The translations under genes were made by a program, and so were the position numbers. The notes beneath the pieces are model-generated. The model made no database searches and was not told the DNA's origin. It worked only from the letters and a program-made list of their open reading frames with translations. DNA of 64,000 nt from the NCBI RefSeq assembly GCF_022788655.1, contig NZ_CP084951.1, forward strand, positions 1,240,001 to 1,304,000, given 5' to 3'. Source of the stretch: Sulfitobacter indolifex. Its GTDB lineage: Bacteria > Pseudomonadota > Alphaproteobacteria > Rhodobacterales > Rhodobacteraceae. This document shows positions 1 to 64,000 of this stretch, one piece after another; within the stretch, counting starts at the first letter, position 1; each line of letters begins with the position of its first letter.

Positions 1-698
1 GCGTAATCTTCCTGTGAAAAACCATCATGGGGCATCTCGACGGAAGCGGATTTTAGCTCGGGGGTGAACTTGGCGCCCAAGGATTTGAACAGGTCGATGG
101 ATTCCGCATGGGTCATCAGATCGGCTTTGTCGCTGTAAAGCTGGGTGCGGAAGGTCGCCACACCGCCTTGATAGTCTTCGGCCGTCGTGGCGGTATTGTC
201 GGCGCTGTCCATCTTCGGGGTCAGGGTGCGGAACTCTTCCAAGGTGATGTCAGAGGTGCGGCATTCGGCGCTGGCGGGCGTGTCGCCCGCGGCAGCGGTA
301 AAGCCAGTCGTGCATTTTTCAGCCAGATCGGAGACGAGGATGTTGGTGGTGGTGTGCAGATCGTTCTGCGCGTGACGGCAGACCAGTTCATGATCGGCAG
401 TGAAGGTCACGTCGCATTCCAGAATGCCTGCGCCCATGCGGGCCGCAGCGACGTTGGATTGCACAGTATGTTCGGGAAACATCAGCGGCGCGCCACGGTG
501 ACCGATGGAGAAATCAGACTTGGAGGCATCTTGACCCATGCAGGACGCCAGCTTGTCCTTCAACGCGCCGTCGGGCAGCTTATCCACCAGATAGGCCGGA
601 CGGGGGCCGTATTCGACAGGCGTGGCGGCGGCATGGGCATCGGCCAGCGCCATACCGGGCGTGAGGGCCAGAGCGGCAAAAGAAATAAGTTTACGCAT
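1..698 (-). CDS. Periplasmic glycerophosphodiester phosphodiesterase (GDPD family), C-terminus outside window
   Basis: The reading frame runs leftward off the window edge, so only the first 232 or so codons are present. It opens with a Sec-type signal peptide (MRKLISFAALALTPGMALA), placing the protein in the periplasm. At about residues 66-75 it has the GDPD hallmark GHRGAPLMFPEHT, followed by ECDV and then a catalytic-type histidine in CRHAQNDLH. These are the usual metal-binding and general acid/base positions of GlpQ-like enzymes, which hydrolyse glycerophosphodiesters to glycerol-3-phosphate and an alcohol. The start ATG at 698 is chosen because the signal peptide begins there. Substrate range cannot be judged from the fragment. 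The next gene on the same strand is about 190 bp upstream, so it is probably transcribed alone. Confidence 0.85.
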   Translation of the reverse strand, partial: MRKLISFAALALTPGMALADAHAAATPVEYGPRPAYLVDKLPDGALKDKLASCMGQDASKSDFSIGHRGAPLMFPEHTVQSNVAAARMGAGILECDVTFTADHELVCRHAQNDLHTTTNILVSDLAEKCTTGFTAAAGDTPASAECRTSDITLEEFRTLTPKMDSADNTATTAEDYQGGVATFRTQLYSDKADLMTHAESIDLFKSLGAKFTPELKSASVEMPHDGFSQEDY

Positions 699-823
699 GA
701 TGTTATCCGTTCGTGAATGAAGTTCTGGGGCTTCTATGAGGTGCCTCTGTAACGGTTTCACGACAGCGTGATGTCAGTCAAATGAACAATGGACTGCGGG
801 TGTAATCGGCGGGATATGGCTAA

Positions 824-859
824 CAGAAAGCGCCGCCAATGTCGTGCATTGACGGCGCT
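824..859 (-). terminator. Rho-independent terminator after the SufT-like gene
   Basis: Inverted repeat with arms at 829-841 and 847-859 (13 bp with one G-T wobble, loop of 5). It starts 27 bp past the stop codon of the gene ending at 886. The 3' tail on the minus strand is short (TTTCTG), so efficiency may be moderate. Confidence 0.55.
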
Positions 860-885
860 ATTTCTTCGCATTGTGAAGCAGGCGC

Positions 886-1248
886 TTACATGAAGCCCAG
901 TTCAAGCCGCGCTTCGTCAGACATCATGTCCATGCCCCATGGCGGTTCCCAAACCAGCGCCACTTCGACTTGTTTGACGCCAGCAAGCGGTTCGACAGCA
1001 TCCGCTACCCAACCGGGCATCTCACCTGCGACGGGGCAGCCCGGCGCGGTCAGCGACATCTTGATGTCGACTTCGTTCTCAGCATTGATGTCGATGGTAT
1101 AGATCAACCCCAGTTCATAGATATTGACCGGGATTTCAGGATCATAGACCGTGCGACAAGCCTCGACGACCTGCTCATAAAGCGGGTGATCGGTGGAAGA
1201 GGGCGCAATCAGCGGCGTCCCTTCGAGCGGTTGGGTCTGTTCGGTCAT
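886..1248 (-). CDS. SUF-associated Fe-S assembly protein, MIP18/DUF59 family (SufT-like)
   Basis: The 120-residue protein is a single DUF59 domain. Visible family hallmarks are YDPEIPVNIYELGLIY at about 35-50, then LTAPGCPVAG at about 66-75 with the conserved cysteine, and a C-terminal WEPPWGMDMMS stretch. Proteins of this family (SufT, PaaD, MIP18) help mature Fe-S proteins, probably by carrying or transferring clusters. In Rhodobacteraceae such a gene often lies with the suf operon, but no other suf gene is within this window, so the link to SUF is by family only. Start ATG at 1248. It is followed by its own hairpin terminator. Confidence 0.85.
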   Translation of the reverse strand: MTEQTQPLEGTPLIAPSSTDHPLYEQVVEACRTVYDPEIPVNIYELGLIYTIDINAENEVDIKMSLTAPGCPVAGEMPGWVADAVEPLAGVKQVEVALVWEPPWGMDMMSDEARLELGFM

Positions 1249-1339
1249 CTCTAGCCTCGCATCATTCTCGACGTTTTATATAGGGATTGCGGGCGGGGGC
1301 GTAAAGTGGCCCAGAGCACGCGGGGCAGGCATTGCCCCG

Positions 1340-2722
1340 TCATACTCCCTTGCGACGCCGCGCAGGTTGCGGCTTCACACGGGCTTCGATCTCATCATAG
1401 ACCTTACCGACAATATCTTTGCTTGTCGCCTTCTCAATTCCCTCGAACCCGGGAGAGGAGTTGACCTCAAGCACCTTTGGCCCCGTCTCAGAGCGCAGCA
1501 GGTCCACCCCGGCGATACCAAGGCTAAAGGCCCGCGCCGCGCGCACGGCGGTGTCGCGCTCTTCTTTCGAGATGCGCACGACCTTGGCCGAGCCGCCCCG
1601 GTGCAGGTTCGAGCGGAAGTCCCCGTCCGCTCCGGTACGTTTCATTGAGGCCACGACCTTGCCTGCAACCACCAGACAGCGGATGTCTTCACCGGCGGCT
1701 TCCTTGACGAAATCCTGCACAAGGAAGTTGGCGCGCAGGCCCCGGAAGGCGTCGATAACGCTCTCGGCGGCCTTTTTGGTTTCGGCCAGCACAACGCCTT
1801 TACCTTGGGTCGATTCCAGCAGCTTTACGATCAGTGGCGCAGTGCCCACCAGCGCCATCAGGTTCGACGTATCTTTCGGCGAGGCGGCAAAGGCCGTGGT
1901 GGGCATGCCGATCTTTTTCGCGGCCAACACCTGATGCGCGTGCAACTTGTCGCGGCTGGCAGTGATCCCGGCAGAGCCGTTGACGCAATAGGTGCCGATC
2001 GTCTCAAACTGGCGGATCACGGCGGTGCCATAGGGGGTGATTGACGCGCCGATGCGCGGGATCACGGCGTCATAGCGGGGCAGGCGCTTGCCGTCGTAAT
2101 GCACCTCGGGGGCTAGCTGGTTGATCGCCATATAGCAGCGCGTGGTATCGATCACCTCAACCACATGGCCGCGCGCCTCTCCAACCTCAACTAGACGGCG
2201 GGTGGAGTAGTTGTCTTCCCGGCTGAGGACGGCGATGCGCAGCGCGCGCTGTGGCGCGGTGTGGCGCAGGCTCGCGGTATGGTAGACATCATAGTTCAGG
2301 TCAGGCTGCAAACGCCGCTCGGTTGCAGAGATGTTGATATGCTCAGTCAGCGCCTGACGGCCCAGCAACATGCGGCTGGTCATCCCGGCGCGGTTGGTCA
2401 GGGTCACGTCAATGGGCCAGTTTTGGCCGTTAACCTCAATGGTTGTGGCGATGACGAAGCGATGTTCAGATTCACCGTTGGAGGATGTCACTTCGCGCCG
2501 GTCAATAATTGGCGCGGAACAGGTGATTGAGATATCTTCGCGCCCCGAAATGGGATGCACGTTAAAACGCACTTTGGGTTTCGATGCGGGGCCAAAAACT
2601 TCGATATCATGGGCATGCAGCGCCGAGGTGCGCGCGCCGGTGTCTACTTTGGCTTTGATGGCGGGCAGGCCAAGATCGGGCAGGGCAACCCATTCTTCCC
2701 AGCCGAATGTTAGTTTTTCCAT
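1340..2722 (-). CDS. rimK: Fusion of RimB-like retropepsin domain with RimK-type ATP-grasp ligase
   Basis: 460 residues with two recognisable domains. Residues 1-145 form a DUF785/RimB-type aspartic-protease-like domain with the DTGA signature at 27-30 and LLGRQAL at about 118-124. Residues 165-450 form a RimK ATP-grasp ligase: the [11 protein letters not shown] block, a nucleotide-binding segment [24 protein letters not shown], and the metal-binding [12 protein letters not shown] near 425-436. E. coli RimK adds glutamates to the C-terminus of ribosomal protein S6. In Pseudomonas, RimB is a separate protease acting on the modified S6. Having both in one chain suggests add-and-trim activity on one target, which is inference. 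The S6 gene is not in the window. The C-terminus is very basic (ARRRKGV). Confidence 0.85.
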
Positions 2723-2798
2723 TGCCTGCTCCTTGGATCATTGGTCTGCCTGCCTAACCTGCGGCAGAGTTTGCTTCAAGCGGTGCTGTGGTGCTGTT

Positions 2799-4490
2799 TT
2801 AGGGTTTGCCCATATCCGCAGGGGCCGGAGGCAACATGCGAATGTTGTCTTCTCGTTCCATCTTTGCTGCCGCGGCCAACAGTTCTTCGCGCACGCGGCA
2901 TTCGATGTCCCAAAAGGTCGCCGCGTTGTCGGTCGGCAGCTCAAACCGAACTTTGATGCCAAATGCGTCTTGTTCAAGCACATGGACCTTCGCCTTGTCC
3001 ATTGGCTTCACGTCGTCGGGGTTTTCCCGCGCGAGGAGGTCAAAAAAGACCCGGCGCAGGGCCGCGACGTCAGCATTCTGCGACAGGGTCAGGATGATGG
3101 GCCGGATCATGGCATGGTCTTCGATCGACCAATTCTCAAAGGCGTCAGAAACGAAATAGCTTACCGGAACGATCAGCCGCGTGCCGTTCCAGTTCAGAAG
3201 TTGCACATAGGTGAAGTGGATACGCTCCACGGTGCAAAAATGCCCCTCAAAAATCAGCTGATCCCCAATCCGAGCGGAGCGGTTTAGCGCGATCTGGATA
3301 GAGGCGAGGATATTGCCCAAAACCTCGCGCGCGGCAAAACCCAGCACGATGGTTACCGCACCCGCAGAGGCCAGCAACGATAGGCCAATCGTGTTATCGG
3401 CGTTGCTCGATACCAGGATCACACCAGAGGCCACCAGCACCGCGATCACGATCACCCCTTTGCGCGCCGCCGCGATTGTGGTGGCGATCGACCGCATGTG
3501 CGCGTTCATCGGATCGGCCAGCTCATAGGCGTTGTTGGGGCTGATCCGGTCGAAAATCTCATCAAAGGTAAAGACGATGGCGAGGGTGCCAGCCGTCACA
3601 TAGGCGATCAGCAAAATCGGGCTGAGCACCGCGTCAATAAAGCCTGACACGACCAAGACCCGGCTGGTCGCGGTGCCGATGATGGCAGCACAGAGTGCAA
3701 TAGCCGCAGGCCAACGGAAGGACCGCAGCACAAAACGCATCCAGCGGCGCTTGGCGACCTCACCCAGACGGCGCATGATGCCGAAGGCGAACCAACCTGC
3801 GGTTAATGCCCCCACCAGCAGAAGGGGCAGAAACAGCACCTCCCATAAATACATCCCCCAAAACGCCCTGATCCTAAGCCAATCGGGTAGCATCGTCTCA
3901 AGGTCGGTTGGGCCGTATTGGGCGTGAAGATGCGGGATGTTGTCCGTGCTTTGGCGTGAGAAAACCCAAACGGGTTCAGCATCTTTGCCCGGTTTGATCC
4001 GGTTCAGCCGCAATGGCACCTCATGGCCGCCAAGCTCCAGTCGGTCGATCAGCAAAGAGCGGCGCACGCGTCCAGTGTCATTGTTTTCAGCAGAGCCGGA
4101 GAGCCAACCGTCGGGGCGATCCGCCAGCTTCCCCCATGGCACGACGACCTTACGCTCCATCAGGACCGAAAGTTGAAAAGCACGCTCTGCGCCTATGGCC
4201 GCTTGGTCCCCTTGAGGCAGATCCGACAGATCGAGAATATGTGCAGCACTTGAATAGTGGCCATTGTCGGTCAGGTAGATGAAGCTCTCAAGTGCGGCCA
4301 TCGGTGTGCCGCGATCCAATGTCTCAGGCGGGGGCGGCAGACCGGGGTTTAGCTCAGTGGTTTCGAACCATCCTTCTTGCGCTTGCCCGACGGCCGCGCC
4401 CAGAAAAAGCGCCAGTCCCAGCACAAATGCTCCCACGAGACGAGGAAACACAGACGCGAAAGCGCGTGGGAGTAAGGCAATCCACTGCAT
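2799..4490 (-). CDS. MscS-family mechanosensitive channel protein
   Basis: With the start taken at 4490 the protein has 563 residues and opens with a signal peptide ending GAAVGQAQ, followed by a periplasmic region of about 180 residues. Several membrane segments follow (LWEVLFLPLLLVGAL, AIALCAAIIGTATSRVLVV, GVIVIAVLVASGVILV). The pore helix and beta domain of MscS are seen in AGAVTIVLGFAAREVLGN and GDQLIFEGHFCTVERI, then the VPVSYF strand. It would gate small solutes under membrane tension. An upstream in-frame ATG at 4577 overlaps the stop of the NfeD gene (TAATG), which would suit translational coupling, but the extra 29 residues would precede the signal peptide, so 4490 is preferred. Neither start has a clear ribosome binding site. 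Confidence 0.8.
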   Translation of the reverse strand: MQWIALLPRAFASVFPRLVGAFVLGLALFLGAAVGQAQEGWFETTELNPGLPPPPETLDRGTPMAALESFIYLTDNGHYSSAAHILDLSDLPQGDQAAIGAERAFQLSVLMERKVVVPWGKLADRPDGWLSGSAENNDTGRVRRSLLIDRLELGGHEVPLRLNRIKPGKDAEPVWVFSRQSTDNIPHLHAQYGPTDLETMLPDWLRIRAFWGMYLWEVLFLPLLLVGALTAGWFAFGIMRRLGEVAKRRWMRFVLRSFRWPAAIALCAAIIGTATSRVLVVSGFIDAVLSPILLIAYVTAGTLAIVFTFDEIFDRISPNNAYELADPMNAHMRSIATTIAAARKGVIVIAVLVASGVILVSSNADNTIGLSLLASAGAVTIVLGFAAREVLGNILASIQIALNRSARIGDQLIFEGHFCTVERIHFTYVQLLNWNGTRLIVPVSYFVSDAFENWSIEDHAMIRPIILTLSQNADVAALRRVFFDLLARENPDDVKPMDKAKVHVLEQDAFGIKVRFELPTDNAATFWDIECRVREELLAAAAKMEREDNIRMLPPAPADMGKP

Positions 4491-4576
4491 GGATAGCGCA
4501 ATGTAGCGGGGGTTTTCGCAATTCAAGGCCGCGAGGTGATGTAAGCCGCGAATGGACGCGATCAATCTGGGCGCCA

Positions 4577-4855
4577 TTAACCGTCGTTAATGTCGCGGGT
4601 GACGATCCGCGCCCCGCTGGACTGGCGTTTGAACAACACACGCAGCACCACCCAAGCGATCAGCGACAAGACCGCAAAGAGGGCCAGTAGCAGCGCAACA
4701 TTGACGGGCGCCCAAAATGCCACGATCAGCGCCATCGCGAGCGCGCCAAGGGCAAAGCCCAAAAAGATCGAGCCGGGCAACACAAGCTCAACCACGCCAA
4801 GTGCCAGTGCCGCGCAGAGCCAAACCCACCAAAGCGCCAACCAGCCCGCCATCAA
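4577..4855 (-). CDS. NfeD-like short membrane protein
   Basis: The 92-residue protein has three hydrophobic segments in the first 70 residues (LWWVWLCAALALGVVEL, IFLGFALGALAMALIVAF, ALLLALFAVLSLIAWVVL) and a short basic cytoplasmic tail, as in short NfeD proteins. These are known partners of SPFH/stomatin proteins in bacterial membrane microdomains. The start overlaps the stop of the upstream SPFH gene by 4 bp (ATGA), which supports coupled translation and a functional pair. The usual soluble OB-fold C-terminal domain of longer NfeD proteins is absent. Confidence 0.85.
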   Translation of the reverse strand: MMAGWLALWWVWLCAALALGVVELVLPGSIFLGFALGALAMALIVAFWAPVNVALLLALFAVLSLIAWVVLRVLFKRQSSGARIVTRDINDG

Positions 4856-5745
4856 CCTTTGCCTTTCAGAAGCTTAAAGGCATCGCCAAAGGCCTCTAAC
4901 GCCTGCGCGGGCACGACGATCGTCTGATTACCCGACCCCTTGCCCATGGCGTTCAACGCATCGACCTGTTTCAGCGCAATCTGATATTGTGCCGCCGCCA
5001 GCCCGTTTTCGTTGATCGCGGTGGCGACCACTTGCGTTGCATAGGCTTCGGCATCGGCCAGAATGCGCCGCGCCTTGGCGGTTTGCTCTGACGCGTAAAG
5101 CTCGGCCTCGGCGGCAAGTTCCACGGCACGTTTCTTGCCCTCGGCCTCGGTCACCTGTGCGCGACGGGCGCGTTCGGCGTTCAGCTGCTGCATCATCGCG
5201 GCGCGGGTGGCTGCATCAAGGTTCACGTCCAAAATCTCGGCGCGGGTGACTTCGATGCCCCAACTGTCCACCGCGTCTTCGACGCTGGCCTTGATTGTGG
5301 TGATCAATTGGCTGCGGTTGGCCTGCACTTCGTCGAGGTCCATTTTGCCGATCTCGGCGCGGACAATCCCGGCAACGGTGGTCGAGATCGCACTGTCCAC
5401 GTCGCGGATGCGGTAGACGGTCTTCTCCGGCTCGGTGATGCGGTAAAAGACCGAGGTGTCGACCTGCACCAGCACGTTGTCACGGGTGATCGCGTCTTGG
5501 CTGGCGGTAGGCAGTTGCCGCTCAAGGATCGAGATTTTATGCGCCACATTGTCGATAAAGGGCACGATCATGTTGATCCCCGGCCCCAAGACCGCGCGCA
5601 ACCGGCCAAAGCGTTCGATTACGTGCTGTTCAGACTGCGGGACAATTTTGACTGATTTCAGGATCAGGATGACGACCAGCAGAGCCAGCAAAAGCCAAGC
5701 AAGATTGTTCTCCAGCAGGCCGATGAGCATGTCTTCGAAGTCCAA
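4852..5745 (-). CDS. SPFH/Band 7 (stomatin/QmcA-like) membrane scaffold protein
   Basis: 297 residues. One N-terminal membrane anchor (about 12-30, LLENNLAWLLLALLVVILIL) is followed by the Band 7 domain (about 35-200) with VIERFGRLRAVLGPGINMIVPF and the conserved QDAITRDNV block. A long alanine/glutamate-rich helix follows (about 195-255), typical of the coiled-coil region that drives oligomerisation. It is the first gene of an SPFH-NfeD pair, a classic bacterial pairing for membrane microdomains, with the MscS-type channel gene downstream on the same strand. QmcA and stomatin-like proteins are often linked to FtsH or protease control; no such protease is adjacent here. Confidence 0.88.
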   Translation of the reverse strand: MDFEDMLIGLLENNLAWLLLALLVVILILKSVKIVPQSEQHVIERFGRLRAVLGPGINMIVPFIDNVAHKISILERQLPTASQDAITRDNVLVQVDTSVFYRITEPEKTVYRIRDVDSAISTTVAGIVRAEIGKMDLDEVQANRSQLITTIKASVEDAVDSWGIEVTRAEILDVNLDAATRAAMMQQLNAERARRAQVTEAEGKKRAVELAAEAELYASEQTAKARRILADAEAYATQVVATAINENGLAAAQYQIALKQVDALNAMGKGSGNQTIVVPAQALEAFGDAFKLLKGKG

Positions 5746-5856
5746 GGCGGTAATCCTTTAAAGGGATAATTTCGTGCAATTCCCTGTATTTTACCTTTAT
5801 TGCAAGTTTCACGCCACTGGTTTATCGCCCCAGTCGCAGCCAGAGAGGGCCAGAGT

Positions 5857-6984
5857 ATGACCAGCACCGGATTCACCAAACACGCGCAGGACGGCAAGGC
5901 ACGTAGCGGCGTGATCCAGACCACGCGTGGCGAGATCCGCACGCCAGCTTTCATGCCTGTGGGCACGGCGGCGACGGTCAAGGCGATGATGCCCGAGAGT
6001 GTGGCCTCGACAGGTGCCGATATCCTGCTGGGCAATACCTACCATCTGATGCTGCGCCCCACGGCGGAGCGTATCGCCAAGCTTGGTGGGCTGCATAAAT
6101 TTATGAACTGGGACAAGCCGATCCTGACCGACAGTGGCGGCTTTCAGGTGATGAGCCTTGCCGGGTTGCGCAAGCTGACCGAACGCGGTGTGACCTTCAA
6201 AAGCCACATCGACGGCTCGAAACATGAGATCACGCCCGAACGCTCAATGGAAATCCAAGAGCTGCTGGGCTCTGACATTGTCATGTGTTTCGACGAATGC
6301 CCCGCGCTGCCTGCCGACCGCGACCGTATTGCCAGCAGCATGCGCATGTCGATGCGGTGGGCCAAACGCAGCCGCGAGGCTTTCGGTGACCGTCCGGGGC
6401 ATATGCTCTTTGGCATTCAGCAGGGCGGGCTAGAGCAAGACTTCCGCCAAGAGAGCGCTGAGGCGCTGCGCGAAATCGGTTTTGATGGCTATGCCGTTGG
6501 CGGCTTGGCCGTGGGCGAGGGGCAGGAGGCGATGTTCTCGACCCTCGATTTCTCGACCGACATGCTGCCCGAGGATAAGCCGCGCTATCTGATGGGCGTG
6601 GGCAAGCCCGACGACATCGTCGGCGCCGTGGCGCGGGGCATTGATATGATGGACTGCGTGTTGCCCAGCCGTTCGGGGCGCACGGGGCAGGTTTTCACCC
6701 GGATGGGCGTGCTCAACATCAAAAACGCGCGTCACATGGATGACCCGCGCCCCTTGGACGAGAATTGCAGTTGCCCGGCCTGCCAGAACTATTCGCGGGC
6801 CTATCTGCACCATGTCTTCCGCAGCCAAGAGATCATCTCGTCGATGCTGCTGACATGGCACAACCTGCAATATTACCAAGACATCATGGCGGGCATGCGG
6901 GAGGCCATCGCAGCGGGGCGCTTTACCCAATGGCAGGCGGATTTCCACGCGGGGCGTGAACAGGGCGATATCGACCCGCTGTAA
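5857..6984 (+). CDS. tgt: tRNA-guanine transglycosylase (queuine/preQ1 insertion)
   Basis: 375 residues from the ATG at 5857. That start is preferred over the longer frame beginning at 5800 because a GAGAGGG ribosome binding site precedes it and homologues start here. Key motifs are [14 protein letters not shown] (catalytic aspartate region), [20 protein letters not shown], and [12 protein letters not shown] near residue 265. The C-terminal zinc site is visible as CSCPAC, with YLHH downstream. The enzyme replaces guanine-34 with the queuosine precursor preQ1 in tRNAs with GUN anticodons. The two tRNA-Asp(GTC) genes near 12.7-12.9 kb would be substrates. No other queuosine genes are nearby; the gene is divergent from the SPFH operon. 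Confidence 0.95.
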
Positions 6985-7090
6985 GGGCAGGGCGGCGTAT
7001 TCTCACGCGAAATTGTGCTAACGGTCCTTGCTGCATCGCGGCAGGGTCTTAGGTGCCCTTGCACAGTCTATCGCAAGGAAAGGCCCGAAT

Positions 7091-8185
7091 ATGACCGAGA
7101 AGCTATTTACCCCCTTCACCGCAGGCGAGATCGAAGCCGACAACCGTCTGGTTATGGCACCTCTAACCCGGAACCGGGCGGACAACGAGACTGGCGAAGT
7201 CTCGGACATGCATGTCGACTATTACCGCCAACGGGCAGGCGCAGGCATCATCATCACCGAGGCCACACAGATCAGCCCAGAGGGCAAAGGATACTTCCAG
7301 ACCCCCGGCATTCATACCGAAGGGCAGGTCGCCGCATGGCGCAAGGTGACCGACGCGGTGCATTCCGAAGGGGGGCGCATTGTGATCCAACTGTGGCACG
7401 TGGGCCGGATCAGCCATACTTCGCTACAGCCCGACGGTGGCAAACCTGTCGCGCCCTCTGCCATCGCTGCTGGGGTTAAAACATTCACCGCCAATGGATT
7501 TGAAGACACCTCCGAGCCGCGCGCGCTGGAGCTGGATGAGATGCCACGTCTGGTCGCCGACTATGCCCATGCCGCCGAGATGGCCAAGAAGGCCGGTTTC
7601 GACGGGATCGAGGTGCATGCCGCCAATGGCTACCTGCTGGATCAATTCCTCAAAACCGGCAGCAACAAACGTGACGACGCCTATGGTGGCAGCGTGGCAA
7701 ATCGCGCGCGGCTGCTGTTTGAAGTGCTGGATGCCGTGACAGCGGTCTGGGGTGGTGAACGTGTGGGGCTGCGGCTCTCGCCCTTCTCGCCCGCCAACGG
7801 GATCGAAGACGCCAATCCGCAAGAGACGTTCGAGTATGTCGTCAAAGGGCTGAACCGCTACAACCTGTCCTATCTGCACCTTGTCGAAGGCGCGACGGGC
7901 GGATCGCGAGAGTTGGACGAAGGTGAAAGCATTGCTGCCTTGCGCGCGCTGTTCAAAGGGCCCTACATGGCCAACAACGGCTATGACCGCGAAATGGCGA
8001 TTGACGCCTTGGCTAATGACAAAGCCGATCTGATCGCCGTGGGCCGGCCTTTCATTGCCAACCCCGATCTGCCGCGCCGCTGGCAGATGAACGGGCCGCT
8101 TAACAAGGGCGATACCGATACCTACTACGGGGGCGGGCGCGAAGGCTTTACCGATTACCCGGCGCTTGAGCAGGCCAAAGCCTGA
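7091..8185 (+). CDS. Old yellow enzyme family ene-reductase (NemA-like)
   Basis: 364 residues; the ATG at 7091 follows AAGGAAAGG. It is an FMN TIM-barrel of the OYE family. Visible are RLVMAPLTRNRA at the N-terminus, QLWHVGRISH near residue 100, VHAANGYLLDQFLK around 175 (histidine/asparagine substrate pair), NKRDDAYGGSVANRARLLFEV, and the C-terminal phosphate-binding IAVGRPFIANPDLP. Such enzymes use NAD(P)H to reduce activated alkenes, nitro groups or nitrate esters; the in vivo substrate is unknown. It is a single-gene unit: a hairpin follows the stop and lon starts 230 bp further on. Confidence 0.92.
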   Translation: MTEKLFTPFTAGEIEADNRLVMAPLTRNRADNETGEVSDMHVDYYRQRAGAGIIITEATQISPEGKGYFQTPGIHTEGQVAAWRKVTDAVHSEGGRIVIQLWHVGRISHTSLQPDGGKPVAPSAIAAGVKTFTANGFEDTSEPRALELDEMPRLVADYAHAAEMAKKAGFDGIEVHAANGYLLDQFLKTGSNKRDDAYGGSVANRARLLFEVLDAVTAVWGGERVGLRLSPFSPANGIEDANPQETFEYVVKGLNRYNLSYLHLVEGATGGSRELDEGESIAALRALFKGPYMANNGYDREMAIDALANDKADLIAVGRPFIANPDLPRRWQMNGPLNKGDTDTYYGGGREGFTDYPALEQAKA

Positions 8186-8192
8186 CCGATCC

Positions 8193-8216
8193 GGGGGTGC
8201 CTGCGCGGCGCCCCCG
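8193..8216 (+). terminator. Probable terminator hairpin after the ene-reductase
   Basis: GGGGGTGCC and GGCGCCCCC form a strong stem (one G-T pair) with a short loop, beginning 7 bp after the stop codon at 8185. There is no real T-run, so it is a candidate only. The rest of the gap to 8418 shows nothing recognisable apart from the lon ribosome binding site (AAGG at 8407). Confidence 0.35.
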
Positions 8217-8418
8217 TTAAAACAGCAAGGGGAATGGCTTAAAAACAGCCAATCCCGCGCTTGCCTCCACTTCGCCAAACCGCGATGATGGCGGCTTAAA
8301 AGCCCGCAAGGGATTGAAACAGGCGGATAGGATGCACACATATCCTGTCCAGAAAAGGGGATGTCAGAGGCCGCCTATAACAGGGGCCCGGATGTCTTGC
8401 TAAGATAAGGAATTGAGC

Positions 8419-10830
8419 ATGTTAGAGCCACTGAACGCATCCTACCCGGTGCTTCCGCTGCGCGACATCGTCGTGTTTCCACACATGATCGTGCCGCTTT
8501 TCGTTGGCCGCGAAAAATCCGTCCGCGCCCTTGAAGAGGTGATGGCGGACGACAAACAGATTCTGCTTTCCAGCCAGATCGACCCCTCCGAGGATGATCC
8601 AGACACCGCCGGTATCTTCAAAGCGGGCGTGCTGGCCAATGTGCTGCAACTGCTGAAATTGCCCGATGGTACCGTCAAGGTGCTGGTCGAAGGTCAGGCG
8701 CGCGTGCGCATCACCGAATACCTCGACAACGACAACTTCTTTGAGGCCCGCGCCGAGTATCTGACCGAGATGCCGGGCGACGCCGCCACCACTCAAGCGC
8801 TGCTGCGCACGGTGGCGGATGAGTTTGAGCGTTACGCCAAGGTCAAGAAAAACGTCCCCGAAGAAGCGCTCGCCGCCGTGGGCGAAAGCGCCGAGCCTGC
8901 ACGTCTGGCGGACCTCGTGGCTGGCCACCTCGGCATTGAGGTTGAGCAAAAGCAAGACCTGCTGGAAACGCTGAGCATTTCTGAGCGTCTGGAGAAGGTC
9001 TACGGCCTGATGCAGGGCGAAATGTCCGTGCTGCAGGTTGAGAAAAAGATCAAGACCCGCGTCAAATCCCAGATGGAGCGCACGCAGCGCGAATACTATC
9101 TGAATGAGCAGATGAAGGCCATTCAGCAGGAGTTGGGTGACGGCGAAGACGGCAAGAACGAAGTCGCTGAGCTGGAAGCCCGCGTGGCCGAGACCAAGCT
9201 GAGCAAAGAAGCCCGCGAAAAGGCCGATGCCGAGATCAAAAAGCTCAAGAACATGAGCCCGATGTCTGCCGAAGCCACTGTCGTGCGCAACTACCTCGAT
9301 TGGATGCTGTCGATCCCATGGGGCGTGAAATCGCGCGTTAAGAAAGACCTCGGCAAGGCGCAAAAGGTGCTGGATGACGATCACTATGGCCTTGAGAAGG
9401 TCAAAGAGCGGATCGTCGAATACCTCGCCGTGCAGCAGCGCTCGACCAAGATGAAAGGCCCGATCATGTGCCTCGTCGGCCCTCCGGGCGTCGGCAAGAC
9501 GTCTTTGGGCAAATCGGTCGCCAAGGCCACGGGGCGCGAGTTTATCCGCATTTCGCTGGGCGGCGTGCGTGACGAATCTGAGATCCGCGGCCACCGTCGG
9601 ACCTATATCGGCTCTATGCCCGGCAAGATCATTCAGGCGCTGAAAAAGGCGAAAACCACGAACCCGCTTATCCTGCTTGACGAGATCGACAAGATGGGGC
9701 AGGACTTCCGTGGTGACCCCGCTTCGGCGATGCTGGAAGTGCTTGATCCCGAACAGAACGGCACCTTCGTGGACCACTATCTCGAAGTGGAATATGACCT
9801 GTCGAACGTGATGTTCCTGACCACCTCGAACAGCTACAACATGCCCGGGCCGCTTTTGGACCGGATGGAGATCATCCCGCTTTCGGGCTACACCGAAGAC
9901 GAAAAGCGCGAGATCGCCAAGCAGCATTTGGTGCAAAAGCAGATCAAGAACCACGGCCTGAAAGAGAAGGAGTTCAAGATTGAGGACTCCGCTCTGACCG
10001 GCATGATCCGCTACTACACCCGCGAGGCTGGCGTGCGGAACCTTGAGCGTGAGATTGCCAAGGTGGCGCGCAAGTCGCTGACCAAGATCGTCAAGAAAGA
10101 GGCCGAGAATGTTACCGTCACTGGTGACAACCTCGAAGACTTCCTTGGTGTGCGCAAGCACCGCTACGGTCTGGCCGAGGAAAAAGACCAGATCGGTGTC
10201 GTGACCGGGCTGGCCTATACCTCCGTGGGCGGTGAATTGCTTCAGATCGAAGCGCTGCGCCTGCCGGGCAAAGGTCGGATGAAGACCACCGGCAAGCTGG
10301 GCGATGTGATGAAGGAAAGCATCGACGCGGCCAGCTCCTATGTCCGTTCGATCAGCCCACAGATTGGGGTGAAACCGCCGAAGTTCGACACGCTGGATAT
10401 CCACGTGCACGTGCCCGACGGTGCCACGCCCAAAGACGGCCCCTCGGCCGGTCTGGCGATGGTGACCTCGATTGTGTCGGTGCTGACGCAGATCCCCGTG
10501 CGGCGCGACATTGCGATGACCGGCGAAGTCTCTCTGCGCGGCAATGCGATGCCCATCGGCGGGTTGAAAGAAAAGCTTCTCGCAGCCCTGCGCGGCGGCA
10601 TCACCACGGTGCTGATCCCGCAGGAAAACGAGAAAGACCTGCCGGATATTCCGGACAACGTGAAAGAAGGGCTGACCATCATTCCGGTGAACCACGTATC
10701 CGAGGTGCTGGAGCATGCGCTGGTGAGCAAGCCAAAGGCGATTGAATGGGATGAAGCGGCCCAAGAGGCCGCCGAGGCCGCCGCGATAAAAGCCCGCGCT
10801 GGCGGCATGGATGCGACCACCACCCACTAA
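8419..10830 (+). CDS. lon: ATP-dependent endopeptidase La (Lon)
   Basis: 803 residues from the ATG at 8419. This start is spaced 8 bp from AAGG, while the in-frame TTG at 8413 is too close to it. Domains in order: LON substrate-binding domain (about 10-205), coiled linker with [14 protein letters not shown] (about 225-245), AAA+ module with Walker [14 protein letters not shown] (about 354-366) and Walker [12 protein letters not shown], and the proteolytic domain with nucleophile Ser676 in KDGPSAG and partner Lys719 in GLKEKLL. All catalytic elements are intact. Lon degrades misfolded and regulatory proteins in the cytoplasm. The long open frame on the opposite strand is a codon-bias shadow. 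Confidence 0.97.
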
Positions 10831-10856
10831 GGTTAGGTCCTTACTACAAATCAGAA

Positions 10857-10883
10857 ACGCGCGCCTTCCGGGGCGCGCGTTTT
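10857..10883 (+). terminator. Rho-independent terminator of lon
   Basis: ACGCGCGCC (10857-10865) pairs with GGCGCGCGT (10872-10880), a 9-bp GC-rich stem with a 6-nt loop, followed by TTTT. It lies 27 bp past the lon stop. Confidence 0.75.
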
Positions 10884-10944
10884 CCGTTGAAGTGACGGGT
10901 GTGGTCGCGCCCATATTCTCGAGTGATTTTTGCGCAAACCCCTC

Positions 10945-10973
10945 TTGCATGCCTCGCCGCAATTGGCTACTTC
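10945..10973 (+). promoter_or_regulatory. Putative sigma-70 promoter of tRNA-Val(CAC)
   Basis: TTGCAT (10945-10950) and TACTTC (10968-10973) are separated by 17 bp, and the mature tRNA begins 10 bp later. The same layout (TTG-rich -35, 16-18 bp, TA-starting -10) recurs upstream of the other tRNA genes in this window. Confidence 0.45.
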
Positions 10974-10982
10974 GCCCCGCAA

Positions 10983-11057
10983 GGGTGATTAGCTCAGTGG
11001 TAGAGCGCTTCGTTCACATCGAAGATGTCAGGAGTTCAAATCTCTTATCACCCACCA
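10983..11057 (+). tRNA. tRNA-Val (CAC)
   Basis: Cloverleaf read directly: acceptor GGGTGAT pairs with ATCACCC, the D-arm has AGCTCAGTGGTAGAGC, the anticodon stem CTTCG/CGAAG encloses loop TTCACAT giving anticodon CAC, and the T-arm contains GTTCAAATC. The CCA end is encoded. It is a single gene between lon and the histidine phosphatase. Confidence 0.93.
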
Positions 11058-11253
11058 TTTCCTATACTCATCTGATTACATGTGGCCCGCGCGGCTGCAG
11101 CATGGGTCTGGCACTTGGCCCGCAAACTGCCCTATACCAAGCCCAAACCGGCGGAGTGAGCATGTCAGTACACCCTAAAGCCTGGCTTCCGTGCCATGGT
11201 CGAAATGGTTGGAACAGATCGCTCTGCCTGGAAGGTCAGCGCGACATGACCCG

Positions 11254-11823
11254 ATGAGCAACTATCCGACCCTTTATATTTTGCGGCATGGAGAGACGGA
11301 GTGGAACCTCGCCAACCGGCTTCAGGGGCATTTCGATTCCCGCTTGACCGAAACGGGTCGCGCGCAGGCCGCAGCACAAAACGCGATCCTGCGGCGGTGC
11401 AATTTGTCGGGTTTTTCTGCTCTCAGCAGCCCACAAGGGCGGGCGCTCATCACAGCGCAGATCGCGCTTGATGGGCTTGGCATTGATCTGGCGACCGACG
11501 CGCAGCTTGCTGAGATCGGGATCGGAGCTTGGGCAGGCGAAAGTCGCGAGGCTTTACTCCGGCAAACCCCCGCCGCGCGTGATTCCTATGATCTTTATGA
11601 ACACGCCCCCGAAGGCGAAGGATTCGCCGCCCTCTATCAGCGTTGTCGTGCCTTTCTCGACAGTTTGACCGGCCCCCATGTGCTGGTGACCCACGGCATC
11701 ACCTCGCGCATGTTACGGCTTATTTTATTAGGCCGCGACCTTGCCGTGCTGCGTGATATGCAAGGCGGGCAGGGGGTTGTATTCCACCTTGAGGGCGGTC
11801 AGCAAAAAAGGCTGACATTATAG
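11254..11823 (+). CDS. Histidine phosphatase family protein (phosphoglycerate-mutase-like)
   Basis: 189 residues from the ATG at 11254. The longer in-frame start at 11191 would add 21 residues ahead of the conserved YILRHGETEWN. The RHG motif (phospho-accepting histidine) is at about residues 11-13, followed by SPQGRALITAQ, the E-loop region EIGIGAWAGE, and the second histidine in VLVTHGITSRML. It is therefore a likely active branch-1 histidine phosphatase of the GpmB/CobC-like type. The substrate is not predictable and no cobalamin or glycolysis genes flank it. A weak hairpin (GTCAGC at 11798 with GCTGAC at 11811) overlaps the stop codon. Confidence 0.88.
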   Translation: MSNYPTLYILRHGETEWNLANRLQGHFDSRLTETGRAQAAAQNAILRRCNLSGFSALSSPQGRALITAQIALDGLGIDLATDAQLAEIGIGAWAGESREALLRQTPAARDSYDLYEHAPEGEGFAALYQRCRAFLDSLTGPHVLVTHGITSRMLRLILLGRDLAVLRDMQGGQGVVFHLEGGQQKRLTL

Positions 11824-11825
11824 GG

Positions 11826-11855
11826 TTGAAGCCCGCCCCCACCTTGCGCTATGAG
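11826..11855 (+). promoter_or_regulatory. Putative sigma-70 promoter of tRNA-Val(TAC) and its repeat array
   Basis: TTGAAG (11826-11831), an 18-bp spacer and TATGAG (11850-11855), ending 9 bp before the mature tRNA. Confidence 0.4.
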
Positions 11856-11864
11856 GGCCAAGTC

Positions 11865-12282
<418 letters not shown>

Positions 12283-12587
12283 TGTCCTCTCGCTAAATGC
12301 GCTTGTCGCAAAGTCTCTGAGGGTATGCTCTATCTATCGCCGGAACGTGTCATTCGCGTTCTGTAGCTCGGCTATTGAGCCCTAGTCTGCTACGTATCTG
12401 ATGGCTAGAACCATAAGTGATCCGCTGGCCATCTTTGCCGATGCGGGTGCCGTAGACGCTAAGGGAAGCAGCGGCGGTGAGCCTTTGTTCTTGCCGTATG
12501 GTTTGGCGTTGGAAGAAGGGCCCAACCCGCGCAATAAACGCCACAAACAGGCAATACGAAAATTTCGCATTTTCGCGCAAACCGCGC
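12283..12587. other. No recognisable gene (about 300 bp)
   Basis: Stretch between the repeat array and the promoter of the first tRNA-Asp. Short frames exist on both strands but none shows a ribosome binding site, family motif or convincing codon pattern. Confidence 0.5.
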
Positions 12588-12616
12588 TTGACGGCAGAGC
12601 GCCCCCACCATAGAAC
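12588..12616 (+). promoter_or_regulatory. Sigma-70-type promoter of the first tRNA-Asp
   Basis: TTGACG (12588-12593), a 17-bp spacer and TAGAAC (12611-12616), 37 bp before the mature tRNA. The context CGCTTGACG is shared with the promoter of the second tRNA-Asp. Confidence 0.5.
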
Positions 12617-12653
12617 ACCCAAACGCTTCGGGGTGACCCGGAGAGTGCAGCGG

Positions 12654-12730
12654 GCGGTTGTAGCTCAGTTGGTTAGAGTACCGGCCTGTCACGCCGGGGG
12701 TCGCGGGTTCGAGCCCCGTCAACCGCGCCA
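12654..12730 (+). tRNA. tRNA-Asp (GTC), copy 1
   Basis: Acceptor GCGGTTG pairs with CAACCGC; discriminator G and CCA are encoded. Anticodon stem CCGGC/GCCGG with loop CTGTCAC gives anticodon GTC. The T-arm GCGGGTTCGAGCCCCGT is intact. It differs from copy 2 by a single base in the D-loop region (GTTGG against GCTGG). Confidence 0.95.
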
Positions 12731-12744
12731 CCGCTGCCTGAAAA

Positions 12745-12770
12745 GGGGACCTCTTCGAGGTCCCTTTTTT
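12745..12770 (+). terminator. Rho-independent terminator after tRNA-Asp copy 1
   Basis: GGGACCTC and GAGGTCCC form an 8-bp stem with a minimal loop (TTC), followed directly by TTTTTT. It lies 15 bp past the tRNA CCA. Confidence 0.85.
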
Positions 12771-12841
12771 CGTTTCTAACCCCTGGAAAATCTGCCGCAG
12801 AACTTCTTTTCACAAAGACGAATTTTCTCGCTCAAATACGC

Positions 12842-12870
12842 TTGACGCCCCCCGCCCCTTGGCCTATTCC
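12842..12870 (+). promoter_or_regulatory. Sigma-70-type promoter of the second tRNA-Asp
   Basis: TTGACG (12842-12847), a 17-bp spacer and TATTCC (12865-12870), 11 bp before the mature tRNA. Its presence shows that the second copy has its own promoter, separate from copy 1, which is terminated at 12770. Confidence 0.55.
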
Positions 12871-12881
12871 GCCCACATCGC

Positions 12882-12958
12882 GCGGTTGTAGCTCAGCTGG
12901 TTAGAGTACCGGCCTGTCACGCCGGGGGTCGCGGGTTCGAGCCCCGTCAACCGCGCCA
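12882..12958 (+). tRNA. tRNA-Asp (GTC), copy 2
   Basis: Same cloverleaf as copy 1 apart from one D-loop-region base: acceptor GCGGTTG/CAACCGC, anticodon GTC, encoded CCA. It has its own promoter and converges on the peptidase gene at 13085. Confidence 0.95.
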
Positions 12959-13052
12959 CTTTATTCCTATCATCTATGATTAGATTTGCCCCTCCGGGCA
13001 GAGCGCCAGTTTGCGTAGCGTACCAATGCACACGCATGCACAGTCGCGTGTT

Positions 13053-13079
13053 GGGTGACCGGGCAGGCCCGATCACCCC
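13053..13079 (-). terminator. Hairpin terminator after the M20 peptidase
   Basis: GGGTGACCGGGC and GCCCGATCACCC form a 12-bp stem with one mismatch and a very short loop, 6 bp beyond the peptidase stop. It lies between two converging units (tRNA-Asp and peptidase) and may serve both. There is no clear U-tract on either strand. Confidence 0.45.
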
Positions 13080-13084
13080 AAATT

Positions 13085-14455
13085 TCAGGTCAGTGCGTCA
13101 AGGATTCGCGCCCAAGAGCGGATGCCCTTGTGAAAGCTTTCCATGTCGTATTTTTCGTTCGGTGAATGGATTTGGTCGTCGTCCTTGCCAAAGCCGATGA
13201 GCATGGGTTCGGTGCCCAAGATGCTTTGAAAATAGCCAGCAATCGGAATCGACCCGCCGCAGCCGATATAGGCCGCCGGAATCTGCCATTCATCGCTGAG
13301 CGCTTTGCGTGCAGGCTCGAACATCGGGTGACCAGTCTCGACACCTGAGGCCGGGCCAGCGCCGTGGCCGGAGAACTCCACCGTACAATCCTCGGGCAGC
13401 ATCTCTCGCACCATTGTGCGGAAGCTCTCGCGGATGGCGAACGGGTCTTGTGTGCCGACAAGGCGGAAGCTGATCTTTGCGTGGGCCTGCGAGGGCAGGA
13501 CGGTCTTGAACCCGTCCCCTGTATAGCCGCCCCAGATGCCGTTGACGTCACAGGTCGGGCGCGACCAGATCATCTCGAGCGGGGTGCGGTCTTGCTCGCC
13601 TGCGGGTTTGCTTAGGCCCACGTCGCCAAGGAAGGCGGCATGGTCAAAGGACAAACCCTGCCACTGCGCCTCTAGCTCTTCGGGCAGGTCAGGCACGCCA
13701 TCATAGAAGCCGGGGACGGTGATGCGGCCCTCGTCGTCATGCAGGGACGCCACTACCTTGCTCAACACCCGGATCGGGTTCATCGCGATGCCGCCGAACA
13801 TGCCGGAATGCAGGTCTTTATCGGGAGCCGTGATCGTCAACTCTTCGCCCAAAAGCCCGCGCAACATGGTGACGATGGCCGGCGTCTTAGATTCGAACAG
13901 CCCGGTGTCGCAGATCATCGCCACATCGGCTTTCAGTTCCTCGGCGTTTTCCTTCATGAAGGGGATCAGCGAGGGCGAGCCGGACTCCTCTTCGCCTTCA
14001 AGGAAGAAGGTGATGCGGCAGGGCCAATCGCCCTTTACTTCTTTCCACGCGCGCAGGGCTTCAAGGATGGTCATCAACTGGCCCTTGTCGTCAGCGGCCC
14101 CACGGCCCCGGATCACGCGGCCCTTGTCGGTGTCTTCAATGGCGGGATCGAACGGGTCACGGTCCCACAGGTTCAGCGGATCAACCGGCTGCACGTCGTA
14201 GTGGCCGTAAAACAGCAGGTGCGGCTTGCCTTCACCGACATGGCCCACAACCATCGGATGGCCCGGCGTGGCGCGCTTTTCGGCCTCCACACCCATGGAT
14301 TTAAGATCAGCCACCAGCCAATCGGCGGCGCGGTCGCAATCGGCCTTAAAGGCCGGATCGGTTGAGATCGACGGGATGCGCAGCAGCTCTAGCAGGCGGT
14401 CTGTTGCGGCGGGCAGATCGTTGTCGATCTGGGTGAGAACATCGTCGAGGGACAT
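13085..14455 (-). CDS. M20/M28-type zinc dipeptidase
   Basis: 456 residues, cytoplasmic (no signal peptide). Zinc-ligand motifs of M20 peptidases are in order: FYGHYDVQP (about 81-89), RGRGAADDKGQ (about 115-125), and FLEGEEESGSPS (about 150-161) with the catalytic and bridging glutamates. A dimerisation insert follows with LHSGMFGG, then the C-terminal HSPNEKYDMESF with the last metal histidine. The motif set matches the dipeptidase/carnosinase-like subgroup of M20 rather than ArgE or DapE. It likely hydrolyses dipeptides. It is the only gene in its unit, with a terminator hairpin behind it. Confidence 0.9.
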   Translation of the reverse strand: MSLDDVLTQIDNDLPAATDRLLELLRIPSISTDPAFKADCDRAADWLVADLKSMGVEAEKRATPGHPMVVGHVGEGKPHLLFYGHYDVQPVDPLNLWDRDPFDPAIEDTDKGRVIRGRGAADDKGQLMTILEALRAWKEVKGDWPCRITFFLEGEEESGSPSLIPFMKENAEELKADVAMICDTGLFESKTPAIVTMLRGLLGEELTITAPDKDLHSGMFGGIAMNPIRVLSKVVASLHDDEGRITVPGFYDGVPDLPEELEAQWQGLSFDHAAFLGDVGLSKPAGEQDRTPLEMIWSRPTCDVNGIWGGYTGDGFKTVLPSQAHAKISFRLVGTQDPFAIRESFRTMVREMLPEDCTVEFSGHGAGPASGVETGHPMFEPARKALSDEWQIPAAYIGCGGSIPIAGYFQSILGTEPMLIGFGKDDDQIHSPNEKYDMESFHKGIRSWARILDALT

Positions 14456-14535
14456 GGCTTAAATTCCTTGCGCTGTGATTTCGGCGCGAAGGTATCAGGC
14501 GGGCAGGGCGTGTCCAGTGGCCGCAGGGCAGGGGC

Positions 14536-15612
14536 TTAGAACGTGAGCGAGAGGCGGCTGCCTTCGGGCGTGAGACTGTGATCCACCTGCGCATCCAACT
14601 GCGAGGCCGCCGCCGCCATCAAGGTCTGGCCAATGCTGTCTGGGCGCCGCTTGCCCTCGTTTTTTGAGCCGATGCCATTGTCTTTGCAGGCCAGACGGAA
14701 ATGCCCATCGCGCAGCGTCAGCTCGATTTCGATATGGCCGGGGCTGGCGTCGGGGAAGCCGTGTTTGATCGAATTGGCGGCAAACTCACTGATGATGAGC
14801 CCCAAAGATGAGGCCATATTAGAGCGCAGCGTGGCTTGATCGGCGCTATAGCTGATCTGCACATGACCCGGCGCGGTTTCTTGCAAAAGGCTCACAACTT
14901 TACCAAGGTATTTGCCTGCGTCGACCTCATCACGGCCCCCGCCGGATTGCAGCTCGCCATGAAGCGTCGCCATGGCGTTGACGCGGCGCTGGATGCCGTC
15001 GAGCACATTGACCGTAGCCTTGTCATCCAATTGCCGGGCGTGCAGCCGAACCATGGCCGACAATGTCTGAAGCGAGTTTTTAATGCGGTGATCGGCCTCG
15101 CTCATCAAGACGTCTTGTTGGCGCAGGGCAAGGCGCAGGTCTAACTGCTTCATCACCTGACGGGCCAGCACTGCGACGGTCTTGCGTTGCAAGGCAGTCA
15201 GCTGTCGCGGTTTGTTGTCCAGGATGCAAAGTGTGCCGAGCGGCAGCCCATCGGGGGCCACCAGTAAGGCACCTGCATAAAAACGCAGCCCATCGCCGTC
15301 GGTGCAAAGCGGGTTATCGGCCATACGGGGGTCTTGCAGCGTGTCGGGAATTTCCACAAAGGGGGCTTCTAGAATGGCATGAGAGCAAAGCGAGGTATCA
15401 AGCGGCGTTTCCCGTGCGTTCAAGCCAACCTCGGCCTTGAACCATTGCCGGTCCTTGTCGATCAGGTTGATCACTGAAATGGGCGCGTCACAGATCTCGG
15501 CCGCCAGCTCAACGATCTCGTTAAACTCCTCCTCGCGCGGGGTATCAAGAATGTCATAACTATAGAGCGTCCGAAGCCGCTGGTCCTGCTGTGGATGTGG
15601 ATTGGCGCGCAA
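14536..15612 (-). CDS. GAF-domain sensor histidine kinase (HisKA_2/HWE type)
   Basis: Domains: an N-terminal GAF domain (LYSYDILDTPREEEFNEIV to LGTLCILD), then a phospho-acceptor helix with EADHRIKNSLQTLSAM around residue 172, and an ATPase domain with the N-box EFAANSIKHG and a DNGIG G1 motif. The HRIKN-type H-box places it with the HisKA_2/HWE kinases, which in alphaproteobacteria often feed the general stress response or light and redox signalling. No transmembrane segment is seen, so it is probably a cytoplasmic sensor. Start: TTG at 15612 is preceded by AGAAAGGGG and matches the usual N-terminus just before the GAF domain. The frame is open to a GTG at 15732, which lacks a ribosome binding site. 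No response regulator is adjacent. Confidence 0.8.
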   Translation of the reverse strand: MRANPHPQQDQRLRTLYSYDILDTPREEEFNEIVELAAEICDAPISVINLIDKDRQWFKAEVGLNARETPLDTSLCSHAILEAPFVEIPDTLQDPRMADNPLCTDGDGLRFYAGALLVAPDGLPLGTLCILDNKPRQLTALQRKTVAVLARQVMKQLDLRLALRQQDVLMSEADHRIKNSLQTLSAMVRLHARQLDDKATVNVLDGIQRRVNAMATLHGELQSGGGRDEVDAGKYLGKVVSLLQETAPGHVQISYSADQATLRSNMASSLGLIISEFAANSIKHGFPDASPGHIEIELTLRDGHFRLACKDNGIGSKNEGKRRPDSIGQTLMAAAASQLDAQVDHSLTPEGSRLSLTF

Positions 15613-15833
15613 ATCAGGCCCCTTTCTGGGTTTCCCCTTGAAGACATGAAAGCGCCTGAAAAGACAAGCAGGCAAACCGCAATGGCCATCAATACGCCCA
15701 TTTGCCTGCGACAGTTCGCCCCGCAGGGGCACCGGATAAAAGATTGAAGCTTTGGTCTCAAATCTGTAACCATTCTAAAAGCTGAATATGGAGGGGCCGC
15801 CTCCTGTTCGCGCCAAGAAGATGGAGACGCGCA

Positions 15834-17057
15834 ATGGACTATAACGAGAAGCTCGACGCGGCGATTGCGCGCCTGCATGACGAAGGCCGCTACCGTACTT
15901 TCATCGACATTGAGCGCCGCAACGGCCAATTCCCCCATGCAGTCTGGACCAAGCCGGACGGCAGCCAGCAGGACATCACCGTTTGGTGCGGGAATGACTA
16001 CCTCGGCATGGGGCAGAACCCTGTCGTGTTAGAGGCGATGGAAGAAGCGTTGCGCGCAACCGGCGCAGGCTCGGGCGGCACGCGCAATATTTCGGGCACG
16101 ACAGTTTATCACAAAAAGCTAGAAGCTGAATTGGCCGATCTGCACGGCAAGGAAGCGGCGTTGCTGTTCACCTCCGCCTATATCGCCAACGATGCCACGC
16201 TCTCGACCTTGCCTAAACTGTTTCCGGGGCTGATCATCTATTCCGACGCGCTGAACCACGCGTCGATGATCGAAGGTGTGCGCCGCAATGGCGGGGCCAA
16301 GCGCATTTTCCGCCACAACGATCTGGACCACCTGCGCGAGTTGATGGAGGCCGATGATCCGGCCGCACCCAAGCTTATCGCATTTGAATCAATCTATTCG
16401 ATGGATGGTGATTTCGGCCCGATTGAGCAGATCTGCGATCTGGCCGATGAATTTGGCGCGCTGACTTATATCGACGAAGTGCACGCGGTGGGCATGTACG
16501 GCCCACGCGGGGCAGGGGTGGCCGAACGGGACCGTTTGATGCACCGCCTCGACATTATCAACGGCACGCTGGCCAAAGCCTACGGTGTCATGGGCGGCTA
16601 TATCGCAGCCTCGGCCAAGATGTGTGACGCGATCCGCTCCTATGCGCCGGGCTTCATCTTTACCACCTCATTGCCGCCTGCGGTTGCGGCGGGGGCGGCG
16701 GCCTCGGTGGCCTATCTAAAACGCGCGCCTGAGCTGCGTGAGAAGCATCAGCAGCAGGCCAAGGCATTGAAGCTGCGGCTAAAGGGATTGGGCCTGCCGA
16801 TCATCGACCATGGCAGCCACATCGTTCCCGTGATGGTGGGCAACCCGGTGCACACCAAGCTTTTGTCGGACATGCTGCTTGAAGATCACGGCATCTATGT
16901 CCAGCCGATCAATTTCCCAACCGTGCCGCGCGGAACAGAGCGGCTGCGTTTTACCCCGTCGCCCGTCCATGGACCCAAAGAAATGGACGCTCTCGTCCGC
17001 GGGATGGACACACTCTGGTCTCATTGTGCGCTGAATCGTGCCGAAGCTGCCGGATAA
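15834..17057 (+). CDS. hemA: 5-aminolevulinate synthase
   Basis: 407 residues; GGAG precedes the ATG at 15834. It is an alpha-oxoamine synthase of fold-type I. Visible are the glycine-rich [14 protein letters not shown] (about 77-90), [21 protein letters not shown] block (about 212-229), and the PLP lysine Lys248 in [14 protein letters not shown], the same number as in the Rhodobacter capsulatus enzyme. It condenses glycine and succinyl-CoA to 5-aminolevulinate, the first step of tetrapyrrole synthesis in alphaproteobacteria. It is divergent from the histidine kinase gene; the intergenic space of about 220 bp may hold regulatory sites, but none was recognised. Confidence 0.96.
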
Positions 17058-17178
17058 CGCAGCGCTATTCGTGTTTTGCGTTGTCTTGTGCTAGTCTTCT
17101 GTCAAGAAAAGGCTACATCCGAATCGTTGGGGCGTGTTTGGATGAAAGCTACGGGCACAATTGGGACAGGGCATATTG

Positions 17179-18468
17179 ATGATCGGGCGTTGGGCCTCCA
17201 AATCCGCTAAGGACGAGACAGTCGAACCCAAAGGGTTCGATGCATTCGAATTGCGGTTGGGGGATGTCATGCGTGGCGAACGCGCGACACTTGGTAAATC
17301 CCTGCTCGACGTACAGCGTGAACTTCGCATCAAAGCTTCCTATATTGCTGCCATTGAAAACTGCGATCCCGGTGCCTTTGACACGCCTGGGTTTATCGCG
17401 GGCTACGTGCGGTCCTATGCGCGCTACCTCAACATGGACCCCGATCGGGCCTTTACCGCCTTTTGCAAAGAATCCGGCTTTGCCGTTGCCCATGGCATGT
17501 CTGCCGAAGCCTCTGTCGTCAAAAAGCCCAGCTTTGAGGAACGGCGTAAGTCCGTGAAAGAAGACGACCTTTTTGCGCGGCCCAACACGCCCTTCGTGCC
17601 CACGGGTGACGGTCTTCTCAGCCGGATTGAGCCGGGTGCCGTAGGCTCCTCGATGGTGTTGATCGCGCTGATCTCGGCGATCGGATTTGGTGGCTGGACG
17701 GTGTTAAAAGAGGTGCAGCGTGTGCAGGTCGCACCGGTGGACCAAACGCCAATCGTTCTTTCTGACCTTGATCCGCTGGACGGCGCACTGGCCCGCGCGC
17801 CTGATACGGACGATGATTCCGCCGCCCCGCAAAGCGTTGAAAGCCCCCGCTCTGATGCGCTCGACCGGCTTTACCGTCCGCAGGCGCTGGACGTGCCTGT
17901 TCTAGTCGCCCGTGATGCGCCTATCGCATCTATCGATCCGCGCTCAGTCAGTAATTTCCCAACCCCCGACCGCCCCGAGCCGAGCGGTCAAGCCGCTGCC
18001 GTTGCAGAGAATGACACCATAAATAATGCCATTGACGAAGCCTTGATGCTTGCCAATGCCGACACCGACCTGCCCAAACCACAAGTGGTGGAGCCTTTGG
18101 GCGAAAAGGTCCGGATGGTTGCAGCCTACCCATCATGGGTGCGGGTGCGCGCAGCGGATGGGACTGTGATTTTCGAAGGCGTGATGAACAAGGGTGACAC
18201 TTGGGATGTCCCGGTCACCGAAGAGCCGCCAACCCTGCGCACTGGCGAATCCGGCGCGCTCTATTTTGCTATGGCCGATGGCTGCTTTGGCCCCGTTGGC
18301 GCGCGTGGCGCTGTGACCTCCAACGTGGCACTTCAGGCGCAAGCACTGGCTGACCGTTACCAACCGGTTGATCCCACGGCAGAACAGTCGCTCAGCCGGA
18401 TGTTCGCAGATTTGGAAGGCTCGCTTGATCCATCTGTACTGGCCGCGATGCCCTGCCAGGGGCAATAA
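17179..18468 (+). CDS. RodZ-like protein: cytoplasmic HTH, one membrane segment, periplasmic DUF4115 domain
   Basis: 429 residues from the ATG at 17179, which is preceded by GGGACAGGG; a TTG 18 bp upstream is also in frame. The HTH_25-type helix-turn-helix spans about 20-80 (LGKSLLDVQRELRIKASYIAAIE, then GFIAGYVRSYARYL). A disordered linker, a single membrane helix at about 158-176 (VLIALISAIGFGGWTVL), a long acidic proline-rich stretch and a C-terminal DUF4115 domain (YPSWVRVRAADGTVIFEG) follow. This is the RodZ architecture, which links MreB filaments to the cell wall machinery. It sits immediately upstream of ispG (86 bp), an arrangement common in proteobacteria. Confidence 0.85.
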   Translation: MIGRWASKSAKDETVEPKGFDAFELRLGDVMRGERATLGKSLLDVQRELRIKASYIAAIENCDPGAFDTPGFIAGYVRSYARYLNMDPDRAFTAFCKESGFAVAHGMSAEASVVKKPSFEERRKSVKEDDLFARPNTPFVPTGDGLLSRIEPGAVGSSMVLIALISAIGFGGWTVLKEVQRVQVAPVDQTPIVLSDLDPLDGALARAPDTDDDSAAPQSVESPRSDALDRLYRPQALDVPVLVARDAPIASIDPRSVSNFPTPDRPEPSGQAAAVAENDTINNAIDEALMLANADTDLPKPQVVEPLGEKVRMVAAYPSWVRVRAADGTVIFEGVMNKGDTWDVPVTEEPPTLRTGESGALYFAMADGCFGPVGARGAVTSNVALQAQALADRYQPVDPTAEQSLSRMFADLEGSLDPSVLAAMPCQGQ

Positions 18469-18554
18469 CCTCCCAACTTCCGCTTCCCATTGCACATGCG
18501 ACCCCGCCTGGCTAGGTAGGGGCTACTGCTCTCGATTTCGCGAAAGGTGTCATC

Positions 18555-19682
18555 ATGTCGCTTCATTCCATTCGCCCCTGGCGCGATATTCCGCGTCGCA
18601 AATCCCGGCAGATCATGGTGGGCAATGTGCCTGTCGGGGGCGACGCGCCGATCACCGTGCAGACGATGACCAATACGTTGACCACTGACGTGGCAGGAAC
18701 CATCGCGCAGGTGCAGGCCGCGGCCGATGCAGGTGCGGATATTGTCCGGATTTCCGTCCCGGATGAGGCGTCTTCAAAGGCGCTGCGCGAGATCGTGCGC
18801 GAAGTCACTGTGCCAATCGTGGCAGACATCCACTTCCACTACAAACGCGGGATCGAAGCCGCCGAGGCTGGCGCCGCATGTCTGCGGATCAACCCCGGTA
18901 ACATTGGCGACGAAAAGCGCGTGCGCGAGGTCATCAAAGCCGCGCGTGACCACAATTGTTCAATCCGCATCGGCGTGAATGCGGGCTCTCTTGAGCGGCA
19001 TCTGTTAGAGAAATACGGTGAGCCATGTCCCGACGCGATGGTCGAAAGCGGGTTGGATCACATCAAAATTCTGCAAGATAACGACTTTCACGAATTCAAA
19101 ATCTCTTGCAAAGCGTCTGACGTTTTTATGGCCGCCGCTGCCTACCAGCAGCTCGCCGACGCCACCGACGCCCCCATCCACCTTGGCATTACAGAGGCGG
19201 GTGGGCTGATGTCGGGCACGATCAAGTCGGCCATCGGGCTGGGTAATCTGCTGTGGAGCGGCATCGGCGATACGATCCGCGTCTCCCTGTCGGCTGACCC
19301 TGTCGAAGAGGTGAAGGTTGGTTACGAAATTCTCAAATCGCTCGGTCTGCGCCACCGCGGCGTGAACATCATTTCTTGCCCCTCCTGCGCGCGGCAGGGG
19401 TTTGATGTGATCAAGACCGTCGAGGCGTTGGAAAAGCGGCTGGAGCATATCAAGACGCCCATGAGCCTCAGTATCATTGGCTGTGTGGTGAATGGCCCCG
19501 GCGAAGCGCTGATGACTGACGTGGGCTTCACCGGCGGGGGGGCTGGCTCCGGCATGGTCTATCTCGCGGGCAAGCAGAGCCATAAACTCGGCAATGAAGG
19601 CATGATCGACCATATCGTTGAACAGGTCGAAGAACGCGCCGCTGTGCTTGAGGCGGAAGAGGCAAAAACTGCTGCAGAATAG
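18555..19682 (+). CDS. ispG: 4-hydroxy-3-methylbut-2-enyl diphosphate synthase (flavodoxin)
   Basis: 375 residues, MEP pathway. N-terminal TIM-barrel with [16 protein letters not shown] and a C-terminal 4Fe-4S domain. The cluster ligands are visible as Cys275 and Cys278 in [11 protein letters not shown], Cys310 in GCVVNGPGE, and Glu317. It converts methylerythritol cyclodiphosphate to HMBPP in isoprenoid precursor synthesis. All ligands are present. It follows the rodZ-like gene on the same strand and ends in a short gap (35 bp) before converging genes. Confidence 0.97.
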
Positions 19683-19717
19683 TGGGTTATGCCATCCTCT
19701 TAATGCAGCGCCTTAAC

Positions 19718-20203
19718 TCAACGGGTCAGGTAGCGCGCTAAGACGACAGCTGGCATATGCCCCTTAAGCACCATGTCAGGCAGGACATAGAAGGGGGCTT
19801 CGCTCAATCCAAGGGCCTTGGCCCATTCGGCTGCTTGTGGCGCGCTGAGGTCGTGCAAGATGAAGGTGGTCCCGTAACGCATTGATAATCCTTTTAGTTC
19901 ACTGATTGCCGCTGTGCAAGTGCTGCAATCGGGTGAGGTGAACAGCGCTACCGCATGACCTTCCAACAGGTTGGGAGCCAGCCGTTCAAGCAAGCTGAGA
20001 TCATCTTGAATGTATTGCTGCATTTCCGACTGCGCAGGCTGCGGTCCCGCCAGCGCGTCTGCAATCACATCCCCACTGGCCAATATTGCCGCGCGCAACT
20101 CGGCATCTAATGCAGCGCGCTCGGTTGGGCCAAGCGCGCTGAAGTCATTTGCTTTGGCGGGCATGGCCAGCGCGAGCGCGGCCAACACCGCAATTGCGCG
20201 CAA
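19718..20203 (-). CDS. Small periplasmic thioredoxin-like protein with CSTC motif
   Basis: 161 residues with a signal peptide ending MPAKA. The C-terminal half has a thioredoxin-like start (VALFTSPDCSTCTAAI, CxxC at about 93-96) and ends with VLPDMVLKGHMP, which resembles the cis-Pro loop region of DsbA/DsbG proteins. It begins with TTG one base after the stop of the DsbA-like gene, so the two are surely co-transcribed. The first half (25-80) is helical and similar in pattern to the N-terminal region of the upstream partner (TERAALDAELRAAI against DAERAQFRAEVRAYL). That points to a duplicated or interacting helical domain. A redox role in the periplasm is inferred. Confidence 0.65.
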   Translation of the reverse strand: MRAIAVLAALALAMPAKANDFSALGPTERAALDAELRAAILASGDVIADALAGPQPAQSEMQQYIQDDLSLLERLAPNLLEGHAVALFTSPDCSTCTAAISELKGLSMRYGTTFILHDLSAPQAAEWAKALGLSEAPFYVLPDMVLKGHMPAVVLARYLTR

Positions 20204-20204
20204 T

Positions 20205-20954
20205 TTAACCGCGCTTTTCTTCCACGAGTGCCATCATTTGATCGTAAGGCAGGTAGCCGCGCAGCATTTCATCCTGCATAACGAACGTAGGCGTCCCGGT
20301 GATCTGTAGCTTTTCCGCCAGCGCGCGGGTCGTGGCGATCTCTTGGGCGACTGCGTCGCTGCCCATTTCAGCCTCAATCGCCGCGACATCCAGATCAAAG
20401 CTTTCGCCCAAGCGGCGCAGGGCGGGCATGGAAACCTCGCCATTGAAGGCCATCAGCGCATCGTTCAGCTGCTTGTATGCGTCACCGCCCGCAACCTGTT
20501 TGGTCGCCACGGCAAAGCGCGAGGCCAGCATAGATTGCTCACCCAAGATCGGAAATTCTTTGACGATCAGCTTGATATTGCCATCAGTTTCCAAAAGCTT
20601 GGCCACTTCGCCATGGGCGCGTTTGCAATAGCCACAGCGGTAATCAAGGAATTCGACTAACGTGATATCGCCATCCGGGTTGCCACCAACCCAAGAATAG
20701 CCGTCGTCAAAAATTGCGTCTGCATTGGCGCTAACAAGGTCGAAATCCGCCTGCATTTGCGCTTGGGCCTGATTGTTCTGCATCTGCTCTACCGCTTGCA
20801 GGATCACCTCGGGGTTTTCCATCAAATAGGCACGGACCTCGGCCCGGAACTGGGCGCGTTCGGCGTCGGTCAATTCGGTCAGGTCCATCGCGCCAGCAGG
20901 GGCGGCGAGGGCCAGCGCGCTGGCAAAGGCGGGGGCGATGAGGCGGGTGAACAT
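20205..20954 (-). CDS. DsbA-family periplasmic thiol-disulfide oxidoreductase (Com1/ScsC-like)
   Basis: 249 residues with a signal peptide ending PAGAM. An N-terminal helical extension with a Q-rich stretch (QAVEQMQNNQAQAQMQ) resembles the oligomerisation stalk of ScsC/Com1-type proteins. The thioredoxin fold carries CGYC at 107-110 (FLDYRCGYCKRAH) and the cis-Pro in ITGTPTFVM. It probably introduces or isomerises disulfides. It is co-transcribed with the small CSTC protein downstream. A DsbB-like protein is encoded 29 kb away at 49.5 kb. Confidence 0.85.
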   Translation of the reverse strand: MFTRLIAPAFASALALAAPAGAMDLTELTDAERAQFRAEVRAYLMENPEVILQAVEQMQNNQAQAQMQADFDLVSANADAIFDDGYSWVGGNPDGDITLVEFLDYRCGYCKRAHGEVAKLLETDGNIKLIVKEFPILGEQSMLASRFAVATKQVAGGDAYKQLNDALMAFNGEVSMPALRRLGESFDLDVAAIEAEMGSDAVAQEIATTRALAEKLQITGTPTFVMQDEMLRGYLPYDQMMALVEEKRG

Positions 20955-21050
20955 GGGCGGTCCTTTCGGTAAAGCTGCGAAATAGGGGCCAAGGGTTGAC
21001 GCCCGGCATCAGGCACGGTGAAAGCATATGCCGAGAGTAGGAGCAAGCCC

Positions 21051-22193
21051 ATGCGCAATTCAACAAGGTCCGCCGTCGATCCCTTTATCGTGATGGACGT
21101 GATGCAGGCCGCAACCGCCGCCGAAGAAGCAGGCCGCCACATCATTCACATGGAGGTCGGCCAGCCGGGCACAGGTGCGCCAAAGGGGGCTGCCGAGGCG
21201 CTGACCAAGGCGATGGGAGAGGGCGCGCTTGGCTATACCGTGGCGCTTGGGTTGCCTGCGCTGCGCAAGCGCATCGCGCAAATGTATGGCGAATGGTATA
21301 ACGTCGATCTGGACCCGGCGCGGGTGGTCATCACGCCCGGCTCTTCGGGCGGTTTCCTGCTGGCGTTCACCGCGTTGTTCGATTCCGGTGATCGGGTCGG
21401 CATCGGCGCGCCGGGCTATCCGAGCTACCGCCAAATTCTGCGCGCCTTGGGGATGCAGCCGGTCGATCTGCCCGCTGCGCCCGAAAGCCGCTACCAGCCC
21501 GTCGCGGCGGACTTCGCGGGCGAAGACCTGCGCGGGTTGTTGGTGGCCTCGCCTGCCAACCCCTCGGGCACGATGCTCGACAAGCCTGCGCTGAATGCGC
21601 TGACCGACGCCTGTGCGGCCAATGAAATGTCCTTCATCTCGGACGAGATTTATCACGGCATCGAATATGACAAGAAGGCCGTGACCGCGCTTGAGGTCAC
21701 CGACGACTGCTATGTCGTCAACTCCTTCTCCAAGTATTTCTCAATGACCGGCTGGCGCGTCGGCTGGATGGTGGTGCCCGAAGATCAGGAGCGCGTGGTT
21801 GAGCGGATCGCCCAAAACATGTTCATTTGCGCGCCCCATGCCAGCCAAATTGCCGCGCTGGCGGCAATGGATTGTGATGATGAATTGCAGGCCAACCTTG
21901 CCGTCTATCGCCGCAACCGCGATTTGATGATCGACGGGCTGAAGGAGGCGGGTTTCACCGACATCGCGCCGCCGGATGGGGCGTTCTACGTCTATGCCGA
22001 TGTATCACGCTTTACGGATGACAGCCGCGCCTTCGCCGCAGAGATCCTCGACAAGGCAGGCGTTGCCGTGACCCCCGGCCTCGATTTTGACCCGGCGCGG
22101 GGGCATAAGACGCTGCGCTTTTCCTATGCGCGCAGCACATCGGATATGGAAGAGGGCATCGCCCGGCTCAAAGCTTTCATGGCCGCACGCTGA
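21051..22193 (+). CDS. PLP-dependent class I/II aminotransferase
   Basis: 380 residues from the ATG at 21051, which has AGGAG upstream; the longer GTG frame from 21018 is less likely. Fold-type I aminotransferase: HMEVGQPGTGAP near the N-terminus, PGSSGGFLLAF, SPANPSGTM (Asn binding PLP), ISDEIYHGIEYD, the PLP lysine in VNSFSKYFSMTGWRVGW, and the substrate arginine in LRFSYARS. It belongs to the aspartate/tyrosine-type subfamily; the amino donor cannot be deduced. It is monocistronic, 60 bp ahead of the amidase gene on the same strand, so read-through is possible. Confidence 0.88.
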   Translation: MRNSTRSAVDPFIVMDVMQAATAAEEAGRHIIHMEVGQPGTGAPKGAAEALTKAMGEGALGYTVALGLPALRKRIAQMYGEWYNVDLDPARVVITPGSSGGFLLAFTALFDSGDRVGIGAPGYPSYRQILRALGMQPVDLPAAPESRYQPVAADFAGEDLRGLLVASPANPSGTMLDKPALNALTDACAANEMSFISDEIYHGIEYDKKAVTALEVTDDCYVVNSFSKYFSMTGWRVGWMVVPEDQERVVERIAQNMFICAPHASQIAALAAMDCDDELQANLAVYRRNRDLMIDGLKEAGFTDIAPPDGAFYVYADVSRFTDDSRAFAAEILDKAGVAVTPGLDFDPARGHKTLRFSYARSTSDMEEGIARLKAFMAAR

Positions 22194-22252
22194 GCGCTGG
22201 TTTGCACGCGCGGCAACTGGTAGAAGACCGAAAAAGAGCAGGGTGATAAAAC

Positions 22253-23473
22253 ATGCGGGCAGTTCTAAAGGGTCTGGCAGTGGCGCTGGCCTGTGCAGCG
22301 CCGGGCGGGCTAGCGGCGCAGGAATTGACCGCGTTGGCACGGGTCGATCCGGTGGAGAGCACCGTGAAAGACGGTTGGTTCGGCAAGACTGACCTAACCG
22401 TGGCGCTAAGCCAAGGCGTGCCTTTCCGCGTTTTCCTGCTGGACGACCCCGCGCGGCTAATCGTTGACTTCCGTGAGGCGGACTGGAGTGAGGTGGCGCG
22501 CGGCGATCTATTGGCCAAACCCGGTCGCATCTCTGCCCTGCGGTATGGCGCGTTTCAACCCGGTTGGTCGCGGCTGGTCGCCGATTTGGCCGAGCCGATG
22601 GTGCCCGCAGAAATCGGCATGCCGGTTGACGCCGCCAGCGGTAAGGCACGGCTTGAGATCACGCTGGAATCTGTCGACGCCGAGGTCTTTGCCAAAGCCG
22701 CGGGTGTGCCCATTGACCCCGATTGGACGACCGCACTCACCGCGCCGCCGAAACCCCCGGTTGCGGGCAAAGACATCTTCACCGTCGTGCTGGACCCCGG
22801 TCATGGGGGGATCGACCCCGGTGCACAGCGCGAGGGGCTGGATGAAAAAGACCTGATGCTGAATTTCGCCCGCGACCTGCGTGATGCGCTGCGCCGTAAG
22901 GGGGTGGATGTGCTGCTGACACGTGACGATGATCTCTTTGTCGCGCTGGAACACCGGGTTGCGATTGCCCATCAGGCCGAGGCCGACCTTTTCATCTCGC
23001 TCCACGCGGATAGCCTGTCGCAGGGCGGGGCAAGCGGGGCCACGGTCTATACCCTCTCAGACGATGCCAGCGATGTGGCCACCGAACATCTAGCCGCGCG
23101 GCACGACCGGTCTGACATTATCGCAGGCGCTGATCTGACGGGGTCTGACGACCAAGTGGCGGGGATCCTGCTCGATCTTGCGCGCCAAGAAACTGAGCCA
23201 CGCTCAGAAGCCTTGGCCAAAGTGTTGGTCGAAGGCATGCGCGGGGCAGGTGGGCCGATGAACGGTCGACCGCTGCGGCGCGCCGGGTTCTCTGTGCTGA
23301 AATCTGCGGATATTCCATCGGTTCTGGTCGAGGTGGGGTTTCTGAGCTCCACGCGGGATTTAACCAATCTGCGCGATCCGGTTTGGCGCGCGTCGATGGT
23401 AAGCGCCATGGCCGATGCGATTGTTACATGGCGCGATCAGGATGCGGCACTCAAGCCCTTGATCAGAAAGTAA
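22253..23473 (+). CDS. Periplasmic N-acetylmuramoyl-L-alanine amidase (AmiC type)
   Basis: 406 residues. Signal peptide (ending GGLAA), AMIN domain (about 25-140, localisation to septal peptidoglycan) and Amidase_3 zinc domain (about 175-395). Zinc and catalytic residues visible: His184 in VLDPGHGGIDPGA, a glutamate in EGLDEKDLM, the second zinc histidine in SLHADS, and the catalytic glutamate in SVLVEVGFLSS. It cleaves the amide bond between MurNAc and the stem peptide during daughter-cell separation. It lies next to the PBP1A gene on the same strand, joining wall hydrolysis and synthesis genes. Confidence 0.92.
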   Translation: MRAVLKGLAVALACAAPGGLAAQELTALARVDPVESTVKDGWFGKTDLTVALSQGVPFRVFLLDDPARLIVDFREADWSEVARGDLLAKPGRISALRYGAFQPGWSRLVADLAEPMVPAEIGMPVDAASGKARLEITLESVDAEVFAKAAGVPIDPDWTTALTAPPKPPVAGKDIFTVVLDPGHGGIDPGAQREGLDEKDLMLNFARDLRDALRRKGVDVLLTRDDDLFVALEHRVAIAHQAEADLFISLHADSLSQGGASGATVYTLSDDASDVATEHLAARHDRSDIIAGADLTGSDDQVAGILLDLARQETEPRSEALAKVLVEGMRGAGGPMNGRPLRRAGFSVLKSADIPSVLVEVGFLSSTRDLTNLRDPVWRASMVSAMADAIVTWRDQDAALKPLIRK

Positions 23474-23602
23474 AATCGCGAAAGGTTGCCGGTTTGCCAA
23501 TGGGCGGACATTCGCCCCCCGCTGGCGGCCATGTGTTTTGACCCGAGCCGGTGCTTCCTGTATAGGCTCGGAACTGTCCCTAGCCAATGGTGGTCCGCGC
23601 GC

Positions 23603-26167
23603 GTGTTTCGATTTGTCATGTCCTTTTTCGGGGGTATTTTTACCACCCTAACCCTGAGCGTCGGCATGGTGGCTTTGACCATCGGCGCGGTGTTCTGGAT
23701 GTATGGCCGGGATCTGCCCAGCCACGAGTCGCTGGCGCAATATACGCCGCCAACGATCAGCCGGATCTATTCGGGTCAGGGCCGTTTGATTGACGAATTC
23801 GCTAAAGAACGCCGCCTTTTCGCGCCAGCGAACACCATCCCCGATCTGGTGAAACAGGCGTTCATCTCGGCGGAAGACAAGAATTTCTACACCCACGAAG
23901 GCTACGATTTGCGCGGCATTGGCGCGGCTGCGGTGGACGCGGTGAAATCCCGTGGGCGCGACGTGCGCGGCGCGTCGACCATCACCCAGCAGGTGATGAA
24001 GAACTTCCTGCTGTCCGGCGATCGGCGGGCAGAGCGTAAAATCAAGGAAATCATCCTTGCCACCCGGATCGAAGAGACGCTGAGCAAAGAGAAGATCCTT
24101 GAGCTGTATCTCAACGAGATTTTCCTCGGCCAGAACTCCTATGGCGTGGCCGCCGCCAGCCAGACCTATTTCAACAAAACGCTGAGCGAATTGGACCCGC
24201 ATGAGGCGGCCTTCCTTGCCTCGCTGCCCAAGGCGCCGTCGGATTATCACCCGGTGCGCCGTAAGGATCGGCTGCTGGCCCGGCGGAACTTCGTGCTGCG
24301 CGAGATGAAAGAAAACGGCTATATCTCTGAGGCGGTCTATGAAACCGAAGTCGCACTGCCGCTGCGCTCGGTCCAGAATGGCGACTTCGGAAGCTTTAAA
24401 GCCGAACTGCCGCCGCGCGATTACTTCACTGATGAAATCCGCCGCCAGCTGAGCGAGGATTTCGGCGAGGGTGAGTTCTTTACCGGCGGTCTGACCGTAC
24501 GGGCAACCATCGACAACGAAATGCAGCCCATCGCCGCCAACGCACTGCGCGGGCAGCTAGAGCAATATGACCGCGGGCAGGGCATCTGGCGCGGCACGCG
24601 GTTTGACATCCCAGCCGAGCAGTTGACCAGCGAAGAGAAATGGCGCGCCGCCCTCGCGGACCTGCGGGTGCCGCGTGATATTGATCTGGAAAACCAATGG
24701 TATCCGGCGGTGGTGCTTGAGGTCGGGGCGAGCGACGCCCGGATCGGTATCGAAGGGGTCGACGAAGACGAAGACGGTCACTGGATCCCCGCCAAAGACG
24801 TGCAATGGGCGCGCAAGCGGCTGGACGACGGCAAACTTGGGCCCAAAGCTCAGGTTGCCGGTGATCTGCTTGAGGTGGGCGAAGTGGTGTTGGTGCGCCG
24901 CATGACCGCTGACAGCGACGGATCATTCATCCGCTGGACCCTGCGACAGGTGCCAGAAGTGCAGGGCGGCTTCGTAGCGATGGATGTGCACACCGGACGT
25001 GTGATCGCGATGCAGGGCGGGTTCTCCTATCAGGCGAGCGTATTCAACCGCTCAACGCAAGCGAAACGCCAGCCGGGGTCGAGCTTTAAACCCTTTGTCT
25101 ATGCCTCAGCGCTCGACAGTGGCTACAGCCCCGCGACCATCGTCGTGGACGCGCCGATTGAAATTGACACGCCGCAAGGTGTTTGGCGCCCGCAGAACGC
25201 ATCGCATAAGTTCTACGGCCCCACGCCGCTGCGGACCGGGATTGAACAGTCGCGCAACCTGATGACCATCCGTTTGGCCCAAGAGGTCGGCATGGATGTC
25301 GTCGGCAGCTATGCGGAGCGTTTCGGCGTCTATGACGATTTGGCGCCTTTGCTGTCCAACGCACTCGGCAGTCAGGAAACCACGCTTTATCAAATGGTGT
25401 CGGCCTATGCGATGTTCGCCAATGGTGGCGAGCGGGTGCAGCCCACATTGGTAGACCGGGTGCAGGACCGCTATGGCCGCACCGTTTATCAACATGACCA
25501 GCGCAAGTGCTACGACTGCGAGCAAATAAACCTCGCGCCCGGCGAAGCACCACGGATTATTTCTAATCGTGAGCGGGTCATGGATCCGGTAACAGCCTAC
25601 CAGCTGACCTCCATGATGCGGGGCGTGGTTGAGCGCGGCACGGCGCGTAACGCCATCAATCTACCCGTACCGATCGCCGGCAAAACCGGCACTACAAACG
25701 ACGAAAAAGACGCTTGGTTCGTGGGCTTTTCGTCGAATGTCGTGGCGGGCTGCTACATTGGCTATGACACGCCGCGCCCGATGGGTCGGGGTGCCGGCGG
25801 TGGCAGGCTTTGTGCGCCGGTCTTTCAAAACTTCATGAGCCAAGCGATCAAGAAATACGGTGGTGGTGACTTCAAAGTCCCCGAGCAGTGCCGCTTTATT
25901 AAGATCGACCGTTTCACCGGCGCACGTCTGAGCGACAGCGCCTCGGGCGGCAATGTGGTTTCTGAATGTTTCCGCGACGGCGAAGAGCCCCTGTTCGGCA
26001 TTTCCTTCGATGGGGGCTTTGCCATGGGCGCTGATCTGCCACTGGTCGAGGAACTGGGCGGCGCTGCGGCATCATCTTCGCGTCAGGTCACCACATCGAC
26101 TGGCAAGAAGGCAACCGTTGGTCCTAAAGCGAGCTTTGGTACGCTGAGCTCGGGCGGTCTTTACTAA
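23603..26167 (+). CDS. mrcA: Bifunctional penicillin-binding protein 1A
   Basis: 854 residues from GTG at 23603 ([11 protein letters not shown], the usual family start); an ATG at 23618 and an open extension to 23486 are alternatives. N-terminal membrane anchor (about 10-32). Glycosyltransferase GT51 domain with catalytic glutamate in [12 protein letters not shown], then RKIKEIILA and [12 protein letters not shown]. An OB-like insert follows, then the transpeptidase domain with nucleophile in [14 protein letters not shown] in the SxN position, and KTGTTND. All catalytic motifs are intact. It polymerises and cross-links peptidoglycan. It follows the AmiC-type amidase gene by 130 bp. Confidence 0.95.
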
Positions 26168-26280
26168 CCTTTCATCCTGCGCGCCGCGGTGGCAGCCTAC
26201 TTGTCGCCGCGGGCGCGCTGGTCTATCTCTCATGCGGCTCCGGTATTCGGGGCCGCATTACTTATCAAAGGCAGGCACAC

Positions 26281-27405
26281 ATGCGCGCAGAGGCACAGAA
26301 TACCGCGGACCAGATCAGCAAATCGCTGGAATTGCTGGCCCAGCGACTGGATGTGGACACCGCGCCTTACCGGCTGGAAGAATTCAACGCCCGCGTCGAA
26401 GACCCGAACCTCTGGGACAACCCCGACGCCGCGCAGAAACTGATGCGCGAACGGCAGTCGCTGGTGGATGCCATCGACACCTATGAAGGCATCAAACAAG
26501 AGCTTGCCGACAATGTTGAGCTGATCGAATTGGGCGAGATGGAAGGCGATGAGGAGGTCATCAAAGAGGCCGAAGTCGCGCTGAAATCCTTGGCCGCAAC
26601 CGCTGCGCAAAAAGAACTCGAGGCGCTGCTGAACGGCGAGGCCGACAGCAACGATACCTTCCTAGAGATCAATTCGGGCGCGGGCGGCACGGAAAGCTGC
26701 GACTGGGCCAGCATGCTGGCGCGGATGTACGTTCGCTGGGCCGAGAAGAAGGGCTATAAGGTCGATCTTCAGGCTGAAAGCGCGGGCGAAGAGGCGGGGA
26801 TCAAATCCGCGACCTATAAGATCGAAGGGCATAACGCCTATGGCTGGCTGAAATCCGAAAGCGGCGTGCACCGTCTGGTGCGCATCTCGCCCTTCGACTC
26901 GGCGGCCAAGCGGCACACCTCCTTCACCTCTGTTAAGGTCTACCCCGTGGTCGATGATAACATTGAGATCGAGGTGAACCCCTCTGATATCCGCATCGAC
27001 ACCTACCGGTCCTCCGGCGCGGGCGGTCAGCACGTTAACACCACCGACTCGGCGGTGCGGATCACACACCATCCCACCGGGATCGTTGTGACTTCTTCGG
27101 AGAAGTCGCAGCACCAAAACCGTGACATTGCCATGAAAGCGCTGAAGTCGCGGCTCTATCAGATGGAGTTGGACAAGCGCTCAGCGCTGGTTAACGAGGC
27201 GCATGAGAACGCGGGCGATGCGGGCTGGGGCAACCAGATCCGTTCCTACGTGCTCCAGCCCTACCAAATGGTCAAAGACCTGCGTACTAATTACGAGACA
27301 TCGGACACCAAAGGTGTGCTCGACGGTGATCTTGATGGGCTGATGGGGGCGACACTGGCGTTGGCCGTTGCTGGCAAAAGCCGGGCTGAGGCGCAGGGCG
27401 ACTGA
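26281..27405 (+). CDS. prfB: Peptide chain release factor 2
   Basis: 374 residues. The RF2 signature SPF lies at 203-205 ([11 protein letters not shown]), which reads UGA and UAA stops, and the GGQ motif at 248-250 ([11 protein letters not shown]) triggers peptidyl-tRNA hydrolysis. The reading frame is uninterrupted from the ATG: there is no in-frame UGA near codon 26, so the autoregulatory +1 frameshift known from E. coli prfB is absent here. It follows the PBP1A gene on the same strand; an imperfect GC-rich hairpin between them (about 26180-26219) has no T-run. Confidence 0.96.
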
Positions 27406-27453
27406 GCCGCGCCATCCCCCTTCATGGATGATACGCAGCAAAGGGGGGGCATG

Positions 27454-28863
27454 ATGGATTTATTAGATTGGGACGCTTCGGACCTGTCCGAGGCGCTGGC
27501 CGCGCGCAGGATTTCTGCGGTTGAGCTGATGCAGGCGACGCTGGCTCGGATCGAGGCGGTGAATGGCAAGGTGAATGCCATCGTGTCGCTGCGCGACCGT
27601 GACACGCTGTTGGCCGAGGCGCAGGCGGCGGATGCGAGCCCCCGTAAAGGCTGGCTGCATGGGATCCCCATGGCGATCAAGGACCTGGCGGATGCTGAGG
27701 GGCTACCAACCTCGCAAGGGTCGCCCCTTTTTGGCTTAGAACCAGCCACGCGAGATCATCCGGCCGTAGCGCGGCTTCGCGCGGCCGGGGCAATTTTCAT
27801 CGGCAAAACCAACACCCCAGAGTTTGGCCTTGGCAGCCATACCTTCAACCCGGTCCATGGCGCGACGCGCAATCCTTATGACCTGAGCCGCTCGGCGGGG
27901 GGATCCTCAGGCGGGGCGGCGGCGGCACTGGCGGCGCGGTTGGTCGCGGTGGCCGACGGGTCTGACATGATGGGCTCGCTGCGCAACCCGGCGGGCTGGA
28001 ACAACGTCTACGGGATGCGGCCCACATGGGGCACCGTGCCCTCCGACGATGGCGGCGATCTGTTTCTGCACCAGCTCTCAACCTTGGGGCCGATGGCGCG
28101 CAGCCCACGTGACCTCGCCGCCCTGCTCGATGTGATGCGCGGCGCTGACCCGCGCCAACCGCTGACACACTCCGGCCCAGATACGGCGCCAGAAATCGAC
28201 GCCGCGCTGTCTGCGCAGCGTATTGGCTGGCTGGGCGATTGGGGCGGTGCTTTCCCCTGCGCGCCGGGGATCATCGACCTGAGCGAAGCCGCGTTGAACC
28301 GTCTGACCGGGCTGGGGCATGAGGTCATGCCTATCGCCGCGCCCTTTGATGCAGATGCCATGTGGGAAAGCTGGATCACGTTGCGGTCCTTTGCCGTGGC
28401 GGCTTCCTTGGGGGTTATCTACGACGATCCGGCGCGGCGGGGCGGGTTGAAACCTGCAGCGCAATGGGAGGTCGCGCGGGGGCAGGGGTTTTCGACCGCC
28501 GATATCCAGCGCGCTAGCAGCATCCGGTCTGATTGGTTCCGCGCGGCACATGCTTTGTTTGAGAAGGTCGACGTTCTGGTTCTGCCCTCGGCGCAGGTCT
28601 GGCCCTTTGATGTTGAGCAGGTGCACCCAGCTGAGATCAATGGTCACTTAATGGATACCTACCATCGCTGGATGCAGGTGGTGGTGCCAGCAAGCCTCAT
28701 TGGTCTGCCGGTGGTGAACGTCCCCGCAGGTTTTGATCAGCGTGGCTTGCCTTTGGGACTGCAATTGATTGGCAAACGCGGCAGCGATGCGCAATTGCTG
28801 CAATTGGCGCAGGGCTGGCATAAGGCCACGGGCTATCCGCAGGCGCGACCGCCGCAACTGTGA
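27454..28863 (+). CDS. Amidase signature (AS) family amidase
   Basis: 469 residues from the ATG at 27454; AAGGGGGGG lies just upstream. ATGs at 27451 and 27424 are also in frame. The Ser-cisSer-Lys triad elements are visible: lysine in GIPMAIKDLAD, the Gly/Ser-rich SAGGSSGGAAAALA, and the nucleophile region VADGSDMMGSLRNPA. The usual GGSIR-type segment reads SDMMGS here, a variation seen in some AS amidases. It hydrolyses an unknown amide. Gat-complex subunits are not nearby, so it is unlikely to be GatA. It is co-oriented with prfB, 48 bp downstream. Confidence 0.85.
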   Translation: MDLLDWDASDLSEALAARRISAVELMQATLARIEAVNGKVNAIVSLRDRDTLLAEAQAADASPRKGWLHGIPMAIKDLADAEGLPTSQGSPLFGLEPATRDHPAVARLRAAGAIFIGKTNTPEFGLGSHTFNPVHGATRNPYDLSRSAGGSSGGAAAALAARLVAVADGSDMMGSLRNPAGWNNVYGMRPTWGTVPSDDGGDLFLHQLSTLGPMARSPRDLAALLDVMRGADPRQPLTHSGPDTAPEIDAALSAQRIGWLGDWGGAFPCAPGIIDLSEAALNRLTGLGHEVMPIAAPFDADAMWESWITLRSFAVAASLGVIYDDPARRGGLKPAAQWEVARGQGFSTADIQRASSIRSDWFRAAHALFEKVDVLVLPSAQVWPFDVEQVHPAEINGHLMDTYHRWMQVVVPASLIGLPVVNVPAGFDQRGLPLGLQLIGKRGSDAQLLQLAQGWHKATGYPQARPPQL

Positions 28864-28869
28864 GACGGG

Positions 28870-29667
28870 TTAGTTAAACGGCGCGTCGGGCTGAAGCAGG
28901 CGGCGGTGATAGGGCATCAACGCGTCGATGCTGATGAACCCCGCCAATCGCGCAGCGGGCAGAACCGTCTTGGGATCATTGCCGATATATTCATAGCTCA
29001 ACCGTGTGACCCGTGTTCCAGCAGCGCTTTCAGGGGCGGTTCGCGTCACATAGCCCACCCAAAAGTTATTCTCGAAAGAGGCCACGCGGTTCAGATAGTT
29101 GAACGATCCAGTCAGCGTCCTGCGGCGCGAAACCACAATAGATACGCCGTTCTCCTGCTGTGATACGATCCCGCGATATTCCCGTGCTGCAGGGCTGGTG
29201 GGCAATCCCTGCTCACGCAGTGACCGGGCGCTTTCATATCCGCGTAGGAAGGTGTTGCTGCCGTATCGTGCCACGTAAACCACGCCGGTGACGAACCTGT
29301 CATGATCTAAGAAAGACCGCCGCGCGAAACGATAGAAACCGCTGGGAAAGTCCGCTTCGGGTACGTTTTGAACCCCGGTGCCCAGAAAATCGCGCAGAAA
29401 CGTGTTGTTAATCGGATCTTGGTCTAGCGAAATTTCTGTGACCGGTTCCAACAATACCCGCGCGTCGATCTTAAAGAAACGACAGATGCGCGCTAACACA
29501 TCAGGCCGGGGGAAGCTTTCACCCGACAGGTAGCGGTTGAACTGTGTGCGGTTGATCCCAAGCTTGCGTGCAAGCTCTGATATCGAGGGGTGATCGGCTG
29601 CCAGCTGCCGCAGATTAGCGCCAAACATACTGCGGAGCTCTGAAGGGGAGCGGTTAGGTGCGGACAT
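28870..29667 (-). CDS. XRE-type helix-turn-helix regulator with unassigned C-terminal domain
   Basis: 265 residues. The N-terminal lambda-repressor-type HTH spans about 10-65 (SISELARKLGINRTQFNRYLSG, then FPRPDVLARICRFFKID). The 100-265 region, rich in aromatic residues and arginines (FYRFARRSFLDHDRF, RRRTLTGSFNYL), is not recognised; it may be a ligand-sensing beta domain. It is transcribed divergently from the small gene at 29884. The 216-bp gap between them is the natural place for its operator, though no clear dyad was found. Confidence 0.75.
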   Translation of the reverse strand: MSAPNRSPSELRSMFGANLRQLAADHPSISELARKLGINRTQFNRYLSGESFPRPDVLARICRFFKIDARVLLEPVTEISLDQDPINNTFLRDFLGTGVQNVPEADFPSGFYRFARRSFLDHDRFVTGVVYVARYGSNTFLRGYESARSLREQGLPTSPAAREYRGIVSQQENGVSIVVSRRRTLTGSFNYLNRVASFENNFWVGYVTRTAPESAAGTRVTRLSYEYIGNDPKTVLPAARLAGFISIDALMPYHRRLLQPDAPFN

Positions 29668-29883
29668 TCTGCCTCGTTCTGATTTTCGTCGCAGCCACGT
29701 GTAAAGGCTGTTGCTGGCGCGTTTCTTAACAGTCTGATGCTAAAGCGCGTCAGCTGTGACGCAAACTTGGGTCTGACCCTACTGGAACCGTCACAAAATG
29801 CAAGCGCACGTTGCATCTTAACCTATGTTTTACCGCTTTCGATTGTCGCAGAATGAGAGTCATTAACCGAAAGCGGGGGTACT

Positions 29884-30237
29884 ATGATTGGTGTGGTTCT
29901 GTGGAGCGATAATAGCGCTGGAAAAGCAGTCTTCTGGTGCGAAGATCAAGGCGATCTGGCTTATTACGAAGTGCCGGCGGCGCGGGTTGGCGGCAGCGCT
30001 GAATTTGATACCGGCGATTTGGTTCAGTTCAATGTTTCAGTTCACCGGAAATTGCGCATCGCGGATACCCCGCAACTTGTTCAAGGACGCGCGGGCACCC
30101 ATCTGCCAGAAGCGCTGCGCAACGATGGCAAGACGACCGCCACGCGAGACGCGCCGGACACTCCGCACATGACTGCGCAGATTATTCCCTTCATAAAAAA
30201 AGCCGGGCCGCACCGATTACGCGCAGCCCAGCAATAA
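29884..30237 (+). CDS. Small protein with possible cold-shock-like OB fold
   Basis: 117 residues, ATG preceded by AAGCGGGGG. The first 60 residues follow a beta-rich pattern (GVVLWSDNSAGKAVFW, then DTGDLVQFNVSV) loosely recalling cold-shock domains, which also open with a GxVxW strand. The RNA-binding aromatic motifs of true CSPs are missing. The C-terminal half is polar and probably disordered, ending in a basic stretch. Divergent from the XRE regulator and convergent with ilvN. Function unknown; the fold assignment is tentative. Confidence 0.6.
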   Translation: MIGVVLWSDNSAGKAVFWCEDQGDLAYYEVPAARVGGSAEFDTGDLVQFNVSVHRKLRIADTPQLVQGRAGTHLPEALRNDGKTTATRDAPDTPHMTAQIIPFIKKAGPHRLRAAQQ

Positions 30238-30251
30238 ACCGGAACCGAGGG

Positions 30252-30812
30252 TCAGATGCCGCGGGCGAGGGCGGCAACGCCGGTGCGCGCCACATCGACA
30301 AGGCCAAGGGGGCGCATCAACTCTGCAAAGGCATCGATTTTTTCCGGTGCTCCGGTGATTTCGAATACAAAGCTTTCGAGCGTGCTATCAACCACGTTGA
30401 CGCGGAAGATATCTGCCAGACGCAGTGCCTCAACCCGGTGTTCGCCTTTGCAGACAACCTTGAACATCGCCAACTCACGCTCGACACTTGGGCCTTCGAC
30501 GGTGAGGTCATGCACCTCATGCACCGGCACAATCCGACCCACCTGCGCCTTGATCTGCTCAATCACCTGCGGTGTGCCACTGGTGACGATGGTGATGCGC
30601 GACAGATGCCCGGTGTGGTCGACCTCGGCCACGGTCAGACTGTCGATGTTATAGCCACGACCCGAGAACAGGCCGATCACCCGCGCCAGTGCACCGGGTT
30701 CGTTTTCGACCAGCACCGCCAGCGTGTGTTTTTCGACCACATCCGAGAAATTGGGCCGTAGGTTATAGGCGGAATGCGAGGTCGCACCTTTTTTGATTTT
30801 TAGGGCTGCCAT
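30252..30812 (-). CDS. ilvN: Acetolactate synthase small (regulatory) subunit
   Basis: 186 residues. N-terminal ACT domain (about 28-100) with LAVLVENEPGALARVIGLFSGRGYNIDSL, the valine-binding signature, followed by a C-terminal ALS_ss domain (SRITIVTSG through KVVCKGEHRVEALRLADIFR). It binds the large subunit and confers valine feedback inhibition. It lies 71 bp downstream of ilvB; that gap contains two AT-rich hairpins that could tune the ratio of the subunits. Confidence 0.95.
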   Translation of the reverse strand: MAALKIKKGATSHSAYNLRPNFSDVVEKHTLAVLVENEPGALARVIGLFSGRGYNIDSLTVAEVDHTGHLSRITIVTSGTPQVIEQIKAQVGRIVPVHEVHDLTVEGPSVERELAMFKVVCKGEHRVEALRLADIFRVNVVDSTLESFVFEITGAPEKIDAFAELMRPLGLVDVARTGVAALARGI

Positions 30813-30836
30813 GTCTTTGTCCTTCTATCCAGCTGC

Positions 30837-30881
30837 GGAAATTTTTCAAAAATTCCCGGTCGTTTTCTTTGAAAGAAAACG
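30837..30881 (-). promoter_or_regulatory. Two hairpins between ilvB and ilvN
   Basis: On the message strand, right after the ilvB stop, CGTTTTCT pairs with AGAAAACG (30861-30881, loop of about 5). Immediately after it, GGAATTTTTG pairs with AAAAATTTCC (about 30837-30856). Neither is followed by a U-tract, so they look like mRNA-stabilising or processing hairpins rather than terminators. Confidence 0.45.
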
Positions 30882-30883
30882 GG

Positions 30884-32638
30884 TCACACCAGCACTGAGC
30901 CTTTTGCATCGATCACACCTTGGGTCTCATGATCACCCGGCAGCAGCATCTCGTTATGTGCTTTGCCTGAGGGGATCATCGGGAAGCAATTTTCATGCTT
31001 CTCGACCAGGCAGTCAAAGATCACCGGCCCGTCATAGTTGATCATCTCCATGATCGCGTCGTCGAGATCATCGGGATCGGAGCAGATGATCCCTTTGGCA
31101 CCAAAGGCTTCGGCCAATTTCACGAAGTCGGGGAGGGCCTCGGACCAGCTTTGCGAATAGCGCTCGCCGTGAAGCAGCTCTTGCCACTGGCGCACCATGC
31201 CAAGGCGTTCGTTGTTCAGGATGAACTGTTTCACTGGCAGGCCGAATTGCATCGCCGTGCCCATCTCTTGCATGTTCATCAGCCAAGACGCTTCGCCCGC
31301 CACATTGATCACAAGGCTTTCAGGATGCGCCATCTGCACACCGATTGAGGCGGGGAAGCCGTAGCCCATGGTGCCCAAACCGCCTGAGGTCATCCAGCGG
31401 TTCGGTTCTTCAAAATTAAGGTACTGCGCGGCCCACATCTGGTGTTGGCCCACTTCGGTCGTGATATAGCGGTCGTGGTCTTTGGTCAGCGCTTCAAGCC
31501 GCGACAGGGCGTACTGCGGTTTAATTACCTTGCCGGATTGAGTGAACTTCAGACAATCTTTCGCGCGCCATTCTTCGATCTTGGACCACCATTTGGCGAG
31601 CCCTTCGCTGTTGGTCTTGCGGCCGCGCGACTTCCAGACCTTCAACAGGTCTTCCAACACATGGCCCACGTCACCGACAATCGGAATGTCGATGCGGATT
31701 ACTTTGTTGATCGACGAGGGGTCGATGTCGATATGCGCCTTGGTGGATTTGGGGCTGAAACTGTCGATGACGCCGGTGATCCGGTCATCAAAACGCGCGC
31801 CGATGTTGATCATCAGGTCGCAGTCATGCATCGCCATGTTAGCTTCGTAAAGGCCGTGCATCCCCAACATGCCCAGCCATTTGTCGCCCGACGCGGGGTA
31901 GGCGCCAAGGCCCATGAGCGTCGAGGTGATGGGGAAACCCGTGGCCTCCACCAATTCGCACAACAGTTGGCTCGCCGCCGGGCCAGAGTTGATGACCCCG
32001 CCGCCAGTGTAGAAAATCGGGCGCTTCGCGGTCTCCATCGCGGCCACAAGTTCGGTGATCTCGGCCATGTCGCCCTTGACCTGCGGCTGATAGCGCGAGG
32101 TGGAGGGTTTGGGGGACTCGTAGTGACCGGTGGCGAATTGCACGTCTTTCGGAATGTCGATCAGCACCGGGCCGGGGCGGCCATGGGTGGCGACGTGGAA
32201 TGCTTCGTGCAGGGTCGCGCCAAGGTTGTCGGTCTCTTTTACCAGCCAGTTGTGCTTGGTGCAGGGGCGGGTGATGCCCACTGTGTCGGCCTCTTGAAAC
32301 GCATCCGAGCCGATCATGAAGGTTGGCACCTGACCTGTCAGCACCACCAGCGGGATCGAGTCGAGCAATGCGTCGGTCAGGCCAGTGACCGCGTTGGTCG
32401 CACCGGGGCCGGAGGTCACCAGCACAACACCGGGTTTACCGGTTGAGCGGGCATAGCCTTCGGCAGCATGAACCGCGCCTTGCTCGTGGCGCACCAATAC
32501 GTGTTTGATCGAGTTCTGCTGAAAGACTTCGTCGTAGATCGGTAGCACCGCGCCACCGGGATATCCAAAGACGGTGTCCACACCCTGGTCAATCAGGGCT
32601 TGAACGATCATTTTCGCTCCGGTCATCTGGCGTTTCAT
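30884..32638 (-). CDS. ilvB: Acetolactate synthase large (catalytic) subunit
   Basis: 584 residues from the ATG at 32638, which has GGAG 8 bp upstream. The frame stays open to 32707, but the ATG at 32677 lies directly on the T-tract of the attenuator and has no ribosome binding site. It is a ThDP enzyme: GYPGGAVLPIYDE near the N-terminus, catalytic glutamate in VLVRHEQGAVHAAEGYAR, FAD-binding middle domain (LMGLGAYPASGD), and the ThDP/Mg site in LGTMGYGFPAS and VINVAGEASWLMN. The last reads GEAS where GDGS or GDAS is common. It condenses pyruvate into acetolactate for valine, leucine and isoleucine. It is expressed behind an attenuation leader. Confidence 0.95.
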   Translation of the reverse strand: MKRQMTGAKMIVQALIDQGVDTVFGYPGGAVLPIYDEVFQQNSIKHVLVRHEQGAVHAAEGYARSTGKPGVVLVTSGPGATNAVTGLTDALLDSIPLVVLTGQVPTFMIGSDAFQEADTVGITRPCTKHNWLVKETDNLGATLHEAFHVATHGRPGPVLIDIPKDVQFATGHYESPKPSTSRYQPQVKGDMAEITELVAAMETAKRPIFYTGGGVINSGPAASQLLCELVEATGFPITSTLMGLGAYPASGDKWLGMLGMHGLYEANMAMHDCDLMINIGARFDDRITGVIDSFSPKSTKAHIDIDPSSINKVIRIDIPIVGDVGHVLEDLLKVWKSRGRKTNSEGLAKWWSKIEEWRAKDCLKFTQSGKVIKPQYALSRLEALTKDHDRYITTEVGQHQMWAAQYLNFEEPNRWMTSGGLGTMGYGFPASIGVQMAHPESLVINVAGEASWLMNMQEMGTAMQFGLPVKQFILNNERLGMVRQWQELLHGERYSQSWSEALPDFVKLAEAFGAKGIICSDPDDLDDAIMEMINYDGPVIFDCLVEKHENCFPMIPSGKAHNEMLLPGDHETQGVIDAKGSVLV

Positions 32639-32677
32639 CTTAGGTGCTCCGTAAGGCAGGTTGTTGGCGTTTGGCAT

Positions 32678-32702
32678 AAAAAAACCCCCGGTCTGACGGG
32701 GG
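32678..32702 (-). terminator. Attenuator (rho-independent terminator) in the ilvB leader
   Basis: On the minus strand CCCCCG (32702-32697) and CGGGGG (32690-32685) form a stem with loop TCAGAC, followed by seven Ts (32684-32678). It lies 27 bp after the leader-peptide stop and 40 bp before the ilvB start, the position expected of an amino-acid attenuator. Confidence 0.8.
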
Positions 32703-32728
32703 CGCACGGGAGAGATTATGGTTAACCG

Positions 32729-32776
32729 TTACCGGCCCATGCGCGTGTGTCCTACAATAATGACTAGGTCTATCAT
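32729..32776 (-). CDS. ilv operon leader peptide (15 aa)
   Basis: A short frame reading MIDLVIIVGHTRMGR, with ribosome binding site AAGAGGA upstream of the ATG at 32776. Five of its first eight residues are the operon's end products (Leu-Val-Ile-Ile-Val in a row). It ends just before the attenuator. A ribosome short of charged Leu, Val or Ile tRNA would stall at codons 4-8. A 9-bp pairing (GCGCATGGG at 32744-32736 with CCCGTGCGC at 32710-32702, one G-U) could form in the leader RNA. The precise antiterminator structure was not resolved. Too short to appear in ordinary gene calls. Confidence 0.8.
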   Translation of the reverse strand: MIDLVIIVGHTRMGR

Positions 32777-33029
32777 CTCAGGGTCCTCTTAGCGTGGCGT
32801 GAGATTATGAGGGCTAAAGAGGGGCGTCAACAGCGAAATGGCAAAAACCTTGGACTTGGCAGGGTATTAAATGATGTTTTATTTCTGGGATGGGCGTTTT
32901 TGGGACATATTCGGAAAGAATTCTGGCTCTGAGCGTATTTTTACCGAATTGGTTCGGGCGTAAAGGCGCGCTCGAAGGGGCCACAGCCCAAAAAGACCGC
33001 CGCTCTTGTCATTGCGAAATCAGAAAGCT

Positions 33030-33848
33030 TCAGCGCGGGCTGACGTCCGGCAGGGTGATATTGGCGACCTGCTCGGCGATTGGATCATTGCTCAGCGGGT
33101 GCTGGTCAGGCACAAACCGCTCAGGATCGCGCATCTTTTGCCAATGCCCGCCCATATAGACCTCAAGCCCCGAGAATTTGGCCTTATAGCCCATCTTCTG
33201 GCTGCCCGGCACCCAATAGCCAAGGTAGACATAGGGCAGGCCGGCAGCACGGGCGATCTCGATATGATCAAGAATGATATAATTGCCCAAGCCATTGCGC
33301 GGACGATCTGGGGTGTAGAAGGAATAGACCATGCTCACCCCGTCGCCTAAGACATCGGTCAGGCAGACACCCACCAACGCGTCATCGGCCTCGAGATCGG
33401 TATATTCAATGACCCGGCTGCGGATCGGTGTTTCTTCGATCATTGCAGCGAATTCAAAGACATCCATATCGGCCATGCCGCCATCCGCATGGCGACTGTC
33501 GAGGTAACTGCGGAAGAGGTCATATTGCTCTTCCGTGGCCCAAGGAGAGGTCGCACGGCGCTCAAGTCTCGCATTACGGTTTATGATGCGGCGCTGGCTT
33601 TTGCTGGGGCGGAACGCTGCGACATCAATCCGCGCCGAAAGGCAGGCGGCGCAATCGGAACAAGAGGGGCGGTACAGCACGTTTTGAGAGCGGCGGAACC
33701 CTTGGCTCGACAGGCTGTCATTTAGGCGTGCAGCATTCTCCCCCTGCAGAGCAGTGAACAGCTTGCGCTCCATCCGGCCCTCCAGATAGGGGCAGGGCTG
33801 CGGCGCTGTGACATAAAATTGCGGTGTCAAAGGCAGTGTATGTCGCAT
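33030..33848 (-). CDS. bpt: Bacterial aminoacyl-tRNA--protein transferase (Bpt, N-end rule)
   Basis: 272 residues from the ATG at 33848; an in-frame ATG at 33881 would add 11 residues. N-terminal domain with QPCPYLEGR and a cysteine cluster [15 protein letters not shown], then the GNAT-like transferase domain with [19 protein letters not shown] and [18 protein letters not shown]. This family, homologous to eukaryotic Ate1, transfers leucine to proteins starting with Asp or Glu, tagging them for ClpS/ClpAP. Single gene; the gap upstream to the ilv leader shows no other features. Confidence 0.93.
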
Positions 33849-33920
33849 GGGTTTCCAGCATTGATCGCGCGATGCTATCAACCTGCCCCCGTTGCGCCAA
33901 GAGCAAATCTGCGTGAGCGC

Positions 33921-34358
33921 CTAGCGGCTAAGGCGGCGGTTCACCGGCACAGTGCCAAGCGCCATATCTGTTAGGCTCTGACGCCGCGCAGTGGTGCAGA
34001 TCAAAACCGCAGAGACGACTTGAATGATCGTGACCGTCATCGACAGCGAATAGCCGATGGTGTGTAGCAGCGCGGTCATGAAATCAAAGGGCCGGTCGCG
34101 GTGGTCGCGCAGCTCCATCGCCATCAAGCGCATCCCCCATGTGGCCGAGCCACTGGTCAGCGTCGCCACGCGGTAGGCAAAGCCAACCACCAACATAAGG
34201 AAGGGAAAGAAAAACAGCGCGGTAAAGGCCGTGAACGGCACAATAAGCAAGCAAAAGCCGACGATCAGGACCACATCAATGATCCAAGCCAACAGGCGTT
34301 TGCCAGCGATCCCGTCATAGAATTGCGGGTGCAGATCGGGGTCAGGGGTCTGGGTCAT
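33921..34358 (-). CDS. RDD-family membrane protein
   Basis: 145 residues with three hydrophobic segments (about 20-37, 40-58 and 95-120). The RDD-type start is GIAGKRLLAWIIDVVLIVGFCLL, and the second conserved block is SGSATWGMRLMAMELRD. RDD proteins are poorly understood; some act as ion exchangers. It is 58 bp downstream of the DUF2852 gene on the same strand; a GC-rich segment between them could form a hairpin. Confidence 0.85.
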   Translation of the reverse strand: MTQTPDPDLHPQFYDGIAGKRLLAWIIDVVLIVGFCLLIVPFTAFTALFFFPFLMLVVGFAYRVATLTSGSATWGMRLMAMELRDHRDRPFDFMTALLHTIGYSLSMTVTIIQVVSAVLICTTARRQSLTDMALGTVPVNRRLSR

Positions 34359-34416
34359 ATCATATCCTGCAAAAGGCCTCCCGGCGCGGGGCCGGAAGGC
34401 GGGGGGCTAGGGGGAG

Positions 34417-34824
34417 TTATGCGCTGGTGGGCGTATCGTCCTGCTTGGCGCGGTCATTCATGAACTGGTCAAACTCTGCCTTGTCTTTGGCTTCGCGCAG
34501 ACGCTCAAGGAAGGCTTCAAAATTGCCCTGTTCCTCCTCCAGACGGCGCAGCGTGTCGGCCTTATAGGCGTCAAAGGCGCTGTTGCCGGTGCTGCGCGAC
34601 ATCATCACGCGGCTGGATTTGCGGGCGCAGGATTTCGAAGTGAACATGCGTTTGCTCCATATCATATAGGCAAGAAGGGCGAGGCCAACAGGCCAGAAGA
34701 AGATAAAGCCAAGCACCATGGCGGCGATCCAAGCGCCTTTGCCGCGGGCGTCCATCCAGCTTTCTGTGCGGGCAAACCAGTTGCCGCGGCTGCCATAGGT
34801 CGGGTCGGTGGTCACTGTCGTCAT
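34417..34824 (-). CDS. DUF2852 membrane protein
   Basis: 135 residues. One hydrophobic segment at about 32-55 (WIAAMVLGFIFFWPVGLALLAYMIW), a basic linker, then the C-terminal signature GNSAFDAYKADTLRRLEEEQ with a charged helix to the end. This matches DUF2852, an alphaproteobacterial family of unknown role. Ribosome binding site AAGGCTC lies upstream of the ATG at 34824. A pair of operator-like repeats lies 56-130 bp upstream. Confidence 0.85.
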   Translation of the reverse strand: MTTVTTDPTYGSRGNWFARTESWMDARGKGAWIAAMVLGFIFFWPVGLALLAYMIWSKRMFTSKSCARKSSRVMMSRSTGNSAFDAYKADTLRRLEEEQGNFEAFLERLREAKDKAEFDQFMNDRAKQDDTPTSA

Positions 34825-34879
34825 TGTAGAGCCTTTCGGTTCGTGACGGGCCTGTCGCCGGCCCGGGCGTTTCGGATGA

Positions 34880-34954
34880 TGTGAATGTCTTTCACATTAA
34901 ATAGATCGGCACGCCGGGCCTGTTTCGCAAGGGGCTATGTGAATGTTTTTTACA
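34880..34954. promoter_or_regulatory. Two similar dyad elements upstream of the DUF2852 gene
   Basis: TGTGAATGTCTTTCACA (34880-34896, perfect 6-bp arms) and TGTGAATGTTTTTTACA (34938-34954, one mismatch) start 58 bp apart in the space between the DUF2852 start and the ybaK stop. Both continue into TT. They look like paired binding sites for a dimeric regulator; the half-site spacing (17 bp overall) is one base longer than a classic CRP site. The regulator is unknown. Confidence 0.45.
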
Positions 34955-34958
34955 TTGG

Positions 34959-35432
34959 TCAGTTTTTAACAACGAAGTCAGAGACTTGTGCGTTTGAAAG
35001 CTGCGCCATTTCTTGGGGCCCAAGGCAGAATACATGATGCGGTGTGCCTGCAGCGGCCCAAACAAGCGGGAATTTCAGAAGGCTGCGGTCAAACCACGCG
35101 CGGGGTGGGGTGAGATGGCCCAAGGGGGCGACACCCCCGATGGCAAAACCGGTTTGTGCGCGGATCAGCGCGGCATCTGCCTTACCCAATGGCTCTCCGG
35201 CCAGCGCGGCTGCACGGGCCAGATCAACCTGCTGCGCACCTGCGGTAATGAATAGCAACGCCTCACCACTGTTTTCGCCGCGCAGCACGATGGATTTCGC
35301 GATCTGATCGACGTCACAACCCAGTGCGGTAGCCGCATCAACCGCCGTGCGCGCCAGTGCCGTTTCGCGGATATCGGGCGTGACCCCAGCGGCCTCAAGT
35401 GTCGCGCGGACCCGTTTCAAACTCTTGCTCAT
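34959..35432 (-). CDS. YbaK/EbsC-family aminoacyl-tRNA deacylase
   Basis: 157 residues, a single YbaK fold: AKSIVLRGENSGEALLFIT, then GFAIGGVAPLGHL, the substrate-pocket loop with the GG-x-P-G pattern of YbaK/ProX proteins. Such proteins hydrolyse mischarged aminoacyl-tRNA, for example Cys-tRNA(Pro). The exact substrate is uncertain because the family includes several specificities. Divergent from glnE. Confidence 0.85.
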   Translation of the reverse strand: MSKSLKRVRATLEAAGVTPDIRETALARTAVDAATALGCDVDQIAKSIVLRGENSGEALLFITAGAQQVDLARAAALAGEPLGKADAALIRAQTGFAIGGVAPLGHLTPPRAWFDRSLLKFPLVWAAAGTPHHVFCLGPQEMAQLSNAQVSDFVVKN

Positions 35433-35548
35433 TTCCTACCCTCGACTGCTCGGCCCCCGTGGCGGGGCGCTGGTCAACGTCCTACCAAGGCCGCGCCTTG
35501 CTGCAACCCCCATTGACGCCAAGCGGATCAGCCCGCAAAGCTGGCCCC

Positions 35549-38350
35549 ATGACAGACCAATCTCTTGCCGCACGGATCACCCGTTCCCCCCGCATTTACC
35601 ACCGCGAACGCGCGCAGGATGCGGCGGCACTCTTGCCTGATCTCGCACCAGACTTGCGCGATATGGTCTCGGCTGCCGCCTCTACCGCGCCCTATCTGAT
35701 GGCCCTTTTAGAGAAGGAAGCCGATTGGCTTACGCAAGCTGTAGAGAACCCTGAAGCGGCGCTTGCGGCCAACCGAGACGCGGCAGCAGAATTCGCGCCC
35801 GACCGTCTGTCTGATGGGCTGCGGCAGGGCAAGCGGCGCATGGCGCTGTTGACCGCCTTGGCCGATCTCGGTGGGGTTTGGTCGCTGGAGGAAGTGACTG
35901 GCGCGCTGACCGATTACGCCGATGCGGCGTGCGGCGCGGCACTTCGCGCGGGGCTTGCCGCCCAGATCAAACGCGGGAAATTGCCCGGTATGACAATGGA
36001 CGATCTGGCCGATTGCGCGGGCATGGTCGTCTTTGCCATGGGCAAGATGGGCGCGCGGGAGCTGAACTATTCCTCCGACATCGACCTCATCTGCGTCTTC
36101 GACGAGAGCCGTTTCGAGCCCGATGATTTCCACGCCGCCCGCAGCGCATTTGTCAAAGCGACCCGGGCCATGTCAGGCACGCTGAGCGATATCACCGCCC
36201 AAGGCTATGTCTTTCGAACAGATTTGCGCCTGCGTCCCGATCCTGCCGTCACCCCCGTCTGCATCGCGATGGAGGCGGCAGAGCGCTACTACGAAAGCTT
36301 GGGCCGCACATGGGAACGTGCCGCCTATATCAAGGCACGTCCCGCGGTGGGTGACATTGCAGCGGGAGAGAAATTCCTACAATCGCTGCGCCCCTTCGTC
36401 TGGCGCCGCCATCTGGATTTCGCCGCCATCCAAGATGCCCATGACATGCGGCTGGCGATCCGTGAACACAAAGGTCTGGGCGGCCCGATCACCCTGCCGG
36501 GCCATGACATGAAACTGGGCCGCGGCGGCATCCGCGAGATTGAGTTCTTTACCCAGACCCGACAACTCATTGCCGGGGGCCGCGATCCGGACCTGCGGCC
36601 CCGGGGGACGCTGGCGGGGTTGCAGGTGCTGACCGAGAAGGGCTGGGTGCCCGAAACGGTCGCCGAGACACTCAGCGATCACTACCGCGTGCACCGCACG
36701 GTCGAGCACCGATTGCAGATGGTGCAAGACGCCCAGACCCACACGCTGCCCCGCAGCGACGCGGATTTCGAACGTCTCGCCTGTATGATGGATATGGATG
36801 TCAAAGACTTGCAGGGCGAACTTCACAGCCGCCTTCAGGCCGTGCACGATCTGATCGAAAGCTTTTTTGCCGCCACCCGCGAAGAGCCTGAAGCCGCGCG
36901 CCCGGCGCATCAATTCGACACCTCGGTGCTCGACCGTTGGCCCAGCTACCCGGCGCTGCGCTCGGAACGGGGCGCGGATATCTTCGGGCGGTTAAAGCCG
37001 CTGCTGCTGGACCGTCTGGCGCAATCGGCCAAACCGGATGAAGGGCTTTTGGCCTTCGACGGGTTCCTCTCGGGTTTGCCAGCCGGGGTGCAGCTGTTCT
37101 CGCTGCTGCGGGCCAATCCGCAACTGGGCGATCTGCTGGTTGATATCGTCGCCACATCGCCCGCATTGGCCGCGCATCTGTCGCGCAATTCGGGCGTGTT
37201 TGATGCGGTAATCGGCGGGGATTTCTTCTCAGATTGGCCGGGGCAAGCTACGCTGACCGAAATGTTGCAAGACCATCTGGCCCAAGAGGCAGACTATGAG
37301 CTGCGCCTTGACGGCACCCGGCGTTGGGCGCGCGAATGGCACTTCCGCATCGGCGTGCATCTGCTGCGCGGGTTGATCGATGCGGCCACTGCCAGCCGGC
37401 AATATGCTGAACTGGCCCAAGCCGTTTTGCAGGCGCTCTGGCCCGTGGTTGTCGATCAATTCGCCAGCCGCCATGGCCCGCCGCCGGGGCGCGGCGCGGT
37501 GATCCTTGGTATGGGCTCGCTCGGGGCGGGGCGGCTGACGCCGACCTCGGACCTTGATATGTTGGTGATCTATGATGCAGATGGGGTCGACAGTTCTAAC
37601 GGGCGCCGACCGCTTGCCACGCGCACCTATTATGCCCGGCTGACGCAGGCGATGATCACGGCGATGACCGCGCCGATGGCGCAGGGCAAGCTTTATGACA
37701 TCGACATGCGGCTGCGGCCATCGGGCAATCAGGGGCCGGTGGCCACCAGCCTCGCCAGCTTTGAAAGCTATCAAAAAGAACAGGCGTGGGTGTGGGAGCA
37801 TCTGGCCCTGACCCGCGCGCGGGTGATAGCGGGGCCAGAGGCGCTGGCCAACGACGTGGAGGCATTGCGCGAAGAGATACTGGGCCGCGCCGCACCGCGC
37901 GACAAGGTGCTAGGCGAGGTGGCAAAGATGCGCGTGCGCATCGCCGCTGCGCGCAGCCCAACCGGGCCGCTGGATGCCAAAACCGGGGCGGGGCGCTTGC
38001 AGGACATCGAACTTTTCGCCCAAGCAGGCGCGCTGATCGGCGGCACCGGCGCGCGTGAGATCGACGCAGGGCTTGCTGCTGCGCGCGCGGCAGGGGTGAT
38101 TGATGCAGATGCCGAGGCTGCACTATCAAGTGCCTATACCAACGCATGGACCCTGATCTGTGCCAAACGCCTGCTTTCGGCCAAACCATTGGACGCCACA
38201 GCGTTAGGGCAGGCAGGAACGAGCTTCCTTTGTCGGGTGCTTGCCTGTGATGATCTTCCCGCTTTGGTGGCCAAGGTAGAGGCCGATTACGCAACCGCCG
38301 CCGAAATCATCGCTGCTGCGTTGCCCGATCGGACGCAGGAGGGGTCATGA
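35549..38350 (+). CDS. glnE: Glutamine synthetase adenylyltransferase/deadenylase
   Basis: 933 residues from the ATG at 35549. The frame is open 150 bp further upstream, but that part overlaps the divergent ybaK start region and lacks conserved sequence. Two nucleotidyltransferase domains: the N-terminal deadenylylating one with GKMGARELNYSSDIDL (about 165-180) and the C-terminal adenylylating one with GMGSLGAGRLTPTSDLDM (about 653-670), separated by a helical regulatory segment. It adjusts glutamine synthetase activity to PII signals. Both active-site DxD pairs are intact. The stop overlaps the following small gene (ATGA). Confidence 0.95.
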   Translation: MTDQSLAARITRSPRIYHRERAQDAAALLPDLAPDLRDMVSAAASTAPYLMALLEKEADWLTQAVENPEAALAANRDAAAEFAPDRLSDGLRQGKRRMALLTALADLGGVWSLEEVTGALTDYADAACGAALRAGLAAQIKRGKLPGMTMDDLADCAGMVVFAMGKMGARELNYSSDIDLICVFDESRFEPDDFHAARSAFVKATRAMSGTLSDITAQGYVFRTDLRLRPDPAVTPVCIAMEAAERYYESLGRTWERAAYIKARPAVGDIAAGEKFLQSLRPFVWRRHLDFAAIQDAHDMRLAIREHKGLGGPITLPGHDMKLGRGGIREIEFFTQTRQLIAGGRDPDLRPRGTLAGLQVLTEKGWVPETVAETLSDHYRVHRTVEHRLQMVQDAQTHTLPRSDADFERLACMMDMDVKDLQGELHSRLQAVHDLIESFFAATREEPEAARPAHQFDTSVLDRWPSYPALRSERGADIFGRLKPLLLDRLAQSAKPDEGLLAFDGFLSGLPAGVQLFSLLRANPQLGDLLVDIVATSPALAAHLSRNSGVFDAVIGGDFFSDWPGQATLTEMLQDHLAQEADYELRLDGTRRWAREWHFRIGVHLLRGLIDAATASRQYAELAQAVLQALWPVVVDQFASRHGPPPGRGAVILGMGSLGAGRLTPTSDLDMLVIYDADGVDSSNGRRPLATRTYYARLTQAMITAMTAPMAQGKLYDIDMRLRPSGNQGPVATSLASFESYQKEQAWVWEHLALTRARVIAGPEALANDVEALREEILGRAAPRDKVLGEVAKMRVRIAAARSPTGPLDAKTGAGRLQDIELFAQAGALIGGTGAREIDAGLAAARAAGVIDADAEAALSSAYTNAWTLICAKRLLSAKPLDATALGQAGTSFLCRVLACDDLPALVAKVEADYATAAEIIAAALPDRTQEGS

Positions 38351-38619
38351 CCGAACGGGACCTCGACGACCCTAAGGGGCTGATCCGCGAATCCTACCGG
38401 ATGGAGGGGATCGGCCCTGCGGAGTGCCGCAGCATCTTTCTTGATTGGGCGCTAAGTCTGCCCGAAGGACGTGACAGCGGCACGGCCATCAGCGGTTTGC
38501 TGGACCGCTACGGCCCTGCGGCCCCCGAGCATCCGATGACGCAGGTGCTGCGCGATGGGCAGGCGACGATGACCACGCCGCGCCGTCGTGGCGGGTGGCG
38601 GGGCAGGGCGCGCAACTGA
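38347..38619 (+). CDS. Conserved small protein translationally coupled to glnE
   Basis: 90 residues; the ATG overlaps the glnE stop by 4 bp. It is predicted to be mostly helical (GLIRESYRMEGIGPAECRSIFLDWALSL) with a basic, low-complexity C-terminus (PRRRGGWRGRARN). Family not named. Coupling to glnE suggests it is expressed with it, though its role is unknown. Codon use matches its neighbours and there are no membrane segments or cysteine clusters. Confidence 0.65.
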   Translation: MTERDLDDPKGLIRESYRMEGIGPAECRSIFLDWALSLPEGRDSGTAISGLLDRYGPAAPEHPMTQVLRDGQATMTTPRRRGGWRGRARN

Positions 38620-38680
38620 TCGCCCGCGTGGCATCGCAAAACCCCTTTCCCAAAGCGCGCGAAAGCAGTACGAGGGCGCT

Positions 38681-39907
38681 ATGACAACGCCTCAAACCCC
38701 CTCCGCCCCGCAGCCCGCCACACTTCCCGTGGTGCGCCTTTTGCCCAAGGCCAACGCCCGCGCCATCCGCCACGGCTTTCCTTGGGTCTATGCCAATGAA
38801 CTGGTCACCGACCGCCGCACGCGCGGCCTTGCCCCCGGCACGCTGGCGCGGCTTGAGGATGAGAACCGCACGCCCATGGGGCTGGTTGCGGTCAATCCGA
38901 CCTCCAAGATCATCGCCCGGATGCTTGATCAAGACCCGGAAGCCGAGATCGATCAGGCGTGGTTTGAGACCCGCATCGCCCGCGCGCTTGCCCTGCGCAG
39001 CCAGCTTTACGATCAGCCCTACTACCGCCTGATCCATGCCGAGGCCGATGGTCTGCCCGGCGTCATCATCGACCGCTTTGGCGACACCTGCGTGATCCAG
39101 CCCAACGCCGCTTGGGCCGATACGCTGCTCGCGCCACTCGTCGCCGCGCTGCAATCGGTTACTGGTGTGGCGAATGTGTTGAAAAACGCCTCTGGCCGGA
39201 CCCGCAAGCTCGAAGGGCTGGACGATACCTCGACCACGCTCGCTGGGACCACGCCCGAAGGCCCGCTGCCCGTGCCGATGAACGGTGCCACTTATATGGC
39301 CGACCTCACCGGTGGCCAGAAGACCGGCCTGTTCTATGACCAACGCCCCAACCATGCCTTTGCCGCCAACCTCGCGCGCAACGGCGCACGGGTGCTGGAT
39401 GTCTTTGCCCATGTTGGGGGCTTCTCTCTCGCCGCCCTCGCCAACGGCGCGTCTTCAGCGCTGGCCGTTGACGGCTCCGCGCCTGCGTTGGAGCTGGCCG
39501 AAGCCGGTGCCGCCGCGATGAACATGCAAGACCGTTTCGCCACGCGCCAAGGCGATGCTTTCGACGTGCTCACCGCCCTGCGCGATGAGGGCGAGACCTT
39601 TGACGTGGTGATCTGCGATCCGCCTGCCTTTGCTCCCTCGCGCCAAGCGGTCGAGGCGGGTCTGCGCGCCTATGAGCGTATTGCGCGTCTTTCGGCGCAA
39701 TTGGTGGCGGAAAACGGCATTCTGGGCCTTTGCTCCTGCTCGCATGCCGCTGACCTTGGCCAATTCCGCACCGCCTCCGTGCGCGGCATTGGTCGGGCCG
39801 GGCGCCGTGCGATGCTGCTGCACACCGGTTTCGCCGGGGCGGACCACCCGCAGCTGCCGCAGCTTGCGGAAAGCGGGTATCTGAAGTCGCTGTTCTTCCG
39901 CCTGTAA
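38681..39907 (+). CDS. rlmI: RlmI-like class I SAM-dependent rRNA methyltransferase with PUA domain
   Basis: 408 residues from the ATG at 38681. N-terminal PUA-like domain (about 15-80: VVRLLPKANARAIRHGFPWVYANEL), a middle EEHEE-like region, and a Rossmann methyltransferase with ARVLDVFAHVGGFSLAA (motif I, about 228-244). The catalytic region is VVICDPPAFAP and the Cys-rich LCSCSHA. This is the architecture of RlmI, which makes m5C1962 in 23S rRNA. The start codon of the downstream PIN gene overlaps its stop (TAATG). Confidence 0.85.
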   Translation: MTTPQTPSAPQPATLPVVRLLPKANARAIRHGFPWVYANELVTDRRTRGLAPGTLARLEDENRTPMGLVAVNPTSKIIARMLDQDPEAEIDQAWFETRIARALALRSQLYDQPYYRLIHAEADGLPGVIIDRFGDTCVIQPNAAWADTLLAPLVAALQSVTGVANVLKNASGRTRKLEGLDDTSTTLAGTTPEGPLPVPMNGATYMADLTGGQKTGLFYDQRPNHAFAANLARNGARVLDVFAHVGGFSLAALANGASSALAVDGSAPALELAEAGAAAMNMQDRFATRQGDAFDVLTALRDEGETFDVVICDPPAFAPSRQAVEAGLRAYERIARLSAQLVAENGILGLCSCSHAADLGQFRTASVRGIGRAGRRAMLLHTGFAGADHPQLPQLAESGYLKSLFFRL

Positions 39908-40458
39908 TGGTGACGCGCCCCCGTGTGCTGATCGACACCTGCGTGCTGTACCCCACGGTGATGCGCGAAATGGTGGTCGGCGTGGCGGCACGGGGCGCGT
40001 TTGAACCGATCTGGTCCGCGCGTATTTTGGAAGAATGGGCGCGCGCGGCGATCAAGCTTGGCCCGGCGGGCGAAGCTCAGGCGCGGGCTGAGATTGCGCT
40101 CTTGCGCAGCAACTGGCCCGGGGCCGAACGTGAAGAGGCTCCCGGCTTGCAAGCGCGGTTATGGTTGCCAGACGCGGATGACATTCACGTGCTGGCCGTC
40201 GCCGTGGCCAGCAGCGCCGATATAATCCTGACCCTGAATAACAAAGACTTCCCACGCCAGATCCTCGCCGAAGAGGGGCTAAGCCGAGCCGATCCCGACA
40301 GCTATCTGCATGGCATTTGGCAAGCGACCCCGGAATTGGTCGCCCCCGTGGCCGAAGCGGTCTTGCAAGAGGCACGGAGGTTGTCTGGGGAGGACTGGCA
40401 GATGCGCGCCTTGCTTAAAAAGGCGCGTCTGCCGCGTCTGGCGAAGGCTCTGGGTTAA
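39907..40458 (+). CDS. PIN-domain protein (putative RNase)
   Basis: 183 residues. PIN nuclease acidic residues are visible: the first aspartate in RVLIDTCVLYPTVMRE, a glutamate in ILEEWARAA, and the paired aspartates in PDADDIHVLAVAVAS followed by DIILTLNNKDFP. This is the type conserved in Rhodobacteraceae as a chromosomal PIN protein. It is coupled to an rRNA methyltransferase (overlapping TAATG), not to an antitoxin gene, so a housekeeping RNA-processing role is as likely as a toxin role. No small antitoxin frame is present on either side. Confidence 0.8.
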   Translation: MVTRPRVLIDTCVLYPTVMREMVVGVAARGAFEPIWSARILEEWARAAIKLGPAGEAQARAEIALLRSNWPGAEREEAPGLQARLWLPDADDIHVLAVAVASSADIILTLNNKDFPRQILAEEGLSRADPDSYLHGIWQATPELVAPVAEAVLQEARRLSGEDWQMRALLKKARLPRLAKALG

Positions 40459-40461
40459 CTC

Positions 40462-41145
40462 TTACCCATCCCACCGCAGCTGCATCTGGCGCAGCTTTTC
40501 GATGCGCTCTTCGGTTTTTGGATGGCTGAGCAGCCAAGCAGGCGGACGGTTGCCCCCCGATTGGCTCAGCGCATCCAGCTTCTCAAATAGGGAAATCTGT
40601 GGGCCGATCCCGATACCTGCCTTGGTCAGCAGCGCCGCGGCATAGGCGTCGGCCTCGTATTCATCGTTGCGCGACAGCCGCGCGGCCAGCAGGCTGGTCA
40701 GCCCACTGGCGATCCAGACGCCGATGCCGGGAATGAGCCGCCCCAGCACCATCGCCAGCGCCGTGCGCAGGGCGTTCTGGCCGGAGAAATCAATCATCCG
40801 CCGCCGCGAATGGCCAAGTGCGACGTGGCCCAACTCATGCGCAATAACACTGGCCAATTCTTCAGCCGTTACAGCGCCTTGACGGAACTTGTTATAAAAG
40901 CCCCGCGTGATGAAAATTCGCCCGTCGGGCGCGGCCAATCCATTGACTGGCTCAATTTCATAGAGATGCACCTTGATGCGCGGCAGATCGAGCGCCTTGG
41001 CCATCTTCGCGCTCATGTCATTGAGTTTGGGGTCCACCAACGGTGTCGACTTCGCATCCAACTCTCGCGCCGTGCGCCAAGCGGAAAAGCGGTACATCGC
41101 CAGCGCATAGAGGATTGCGAGAAGGATGGGGATTATGCGGATCAT
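40462..41145 (-). CDS. M48-family membrane zinc metalloprotease (HtpX-like)
   Basis: 227 residues. An N-terminal hydrophobic segment (about 3-18), then the zinc motif HELGH at 103-107 (SVIAHELGHVALGHSRRRM). A second membrane stretch follows (about 128-155) and the third zinc ligand is in RNDEYEADAYAAALL. It is shorter than HtpX, missing the usual second N-terminal membrane helix. It likely degrades membrane or misfolded proteins. Convergent with the PIN gene (3-bp gap). Confidence 0.87.
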   Translation of the reverse strand: MIRIIPILLAILYALAMYRFSAWRTARELDAKSTPLVDPKLNDMSAKMAKALDLPRIKVHLYEIEPVNGLAAPDGRIFITRGFYNKFRQGAVTAEELASVIAHELGHVALGHSRRRMIDFSGQNALRTALAMVLGRLIPGIGVWIASGLTSLLAARLSRNDEYEADAYAAALLTKAGIGIGPQISLFEKLDALSQSGGNRPPAWLLSHPKTEERIEKLRQMQLRWDG

Positions 41146-41217
41146 GCGCTCAATATGGGGAGCGGGGGGACCGGGGGCAAGCGGCCATGGCCTGCGCCCC
41201 GGTGCTATCTGCGGCGA

Positions 41218-41649
41218 TTAGACGAGTTTGGCGTCCATCGTGATCTCAGCCGTCAGCAGCTTGGAGATCGGGCAGTTTTCCTTGGCGGTCTTGGCGGCCT
41301 TGTCAAAGTCCTCTTGGCTCGCGCCGGGGATTTTCGCCTCGACCGTCAGATGCACTTTGGGGACGTGGAAACCGCCGTCTTTCTGCTCCAGATGCACCTC
41401 TGCTTTCGTCTCGATGCTGTCAGGTGTCAGGTTGCTTTCACCAAGGATCATTGAAAGGGCCATCGAAAAGCACGACGCATGGGCAGCACCAATCAGCTCT
41501 TCTGGGTTGGTGCCTTCTTTGCCCTCAAAGCGCGTGTTGAAGCCGTAGGGCTGGTCAGACAATACGCCGCTTTCGGTTGAGACATGGCCCTTGCCCTCTT
41601 TGAGCGAGCCTTCCCATTTTGCATTGCCGGATTGTACGATCGAAGCCAT
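41218..41649 (-). CDS. OsmC-family peroxidase
   Basis: 143 residues. Both redox cysteines are present: one in AAHASCFSMALSM (about 56) and one in AKENCPISKLL (about 126). The arginine region SGVLSDQPYGFNTRFEG is also conserved. OsmC proteins reduce organic hydroperoxides. Monocistronic, with its own ribosome binding site (AAAGGA) ahead of the ATG. Confidence 0.92.
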   Translation of the reverse strand: MASIVQSGNAKWEGSLKEGKGHVSTESGVLSDQPYGFNTRFEGKEGTNPEELIGAAHASCFSMALSMILGESNLTPDSIETKAEVHLEQKDGGFHVPKVHLTVEAKIPGASQEDFDKAAKTAKENCPISKLLTAEITMDAKLV

Positions 41650-41726
41650 TGGAATGTCCTTTCACTGTGCTTGCGTTCGTTCTCTCAACTGACGCGGCGT
41701 GGCAAAGTTTCAAGGCGCAGTCTCAC

Positions 41727-42914
41727 TCAGCGGGTCATCGCCTTGATGCCCCGGCTCAGCCCTTCAAGGGTCATGGGCACCATGGCCTCGGGGCCAAAAA
41801 CCTCTTGGATCATCGCGATCGACTGGGTGTAGCCCCATTGCCGCTCGGGCACCGGGTTAATCCATAGGTGGTTTGGCCATTGGTCCCGCGCCCGCGCCAG
41901 CCAAGTGGCGCCCGACTCCGCGTTCCAATGCTCATTCGCGCCACCGGGGTAGGCGATCTCATAGGGCGACATGGAGGCGTCACCGACAAAAATGCATTTG
42001 TAATCAGACCCATAGGTTCGCAGCACCTCATGGGTGGGGATCTGCGCATCCCAGCGGCGGCGATTGTCCCGCCAGACGCCTTCGTAAAGGCAGTTGTGAA
42101 AGTAGAAATGCTCAAGATGTTTGAACTCGCCCCGCGCGGCGCTGAAAAGTTCCTCAACGACCTTCACATGCGGATCCATTGAGCCGCCGATGTCGAGAAA
42201 CAGCAGTACTTTCACGGCATTGCGCCGCTCTGGCCGGGTTTTCACATCAAGATAGCCATGCTCCGCCGTGGCGCGGATGGTGCCGTTCAGGTCGAACTCT
42301 TCCGCCGCGCCGTCCCGCGCCCAACGGCGCAGACGTTTCAGCGCCAGCTTGATGTTGCGGGTGCCGATCTCGACGTTGTCATCAAGATTGCGGAACTCAC
42401 GCTTGTCCCAGACCTTGACCGCGCGTTGGTGACGGCTTTCTTTCTGGCCGATGCGCACGCCTTCGGGGTTGTAGCCATAGGCTCCGAAAGGCGAGGTGCC
42501 TGCCGTGCCGACCCATTTCGATCCGCCCTGATGCCGGCCCTTTTGTTCCTCGAGCCGCTTTTTCAGCGTCTCCATCAGCTTGTCAAACCCGCCCATGGCT
42601 TCGATCTCGGCTTTTTCTTCCTCGCTCAAGTGCTTTTCGGCCATCTTGCGCAGCCAGTCTTCGGGCACGTCCACGGCCTCAAGCACATCATCAAAGCTGA
42701 TGTTTTCCAACCCCTTGAAAGCTGCCGCAAAGGCGCGGTCGAACTTGTCGATGTTGCGCTCGTCTTTGACCATCGACACACGGGCGAGATAGTAAAACGC
42801 CTCAACGTCATAGGTCGCCAGTCCCGCCTTCATGCCCTCAAGAAAGGCCAGAAACTCGCGCAGCGAGACCGGAACACCGTGGCGGCGCAATTGATCGAAG
42901 AACGGCAGAAACAT
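41727..42914 (-). CDS. CoxE-like von Willebrand factor A (VWA) protein
   Basis: 395 residues. The N-terminal half is helical with a charged segment (about 95-125). The VWA fold starts at about 234 with VKVLLFLDIGGSMDPHV. The metal-site motif reads DxGxS rather than DxSxS, as in a subset of CoxE-like proteins, and the C-terminal GDASMSPYEIAYPGG keeps the second aspartate. Such proteins work with MoxR AAA+ ATPases as metal-insertion or complex-remodelling chaperones; a MoxR gene lies two genes upstream at 44691. Its ATG overlaps the stop of the 56-residue membrane protein (TGATG). Confidence 0.87.
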   Translation of the reverse strand: MFLPFFDQLRRHGVPVSLREFLAFLEGMKAGLATYDVEAFYYLARVSMVKDERNIDKFDRAFAAAFKGLENISFDDVLEAVDVPEDWLRKMAEKHLSEEEKAEIEAMGGFDKLMETLKKRLEEQKGRHQGGSKWVGTAGTSPFGAYGYNPEGVRIGQKESRHQRAVKVWDKREFRNLDDNVEIGTRNIKLALKRLRRWARDGAAEEFDLNGTIRATAEHGYLDVKTRPERRNAVKVLLFLDIGGSMDPHVKVVEELFSAARGEFKHLEHFYFHNCLYEGVWRDNRRRWDAQIPTHEVLRTYGSDYKCIFVGDASMSPYEIAYPGGANEHWNAESGATWLARARDQWPNHLWINPVPERQWGYTQSIAMIQEVFGPEAMVPMTLEGLSRGIKAMTR

Positions 42915-43084
42915 CAGAGGCTCAGCGCGCGGTCCAAGAGAACCGTGGCAATCATGCCGACGATCAGGAAGGCAAAGCCGTAGCCCGTCGCATATTGCGC
43001 GATGTCCTTGCGGTTGCCGCCGCGTTTGCGTGCGGTCAGCCCGCCGATTATCGCGCCGAGTATCGCCAATCCGATTGCTATCAT
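42914..43084 (-). CDS. 56-residue membrane protein upstream of the VWA gene
   Basis: A short frame starting at the ATG at 43084 and ending in TGA that overlaps the VWA start. It has two predicted membrane helices, one at about 1-16 (MIAIGLAILGAIIGGL) and one at about 36-50 (GFAFLIVGMIATVLL), joined by a basic linker (TARKRGGNRKDI). The overlap with the next gene and normal codon use argue it is real. It is too short for standard gene calling. The role is unknown; it could anchor the VWA/MoxR machinery to the membrane. Confidence 0.7.
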   Translation of the reverse strand: MIAIGLAILGAIIGGLTARKRGGNRKDIAQYATGYGFAFLIVGMIATVLLDRALSL

Positions 43085-43111
43085 TGTCTATCGCCCGTCT
43101 ATGTTGCGGGC

Positions 43112-44482
43112 CTATCCATTGCGCGGGTTCAGGCTCGCGATCTCGCGCAGCTTGGCCCGCACGGCCCAGTCAGGGCCAAAGCCGTATCGCGCCCAGCCGA
43201 TGCTGTCCAGCCTGACCCGGCGCGCCTCAATGCCGCGGCCTTCGATCTCCAGCGCTTCGGCTTTGAGCAGCAAAAGTGTGGCCAGAAGGGCGGCGTTTTC
43301 GCTGGCTTCGGCAATCGGCAGATGCGGCTCGATCAGGGCAAGCGCGCCCGCGCCGTCGCCGGTGGTCACCGCATAGCCCGCCCGCTGGGTGGCGACATAG
43401 GCGCGGTGCAGCGTGGTGCCGGGGGTGCGGGCATAGAGGGCGTCGGCTGTTTGGTAATGCGCCTGCGCGGCGGCTGCATCGGTCATCTGCGTGACGCGGC
43501 CCAGGGCGTAATGCGAAAATGCGTGGCGGTTGTCCTGCCAACCCTGCGCTTGGGCGATGCGCAGAGCGTCTTGGGCTGCAGACATCCGGGCGTTGCGGCT
43601 GACTTCGCGGCCAAGGGCCGTTTGGATGGCGTGGCTCCAGACCTGCGGCGTGGCGCGCGTAGGGCGGGGGGTGACGGTGCCGCCGCCGGGGTTCAACCGC
43701 GCCAAAATGCCCGGCAGACGTGCCGCCACCTCTTCGCGGCGCATGCCAGAGTGCAGCGCCGGGTCATGGTAAATGCGCAGCACCAGCATGTCGAAACCGG
43801 TCAGCACCGTATGCACGTTGTCGTCGTTGAAGACCGAATCCGGCAGCCGGTAGAGATCGTTCAGGGGCCCAAGCGCTTGGGCCAGCTCTTCGTGCAGGCA
43901 ATCGCGGCTTTCTTGCGGGCTCACGTCATTGGGCAGGAAAATCGCCAGCTTGCGCCGTTCGGTCAGACGCGTCCAATCGGTGGCGGATGAGCGCCGTGTG
44001 CGGCGATATTCCTCAAGCGTGCTGACATTCGGCACCACGAAACAGGCCGCCTGCGGCAAAAGCCGCCGAATCTGGCTGCGGCTTACCGCTTGAATGGTGA
44101 TGTTTGCGCTGTCGCCGGTGACCTCGCGCAGTTCAATCCCGGCTTCGCGGCGCAGACGGGCGAGCAGTCGCGCAAGGTCCGGGCCCAAGGTCGCGGGCGG
44201 CTGGCCCAGAACGCGCAGGGTGACCGGCCCTTCAAAGCGGCTCAGAACGGGCAGGGCGCGGCCACTTTCCATGCGGAAGGACAGATCAAGGAAATCTTCG
44301 GCCAGAGATGCATTCGACACATGCGGCGTTGCGGGACGGGCTTGAGCGAACTGCTTCATCGGGGGCAGGGTGCTGTCGGCGATCACCGCGCGGGTGGCGA
44401 CTTCGGAATGGGAGGCGGGCACGCAGGCGTTCAGCAACATCATCAGCGGCAGGATCAACCTTGCCTTCACCCCGCGCCTCAT
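43112..44482 (-). CDS. DUF2927 lipoprotein
   Basis: 456 residues from the ATG at 44482, preceded by AAAGGG; a GTG at 44506 is in frame. The N-terminus is a lipoprotein signal with lipobox LLNAC (MMLLNACVPAS). The DUF2927 region (about 60-280) includes LREVTGDSANITIQ and ESRDCLHEELAQALGPLNDLYRLPDSVFNDD, a region that looks like a degenerate metalloprotease (HEE in place of HExxH). The C-terminal part is alanine-rich helical and may hold TPR-like repeats (ALGRVTQMTDAAAAQAHYQT). It is the first gene of the group that ends with the VWA protein. Confidence 0.82.
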   Translation of the reverse strand: MRRGVKARLILPLMMLLNACVPASHSEVATRAVIADSTLPPMKQFAQARPATPHVSNASLAEDFLDLSFRMESGRALPVLSRFEGPVTLRVLGQPPATLGPDLARLLARLRREAGIELREVTGDSANITIQAVSRSQIRRLLPQAACFVVPNVSTLEEYRRTRRSSATDWTRLTERRKLAIFLPNDVSPQESRDCLHEELAQALGPLNDLYRLPDSVFNDDNVHTVLTGFDMLVLRIYHDPALHSGMRREEVAARLPGILARLNPGGGTVTPRPTRATPQVWSHAIQTALGREVSRNARMSAAQDALRIAQAQGWQDNRHAFSHYALGRVTQMTDAAAAQAHYQTADALYARTPGTTLHRAYVATQRAGYAVTTGDGAGALALIEPHLPIAEASENAALLATLLLLKAEALEIEGRGIEARRVRLDSIGWARYGFGPDWAVRAKLREIASLNPRNG

Positions 44483-44629
44483 GCGCTTGGCCCTTTGTGC
44501 TGCCACGTCCCGAGTGATCTATCAGAAACTGCGTACGGCGCTGCCGCGGTCTGTCCTTGCATTTGCCTGCCCCATCGGTCGCTTAAACCCGGGTCTTGAC
44601 GCCCGTGATTGACCTCAGCCTAGGCAGGC

Positions 44630-44664
44630 AAAAAATCAAAAGCGAGGAAAATACCCGCTTTTGA
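44630..44664 (-). terminator. Rho-independent terminator of the MoxR gene
   Basis: On the minus strand TCAAAAGCG (44664-44656) and CGCTTTTGA (44644-44636) form a perfect 9-bp stem with an 11-nt loop, followed by TTTTTT (44635-44630). It separates the MoxR transcript from DUF2927. Confidence 0.85.
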
Positions 44665-44690
44665 CGTAAAGTCGTCTAGGTGTTGCTAGG

Positions 44691-45530
44691 CTACCGCTGA
44701 CGCCGCGCCATAAAGGCCAGCCGTTCAAACAGATGCACGTCCTGCTCATTCTTCAGCAGCGCACCATGCAATTTGGGCAGGGCGTTGGGGCCATCCTTGG
44801 CCAAATCCTCGGCTTCCATATCCTCGGCCAGCAGCAGCTTCAGCCAGTCCAGCACTTCAGAGGTTGAGGGTTTTTTCTTTAGCCCCTGCTGCTCGCGGAT
44901 CTCATAGAACTGCGTGAGCGCGGTGGTCAAAAGCTGCTGTTTAATGCCGGGATGGTGCACTTCGACGATCTGTTTCAGCGTCTCCATTTCGGGGAATCGG
45001 ATGTAGTGAAAGAAGCAGCGGCGCAGGAAAGCGTCGGGTAGCTCTTTTTCATTGTTGGAGGTGATGATCACGATGGGCCGCTGGCGCGCGCGGATCGTCT
45101 CGCCCGTTTCATAGACGAAGAACTCCATCTTATCCAATTCCTGCAACAGATCGTTGGGGAATTCGATGTCGGCCTTGTCGATCTCATCAATCAGCAGCAC
45201 GACCTTTTCATCGGCATCAAACGCCTGCCAGAGCTTGCCCTTGCGGATGTAGTTCTTGACGTCGTGCACCCGCTCATCGCCCAATTGGCTGTCGCGCAGG
45301 CGGCTCACGGCGTCGTATTCATACAGCCCCTGCTGCGCGCGGGTCGTCGATTTGATGTTCCATTCGATCATACGCAGGCCCAAAGCGTCGCTGACCTGCC
45401 GTGCCAATTCAGTTTTGCCAGTGCCCGGTTCGCCTTTCACAAGAAGCGGCCGCTCCAAGGTAACTGCTGCGTTTACAGCAATCTTTAGGTCATCGGTGGC
45501 GACGTAGTCTTTGGTGCCTTGAAATTTCAT
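44691..45530 (-). CDS. MoxR-family AAA+ ATPase
   Basis: 279 residues. Walker A GEPGTGKTE at about 33-41, Walker B VVLLIDEIDKAD near 109-120, sensor 1 IVIITSNNEKELPDAFLRRCFF. It matches the CoxD-like MoxR subgroup that pairs with CoxE-type VWA proteins to activate metalloenzymes. The VWA partner is encoded at 41727, separated by a terminator and two other genes. No CO dehydrogenase or methanol dehydrogenase is in the window, so the client is unknown. Confidence 0.93.
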   Translation of the reverse strand: MKFQGTKDYVATDDLKIAVNAAVTLERPLLVKGEPGTGKTELARQVSDALGLRMIEWNIKSTTRAQQGLYEYDAVSRLRDSQLGDERVHDVKNYIRKGKLWQAFDADEKVVLLIDEIDKADIEFPNDLLQELDKMEFFVYETGETIRARQRPIVIITSNNEKELPDAFLRRCFFHYIRFPEMETLKQIVEVHHPGIKQQLLTTALTQFYEIREQQGLKKKPSTSEVLDWLKLLLAEDMEAEDLAKDGPNALPKLHGALLKNEQDVHLFERLAFMARRQR

Positions 45531-45697
45531 CTTGTTTTCAACCTCGTGTGACGGGCGCTTGATCCTTGGCCTTTAACCAAAAATCAAAGGGATTGTGTAG
45601 TGACAATTGTTACCCGCTCAGATAGATGCTGCGGCAGGGAAGATGTCGGGAGACAGGCTTTTTAATGTCTGAGTTGAAAACCGCCGGGGATAAAAAA

Positions 45698-46120
45698 ATG
45701 AAGCAGGAAGTTTTCCTGCCGGACGATTACAGTCCGGCTGAGGACGAGCCATTCATGAATGACCGTCAGCTTGAGTATTTTCGTCGCAAGCTGATCCACT
45801 GGAAATCGGAACTGTTGGCAGGCAGCCGTGACACCATCGAAGCTTTGCAAGACGGCACCCGGAACATTCCGGATGTGACCGACCGCGCCTCGGAAGAGAC
45901 AGACCGCGCGTTGGAATTGCGGACCCGTGATCGGGCGCGCAAGCTGGTCGGCAAAATTGACGCAGCGCTGCGCCGGATCGATGAGGGAGAGTTCGGTTAC
46001 TGCATGAAAACCGGCGATCCGATCTCGCTCAAGCGGTTGGATGCACGGCCTATCGCGACCATGACACTTGAGGCGCAAGAGCGTCACGAGCGACGCGAGA
46101 AAGTCCACCGCGACGACTGA
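45698..46120 (+). CDS. dksA: RNA polymerase-binding transcription factor DksA (single-cysteine type)
   Basis: 140 residues from the ATG at 45698 with GGGG 9 bp upstream; an in-frame ATG at 45665 would add 11 residues. Coiled-coil region RQLEYFRRKLIHWKSELL at about 22-39, the tip with TDRASEETDRALELRTRDR carrying the paired acidic residues, and the C-terminal GEFGYCMKTGDPISLKRLDARP. Only one of the four zinc cysteines of E. coli DksA is left. Zinc-free DksA proteins of this kind are known in Rhodobacter and Pseudomonas. It acts with ppGpp on promoters. Followed by a good terminator. Confidence 0.92.
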   Translation: MKQEVFLPDDYSPAEDEPFMNDRQLEYFRRKLIHWKSELLAGSRDTIEALQDGTRNIPDVTDRASEETDRALELRTRDRARKLVGKIDAALRRIDEGEFGYCMKTGDPISLKRLDARPIATMTLEAQERHERREKVHRDD

Positions 46121-46138
46121 CATTACCTGAAACATCAC

Positions 46139-46164
46139 ACGCCGAGGCTCATGCTTCGGCGTTT
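46139..46164 (+). terminator. Rho-independent terminator of dksA
   Basis: ACGCCGAGGC (46139-46148) and GCTTCGGCGT (46153-46162) form a 10-bp stem with one G-T pair and a 4-nt loop, followed by TT and a further T-rich stretch. 19 bp past the dksA stop. Confidence 0.6.
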
Positions 46165-46216
46165 GTGATTGGGACGCGGGGCCAGCTCAATCTGGGGCGC
46201 GTGATCTGGGGCGTGA

Positions 46217-47383
46217 ATGAAACCTTCCAATGCGATTGTCGTCGGCGGCGGGATCGGCGGTCTGGCCTTGGCCACGGCATTGGCGCGCAAAGGCGTCGCC
46301 GTCACCTTACTGGAGCAGGCCGCGCGGTTTTCCGAGATTGGGGCAGGGCTGCAGATCAGCCCCAACGGCCTTGCCGTGTTGCGCGCGCTTGGGTTGGAAC
46401 ATGGGTTGAAAGCCCGCGGTGCCGTACGGGGGCAGGCGGTACGCCTTTGCGACTATGCTAACGGCAAGCAGGTGGCGCGGCTTGAACTGAGCCGTCTCCC
46501 AGACGAACAGCGCTATTATTTCCTCCATCGTGCCGATCTGATCGACCTGCTGCGCGAGGCCGCACAGCGCGCCAATGTGAGTTTCGAGACCGACGCACAG
46601 GTTGCCTCCATCCACCCCGGTGTCTTGCCGCAGGTGCAGATGGCGCGCGGGGGGCGACGGCGGGCGGAACTGGTCGTGGCAGCCGATGGCATCCACTCGG
46701 TCGGTCGCGTGCAGTTGAACGGCGCGGACAGGGCCAGCTTCTCAGGGCAGGTGGCGTGGCGCGCGTTGATCCCCAATGAGGTGGATCATGGGCCAGAAGC
46801 GCGGGTCACCATGGGGCCGGGGCGGCATCTGGTCAGCTACCCGTTGCGAGAAGGGCGGCTGGTAAACCTCGTCGCCGTAGAGGAGCGCCGCGATTGGGCC
46901 GCGGAAGGCTGGCAACATCCCGACGATCCCGCAAACCTGCGCCGCGCCTTTGCGGGCTTCGGTGGGGAGGCCGCGCAGATGGTCAATGCTGTAGAAGAGG
47001 TGACCCTTTGGGGGCTGCACCATCACCCCGTCGCCGCCAACTGGCACGCAGAAGGCGTGGCGCTTTTGGGCGATGCGGCCCATCCGACGCTGCCCTTTCT
47101 TGCACAGGGCGCGAATATGGCGTTGGAAGATGCTTGGGTCTTAGCCGATTGCCTGACCCGCCAACCCCGCGACGCCGCACTCGCCACCTATCAGGCCGCC
47201 CGCATCGACCGCGCACGGCGCATTGTGAAAACATCACAGGGCAACGCCGCACGTTACCACCTGCGGCCCGGCCCGATCCGTTTCGCAGCCCATAGCGGGC
47301 TGCGCATCGCTTCCAAGCTCGCCCCCGGCGTGATGCTGAGTGCGTTTGATTGGCTCTACGCCCATGACGTTACCAAAGCGTAG
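46217..47383 (+). CDS. FAD-dependent aromatic-ring-type monooxygenase
   Basis: 388 residues. FAD-binding GGGIGGLALATALARKG at about 9-25, the DG motif VVAADGIHSVGR, and the second FAD contact LLGDAAHPTLPFLAQGANMALEDAW near 279-303. This is the salicylate/3-hydroxybenzoate hydroxylase (class A flavin monooxygenase) type. The substrate cannot be assigned from context because no aromatic pathway genes flank it. A short open reading to 46165 on the same strand is not part of it. Confidence 0.88.
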   Translation: MKPSNAIVVGGGIGGLALATALARKGVAVTLLEQAARFSEIGAGLQISPNGLAVLRALGLEHGLKARGAVRGQAVRLCDYANGKQVARLELSRLPDEQRYYFLHRADLIDLLREAAQRANVSFETDAQVASIHPGVLPQVQMARGGRRRAELVVAADGIHSVGRVQLNGADRASFSGQVAWRALIPNEVDHGPEARVTMGPGRHLVSYPLREGRLVNLVAVEERRDWAAEGWQHPDDPANLRRAFAGFGGEAAQMVNAVEEVTLWGLHHHPVAANWHAEGVALLGDAAHPTLPFLAQGANMALEDAWVLADCLTRQPRDAALATYQAARIDRARRIVKTSQGNAARYHLRPGPIRFAAHSGLRIASKLAPGVMLSAFDWLYAHDVTKA

Positions 47384-47415
47384 AGGCCACCGACCTTAGC
47401 CGGTGGCCCAAAGGC

Positions 47416-48465
47416 TTAGCCCGCCCGTTGCAACATCCCGAAAAGATCCCGCGGATCATCAGGATCGGCCAGCAGATCAAGCGGCTGGAACAGCCCCGTC
47501 TCGGCAATCTGGTCGCGGACATAGCGCAGGGCCGAGAAATCCTCGATTGCGAAACCCACAGAGTCGAAAAGCGTGATCTGTTCCGCGCTGCGGCGGCCTT
47601 CGGCTTGGCCGGTCAACACCTGCCAAATCTCGGTGACTTCGTGATCTGCATCCAACTGCTGAATTTCACCCTCAATTCGCGTCTGCTCAGGGAACTCTAC
47701 AAAGATATCAGAGCGGTGCAGAATCGCGGGCGCCAGCTCCGTCTTGCCGGGGCAGTCGCCGCCGATGGCGTTGATATGCACGCCAGAGCCGACCATATTG
47801 TCGGTCAGGATCGTGGCATATTGCTTGTCCGCCGTGCAGGTGGTGATGATCTGCGCGCCAAGGATCGCGTCCTCTGCCGTTTCGCATTCCACAACCTTAA
47901 TGCCATGCCCCGCGAGGTTGCGCGCGCATTTCGCAGTCGCCGCGCGGTCGATGTCATAAAGCCGCACCTCATCCACGCCGCAGATCGCCTTCATTGCAAG
48001 GCTCTGGAATTCGGACTGCGCGCCATTGCCGATCATCGCCATGACATGCGCGCCCTTGGGCGCCAACAGCCGGGCAACGACGGCCGAGGTCGCCGCCGTG
48101 CGCAGCGCCGTAAGGATCGTCATCTCGGTGAGCAGCACGGGATAGCCATTGTCGACATTCGCGAGCAGGCCGAAGGCGGTCACGGTCTGAAACCCGTCCT
48201 TGGTGTTGTCGGGGTGGCCGTTGACGTATTTGAACCCGTAGACATCGCCGTCCGAGGTGGGCATCAGCTCAATAACACCCTTCTCGGAATGGCTCGCCAC
48301 ACGCGGGGTCTTGTCGAACAGCTCCCAGCGTTTGAAGTCGGCCTCGATATAGTCAGCCAGCCCGCGCAGCATGTCTTCGACGCCGATGTGGTGGATCAGC
48401 TTCATCATCTTGTCGACAGAAACGAAGGGCACCAGCGCCTTGTCGGAGGGTTTGAGGTTGGTCAT
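47416..48465 (-). CDS. Ornithine cyclodeaminase
   Basis: 349 residues of the mu-crystallin/OCD family. The nucleotide-binding region is VMAMIGNGAQSEFQSLAMK (about 139-157), the substrate region KYVNGHPDN, and the catalytic-aspartate region AIGGDCPGKTEL. It converts ornithine to proline and ammonia using NAD. Its gene begins 15 bp after the arginase stop, so the two form an operon that takes arginine to ornithine to proline. Confidence 0.93.
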   Translation of the reverse strand: MTNLKPSDKALVPFVSVDKMMKLIHHIGVEDMLRGLADYIEADFKRWELFDKTPRVASHSEKGVIELMPTSDGDVYGFKYVNGHPDNTKDGFQTVTAFGLLANVDNGYPVLLTEMTILTALRTAATSAVVARLLAPKGAHVMAMIGNGAQSEFQSLAMKAICGVDEVRLYDIDRAATAKCARNLAGHGIKVVECETAEDAILGAQIITTCTADKQYATILTDNMVGSGVHINAIGGDCPGKTELAPAILHRSDIFVEFPEQTRIEGEIQQLDADHEVTEIWQVLTGQAEGRRSAEQITLFDSVGFAIEDFSALRYVRDQIAETGLFQPLDLLADPDDPRDLFGMLQRAG

Positions 48466-48480
48466 GTTCAGGTCTTTCTA

Positions 48481-49404
48481 TCAGTAGGCACGGGTTGGGC
48501 GGTCAAACACGCGGCGGCCAAAGGCCGAGGCGGTGAGGTCCACCATCAGTTGCGCAGTGCGGCCACGCTCGTCGAGGAAGGGGTTCAACTCGACAAGATC
48601 AAGCGAGGTCATCAGGCCGCTGTCATGCAGCATTTCCATCACCAGATGGCCCTCGCGTACGGTCGCGCCGCCCGGCACCGTGGTGCCCACGGCAGGGGCC
48701 ACAGAGGGATCAAGGAAATCGACATCCAGCGAGACATGCAGCATCCCGCCCGCGGCTTCGACCTTATCAAGGAAGCGTTGCAGTGGCTTGGCAATGCCGC
48801 TCTCGTCAATCTCGCGCATGTCGACGTAGGTGACAGTGGTTTCCTGCAAGGCAGCCCGCTCAAGCGCGTCGACCGAGCGCAGACCGATCATGGCGATGTT
48901 GTCATGGGGCAGGGGTGTTTCGATTTTTGGGAAGCCATCAAACCCTTCGCGCCCGGTGACATAGCCCAAGGGCGTGCCGTGCAAGTTGCCGCTATCGCTG
49001 GTCTGAGGCGTGTGAAAATCCGTATGCGCATCAAGCCACAGCACGAAGAGCGGGCGGCCTGCTTTTTCAGCGTGGCGCATGGCACCCAGCACAGTGCCAA
49101 GGGCCAGCGCATGATCGCCGCCCATGAAGATCGGCAAGCCGTCGTCCATCGCGGCATTGGCGGCAGCGGCGAGGCTCTCGGTCCATGCGATCGTCTCTTC
49201 CAGCGCGTGCAGCTTCTCATGCTCTTTCGCGTGGAAAGGCGCGGGCGCGACGTTGCCGCGATCGGTGACACTGTGGCCAAGGTCGCGAAGGGCGCCTTCC
49301 AGCCCGGCTGTGCGGTAGGCGTCCGGCCCCATCAGACAGCCACGGCGGCGCTTGCCGCTGTCCAGCGGGACACCCAGTAAGATGCAGTTTTGTTGGTTCG
49401 ACAT
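48481..49404 (-). CDS. rocF: Arginase
   Basis: 307 residues, ATG with AGGAG upstream. Binuclear manganese ligands are visible: GGDHALALGT (His), LDAHTDFHTP (the Asp/His cluster) and SLDVDFLDPSVAPAVGT (Asp pair). The last gives the arginase-type ending, typical of arginases rather than agmatinases. It hydrolyses arginine to ornithine and urea. First gene of the arginase-OCD operon, with a strong inverted repeat about 90-120 bp upstream that may be its operator. Confidence 0.93.
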   Translation of the reverse strand: MSNQQNCILLGVPLDSGKRRRGCLMGPDAYRTAGLEGALRDLGHSVTDRGNVAPAPFHAKEHEKLHALEETIAWTESLAAAANAAMDDGLPIFMGGDHALALGTVLGAMRHAEKAGRPLFVLWLDAHTDFHTPQTSDSGNLHGTPLGYVTGREGFDGFPKIETPLPHDNIAMIGLRSVDALERAALQETTVTYVDMREIDESGIAKPLQRFLDKVEAAGGMLHVSLDVDFLDPSVAPAVGTTVPGGATVREGHLVMEMLHDSGLMTSLDLVELNPFLDERGRTAQLMVDLTASAFGRRVFDRPTRAY

Positions 49405-49462
49405 GGGGGACTCCTGAGCTATTTAAACCCAGATAATCCGCGTATCTGTCTAACGGCAAGCC

Positions 49463-49524
49463 GTCAAACTGACCGTTTCGGGGGGTGTTTTTGACAAACT
49501 GGAAGGGTGTCTATCCAGTTTGTC
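49463..49524. promoter_or_regulatory. Operator-like inverted repeat upstream of the arginase operon
   Basis: GACAAACTGGA (49493-49503) and TCCAGTTTGTC (49514-49524) are perfect 11-bp arms with a 10-bp spacer, so half-sites are 21 bp apart, two helix turns. A third, similar half-site, GTCAAACTGAC, lies at 49463-49473. No U-tract follows on either strand, so it is unlikely to be the dsbB terminator. It fits a binding site for a dimeric regulator of arginine catabolism. Confidence 0.6.
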
Positions 49525-49537
49525 GATTTCTTGTCGG

Positions 49538-50005
49538 TTAGACTGCTTTGCGCGCCGCAGCGACCCAAAGACCAACCAGGATAAAGGAGAAGATCGCATT
49601 CCACCCGGCCATCGACAGACCTAGAAACTGCCAGACGACCTCATCACACATGACCAAACCGCTTGGCCCCTCGATAGACAACAGCGAGCCCCCGTCGAGG
49701 CTGCCCAAGTCCATGCCGCCCCCGGTGCAGGAACTCGGCCCCGGCCACCAGTCCCATTCCACACCCGCGTGAAAGACGCCGATCAACGCCGTCACCGCCG
49801 CCGCCAACGCGCCGAACCATGCCAGCACACGCAGCCCGCCAAGCAGCACGATCGCACCGATCAGCACCGCCACCGCATGGGGCCAGCGCTGCCACAGACA
49901 CATCTGACAGGGCGCATAGCCGCCCAGATGTTGAAAGCCAAAGGCACCAAGCAACAGCGCAGCAGAGCCGAGTGTCGCCAATGAAGTCAAAGTCTTACCA
50001 GTCAT
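49538..50005 (-). CDS. DsbB-family disulfide oxidoreductase
   Basis: 155 residues, four predicted membrane helices. The first cysteine pair is in GYAPCQMCLWQRWPH (CxxC, about 33-36). The second periplasmic loop carries cysteines in GPSSCTGGG and LVMCDEVVW, matching the spaced second pair of DsbB. It would reoxidise a DsbA-type protein and pass electrons to quinone. It overlaps the upstream VTT-domain gene by 4 bp (ATGA) and is therefore translationally coupled to it. Confidence 0.9.
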   Translation of the reverse strand: MTGKTLTSLATLGSAALLLGAFGFQHLGGYAPCQMCLWQRWPHAVAVLIGAIVLLGGLRVLAWFGALAAAVTALIGVFHAGVEWDWWPGPSSCTGGGMDLGSLDGGSLLSIEGPSGLVMCDEVVWQFLGLSMAGWNAIFSFILVGLWVAAARKAV

Positions 50006-50580
50006 AGAACCTTTACCACCATGAAGCCGCCAATCAGCAAGGCGACGGCCAATGTGAACATCAAACCCAAACGCCGTTCAATGAAGTCTCGGATCGGGGC
50101 GCCAAAGCGCCACAGCAGCCCTGCCACCACAAAGAACCGCAGCCCGCGTGCGAGGATCGAGGTCATGATAAAGATGCCTAGCGGCATCCCCGTCCAACCC
50201 GACATGATCGTGATGACCTTGTAAGGGAAGGGGGTGACCCCCGCGACCAGTACGGCCCAGAAGCCCATGTCGTTGAACCGGGTTGAGAACTCCGCCATGG
50301 CATCCGCCTTGCCCAGGCTCGCAAGGATCGGCTGTCCGAGGCTCTCGAACGCCAGCGCGCCAATGGCATAGCCCAAAAGCCCGCCCAGAACCGACGCCAG
50401 CAGCGCCACGCCGGCAATCAACCACGCGCGGTTGGGCCGCGCGATGATCATCGGAATCATCAAGATATCAGGGGGGATGGGAAAGAAGGAGCTTTCAACA
50501 AAAGCGACAACGGCAAGCGCCCAGAGGGCGTGGCGATGTTGGGCCAAGCCCAGTGTCCAGTCATAAAGTCGGCGGATCAT
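50002..50580 (-). CDS. YqaA-type VTT (DedA/SNARE-associated) membrane protein
   Basis: 192 residues with several membrane helices. The VTT signature is in ESSFFPIPPDILMIPMIIARP near the N-terminus and VAGVTPFPYKVITIMSGWTGMP in the middle. DedA-superfamily proteins are linked to lipid scrambling and membrane homeostasis. First gene of a two-gene unit with the DsbB-like protein. It lies just before the tRNA-Leu that marks the island edge. Confidence 0.88.
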   Translation of the reverse strand: MIRRLYDWTLGLAQHRHALWALAVVAFVESSFFPIPPDILMIPMIIARPNRAWLIAGVALLASVLGGLLGYAIGALAFESLGQPILASLGKADAMAEFSTRFNDMGFWAVLVAGVTPFPYKVITIMSGWTGMPLGIFIMTSILARGLRFFVVAGLLWRFGAPIRDFIERRLGLMFTLAVALLIGGFMVVKVL

Positions 50581-50665
50581 TCGGGGGCTCCGGCTGTTTT
50601 ATATGCCTCACCATGTCGCGTGACCAAGGTCAAGCAAGCAGGACTTAGAATTTATGAAAATCCTC

Positions 50666-50694
50666 TTGCTCACGCCGCCTTTGCAGGCTACATC
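50666..50694 (+). promoter_or_regulatory. Putative sigma-70 promoter of tRNA-Leu
   Basis: TTGCTC (50666-50671), a 17-bp spacer and TACATC (50689-50694), 9 bp before the mature tRNA; the same layout as the tRNA-Val(CAC) promoter. Confidence 0.45.
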
Positions 50695-50703
50695 GCCCCT
50701 CGT

Positions 50704-50787
50704 GCCCAAGTGGCGGAATGGTAGACGCAGGGGATTCAAAATCCCCCGCCGCGAGGCGTGCCGGTTCGAGTCCGGCCTTGGGTACCA
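50704..50787 (+). tRNA. tRNA-Leu (CAA)
   Basis: Type II tRNA with long variable arm: acceptor GCCCAAG/CTTGGGT, anticodon stem GGGGA/TCCCC with loop TTCAAAA giving anticodon CAA, variable arm GCCGCGAGGCGT, T-arm GGTTCGAGTCC, CCA encoded. A small hairpin CCTTGT/ACAAGG follows directly. It marks the left edge of the accessory region; tRNA-Leu genes are common integration targets, but no 3'-end duplicate was found at the right edge. Confidence 0.95.
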
Positions 50788-51124
50788 CCTTGTTTTTACA
50801 AGGATTTCCGTGGAAAGACGAAACTCTTGATGAACGCGACTTTGATCGCATCCATCAAACTTTCATCAAAATGTATAATCTTGATCGCATGTTATGCTGA
50901 ACCGGCTTTTTAGGAGCGTGTTTGCGACTGCGGATCAAAAAGTCGACTTGATGCCAGGTTTATGCCTTTCGCTGCGCGTGAACGCTCTTGATCGAGCTCG
51001 CAAACTAAAATTATGAGCGGTGTCCTCATATCCTGCTGTTTCGCTGGGCGGAGAGGGCGTGTGAAAGCTCCCTGACTTTGTTTCGATGATGATATGACCT
51101 CTGTATTCGGTACGGAGGTTGTCC

Positions 51125-51181
51125 ATGGCGCAATTTATCGAAGGTTTGGATCGTCAGCGGTCGATGTTACTGCCTGAGCGG
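51125..51181 (+). pseudogene. N-terminal stub of an IS1182-type transposase
   Basis: ATG at 51125 with ACGGAGG upstream begins MAQFIEGLDRQRSMLLPER, which is the characteristic start of IS1182-family transposases (FIEGLDRQQ...LFPERLE). After PER the match ends abruptly at about 51180 and the frame stops within a few codons. It is a remnant of an insertion sequence. The 340 bp between tRNA-Leu and this stub hold no recognisable gene. Confidence 0.7.
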
Positions 51182-51198
51182 CATGGGTGCCTAAGCCA

Positions 51199-51235
51199 AT
51201 AACTTGGCACTGGGTTAAGCTATGTGCCAAGTTAT
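51199..51235. repeat. Perfect 12-bp inverted repeat in the island
   Basis: ATAACTTGGCAC (51199-51210) and GTGCCAAGTTAT (51224-51235) with a 13-nt spacer. It lies just after the transposase stub. It could be a mobile-element end or a regulator site. The stretch from 51236 to 51535 that follows shows no recognisable gene. Confidence 0.6.
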
Positions 51236-51535
51236 CCGGATGCAGCACCAAGGGGCACTGTTAAAAAGTGCGTATCACTTGCTTGAAATTGAGTTCAGGC
51301 GCCCCAGCCAAGTGCGAATACCCCTGTGACAGTCCCACTGTAAAAAGATGGTTCGAGCTGACAGCAAGCAGGCTGATTTATGATAATGAGACCTACCTTG
51401 TCGTCGTGCATCAAAATATCAGCATACGCCGCGCTAGCCCGTCCCACCGGCGCGCGATGCAAGGTCTTCGACGGTGCCGTAAATGGCCAAGGTAGTCTCA
51501 AGCCGTAGAGCTAGCCATACACGTGTAATTCCCTT

Positions 51536-51835
51536 ATGATTGCGAATATGGCGAATTTCAGTAAGCTAAGCCCGCAGGCCAAAAAAGCACTGATCCTAGC
51601 GACAGATGCACCAGTTCAGGTCACAGCACTTGTGGAGCTGTCAGCTGGCTATGACGCAGAAACCGATTTGCCCCTGAAAGCGCTTGATGCCACTTTGCAA
51701 GGCTGGAGCACGCATAGCCGCATCGTAACGTTAAAACTGCCATCAAGCCATCTCGGAAATTTGGCGGAAACACGAGGCGTTACATACGTCGAGCTTGGCG
51801 AAACTCTGGCCAACCCGAGTGATCCGCCGAATTGA
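51536..51835 (+). CDS. Free-standing protein resembling a subtilase (I9-type) propeptide
   Basis: 99 residues (95 if the ATG at 51548 is used). The central part (VTALVELSAGYDAET, then SRIVTLKLPSSHLGNLAETRG, VTYVELGE) has the beta-alpha-beta pattern and spacing of subtilase propeptides. It lines up with the N-terminal region of the subtilase encoded just downstream on the opposite strand (RVLIELKSS, then YSATVALSHLADLEQE, VDAIEAG). It converges on that gene with a 42-bp gap. It has no signal peptide. Likely a trans-acting inhibitor or folding aid for the protease; this is inference from the resemblance and position. A good ribosome binding site was not seen. Confidence 0.6.
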   Translation: MIANMANFSKLSPQAKKALILATDAPVQVTALVELSAGYDAETDLPLKALDATLQGWSTHSRIVTLKLPSSHLGNLAETRGVTYVELGETLANPSDPPN

Positions 51836-51877
51836 GGGCTTCCACCTTTAACAAGTGCTTAAGACCGTCGACCTCAC

Positions 51878-53791
51878 TCAACTGGTAGCTGACTGACCGG
51901 ACTGGTTGGGGTTCCGTAGTAGTGCGAGAGCCCTTTGCGCGTTAATTCGCCCATATCCCCACGAAATGTCAAAATCGGTTACGCCGTCAGGATTATCGGC
52001 GGTTGCTTCGAGTATTCTTGCGGCCTGTGCAGCACTCAGATCAGGCATTTCCTCGAAAAGCAGGGCGACGATTCCCGCGACATGCGGGGCAGCCATGCTG
52101 GTCCCTGACTTACTCACGCGCATCGGATGCATGCCACCGTTTCCGTCGGGCCGACCACCAAAAGAACAAGCCGCAATAACGGCAGTGCCGGGGGCTGCTA
52201 TCTCGGGTTTATGAAGCCCGTTCCGGGTCGGTCCCCGACTCGAACTGTCATTGGGTGCGAGAAGCCTGTGATCATAATTTGCCACTGCCAGCGCGCGGTG
52301 CGTTGTTGCAGGGGTTCCAAGTGTACTGACTGGGTCAAAATCCGAACCGACGAAGAACGATTGGTCGGCGAAATTATTGTTGGGATCGCGCGTGTCACGC
52401 TCGATCCAAGCATCAAACCGCCCGTCTGCAGCTTCCAGAGCTTCAATCTCAACGCGCCACTCACCCGGCGTCACGGATTGCCCTATGCCAGCCGGTTCTA
52501 TCTCGATATAGATACGACTGTTCCCGTTCAACGTCGTGAATCTCTCAGAGTCGAGGAACACGTTTGATGTTGCGTTCAATTGCACAAGCAGTGGTGTGCC
52601 ATCCGGCTCTACTGACGTAGCTGTATTTCCCAGCGGGTCGGTCAATGTGACGCGAAATCTGTCGCGACTCGAATACCATATTTCCATCTCGCTCGGCGTG
52701 CGGTCGATGCCCGAGCCGGTGCTTCCTCCATTGGGAACGGGCATGCCTCCACCGACTTTCCAACGCAACGTGCGTGTGTCGCCTTGTGCAAGCGTCCCTG
52801 ATGCGTGGCCACGCCAGACGTGTTCGTTGCCCGCGGCACTCACAAAAGCACGCCCGCTTGGTACAACCAGCCGGTCAATTGCGCGCTCGACAATGCTTTC
52901 ACCATCGTGGCTGCCACCGTTCTGGCCGAGGCTCATATTGATGACGCAGGGCATCTGCATTTCCTGCGCCTTGTGGAAAATATAGGCGACCGCATCCGCT
53001 ACGTTACTGGAGTCAGTGAAGCTAGTGCTCTGATCGCCCGAATTCGGCTGCACAAAAATAATCGTGGCACCGGGTGCTGCACCGATGAAACGCCCAGCCG
53101 GAAAAGCTGCATCACTCGATCTCCCGTTCCCAACGGCGGTACTGGCGACATGCGTGCCATGCGATGCGACCCCGGGGTCGTGACGAATTGCCTGAAATGG
53201 ATTGCTGGAACCAAGCGCCGCATCAATGTCGGCGCGGCTGTATTCTGTCCCATATGGAAAGTCGTTTGGCTGCGCTTCTCCAGCCCGGGGTACGAGCCTC
53301 TGATCCCAAAGAAAAGCAGCCCTTGAACTGCCGTCCGCATTGCGAAAATCATCCAGCGTAAAATCAAACCCAAAATCGATTATCCCGACAATCACGCCTT
53401 CACCAGTGCGCCCTGTTGCCGTCCCGCTTCCCGTATGTACGATGTCGGCACGCGTCTCTGACAGCGACGTGTCCAGCATTGGATACCAGCGCCGCCCCGC
53501 TTCAATCGCGTCGACCTCTACTTCTTGCTCAAGGTCGGCGAGGTGCGACAGGGCAACCGTGGCTGAATAGATGTTTCCGGAAACATGAGATAAGGATACA
53601 TTCTGAAGTTCATCGATTAGCTCTGATGATTTCAGTTCGATCAACACGCGTTTGGTGATTTGGTCCGCCGTTGGTGTCTCGCTGCTGGCAGCCACTTCGC
53701 CACGTTCAATGGCCATCGACATCATTTCACGTTGATCTTGACCTGCCATCAGTCTGCGTAGGCGCGGATCGACTTTCTTTCTGTCTCGCAT
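51878..53791 (-). CDS. Subtilisin-like serine peptidase (S8 family), no signal peptide
   Basis: 637 residues; GGGAGG lies 5 bp before the ATG. Residues about 45-105 form a propeptide-like domain. The catalytic triad is complete: Asp139 in VGIIDFGFDF, His211 in ASHGTHVAS and Ser565 in SGTSMAAPHVAG. Between His and Ser there is an insert of about 120 residues (about 335-470) with a beta-rich look that could be an added domain. No signal peptide or anchor is seen, so the enzyme is cytoplasmic or leaves the cell by a route without a cleaved signal. It starts 60 bp after the heme peroxidase stop, on the same strand, so the two form an operon. Confidence 0.9.
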   Translation of the reverse strand: MRDRKKVDPRLRRLMAGQDQREMMSMAIERGEVAASSETPTADQITKRVLIELKSSELIDELQNVSLSHVSGNIYSATVALSHLADLEQEVEVDAIEAGRRWYPMLDTSLSETRADIVHTGSGTATGRTGEGVIVGIIDFGFDFTLDDFRNADGSSRAAFLWDQRLVPRAGEAQPNDFPYGTEYSRADIDAALGSSNPFQAIRHDPGVASHGTHVASTAVGNGRSSDAAFPAGRFIGAAPGATIIFVQPNSGDQSTSFTDSSNVADAVAYIFHKAQEMQMPCVINMSLGQNGGSHDGESIVERAIDRLVVPSGRAFVSAAGNEHVWRGHASGTLAQGDTRTLRWKVGGGMPVPNGGSTGSGIDRTPSEMEIWYSSRDRFRVTLTDPLGNTATSVEPDGTPLLVQLNATSNVFLDSERFTTLNGNSRIYIEIEPAGIGQSVTPGEWRVEIEALEAADGRFDAWIERDTRDPNNNFADQSFFVGSDFDPVSTLGTPATTHRALAVANYDHRLLAPNDSSSRGPTRNGLHKPEIAAPGTAVIAACSFGGRPDGNGGMHPMRVSKSGTSMAAPHVAGIVALLFEEMPDLSAAQAARILEATADNPDGVTDFDISWGYGRINAQRALALLRNPNQSGQSATS

Positions 53792-53850
53792 GAAAACCTC
53801 CCGGTTAGTGCAACGAAAGCGCGATCAACAATCGCACCGTCAGAAGTAGA

Positions 53851-55656
53851 TCACTCCAAAACAAGGGCGAATTTCATCCACTGCTCTATTGTGTCGATCG
53901 GGGTATCGTCCGGCATGCGGAGCGGAGAGTGCGTTGGTCCGAATTCCAGCGACAATGCACTTTCTGGATCATCAAGCAGTGTTGCAATGAAAGTACTTGC
54001 AACGATCCAGCTACCGACCTCGCCCAGATGCTGTCCACCGGCTCCTTCCCCTTCTGCAAGACAGTAGAACCACAAGGGTGTGCGTTCGTGTAGTCGCGCC
54101 GTGCTGTTTTCAAGGAAGTTTTTCAGATCTGGCTTGTTGTCCAGTTTGTCGCCGATATTGGCAATCGGGGGTGAATTGACCGCACCGATAGACTTCAGAT
54201 GGGCGTGTAAGGCCTGGCCCGTGGGCAACCGCAGGCTTAAGCCACGCCGCAGATTACGCCGGGCAAGTTGACGGAACAGTTTGTGTAAGTCGGAACCGGG
54301 CGGAAAATCTCCTCCTTCTTTGATCATGTCGCCGAGCGGCGGTGCAATCTGGGTGTCAATTGCCCGGGCTACGCGTGCTGCGATGTTATCCGAATTGTCC
54401 GGGTCGGCGTTAACAAAACGATCCCAGTCGATGATCCAGTTCTCCGGGAGACGCGAATGACCGTTCATTGAGCCGCCACCCGTAAAATCGAACAGCAACT
54501 CAAAGGATGCGTCTCCAAGCAGCCCGCCGGGACGTCCGAAGTTTTTGTTGTAGTCGTATGAATTGCGCACCATCGTGTGTCCGAACCTAAAGGCCGCAAC
54601 TGAAAATTCTAAAGGCAACACATTGCCCAGAGTTGTGCCGCCGTTGCGATCATTGTAGGCCGCGCGAAATTCAAAGAAATGTCTGGCGCGGTTTGCAAGA
54701 ACAGCATCCACAACCGCTGGATCACAAATGCGCTTCAGGTATCCGTCGACAATAAGCCATTGGTAATGAAGCTTCGTCAGCGTTTTGGCGGAATGAAAGT
54801 CCGCAATCCAGCCGGTATCATGTGTGTTGAGATAGTCCACGGCTTTGTTGTGAAACCGAAGAAAGCTCAGATGAAATTGCGCAATGATGAGATTTTCGTC
54901 GTTGCGCATGTCGCCGATGATGGCGCGCTTGTCCAATCCAACTTGAAATTTCTGGAATTCCACGGCGCTGAGCCGGTTTTGAATAAGCGACAGATAGGCA
55001 TCTCGCACTTTCTGTTCGACTTGCGCAAAACGGGGTAAGTCGCGATGGTGATCAAGACCGTCAGGGATCGGTCCAGTCGTGGCTCCTCCTGTCTCACAGG
55101 TGCCCACACGCATCTTTTCCGGATGGTTAGGATGTCGCATCCCGGAAATCACGGTGCCAGTTGCCGGAGGAATGTTCGCACCAATGGCTAATCCGCCATA
55201 TACACTATCCAGATCAAAGCGCGGGCTGCGGGCGTTTTTCAGTTCGGCTTCGATTTCCGCGGTCGATTTGGTGGGTAGCGCAGTTTCGATCCGGGAAATT
55301 GTTGTTTCGCGGTCGGTCCGCGCGGTCAGCTCGTGGTCAAGAAATTGGCCCCAATAGGTTAACACGGTAGGGAGGGACGAGTCTGCAGTGACAGTAGGAT
55401 CAGCGGTTTGCGGTGGCGGCGGATTGGGGGCGTTTGGCACCATCCGGTCTCCCAGCTCGTCCAGCTCAGCCAGTACGTTATCGGGCAGATAATCTCCCGG
55501 ATTGCCCGAGGGTGGAAACAAGAATCCAAAATCTGCAGCCTCGTCGACTGCCGTGTCGGCAACCTCTGGCAGAAGGGCATCGGTCGTAATATCGGCGCGT
55601 GGTGCAGGTTGGGCAGTGCGACGTTCACCGCCGTGCGTTTGAATCACTAATGTCAT
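53851..55656 (-). CDS. Animal-type heme peroxidase (peroxicin-like)
   Basis: 601 residues from the ATG at 55656, which has GAGG upstream; an ATG at 55668 is in frame. All hallmark residues of the peroxidase-cyclooxygenase superfamily are present (numbering from 55656): Asp107-His108 in YWGQFLDHELT (distal histidine and heme-linked aspartate), Arg251 and Glu254 in IGDMRNDENLII (catalytic arginine and heme-linked glutamate), and the proximal His360 in AFRFGHTMVRNS. An active heme enzyme oxidising halides or organics with peroxide is expected. There is no signal peptide. Operon with the subtilase downstream. Bacterial members are uncommon; the location in an island points to lateral gain. Confidence 0.9.
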   Translation of the reverse strand: MTLVIQTHGGERRTAQPAPRADITTDALLPEVADTAVDEAADFGFLFPPSGNPGDYLPDNVLAELDELGDRMVPNAPNPPPPQTADPTVTADSSLPTVLTYWGQFLDHELTARTDRETTISRIETALPTKSTAEIEAELKNARSPRFDLDSVYGGLAIGANIPPATGTVISGMRHPNHPEKMRVGTCETGGATTGPIPDGLDHHRDLPRFAQVEQKVRDAYLSLIQNRLSAVEFQKFQVGLDKRAIIGDMRNDENLIIAQFHLSFLRFHNKAVDYLNTHDTGWIADFHSAKTLTKLHYQWLIVDGYLKRICDPAVVDAVLANRARHFFEFRAAYNDRNGGTTLGNVLPLEFSVAAFRFGHTMVRNSYDYNKNFGRPGGLLGDASFELLFDFTGGGSMNGHSRLPENWIIDWDRFVNADPDNSDNIAARVARAIDTQIAPPLGDMIKEGGDFPPGSDLHKLFRQLARRNLRRGLSLRLPTGQALHAHLKSIGAVNSPPIANIGDKLDNKPDLKNFLENSTARLHERTPLWFYCLAEGEGAGGQHLGEVGSWIVASTFIATLLDDPESALSLEFGPTHSPLRMPDDTPIDTIEQWMKFALVLE

Positions 55657-55668
55657 ACCAAACCTCAT

Positions 55669-56148
55669 AAAAAGGTGGAAAATTCAGTTAGCAGTGTCAA
55701 ATCGGGGCAATTTCAAAACTAGCATATTTTTGCAATATTAGAAACAATGTTCTCAGATAGCGTGGTTTCTCTAGTGTGAGAGCCTCATTAATCGGCATGA
55801 AGCCAGCAGCGATTTTTGGAACCATTTTGCGAAGGCGATCCAATGCAGTGTGTTGTTTGGACAATCTAATTGCGGCACCACGGCGAGCACACACAAGGGA
55901 TCTCTGCAGGCACCCAAAGCACGACGGCGTAGCCGAATAAATTCGTCGGCGCGCCATCCGGCGTTAGGTTTTCGCGGCAATTATTCTGCTCCGCAGAGCC
56001 TTTTTTTCCTGCGCATTTCAAATGGCGGCTTCGTCCGCGACTCATCCATCTGGAAACAATTTGGGCTACGCTCATCCTCGAACGGCTGTTTTGCACGCTA
56101 CATCACCGCACAAGAATTCAGTCGGTTTCTGCTATTCCGATCCGACCG
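55669..56148. other. No recognisable gene (about 480 bp)
   Basis: AT-richer stretch upstream of the peroxidase gene. It must contain the peroxidase promoter, but no convincing -35/-10 pair stood out. On the plus strand a frame without a start codon is open from 55933 into the small frame at 56149, which suggests an eroded longer gene. Confidence 0.4.
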
Positions 56149-56310
56149 GTGTCGCGAACCGCCGAAACCAGCCGTTCGTTTAAAGTTGGATTAGGTCAGC
56201 TATTTAAGGAGATTGAAACTGCTTTCGGGGATTTGACTGTCGAAGAAAAGAGATCACTGAAAGGTTTGGCAAGCGCGATTGAATACCACGCCAGCAAATT
56301 GAAGAGTTAG
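56149..56310 (+). CDS. Short frame, possibly the 3' end of an eroded gene
   Basis: From GTG at 56149 the frame reads 53 codons to TAG with a gene-like amphipathic pattern (SFKVGLGQLFKEIETAF, then LTVEEKRSLKGLASAIEY). The same frame is open leftward to 55933 without an ATG, so this may be the surviving C-terminus of a longer gene. No family recognised; no clear ribosome binding site. Confidence 0.3.
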   Translation: MSRTAETSRSFKVGLGQLFKEIETAFGDLTVEEKRSLKGLASAIEYHASKLKS

Positions 56311-56436
56311 TTGTTGGCATCTGGACACCTTGTAGCCAAAAACTGCATTAAGCACTTTTCAACGTTAGGGCGGGGGCCGATCGTTCGCTGCATTACGCAT
56401 CAAGCTCTGCTGGGCGGACATACTAAATCGAGCATT

Positions 56437-56736
56437 CTAATCTTCGGACGAGGCCAGTAACTCTCCGCCATAGGCATCCATCATCTCTGCGCCGAACTCC
56501 TCTGCGCCTTCAATGCGAAGGGCTGAGACTTGGGCGATGGCACCATCGCGCACTTCACGGCTTGGATAAACCGTCACGATGGCGAAACGGTCTAACTCAA
56601 CGTCTACGAGCATTGAATGCTTCGCGCCCAAAGCTAGCAGCCCAGGGAAGTATTTTCGCTGCATCAGTTCTGTCACATGCTGGAGGCTCTCAGTTTCGCT
56701 GATCATTCGCCAAGTCGTGATTGATACAAAGCTCAT
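56437..56736 (-). CDS. Small protein of dimeric alpha/beta-barrel (ABM-like) type
   Basis: 99 residues; GGAGG lies 8 bp before the ATG at 56736. The open frame extends to 56943 but without a ribosome binding site. The pattern (VSITTWRMISETESLQHVTEL, then GAKHSMLVDVELDRFAIVTVYPSREVRD) resembles antibiotic-biosynthesis-monooxygenase-like ferredoxin-fold proteins, as YgiN does, but key residues cannot be assigned. Function unknown. It sits alone in the island. Confidence 0.6.
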   Translation of the reverse strand: MSFVSITTWRMISETESLQHVTELMQRKYFPGLLALGAKHSMLVDVELDRFAIVTVYPSREVRDGAIAQVSALRIEGAEEFGAEMMDAYGGELLASSED

Positions 56737-57002
56737 TTGATCTTCCTCCGCTCCATACAAGCATAGCACACTTCGACTAAGCCCTGTTATCTTCGATGTG
56801 AACAACTTGATTGCTGGCTGCAGGCTTTGGGCTAGACGCGGTATTTCTTCACAAACAGTGGCAACCTGACTTTCGCTGCAATTGCGAGAGCGGGCATTTG
56901 GTTGGCTATCTTGGCGGGCGCATGCCGGCATCCAAGTTGACACATGATCATGACAAGGGGACGCCCAACGACAAGCAACGGGTCAGGTATGTGGAAAAAG
57001 CG

Positions 57003-57118
57003 ATGGCGTCGAGAATTCTCTCACTCTCCGGCGGCGGGTACATGGGCTTATACACGGCGGCAGTGTTGGCTGGGCTAGAGGAACAATGGGGTGATAGTCT
57101 CTATAAGAAGTTTGATCG
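57003..57118 (+). pseudogene. N-terminal fragment of a patatin-like phospholipase
   Basis: From the ATG at 57003 the frame reads SRILSLSGGGYMGLYTAAVLAGLEEQ..., the glycine-rich oxyanion motif and first helix of patatin phospholipases. It reaches KKFD, where the family continues with LIAGTSIGG (the nucleophile elbow). Here it is cut off at about 57,118 and the frame continues into unrelated antisense-glucokinase sequence to a stop at 57239. The nucleophile serine is lost, so it cannot be active. The sequence start resembles the phospholipase effectors of CBASS defence systems, but no cyclase gene is present. Remnant only. Confidence 0.75.
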
Positions 57119-57242
57119 CGTCGATGCTTGCCCAGTCCTCATTCGCATTTCTCTTGACGGAGCCAGCCGTCAGGTTGCCCGCCTGGCTAAGCGCCAGACG
57201 GGCATTGGTGCCCCCGATATCCGCAACAAGACGCGGTGACAT
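57118..57242 (-). pseudogene. glk: 5' fragment of glucokinase, last gene of the glucose operon
   Basis: The ATG at 57242 overlaps the stop of the ABC ATPase gene (TGATG). The frame reads SPRLVADIGGTNARLALS, the phosphate-binding start of glucokinases. About 30 codons in, a one-base shift is needed to continue into NEDWASID, which again looks like glucokinase. Homology then ends at about 57,118, where the patatin fragment begins on the other strand. More than nine-tenths of the gene is missing. Glucose entering by this transporter would need another kinase. Confidence 0.75.
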
Positions 57243-58339
57243 CAGTTCAGACGCAGGCCAGTGTCGGGCGCAAAATAGGAGACTTTGCCCAGATCGAATG
57301 CCAACCGCTGCATTACGCCCGGTGAAGCGGTGGTTTCGGCGTGCAGCCGCGCAGTGACATGTTTGCCGCCCAACTCCATAACGGCATAGGTATCCGCGCC
57401 AGCAGGCTCCACAATGTCGATCACGCAGTCGGCTTCCTGCGAGTCCGACCCAGATTGCGCGTTTGCATCCGCAATGTTCTCGGGGCGCACGCCAATGATA
57501 ACATCCTCCGGCAAGCTGAGATTTTTGCGGTCCGTTAGCACCATCGGCCCGCCTGATTTGCGGGCGATTTCAATCCGGGTTCCGGCACTGTCGGACCGGG
57601 CCTTTGCTGGGATCAGGTTCATCGCCGGGCTGCCCATGAAGTCCGCCACAAAGAGGTTCGCCGGGTGGTTATAGATCTCCGCAGGCGTGCCAATCTGCTG
57701 AATGATTCCGCCTTTCATGACGACGATCTTGGTGGCAAGGGTCATCGCCTCGATCTGGTCGTGAGTCACATAGACCATAGAGGCGCCCAGACGCTGGTGC
57801 AGGGACTTGATCTCGGTCCGCATTTCGACGCGCAGTTTGGCATCAAGGTTGGACAGCGGCTCGTCAAAAAGGAACAGCTTCGGATCGCGCACCAAGGCGC
57901 GGCCCATGGCCACACGTTGCCGCTGACCGCCCGAGAGATGGCCGGGTTTGCGGTTGAGCAATTGCTCGATCTGCAACTGCTGCGCTACATAGGCGAGCTT
58001 CTTCTCCTGCGTCGCCTGATCCACACCGCGGACCTTCATGCCGAAGGTGATGTTCTTGGCCACGGTCATGGTCGGGTAGAGGGCGTAAGATTGGAACACC
58101 ATGGCGATGTCCCGGTCCTTGGGGCTGACATTGGTCATGTCGCGCCCACCGATATGGACTTCGCCGCCGCTGATCGGCTCAAGCCCGGCGATACAGTTGA
58201 GCAAGGTCGATTTGCCGCAGCCAGATGGACCGACCAGCACGAGGAAGTCACCCTGTTCGATCGACACGTTGATGTCTTTGAGGATCTCAATCGAGCCATA
58301 GCTCTTGTAAAGGTTGTTGATTTCGAGGATCGGGGCCAT
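57242..58339 (-). CDS. gtsD: Sugar ABC transporter ATP-binding protein (MalK/UgpC type)
   Basis: 365 residues. Walker A GPSGCGKST at about 38-46, ABC signature LSGGQRQRVAMGRALVR near 135-151, Walker B LFLFDEPLSNLDAKLR, H-loop VTHDQIEAMTL. The C-terminal TOBE/OB domain (about 240-365) is as in CUT1 importers. It energises the two permeases encoded upstream. It starts 4 bp after the permease stop and its own stop overlaps the broken glucokinase start. Confidence 0.93.
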   Translation of the reverse strand: MAPILEINNLYKSYGSIEILKDINVSIEQGDFLVLVGPSGCGKSTLLNCIAGLEPISGGEVHIGGRDMTNVSPKDRDIAMVFQSYALYPTMTVAKNITFGMKVRGVDQATQEKKLAYVAQQLQIEQLLNRKPGHLSGGQRQRVAMGRALVRDPKLFLFDEPLSNLDAKLRVEMRTEIKSLHQRLGASMVYVTHDQIEAMTLATKIVVMKGGIIQQIGTPAEIYNHPANLFVADFMGSPAMNLIPAKARSDSAGTRIEIARKSGGPMVLTDRKNLSLPEDVIIGVRPENIADANAQSGSDSQEADCVIDIVEPAGADTYAVMELGGKHVTARLHAETTASPGVMQRLAFDLGKVSYFAPDTGLRLN

Positions 58340-58343
58340 TTGT

Positions 58344-59243
58344 TTATCCTTTCACGGATCCGGCGGTCAGACCGCGGACAAAGTATTTCCCGGCAATCAC
58401 ATAGACCAAGAGGGTCGGCAGACCTGCGATGATCGCAGCGGCCATGTCCACGTTGTATGCCTTGATGCCAGTGGTCGAATTGACGATGTTGTTGAGCGCC
58501 ACGGTGACGGGCTGGGTGCCTGCCTGACTGAACGAAACGCCGAAGAGGAAGTCGTTCCAGATTTGGGTGAACTGCCAGATCACGGTCACCACAATGATCG
58601 GCAGCGACAGCGGCAGGAAGATCGACCAGAAGATGCGGAAGAACCCCGCACCATCCACCTTGGCCGCCTTGGTCAGCTCGGACGGGATCGAGACATAGTA
58701 GTTCCGGAAGAACAGCGTGGTGAAGCCGAGTCCATAGATCACATGGACAAAGATCAGCCCCGGAATGGTGCCCGCCATGCCCATCAGCCCCAGCACCCGC
58801 GCCATTGGCAAAAGCACCACCTGAAAGGGGATGAAGCAGCCAAACAACATGAGCGAAAAGAACAGGTTCGCGCCGCGGAAACTCCATTGTGCTACGACAT
58901 AGCCGTTCATCGCACCAAGCAGCGTCGAGATTGCCACCGCCGGAAGGGCGATCAGCACAGAGTTCCAGAAGAACGGCCGCACCCCTTCGCATTGGATGCC
59001 GGTGCAGGCCTCTGACCATGCCGTGCGCCATGCGGCGAAAGTCACCTCGCGGGGCAGGGCGATCAGATCACCGGTGCGGATCTCCTCAAGGCTTTTCAGC
59101 GAGGTCGTCAGCATCACGAAAAGCGGCAGCAGGTAGAATAGGGCGAAGAGCACCAGTACGATGTAAAGCACCCACCGTAGGACGATCTTGCCTGTCTGGC
59201 GATCCGCCGGAGCCTGCGCCTGAGTCATTGAGAGTTCAACCAT
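58344..59243 (-). CDS. gtsC: Sugar ABC transporter permease 2
   Basis: 299 residues, six predicted membrane helices. The EAA-type coupling loop is seen in IPSELTKAAKVDGAGFFRIFWSIFLPLS. GAGG lies 7 bp before the ATG at 59243, which overlaps the preceding permease gene by 8 bp. It forms the channel with the other permease (59236). CUT1 family. Confidence 0.93.
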   Translation of the reverse strand: MVELSMTQAQAPADRQTGKIVLRWVLYIVLVLFALFYLLPLFVMLTTSLKSLEEIRTGDLIALPREVTFAAWRTAWSEACTGIQCEGVRPFFWNSVLIALPAVAISTLLGAMNGYVVAQWSFRGANLFFSLMLFGCFIPFQVVLLPMARVLGLMGMAGTIPGLIFVHVIYGLGFTTLFFRNYYVSIPSELTKAAKVDGAGFFRIFWSIFLPLSLPIIVVTVIWQFTQIWNDFLFGVSFSQAGTQPVTVALNNIVNSTTGIKAYNVDMAAAIIAGLPTLLVYVIAGKYFVRGLTAGSVKG

Positions 59244-60108
59244 CTTTGGACCTCAATTCCGAATAAAGATAAGGGACCACGATCGAGAAGACGACGAGCA
59301 TCATGATCATGGCGGAACTGGCCGCCTGACCGATATCGCCGCGCGAAAACGCCATGGCATACATGTAGGTGGCAGGCAGATCGGTCGCATAACCCGGGCC
59401 GCCGCCAGTTAGCGCGATGACCAGATCGAAGCTTTTGACGGCAAGGTGCGACAGCACGATGAAGGCCGACAAGAAGATTGGCGCCATCGCCGGGATGATG
59501 ATCGCTGTATAGACCCGCCATGTCGGGATACCGTCGACCTGAGCGGCCTTGATGATTTCCCCATCGACGGAGCGCAGACCGGCGAGAAACAGTGCCATCA
59601 CGAAACCGGAGCTTTGCCAGATTGCCGCGAGGACGATCGTGTAGATCGCCCTGTCGGGGTCAACGAGCCAGTCAAAGGTGAAGTCCTCAAACCCCCAGCC
59701 GCGCACCATGGCCTCAAGACCAAGCCCCGGATTGAGGATCCATTTCCACGCCGTGCCGGTGACGATCATCGACAGCGCCATGGGGTAAAGGTAAATCGTG
59801 CGGATCGCGCCTTCGGTGCGGATGTTCTGGTCCAGCAAGATGGCCAGCGCGAGGCCCAGCACCATTGCGATTACGATGAACAGAATACCGAAGACGAAGA
59901 GGTTGCCAAAGGCCGTCTCCCAACGGGGCGACGCAAACAGCCGCTCGTATTGAATGAAGCCTTCGATTTCATATTTTGGCAGCAGGCGCGAGCGCGTCAG
60001 CGAGACCCATGCGGTCCAGGCGATGAAGCCGTAGACGAAGATCAGAACTGCGATGAACGAGGGCGCCAGAACCAATTTGGGCGTATTTTCTTCAAGCCAC
60101 TTGATCAT
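59236..60108 (-). CDS. gtsB: Sugar ABC transporter permease 1
   Basis: 290 residues from the ATG at 60108; the open frame to 60207 lacks conserved sequence. Six membrane helices and the coupling loop SVDGEIIKAAQVDGIPTWRVYTAIIIPAM. The start MIKWLEENTPKLVLAPSF is typical of the CUT1 glucose-type permeases. Second gene of the operon, 55 bp after the binding-protein gene. Confidence 0.92.
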   Translation of the reverse strand: MIKWLEENTPKLVLAPSFIAVLIFVYGFIAWTAWVSLTRSRLLPKYEIEGFIQYERLFASPRWETAFGNLFVFGILFIVIAMVLGLALAILLDQNIRTEGAIRTIYLYPMALSMIVTGTAWKWILNPGLGLEAMVRGWGFEDFTFDWLVDPDRAIYTIVLAAIWQSSGFVMALFLAGLRSVDGEIIKAAQVDGIPTWRVYTAIIIPAMAPIFLSAFIVLSHLAVKSFDLVIALTGGGPGYATDLPATYMYAMAFSRGDIGQAASSAMIMMLVVFSIVVPYLYSELRSKDG

Positions 60109-60163
60109 TTGATTGTCCCGAATTTGGCCTGCCCCCACCATATCGCAGGGGCAGGAACAGGCG

Positions 60164-61408
60164 TTACATGCTGTTCGCGATACCGTCTGCGAGCATCTGG
60201 ACCGCATCGGTAGAGGACATGTCCGAGTTGAAATGCGCCGTCACCACATCGGTAATCGCACCGGCCTGCGCGCCGCGCAGGGCCATGCCATGGGCATAGC
60301 TCGGCAGCAGTGAACCGCCTTCGGAACTGGCTTTCATGTCTTCGGACGACAGGTGTGCGCAGCTGTCGAATTCATCCAAGGTCACATCGGTTCGGGCCGG
60401 GATTGAGCCTTTGTTAAGGTTGAAGACCTTCTGAAAGTTCTGCCCCACGACCAGTTCAGCAAGCAGTTGCTGCCCGGCTTTCTTGTCTTCGCCATCGACG
60501 TCGAACATCGCGAAGCTGTCTACGTTGTAAAGGAAGCCTTCGCCCGGCGTAGAGGCACAGAGGAAGTCTTCGCCCGGCACTTTGCCCGCGGCCATAAACT
60601 CACCCTTCGCCCAGTCGCCCATGATCTGGAAGGCGGCTTCGCCGTTCATCACCATCGAAGTGGCGAGGTTCCAGTCACGGCCCGAGAAGTTGCTATCGAC
60701 AAAGCCACGCATGATGCGCATCTGGTCGAACACCGCGATCATAGCGTCAGAGGTGAGGGTTTCCTTGTCGAGCTCGACAAAGGCTTTACGATAGCCTTCC
60801 GGCCCGAGGATGCCCAGGGCCACGGCCTCGAATATCGTGGCGTCCTGCCAAGCCTGTCCGCCATGCGCGAGCGGGATGATCCCGGCCTCTTGCAGCTTCT
60901 CGGCGGCGGCATTGAACGCGTCCCAAGTCGTCGGCATCTCAATGCCATTGGCACTCAGTACTTCCGCATTGGCCCAGATCCAATCGACCCGGTGTACGTT
61001 AACGGGTGCGGCGCACCATGTGCCCTCGCACTTCATATGACCGGCGATTGAGGCGGGCAGCACCGCTTCCCAATTGTTGGCTTCGGCGACATCAGTGATA
61101 TCGGCCAGAACGCCTTCTTCGTACCATTCCTGAATTGCGGGGCCTTTAAGCTGTACCGCCGTCGGCGCATTGCCCGACAGCACGCGGGCGCGCAGTGCGG
61201 TCATCGCCGCGTCACCACCGCCACCGGCCACCGGCATATCGGTCCAGCTGCCGCCCTTGTCAGCGAATTCTTTCTGCAGAACGGCAACGGATTTGGCTTC
61301 GCCGCCAGATGTCCAATAGTGCAGCACTTCGGCGGTCGGTTCGGCAAAAGCCGAAGTTGATACAATCATCGACAGAGCAGAGACTGCCCCAGTTACATAG
61401 GTTTTCAT
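60164..61408 (-). CDS. gtsA: Glucose-type periplasmic sugar-binding protein
   Basis: 414 residues from the ATG at 61408, with GGGAGGAAA upstream. Signal peptide ending STSAFA. The mature start EVLHYWTSGGEAKSVAVL and the blocks VAGGGGDAAMTALRARVLSG and AAPVNVHRVDWIWAN, with IPLAHGGQAWQDA, closely match Pseudomonas GtsA (glucose/mannose-binding) in pattern. Glucose is therefore the likely ligand, in line with the glucokinase gene that used to close the operon. First gene of the operon, divergent from the two-component system. Confidence 0.88.
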   Translation of the reverse strand: MKTYVTGAVSALSMIVSTSAFAEPTAEVLHYWTSGGEAKSVAVLQKEFADKGGSWTDMPVAGGGGDAAMTALRARVLSGNAPTAVQLKGPAIQEWYEEGVLADITDVAEANNWEAVLPASIAGHMKCEGTWCAAPVNVHRVDWIWANAEVLSANGIEMPTTWDAFNAAAEKLQEAGIIPLAHGGQAWQDATIFEAVALGILGPEGYRKAFVELDKETLTSDAMIAVFDQMRIMRGFVDSNFSGRDWNLATSMVMNGEAAFQIMGDWAKGEFMAAGKVPGEDFLCASTPGEGFLYNVDSFAMFDVDGEDKKAGQQLLAELVVGQNFQKVFNLNKGSIPARTDVTLDEFDSCAHLSSEDMKASSEGGSLLPSYAHGMALRGAQAGAITDVVTAHFNSDMSSTDAVQMLADGIANSM

Positions 61409-61632
61409 TAGATTTCCTCCCGTGGAAATTACGGCCCTCCCAGACCGGATAACGGGAGACTGAGCCGGAAGGGCAAAGCATGCAATGTGGACATAGCGGG
61501 TATTTGCGCCCGACATGCATTTATTCCCGCCGCCCGTTACAGCTTGTTACTTAGCCATGGATTTTGTTGCATCATGTTACATAAACAAAGGCGAGGCAGC
61601 GGTATCGCGCGCCAGCCCAAGGAGGAGAGCGG

Positions 61633-62370
61633 TTGACGATTCCCCGAATTCTGGTGGTCGATGACGACCCTGAAATGCGACAGATGATGACGCAATTCCT
61701 GCGTAAACACGGGACAATCGCGCTGCCCGCCGCCACGGAAGCTGAGGTTGCGGCCCATCTCGAAAGCGGGCGTGTCGATTTGATTTTGCTCGACGTCATG
61801 CTGGGGGACGAAAACGGGCTCGATATCTGTGGGCGGTTGAGACAGGAGCAGGACGTGCCGATCATCATGGTGTCGGCGCTCTCGGCAGACCACCAGCGCA
61901 TGGAGGGCTATGCCGTCGGGGCCGATGATTACATCGCCAAGCCGTTTAATCCCGAACTCCTGCTCGCTCGCGTAAAGGCCGTGCTGCACCGAACGCAGCG
62001 ATCGTCTTCGTTGGTACATCGCCGCAACACCAAGACGTTCACCTTTTCCGGCTGGACCTATGACGCAAAGCACAACGAGGCGCGCTCGCCTGCCGGGGTG
62101 CAGGTTTCCCTTTCCCGGCGCGAAACAGCCCTGCTGCGGGTGCTTCTCGCAAATCCCCATATTCCCCTGACCCGCGAGGAGATCGCCGCCGCGCTTGACG
62201 TCACAGGCGAGGCAGAGCCGCAGGGCGAAGGGCTTGGCCGCGCCATCGACGTGCTGGTTGGGCGGCTGCGCTCAAAGATTGAGGCAGACCCCAAGCACCC
62301 CAAATTCCTCAAAACCGAACGTGGGGTCGGCTACGTCTTTGCAGTCGACGTGATGGAACAGGACACGTGA
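61633..62370 (+). CDS. OmpR-family response regulator, likely controlling the glucose transporter
   Basis: 245 residues from TTG at 61633, preceded by a strong GGAGGAGAG. Receiver domain (1-118) with acidic pair DDD at about 10-12, phospho-acceptor aspartate in LILLDVML (about 54) and lysine in YIAKPF. The C-terminal winged helix (about 135-240) includes LSRRETALLRVLLANP and VDVLVGRLRSKIEADPKHP. It is transcribed divergently from gtsA (225-bp gap) and overlaps its sensor kinase. In Pseudomonas, the GltR/GtrS pair beside the glucose ABC genes controls glucose uptake; the same layout here suggests the same role. Confidence 0.88.
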   Translation: MTIPRILVVDDDPEMRQMMTQFLRKHGTIALPAATEAEVAAHLESGRVDLILLDVMLGDENGLDICGRLRQEQDVPIIMVSALSADHQRMEGYAVGADDYIAKPFNPELLLARVKAVLHRTQRSSSLVHRRNTKTFTFSGWTYDAKHNEARSPAGVQVSLSRRETALLRVLLANPHIPLTREEIAAALDVTGEAEPQGEGLGRAIDVLVGRLRSKIEADPKHPKFLKTERGVGYVFAVDVMEQDT

Positions 62371-63815
62371 TCAAGCGCCGCAGCCTTCGGACGATCGGCA
62401 GCCTCCTCGTTATCGGGGCCTTCATAGCGGGCGGGCTTGCCGTCTGGCTTTGGGGCCATTCAAATGCAAGCTGGCGGGCGCATCAGGAGCGGGCCTATGT
62501 CGCGGGCATCAACCTTTATTACGCTGTGCAAAACGGCACTGTCCCGGCCGAAGATGTGCAAATTCGGGCCCTATCCTCGGAAGATCAGGCCCAAGCCGCT
62601 AACGGAGCCTTTCGCCAGATTTCGCATGCCCCTCACGCCGCGCGGGTGACCATCGTCTTGATCTCTGCCGACAGCGCCAACAGTCAGACCGGTGCGCCCC
62701 TCACCATGGCGATCCTGTCGCCCGATCTTATCTACAAACTGGCCGAGATTCCCAACCGCGCTAATCAAACGGCAGCGGAAAAGACTGGCGAGGTCTTTCG
62801 ACTGGTAGCCTCCTATTGCACCGATCCGGTCGTGCTTGCCCAGATGGGCAGCGCCCCGTGGTTCGAGATCGACGGCGCTTCGGTGCTCAACTGCGACGCA
62901 GCGCCCGCTGACCATCGCATGTGGGCGGTTCTGCTTGCCGCACTTTCCATGGGGGCGATCCTCACGGTGATCCTGAACCTCTCGGCTGAGTTTTCGCAAT
63001 TCGCCGAACAGTTGCGCAGCCGCCGACGCATCGGTGGCCCGGCAAGCTATGAGTTGCCCGGACCACAAGAATTGCAGGAGATCGTCGCCGCCGTGAACAG
63101 TTTCCTCGAGGATGAGCGCCAGCAACTGTCGAGCCGCGCCGCCGTCCTTTCAGGCGTCAGTCACGACCTCGGCACACCCGCCACGCGGCTTCGGCTGCGG
63201 ACTGCGCTGATCCCGGATTCAGAACTGCGCCAGAAGCTTGAGGCCGATATCGACAGCATGACAGGCATCATTGAAAGCGTGCTGACTTATACGCGGGCCG
63301 AGATGAACGTCGAAGCGCCCCGTAAACTCTCGCTCGGCTCGCTGATCGATTCAATTGTCGCGGACTACCAGGATATGGGCAAGGATGTGACCTTCCGCGA
63401 AGGCTCTGACATTGTCGTGCAGGGCGCGCGTTCCGTCTTCACGTCGCGACAGGGCCAAAGCGTATTCGCACCAGACCGGGACGTCACCGTGATGGGGCGG
63501 CCAATCTCGCTTGAACGCGCGGTAACAAACCTGATTGAAAATGCCCTCAAATACGGCCGACGCGCTACCGTCGCGTTGGAAGCCGATGCCCAGACGGCAA
63601 CAATCGTTATCGAAGACGAAGGCTCGGAAAGCTCCGCTGCGGATATGGAAGCTCTGATGGCGCCATTCCAGCGAGGTACCAACACAGCAACGATAGACGG
63701 CTATGGCCTTGGCCTTACTATCGTCGCAGCGATTGCAAAATTGCATGGCGGGTCGTTGTCGTTCAAGGACACGCCCGTCGGCCTATCCGCCTGCCTTGTG
63801 ATCGACAGAGGTTGA
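62367..63815 (+). CDS. Membrane sensor histidine kinase, partner of the response regulator
   Basis: 482 residues from GTG at 62367, overlapping the regulator stop (GTGA). Two membrane helices at about 10-28 and 188-206 bound a periplasmic sensor domain of about 160 residues. A linker like a HAMP region follows, then the dimerisation helix with the phospho-acceptor histidine in SGVSHDLGTPATRLRLR. The ATPase domain has the N-box NLIENALKYG, G1 VIEDEGS and G2 GYGLGLTIV. The H-box reads HDLGTP rather than HDLRTP. The periplasmic domain may sense sugar or binding protein; ligand unknown. Confidence 0.88.
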   Translation: MIKRRSLRTIGSLLVIGAFIAGGLAVWLWGHSNASWRAHQERAYVAGINLYYAVQNGTVPAEDVQIRALSSEDQAQAANGAFRQISHAPHAARVTIVLISADSANSQTGAPLTMAILSPDLIYKLAEIPNRANQTAAEKTGEVFRLVASYCTDPVVLAQMGSAPWFEIDGASVLNCDAAPADHRMWAVLLAALSMGAILTVILNLSAEFSQFAEQLRSRRRIGGPASYELPGPQELQEIVAAVNSFLEDERQQLSSRAAVLSGVSHDLGTPATRLRLRTALIPDSELRQKLEADIDSMTGIIESVLTYTRAEMNVEAPRKLSLGSLIDSIVADYQDMGKDVTFREGSDIVVQGARSVFTSRQGQSVFAPDRDVTVMGRPISLERAVTNLIENALKYGRRATVALEADAQTATIVIEDEGSESSAADMEALMAPFQRGTNTATIDGYGLGLTIVAAIAKLHGGSLSFKDTPVGLSACLVIDRG

Positions 63816-63903
63816 TTGAAGAGGTCAATTGGTGCCGCGCAACGGCTTTCATCGTGATGCCGCTTTTGGAATATTTATAGTGACGAAATGCTCGCCGTTT
63901 TAA

Positions 63904-64000
63904 TCGCTGCTCTTTATCGCGATTGGCAGCATCGTCATAGGCGCAGGCATCTCAACGCCCGTTGCGCACTTCTTTGCGTTTTATTGTGGCGTATTGGCCG
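63904..64000 (+). pseudogene. Fragment resembling a TRAP transporter large permease (runs off window)
   Basis: After a TAA at 63901 the frame reads LLFIAIGSIVIGAGISTPVAHFFAFYCGVLA to the window edge. The end (VAHFFAFYCGVLA) resembles the PVAHFFVFYFGVL segment of DctM/fused TRAP permeases, and the first part resembles the preceding helix. There is no start codon, and an alternative frame from the ATG at 63889 covers the left part, so it looks like a frameshifted or deleted remnant. The 90 bp before it hold nothing else. Confidence 0.35.

What the first reader, a model, noticed from the sequence alone, without database searches (positions are those of the whole stretch)
51536..55656. Heme peroxidase, subtilase and free-standing propeptide-like protein as one module
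Seen: an animal-type heme peroxidase with every heme-linking and catalytic residue is followed at 60 bp by a complete S8 subtilase. Facing the subtilase is a 99-residue protein that reads like the subtilase's own propeptide. None of the three has a signal peptide. Known: subtilase propeptides fold and inhibit their protease, and free-standing I9-type inhibitors exist; bacterial peroxidases of this superfamily are rare. Inferred: a protease that cuts or releases the peroxidase, held in check by the trans propeptide, possibly for defence or competition. I know of no description of this trio.
Basis: partly seen in the sequence, partly recalled or inferred. Interest (0 to 1): 0.78.

Follow-up and report, generated by a model that had tools for sequence, protein, structure and literature searches.

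The report
Peroxidase-protease pair with propeptide-like partner
A bacterium carries, in what looks like an inserted stretch next to a tRNA gene, an enzyme of the kind white blood cells use to make bleach-like oxidants, together with a subtilisin-type protease and a small protein shaped like that protease's own built-in inhibitor; related peroxidases in other bacteria often lie beside different proteases.

Summary
The three genes are real and intact. The 99-residue protein is propeptide-like: its predicted fold matches subtilisin propeptides best, and its profile aligns with the prodomain of the neighbouring subtilase's family (0 of 200 shuffles score as high). It is nearly private: 3 database hits, its own cluster included; none in 61 other species of the genus. 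An S8 gene lies within 3.1 kb of the peroxidase in 22 of 46 relative loci, of eight types at most 37% identical to one another; 24 lack one. In the window's genome the neighbour is the only Pfam-detected S8 gene. Several lineages share a cassette: TPR-type regulator, PAP2/vanadium-haloperoxidase-like enzyme, S8, peroxidase, sometimes with trypsin-like proteases fused to a lipase or nuclease. One neighbour is the trypsin-NucA-S8 fusion of Kaur et al. 2020 (System 3), whose main text never mentions peroxidase. Best reading: a mobile, protease-linked oxidative effector module, the small protein being a trans propeptide that restrains (or helps fold) the subtilase. That the subtilase cleaves the peroxidase is unsupported. 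No biochemical function was tested.

The parts
50704..50787 (+). tRNA-Leu (caa), left edge of the presumed island
   Evidence: ARAGORN; the same tRNA lies beside the same DedA gene in 19 of 20 genus regions fetched; in L135 a phage integrase follows (PF00589)
51536..51835 (+). 99-aa free-standing subtilase-propeptide-like protein; likely true start 51548 (Met5)
   Evidence: AF2 beta-alpha-beta-beta-alpha-beta, pLDDT 79 in the best of five models; subtilisin propeptides on top; profile match to the S8 prodomain
51878..53791 (-). 637-aa S8 subtilase, CspB-like, triad Asp139/His211/Ser565 with Asn322
53477..53791 (-). presumed cis prodomain of the subtilase (about residues 1-105)
   Evidence: strand/helix order in the model; residues 73-103 aligned by the small protein
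53851..55668 (-). 605-aa heme peroxidase, peroxidase-cyclooxygenase superfamily; likely true start 55656
   Evidence: PF03098 52.5 bits; MPO alignment; active-site conservation
56997..57119 (+). N-terminal fragment (35-41 codons) of a CBASS-type phospholipase; after it the frame runs into unrelated sequence near the resident ABC-transporter gene: presumed right edge of the island (inference)
   Evidence: PADLOC PDLC00757 5.9e-12; NCBIfam NF041079 4e-10

Best explanation
The locus is probably a horizontally acquired cassette pairing a myeloperoxidase-type heme peroxidase with a self-inhibited subtilase without evident signal peptide; the small gene encodes a propeptide acting in trans. Shown by sequence or model: intact active sites; same-strand order peroxidase then subtilase; small protein with propeptide fold and prodomain similarity; recurrent neighbourhood of this peroxidase family with S8 and trypsin-like proteases, some fused to nucleases or a lipase-like hydrolase. 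Inferred: (1) the peroxidase is the oxidative effector, using H2O2 to make hypohalous acid or radicals; (2) the subtilase is a co-effector or activating protease, held by its cis prodomain and by the small protein; (3) the whole serves conflict (phage, invader or rival) rather than metabolism. I do not claim that the subtilase cuts the peroxidase.
Against: The small protein is almost private to this lineage. 24 of 46 loci show no S8 neighbour; 14 of the 38 close ones show neither S8 nor a neighbouring trypsin fusion (three of the 14 are cut by a contig end within 1.3 kb on one side). No Pfam I9 match; no Foldseek hit at E <= 0.001. Only one of five AF2 models of the small protein is confident (79 against 43-51). 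In three of the 8 pairing genomes (G237, G063, G004) the genome-wide Pfam search did not list the adjacent S8; L122's S8 stays under Pfam's cut-off (20.5 against 21.8 bits). No sensor or receptor was recognised in the window ORFs scanned and no secretion route is visible. A conflict role rests on neighbours only; nothing was measured.
Confidence: 0.5

Rival explanations
1. The small protein is a trans-acting folding chaperone for the subtilase (or for another S8) rather than an inhibitor.
For: Subtilisin propeptides do both (established knowledge); the evidence cannot separate the two.
Against: The subtilase appears to keep its own prodomain, so a second folding aid looks unnecessary; convergent orientation allows separate expression, as an inhibitor would need.
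Confidence: 0.25
2. Protease-matured peroxidase: the subtilase processes the peroxidase, as a subtilisin-like convertase processes human proMPO.
For: Recurrent pairing with S8 genes; proMPO precedent (three passages of PMC5437232).
Against: The family starts near the catalytic domain with a short conserved N-terminus and no long pro-region in most rows; protease types are interchangeable, and in two loci the neighbour is a trypsin fusion only.
Confidence: 0.15
3. Hitch-hiking: both genes are passengers of the same kinds of mobile island, with no functional link.
For: tRNA site, CBASS fragment, occurrence on plasmids.
Against: One or two S8 genes in most of the 17 genomes and immediate adjacency (64-132 bases in L029, L030, L032-L035, L045) with different S8 types in several lineages; parallel identities in two metagenomic relatives.
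Confidence: 0.12
4. Housekeeping role: peroxidase removes H2O2 and the protease clears oxidised protein.
For: No signal peptides evident by eye; a peroxidase can detoxify peroxide; two peroxidase loci on other plasmids show no annotated protease.
Against: Patchy distribution (no close subtilase and no small gene in 61 other species of the genus); sister cassettes carry nuclease, hydrolase and PAP2 enzymes.
Confidence: 0.08

Closest known systems
Kaur et al. 2020 System 3 (trypsin-like peptidase with NucA endonuclease, sometimes S8 in the same polypeptide; mostly alphaproteobacteria)
   Same: A sister locus (L111, same peroxidase family) carries such a Trypsin-Endonuclease_NS-S8 protein 118 bases after the peroxidase.
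   Different: No Trypsin or NucA domain among the seven window ORFs that I scanned; the word peroxidase does not occur in that paper's main text (section 32 and passages read).
Plasmodium SUB1-ProM, a stand-alone subtilisin propeptide-like inhibitor encoded next to subtilisin genes
   Same: Free-standing propeptide-like protein encoded beside a subtilase gene.
   Different: Eukaryote; inhibition shown there, not here; sequences not compared (abstract only read).
Clostridial CspB/CspA/CspC germination subtilases
   Different: 27% identity, other phylum; the subtilase family here (918 hits) has no assigned role that I found.
Bacterial members of the peroxidase-cyclooxygenase superfamily (peroxicins, peroxidockerins such as LspPOX)
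   Same: Distal Gln/Asp/His, Arg/Glu pair, proximal His (the motif list is recalled; positions).
   Different: I did not place this clade in that published classification (passages of PMC4420034); its neighbours, not its enzyme, are the novelty.
Human myeloperoxidase and neutrophil serine proteases
   Same: Analogy only (recalled): an oxidant-making heme peroxidase deployed together with serine proteases.
   Different: No shared ancestry of the arrangement is claimed; delivery and triggers unknown.

Membership tests
Peroxidase-cyclooxygenase (PF03098) superfamily | Profile match above curated cut-off | tested here: met
   52.5 bits against 25
Peroxidase-cyclooxygenase (PF03098) superfamily | Distal Gln/Asp/His, catalytic Arg/Glu, proximal His | tested here: met
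   (the window has all six; 50 of 52 aligned rows, window included, have all six)
Peroxidase-cyclooxygenase (PF03098) superfamily | Covalently bound heme and peroxidase activity | not testable with these tools
   needs protein
S8 subtilase | Profile match and complete Asp-His-Ser triad | tested here: met
   128 bits; motifs, invariant in the 24 rows of A3
S8 subtilase | Own N-terminal I9-type prodomain | tested here: inconclusive
   element order fits and residues 73-103 align with the small protein, but the fold search rows span residues 105-631 only
I9 / propeptide-like inhibitor | Propeptide fold | tested here: met
   (predicted model; one of five models confident)
I9 / propeptide-like inhibitor | Match to a curated sequence family (Pfam Inhibitor_I9) | tested here: not met
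   only a sub-threshold match to an unrelated family at E <= 1; so it is said to work like one, not filed in the family
I9 / propeptide-like inhibitor | Inhibits a subtilase | not testable with these tools
   needs assay; complex prediction not available here
Kaur et al. System 3 | NucA-type endonuclease plus trypsin-like peptidase in the locus | tested here: not met
   neither domain in the seven window ORFs scanned; met in sister locus L111
CBASS | Complete effector and a cyclase | tested here: not met
   only 35-41 codons of a phospholipase effector; no cyclase among the ORFs scanned

The most novel reading that the evidence does not exclude
A widespread alphaproteobacterial class of protease-gated oxidative-burst systems: a regulator (BTAD/TPR type), proteases (S8, trypsin-like, papain-like) and oxidant-making enzymes (heme peroxidase, PAP2/vanadium-haloperoxidase-like enzyme, elsewhere perhaps tyrosinase, GMC or LodA oxidases) act together against invaders or rivals, as neutrophils combine myeloperoxidase with serine proteases; here a detached propeptide serves as the safety catch.
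Probability: 0.25. Interest if true: 0.85.

Novelty: new variant of a known kind. Interest (0 to 1): 0.62.

Why it matters
If right, heme peroxidase joins nucleases, lipases and proteases among the effectors that bacterial protease-linked conflict systems deploy, giving a possible bacterial counterpart of the peroxidase-protease pairing of animal innate immunity, and a testable bacterial case of a free-standing subtilisin propeptide. It would also give a function to a peroxidase family for which I found no assigned role.

Tried and rejected
Trio as a conserved three-gene unit: rejected as stated; no small-protein match in 61 other genus genomes or plasmid records, and three database hits, own cluster included.

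Virus-borne system: in viral contigs 3 stretches matched a pattern but none was confirmed as a relative of the peroxidase; no match in phage records.

BLASTP of small protein against the subtilase found nothing (E 30); only profile comparison and fold showed the kinship. Controls: a reversed profile scored 12.8, and 0 of 200 column shuffles (first five columns kept in place) reached the observed score.

Class-wide sampling for the peroxidase gave 3 of 385 genomes at E <= 1e-60, so it was not used for neighbour statistics. The peroxidase was not searched across the whole genus, only in the family sample of 248 genomes.

Peroxidase N-terminal QSHGG motif as an export signal: considered, dropped, because it may equally be the structural start of the domain.

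tRNA-side comparison: of 20 genus regions of 6-9.6 kb beside DedA, 19 hold the tRNA-Leu; none has a phmmer match (E <= 1e-3) to peroxidase, subtilase or small protein. One ORF next to the tRNA is a phage integrase by Pfam (L135); L136 looks alike by eye. I could not define a clean empty site, so the right island edge stays an inference.

Limits of the counts: gene calls are rough (longest or codon-scored ORFs). The S8 and trypsin counts come from HMMs built on neighbours found first by motif and phmmer, so they are not blind; one representative of each S8 type was afterwards confirmed by Pfam, except L122, which stays just under the cut-off (its type-mates L115, L118 and L028 pass). The S8 types are my grouping by best seed; any two are at most 37% identical, but they fall into four looser groups (window's type with types 1 and 6; types 3, 4, 5 and L028's 514-aa one; type 2; type 7). 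Several of the 46 loci have flanks shorter than 6 kb. L022's trypsin-like matches (49 bits at 3.3 kb; 290 bits at 5.6 kb, opposite strand) were not counted as neighbours. Dropped: L048's 47 loci (22% identity); L037 from the tree (under 500 aa); L044 cut to its last 620 residues in the tree. L110-L114 are the same contigs as L002, L003, L008, L022 and L035 (equal contig lengths); they are counted once within the 46, but three of the 8 pairing genomes of the 17 (G140, G006, G237) are the same loci as L003, L008 and L035.

Papers: eight searches showed no description of a bacterial heme peroxidase paired with a subtilase; only the top 1-15 listed papers of each were seen, plus the passages, sections and abstract named.

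Full report
Observation. The peroxidase precedes the subtilase on the same strand with 59 bases between; the small gene runs towards the subtilase with 42 bases between the two stops. Peroxidase and subtilase match their Pfam families well above the cut-offs. Relatives suggest later starts for the small protein (Met5 in both diverged relatives) and the peroxidase (Met5 in 17 of 19 rows).

The peroxidase. The PDB sequence search gave only a weak myeloperoxidase hit (E 0.23), but its alignment puts the distal WGQ-LDH block, the GD-R--E block and the proximal His in register. In 52 aligned rows, the window included, His112, Arg255 and His364 never change, and Gln108, Asp111 and Glu258 each change once (exceptions L036 and L122). 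The residue at the sulfonium Met position of MPO (recalled) is Asn. The family is large (2035 hits among 7995 scored candidates; 120 listed); the named rows listed are alphaproteobacterial.

Spread of the trio. The small gene has no match in the other 61 of 62 genomes searched in the genus; the close subtilase is absent there too, three of the 61 having distant S8 matches. The peroxidase was not searched genus-wide; G055, of the same genus, has it with a different S8. In two metagenomic relatives the peroxidase and the subtilase clusters have identical longest-contig lengths (8578; 5794) and parallel identities (94/91% and 78/76%), consistent with the pair travelling together; I could not fetch these contigs. 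The small-protein relatives sit on contigs of 767 and 1002 bases, too short to show linkage.

The association in general. Around 46 peroxidase loci (47 less one weak), an S8 gene lies within 6 kb, in fact within 3.1 kb, in 22. Two more (L010, L037) have a trypsin fusion next door instead; in L010 it carries an Exo_endo_phos domain. Of the 38 close relatives 14 have neither, three of them cut by a contig end. S8 genes are scarce in these genomes: of the 17 best-scoring peroxidase genomes among the 46 with a match in the family sample, 13 have any Pfam S8 match, with 1-3 matched stretches each; in the window's genome both matched stretches belong to the neighbour. Combining, the pair lies within 3.1 kb in 8 of the 17 (G000, G055, G140, G006, G237, G171, G063, G004) and was not seen in 9; one of the 9 (G007) ends 1.2 kb after the peroxidase. 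In G237, G063 and G004 the neighbour was found by phmmer and not by the genome-wide Pfam search. With one or two S8 genes per roughly 4.3 Mb, chance would give well under 1% per genome (my estimate). The S8 partners of the 46 loci fall into eight types by my grouping, at most 37% identical to one another and forming, with the window's, four looser groups. Along the peroxidase tree the labels (S8 types, trypsin fusion, none) need 13 changes where 9 is the minimum and shuffles give 27. Some partners sit upstream, some downstream, some divergent.

Cassettes. In Marivita and Thalassobacter the order is regulator with TPR repeats, glycine-repeat PAP2 protein, S8, peroxidase, alpha/beta-hydrolase-trypsin fusion, and in the Marivita-type loci a further trypsin. 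I call the regulator BTAD-type from its SARP-like appearance (recalled); Pfam shows only TPR and, in L008, a winged-helix Trans_reg_C match below the cut-off. Loktanella and an uncultured relative carry regulator, PAP2 and S8 divergently from the peroxidase; G063, G171, G004 and Ahrensia carry relatives of the set with another S8 type, and the first three a far-diverged peroxidase. The three PAP2 seeds and the Palleronia one have all three active-site motifs shared (recalled) by acid phosphatases and vanadium haloperoxidases, so either activity is possible. An independently annotated plasmid of Palleronia reads hypothetical (matching the regulator seeds), PAP2, S8, heme peroxidase, C1 peptidase. 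In G055 the peroxidase is followed by an amidohydrolase, a matrixin-like peptidase, S8 and trypsin. In L111 the next gene is Trypsin-Endonuclease_NS-S8, in Microvirga (L024) Trypsin-Endonuclease I-DUF1353.

Comparison with known systems. Kaur et al. 2020 describe a mostly alphaproteobacterial System 3 of trypsin-like peptidase and NucA endonuclease, in some cases flanked by S8 in one polypeptide, and propose a proteolytic cascade that deploys the nuclease (section 32 read). The word peroxidase does not occur in that paper's main text. The L111 locus joins the two. The window locus itself has no NucA or trypsin in the ORFs scanned and is therefore not a System 3 member; it may work like one. 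The Plasmodium SUB1-ProM protein is the nearest precedent that I found for a stand-alone propeptide beside a subtilase (abstract). Human proMPO is processed by a subtilisin-like convertase (passages), but the bacterial enzymes have no comparable pro-region, so I do not favour that analogy.

Setting. The genes lie between tRNA-Leu and a 5' fragment of a CBASS-type phospholipase gene. In 19 of 20 other genus regions the same tRNA lies beside the same gene; a phage integrase follows it in L135, other cargo elsewhere (by eye), and none of the 20 has the peroxidase, subtilase or small gene. This suggests a cargo site for mobile, partly defence-related genes.

Against this reading. The small protein is nearly private; 9 of 17 genomes and 24 of 46 loci do not show the S8 pairing; neighbour HMMs were built from neighbours; no activity was measured; and a peroxidase without a signal peptide could also serve peroxide removal. 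Of 79 plasmid records with a relative of the window's subtilase I opened seven: three Rhizobium ones have an MBL-fold gene next to the S8 and an oxidase nearby (tyrosinase, GMC, LodA), one of these near a Shedu gene; the other four show no such partner. Of three peroxidase loci opened on plasmids (32 records) one has the cassette and two show no annotated protease.

Verdict.

Noticed in passing
window 56997-57119 (+): 35-41 codons of the N-terminus of a CBASS-type phospholipase, then the frame continues into unrelated sequence next to the resident ABC-transporter gene: apparent remnant of a defence system at the island edge.
   Followed up: partly
L111:9508-13296 (+): 1263-aa Trypsin-Endonuclease_NS-S8 triple fusion 118 bases after a heme peroxidase of this family.
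   Followed up: yes
L024:9901-12696 (+): Trypsin-Endonuclease I-DUF1353 fusion directly after the peroxidase in Microvirga; DUF1353 genes also precede S8 genes on Rhizobium plasmids (L159, L163).
   Followed up: partly
L156, L159, L163 (Rhizobium plasmids): Relatives of the window's subtilase followed by an MBL-fold gene, with a tyrosinase, a GMC oxidoreductase or a LodA/GoxA oxidase nearby; L156 lies near a Shedu gene.
   Followed up: partly
L032:1832-2947, L122:11619-12818, L114:5038-6135: PAP2/vanadium-haloperoxidase-like proteins that begin with long GGF or GGV repeats.
   Followed up: no
L126:4811-9102 (-): A 1019-aa subtilase (41% identical to the window's over its matched part) directly followed by a 412-aa protein with a patatin-like motif (by eye).
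   Followed up: no
L135:904-1944 (-): Phage integrase (PF00589) next to the same tRNA-Leu in another species of the genus, with phage-like genes beyond (by eye); L136 looks alike.
   Followed up: partly
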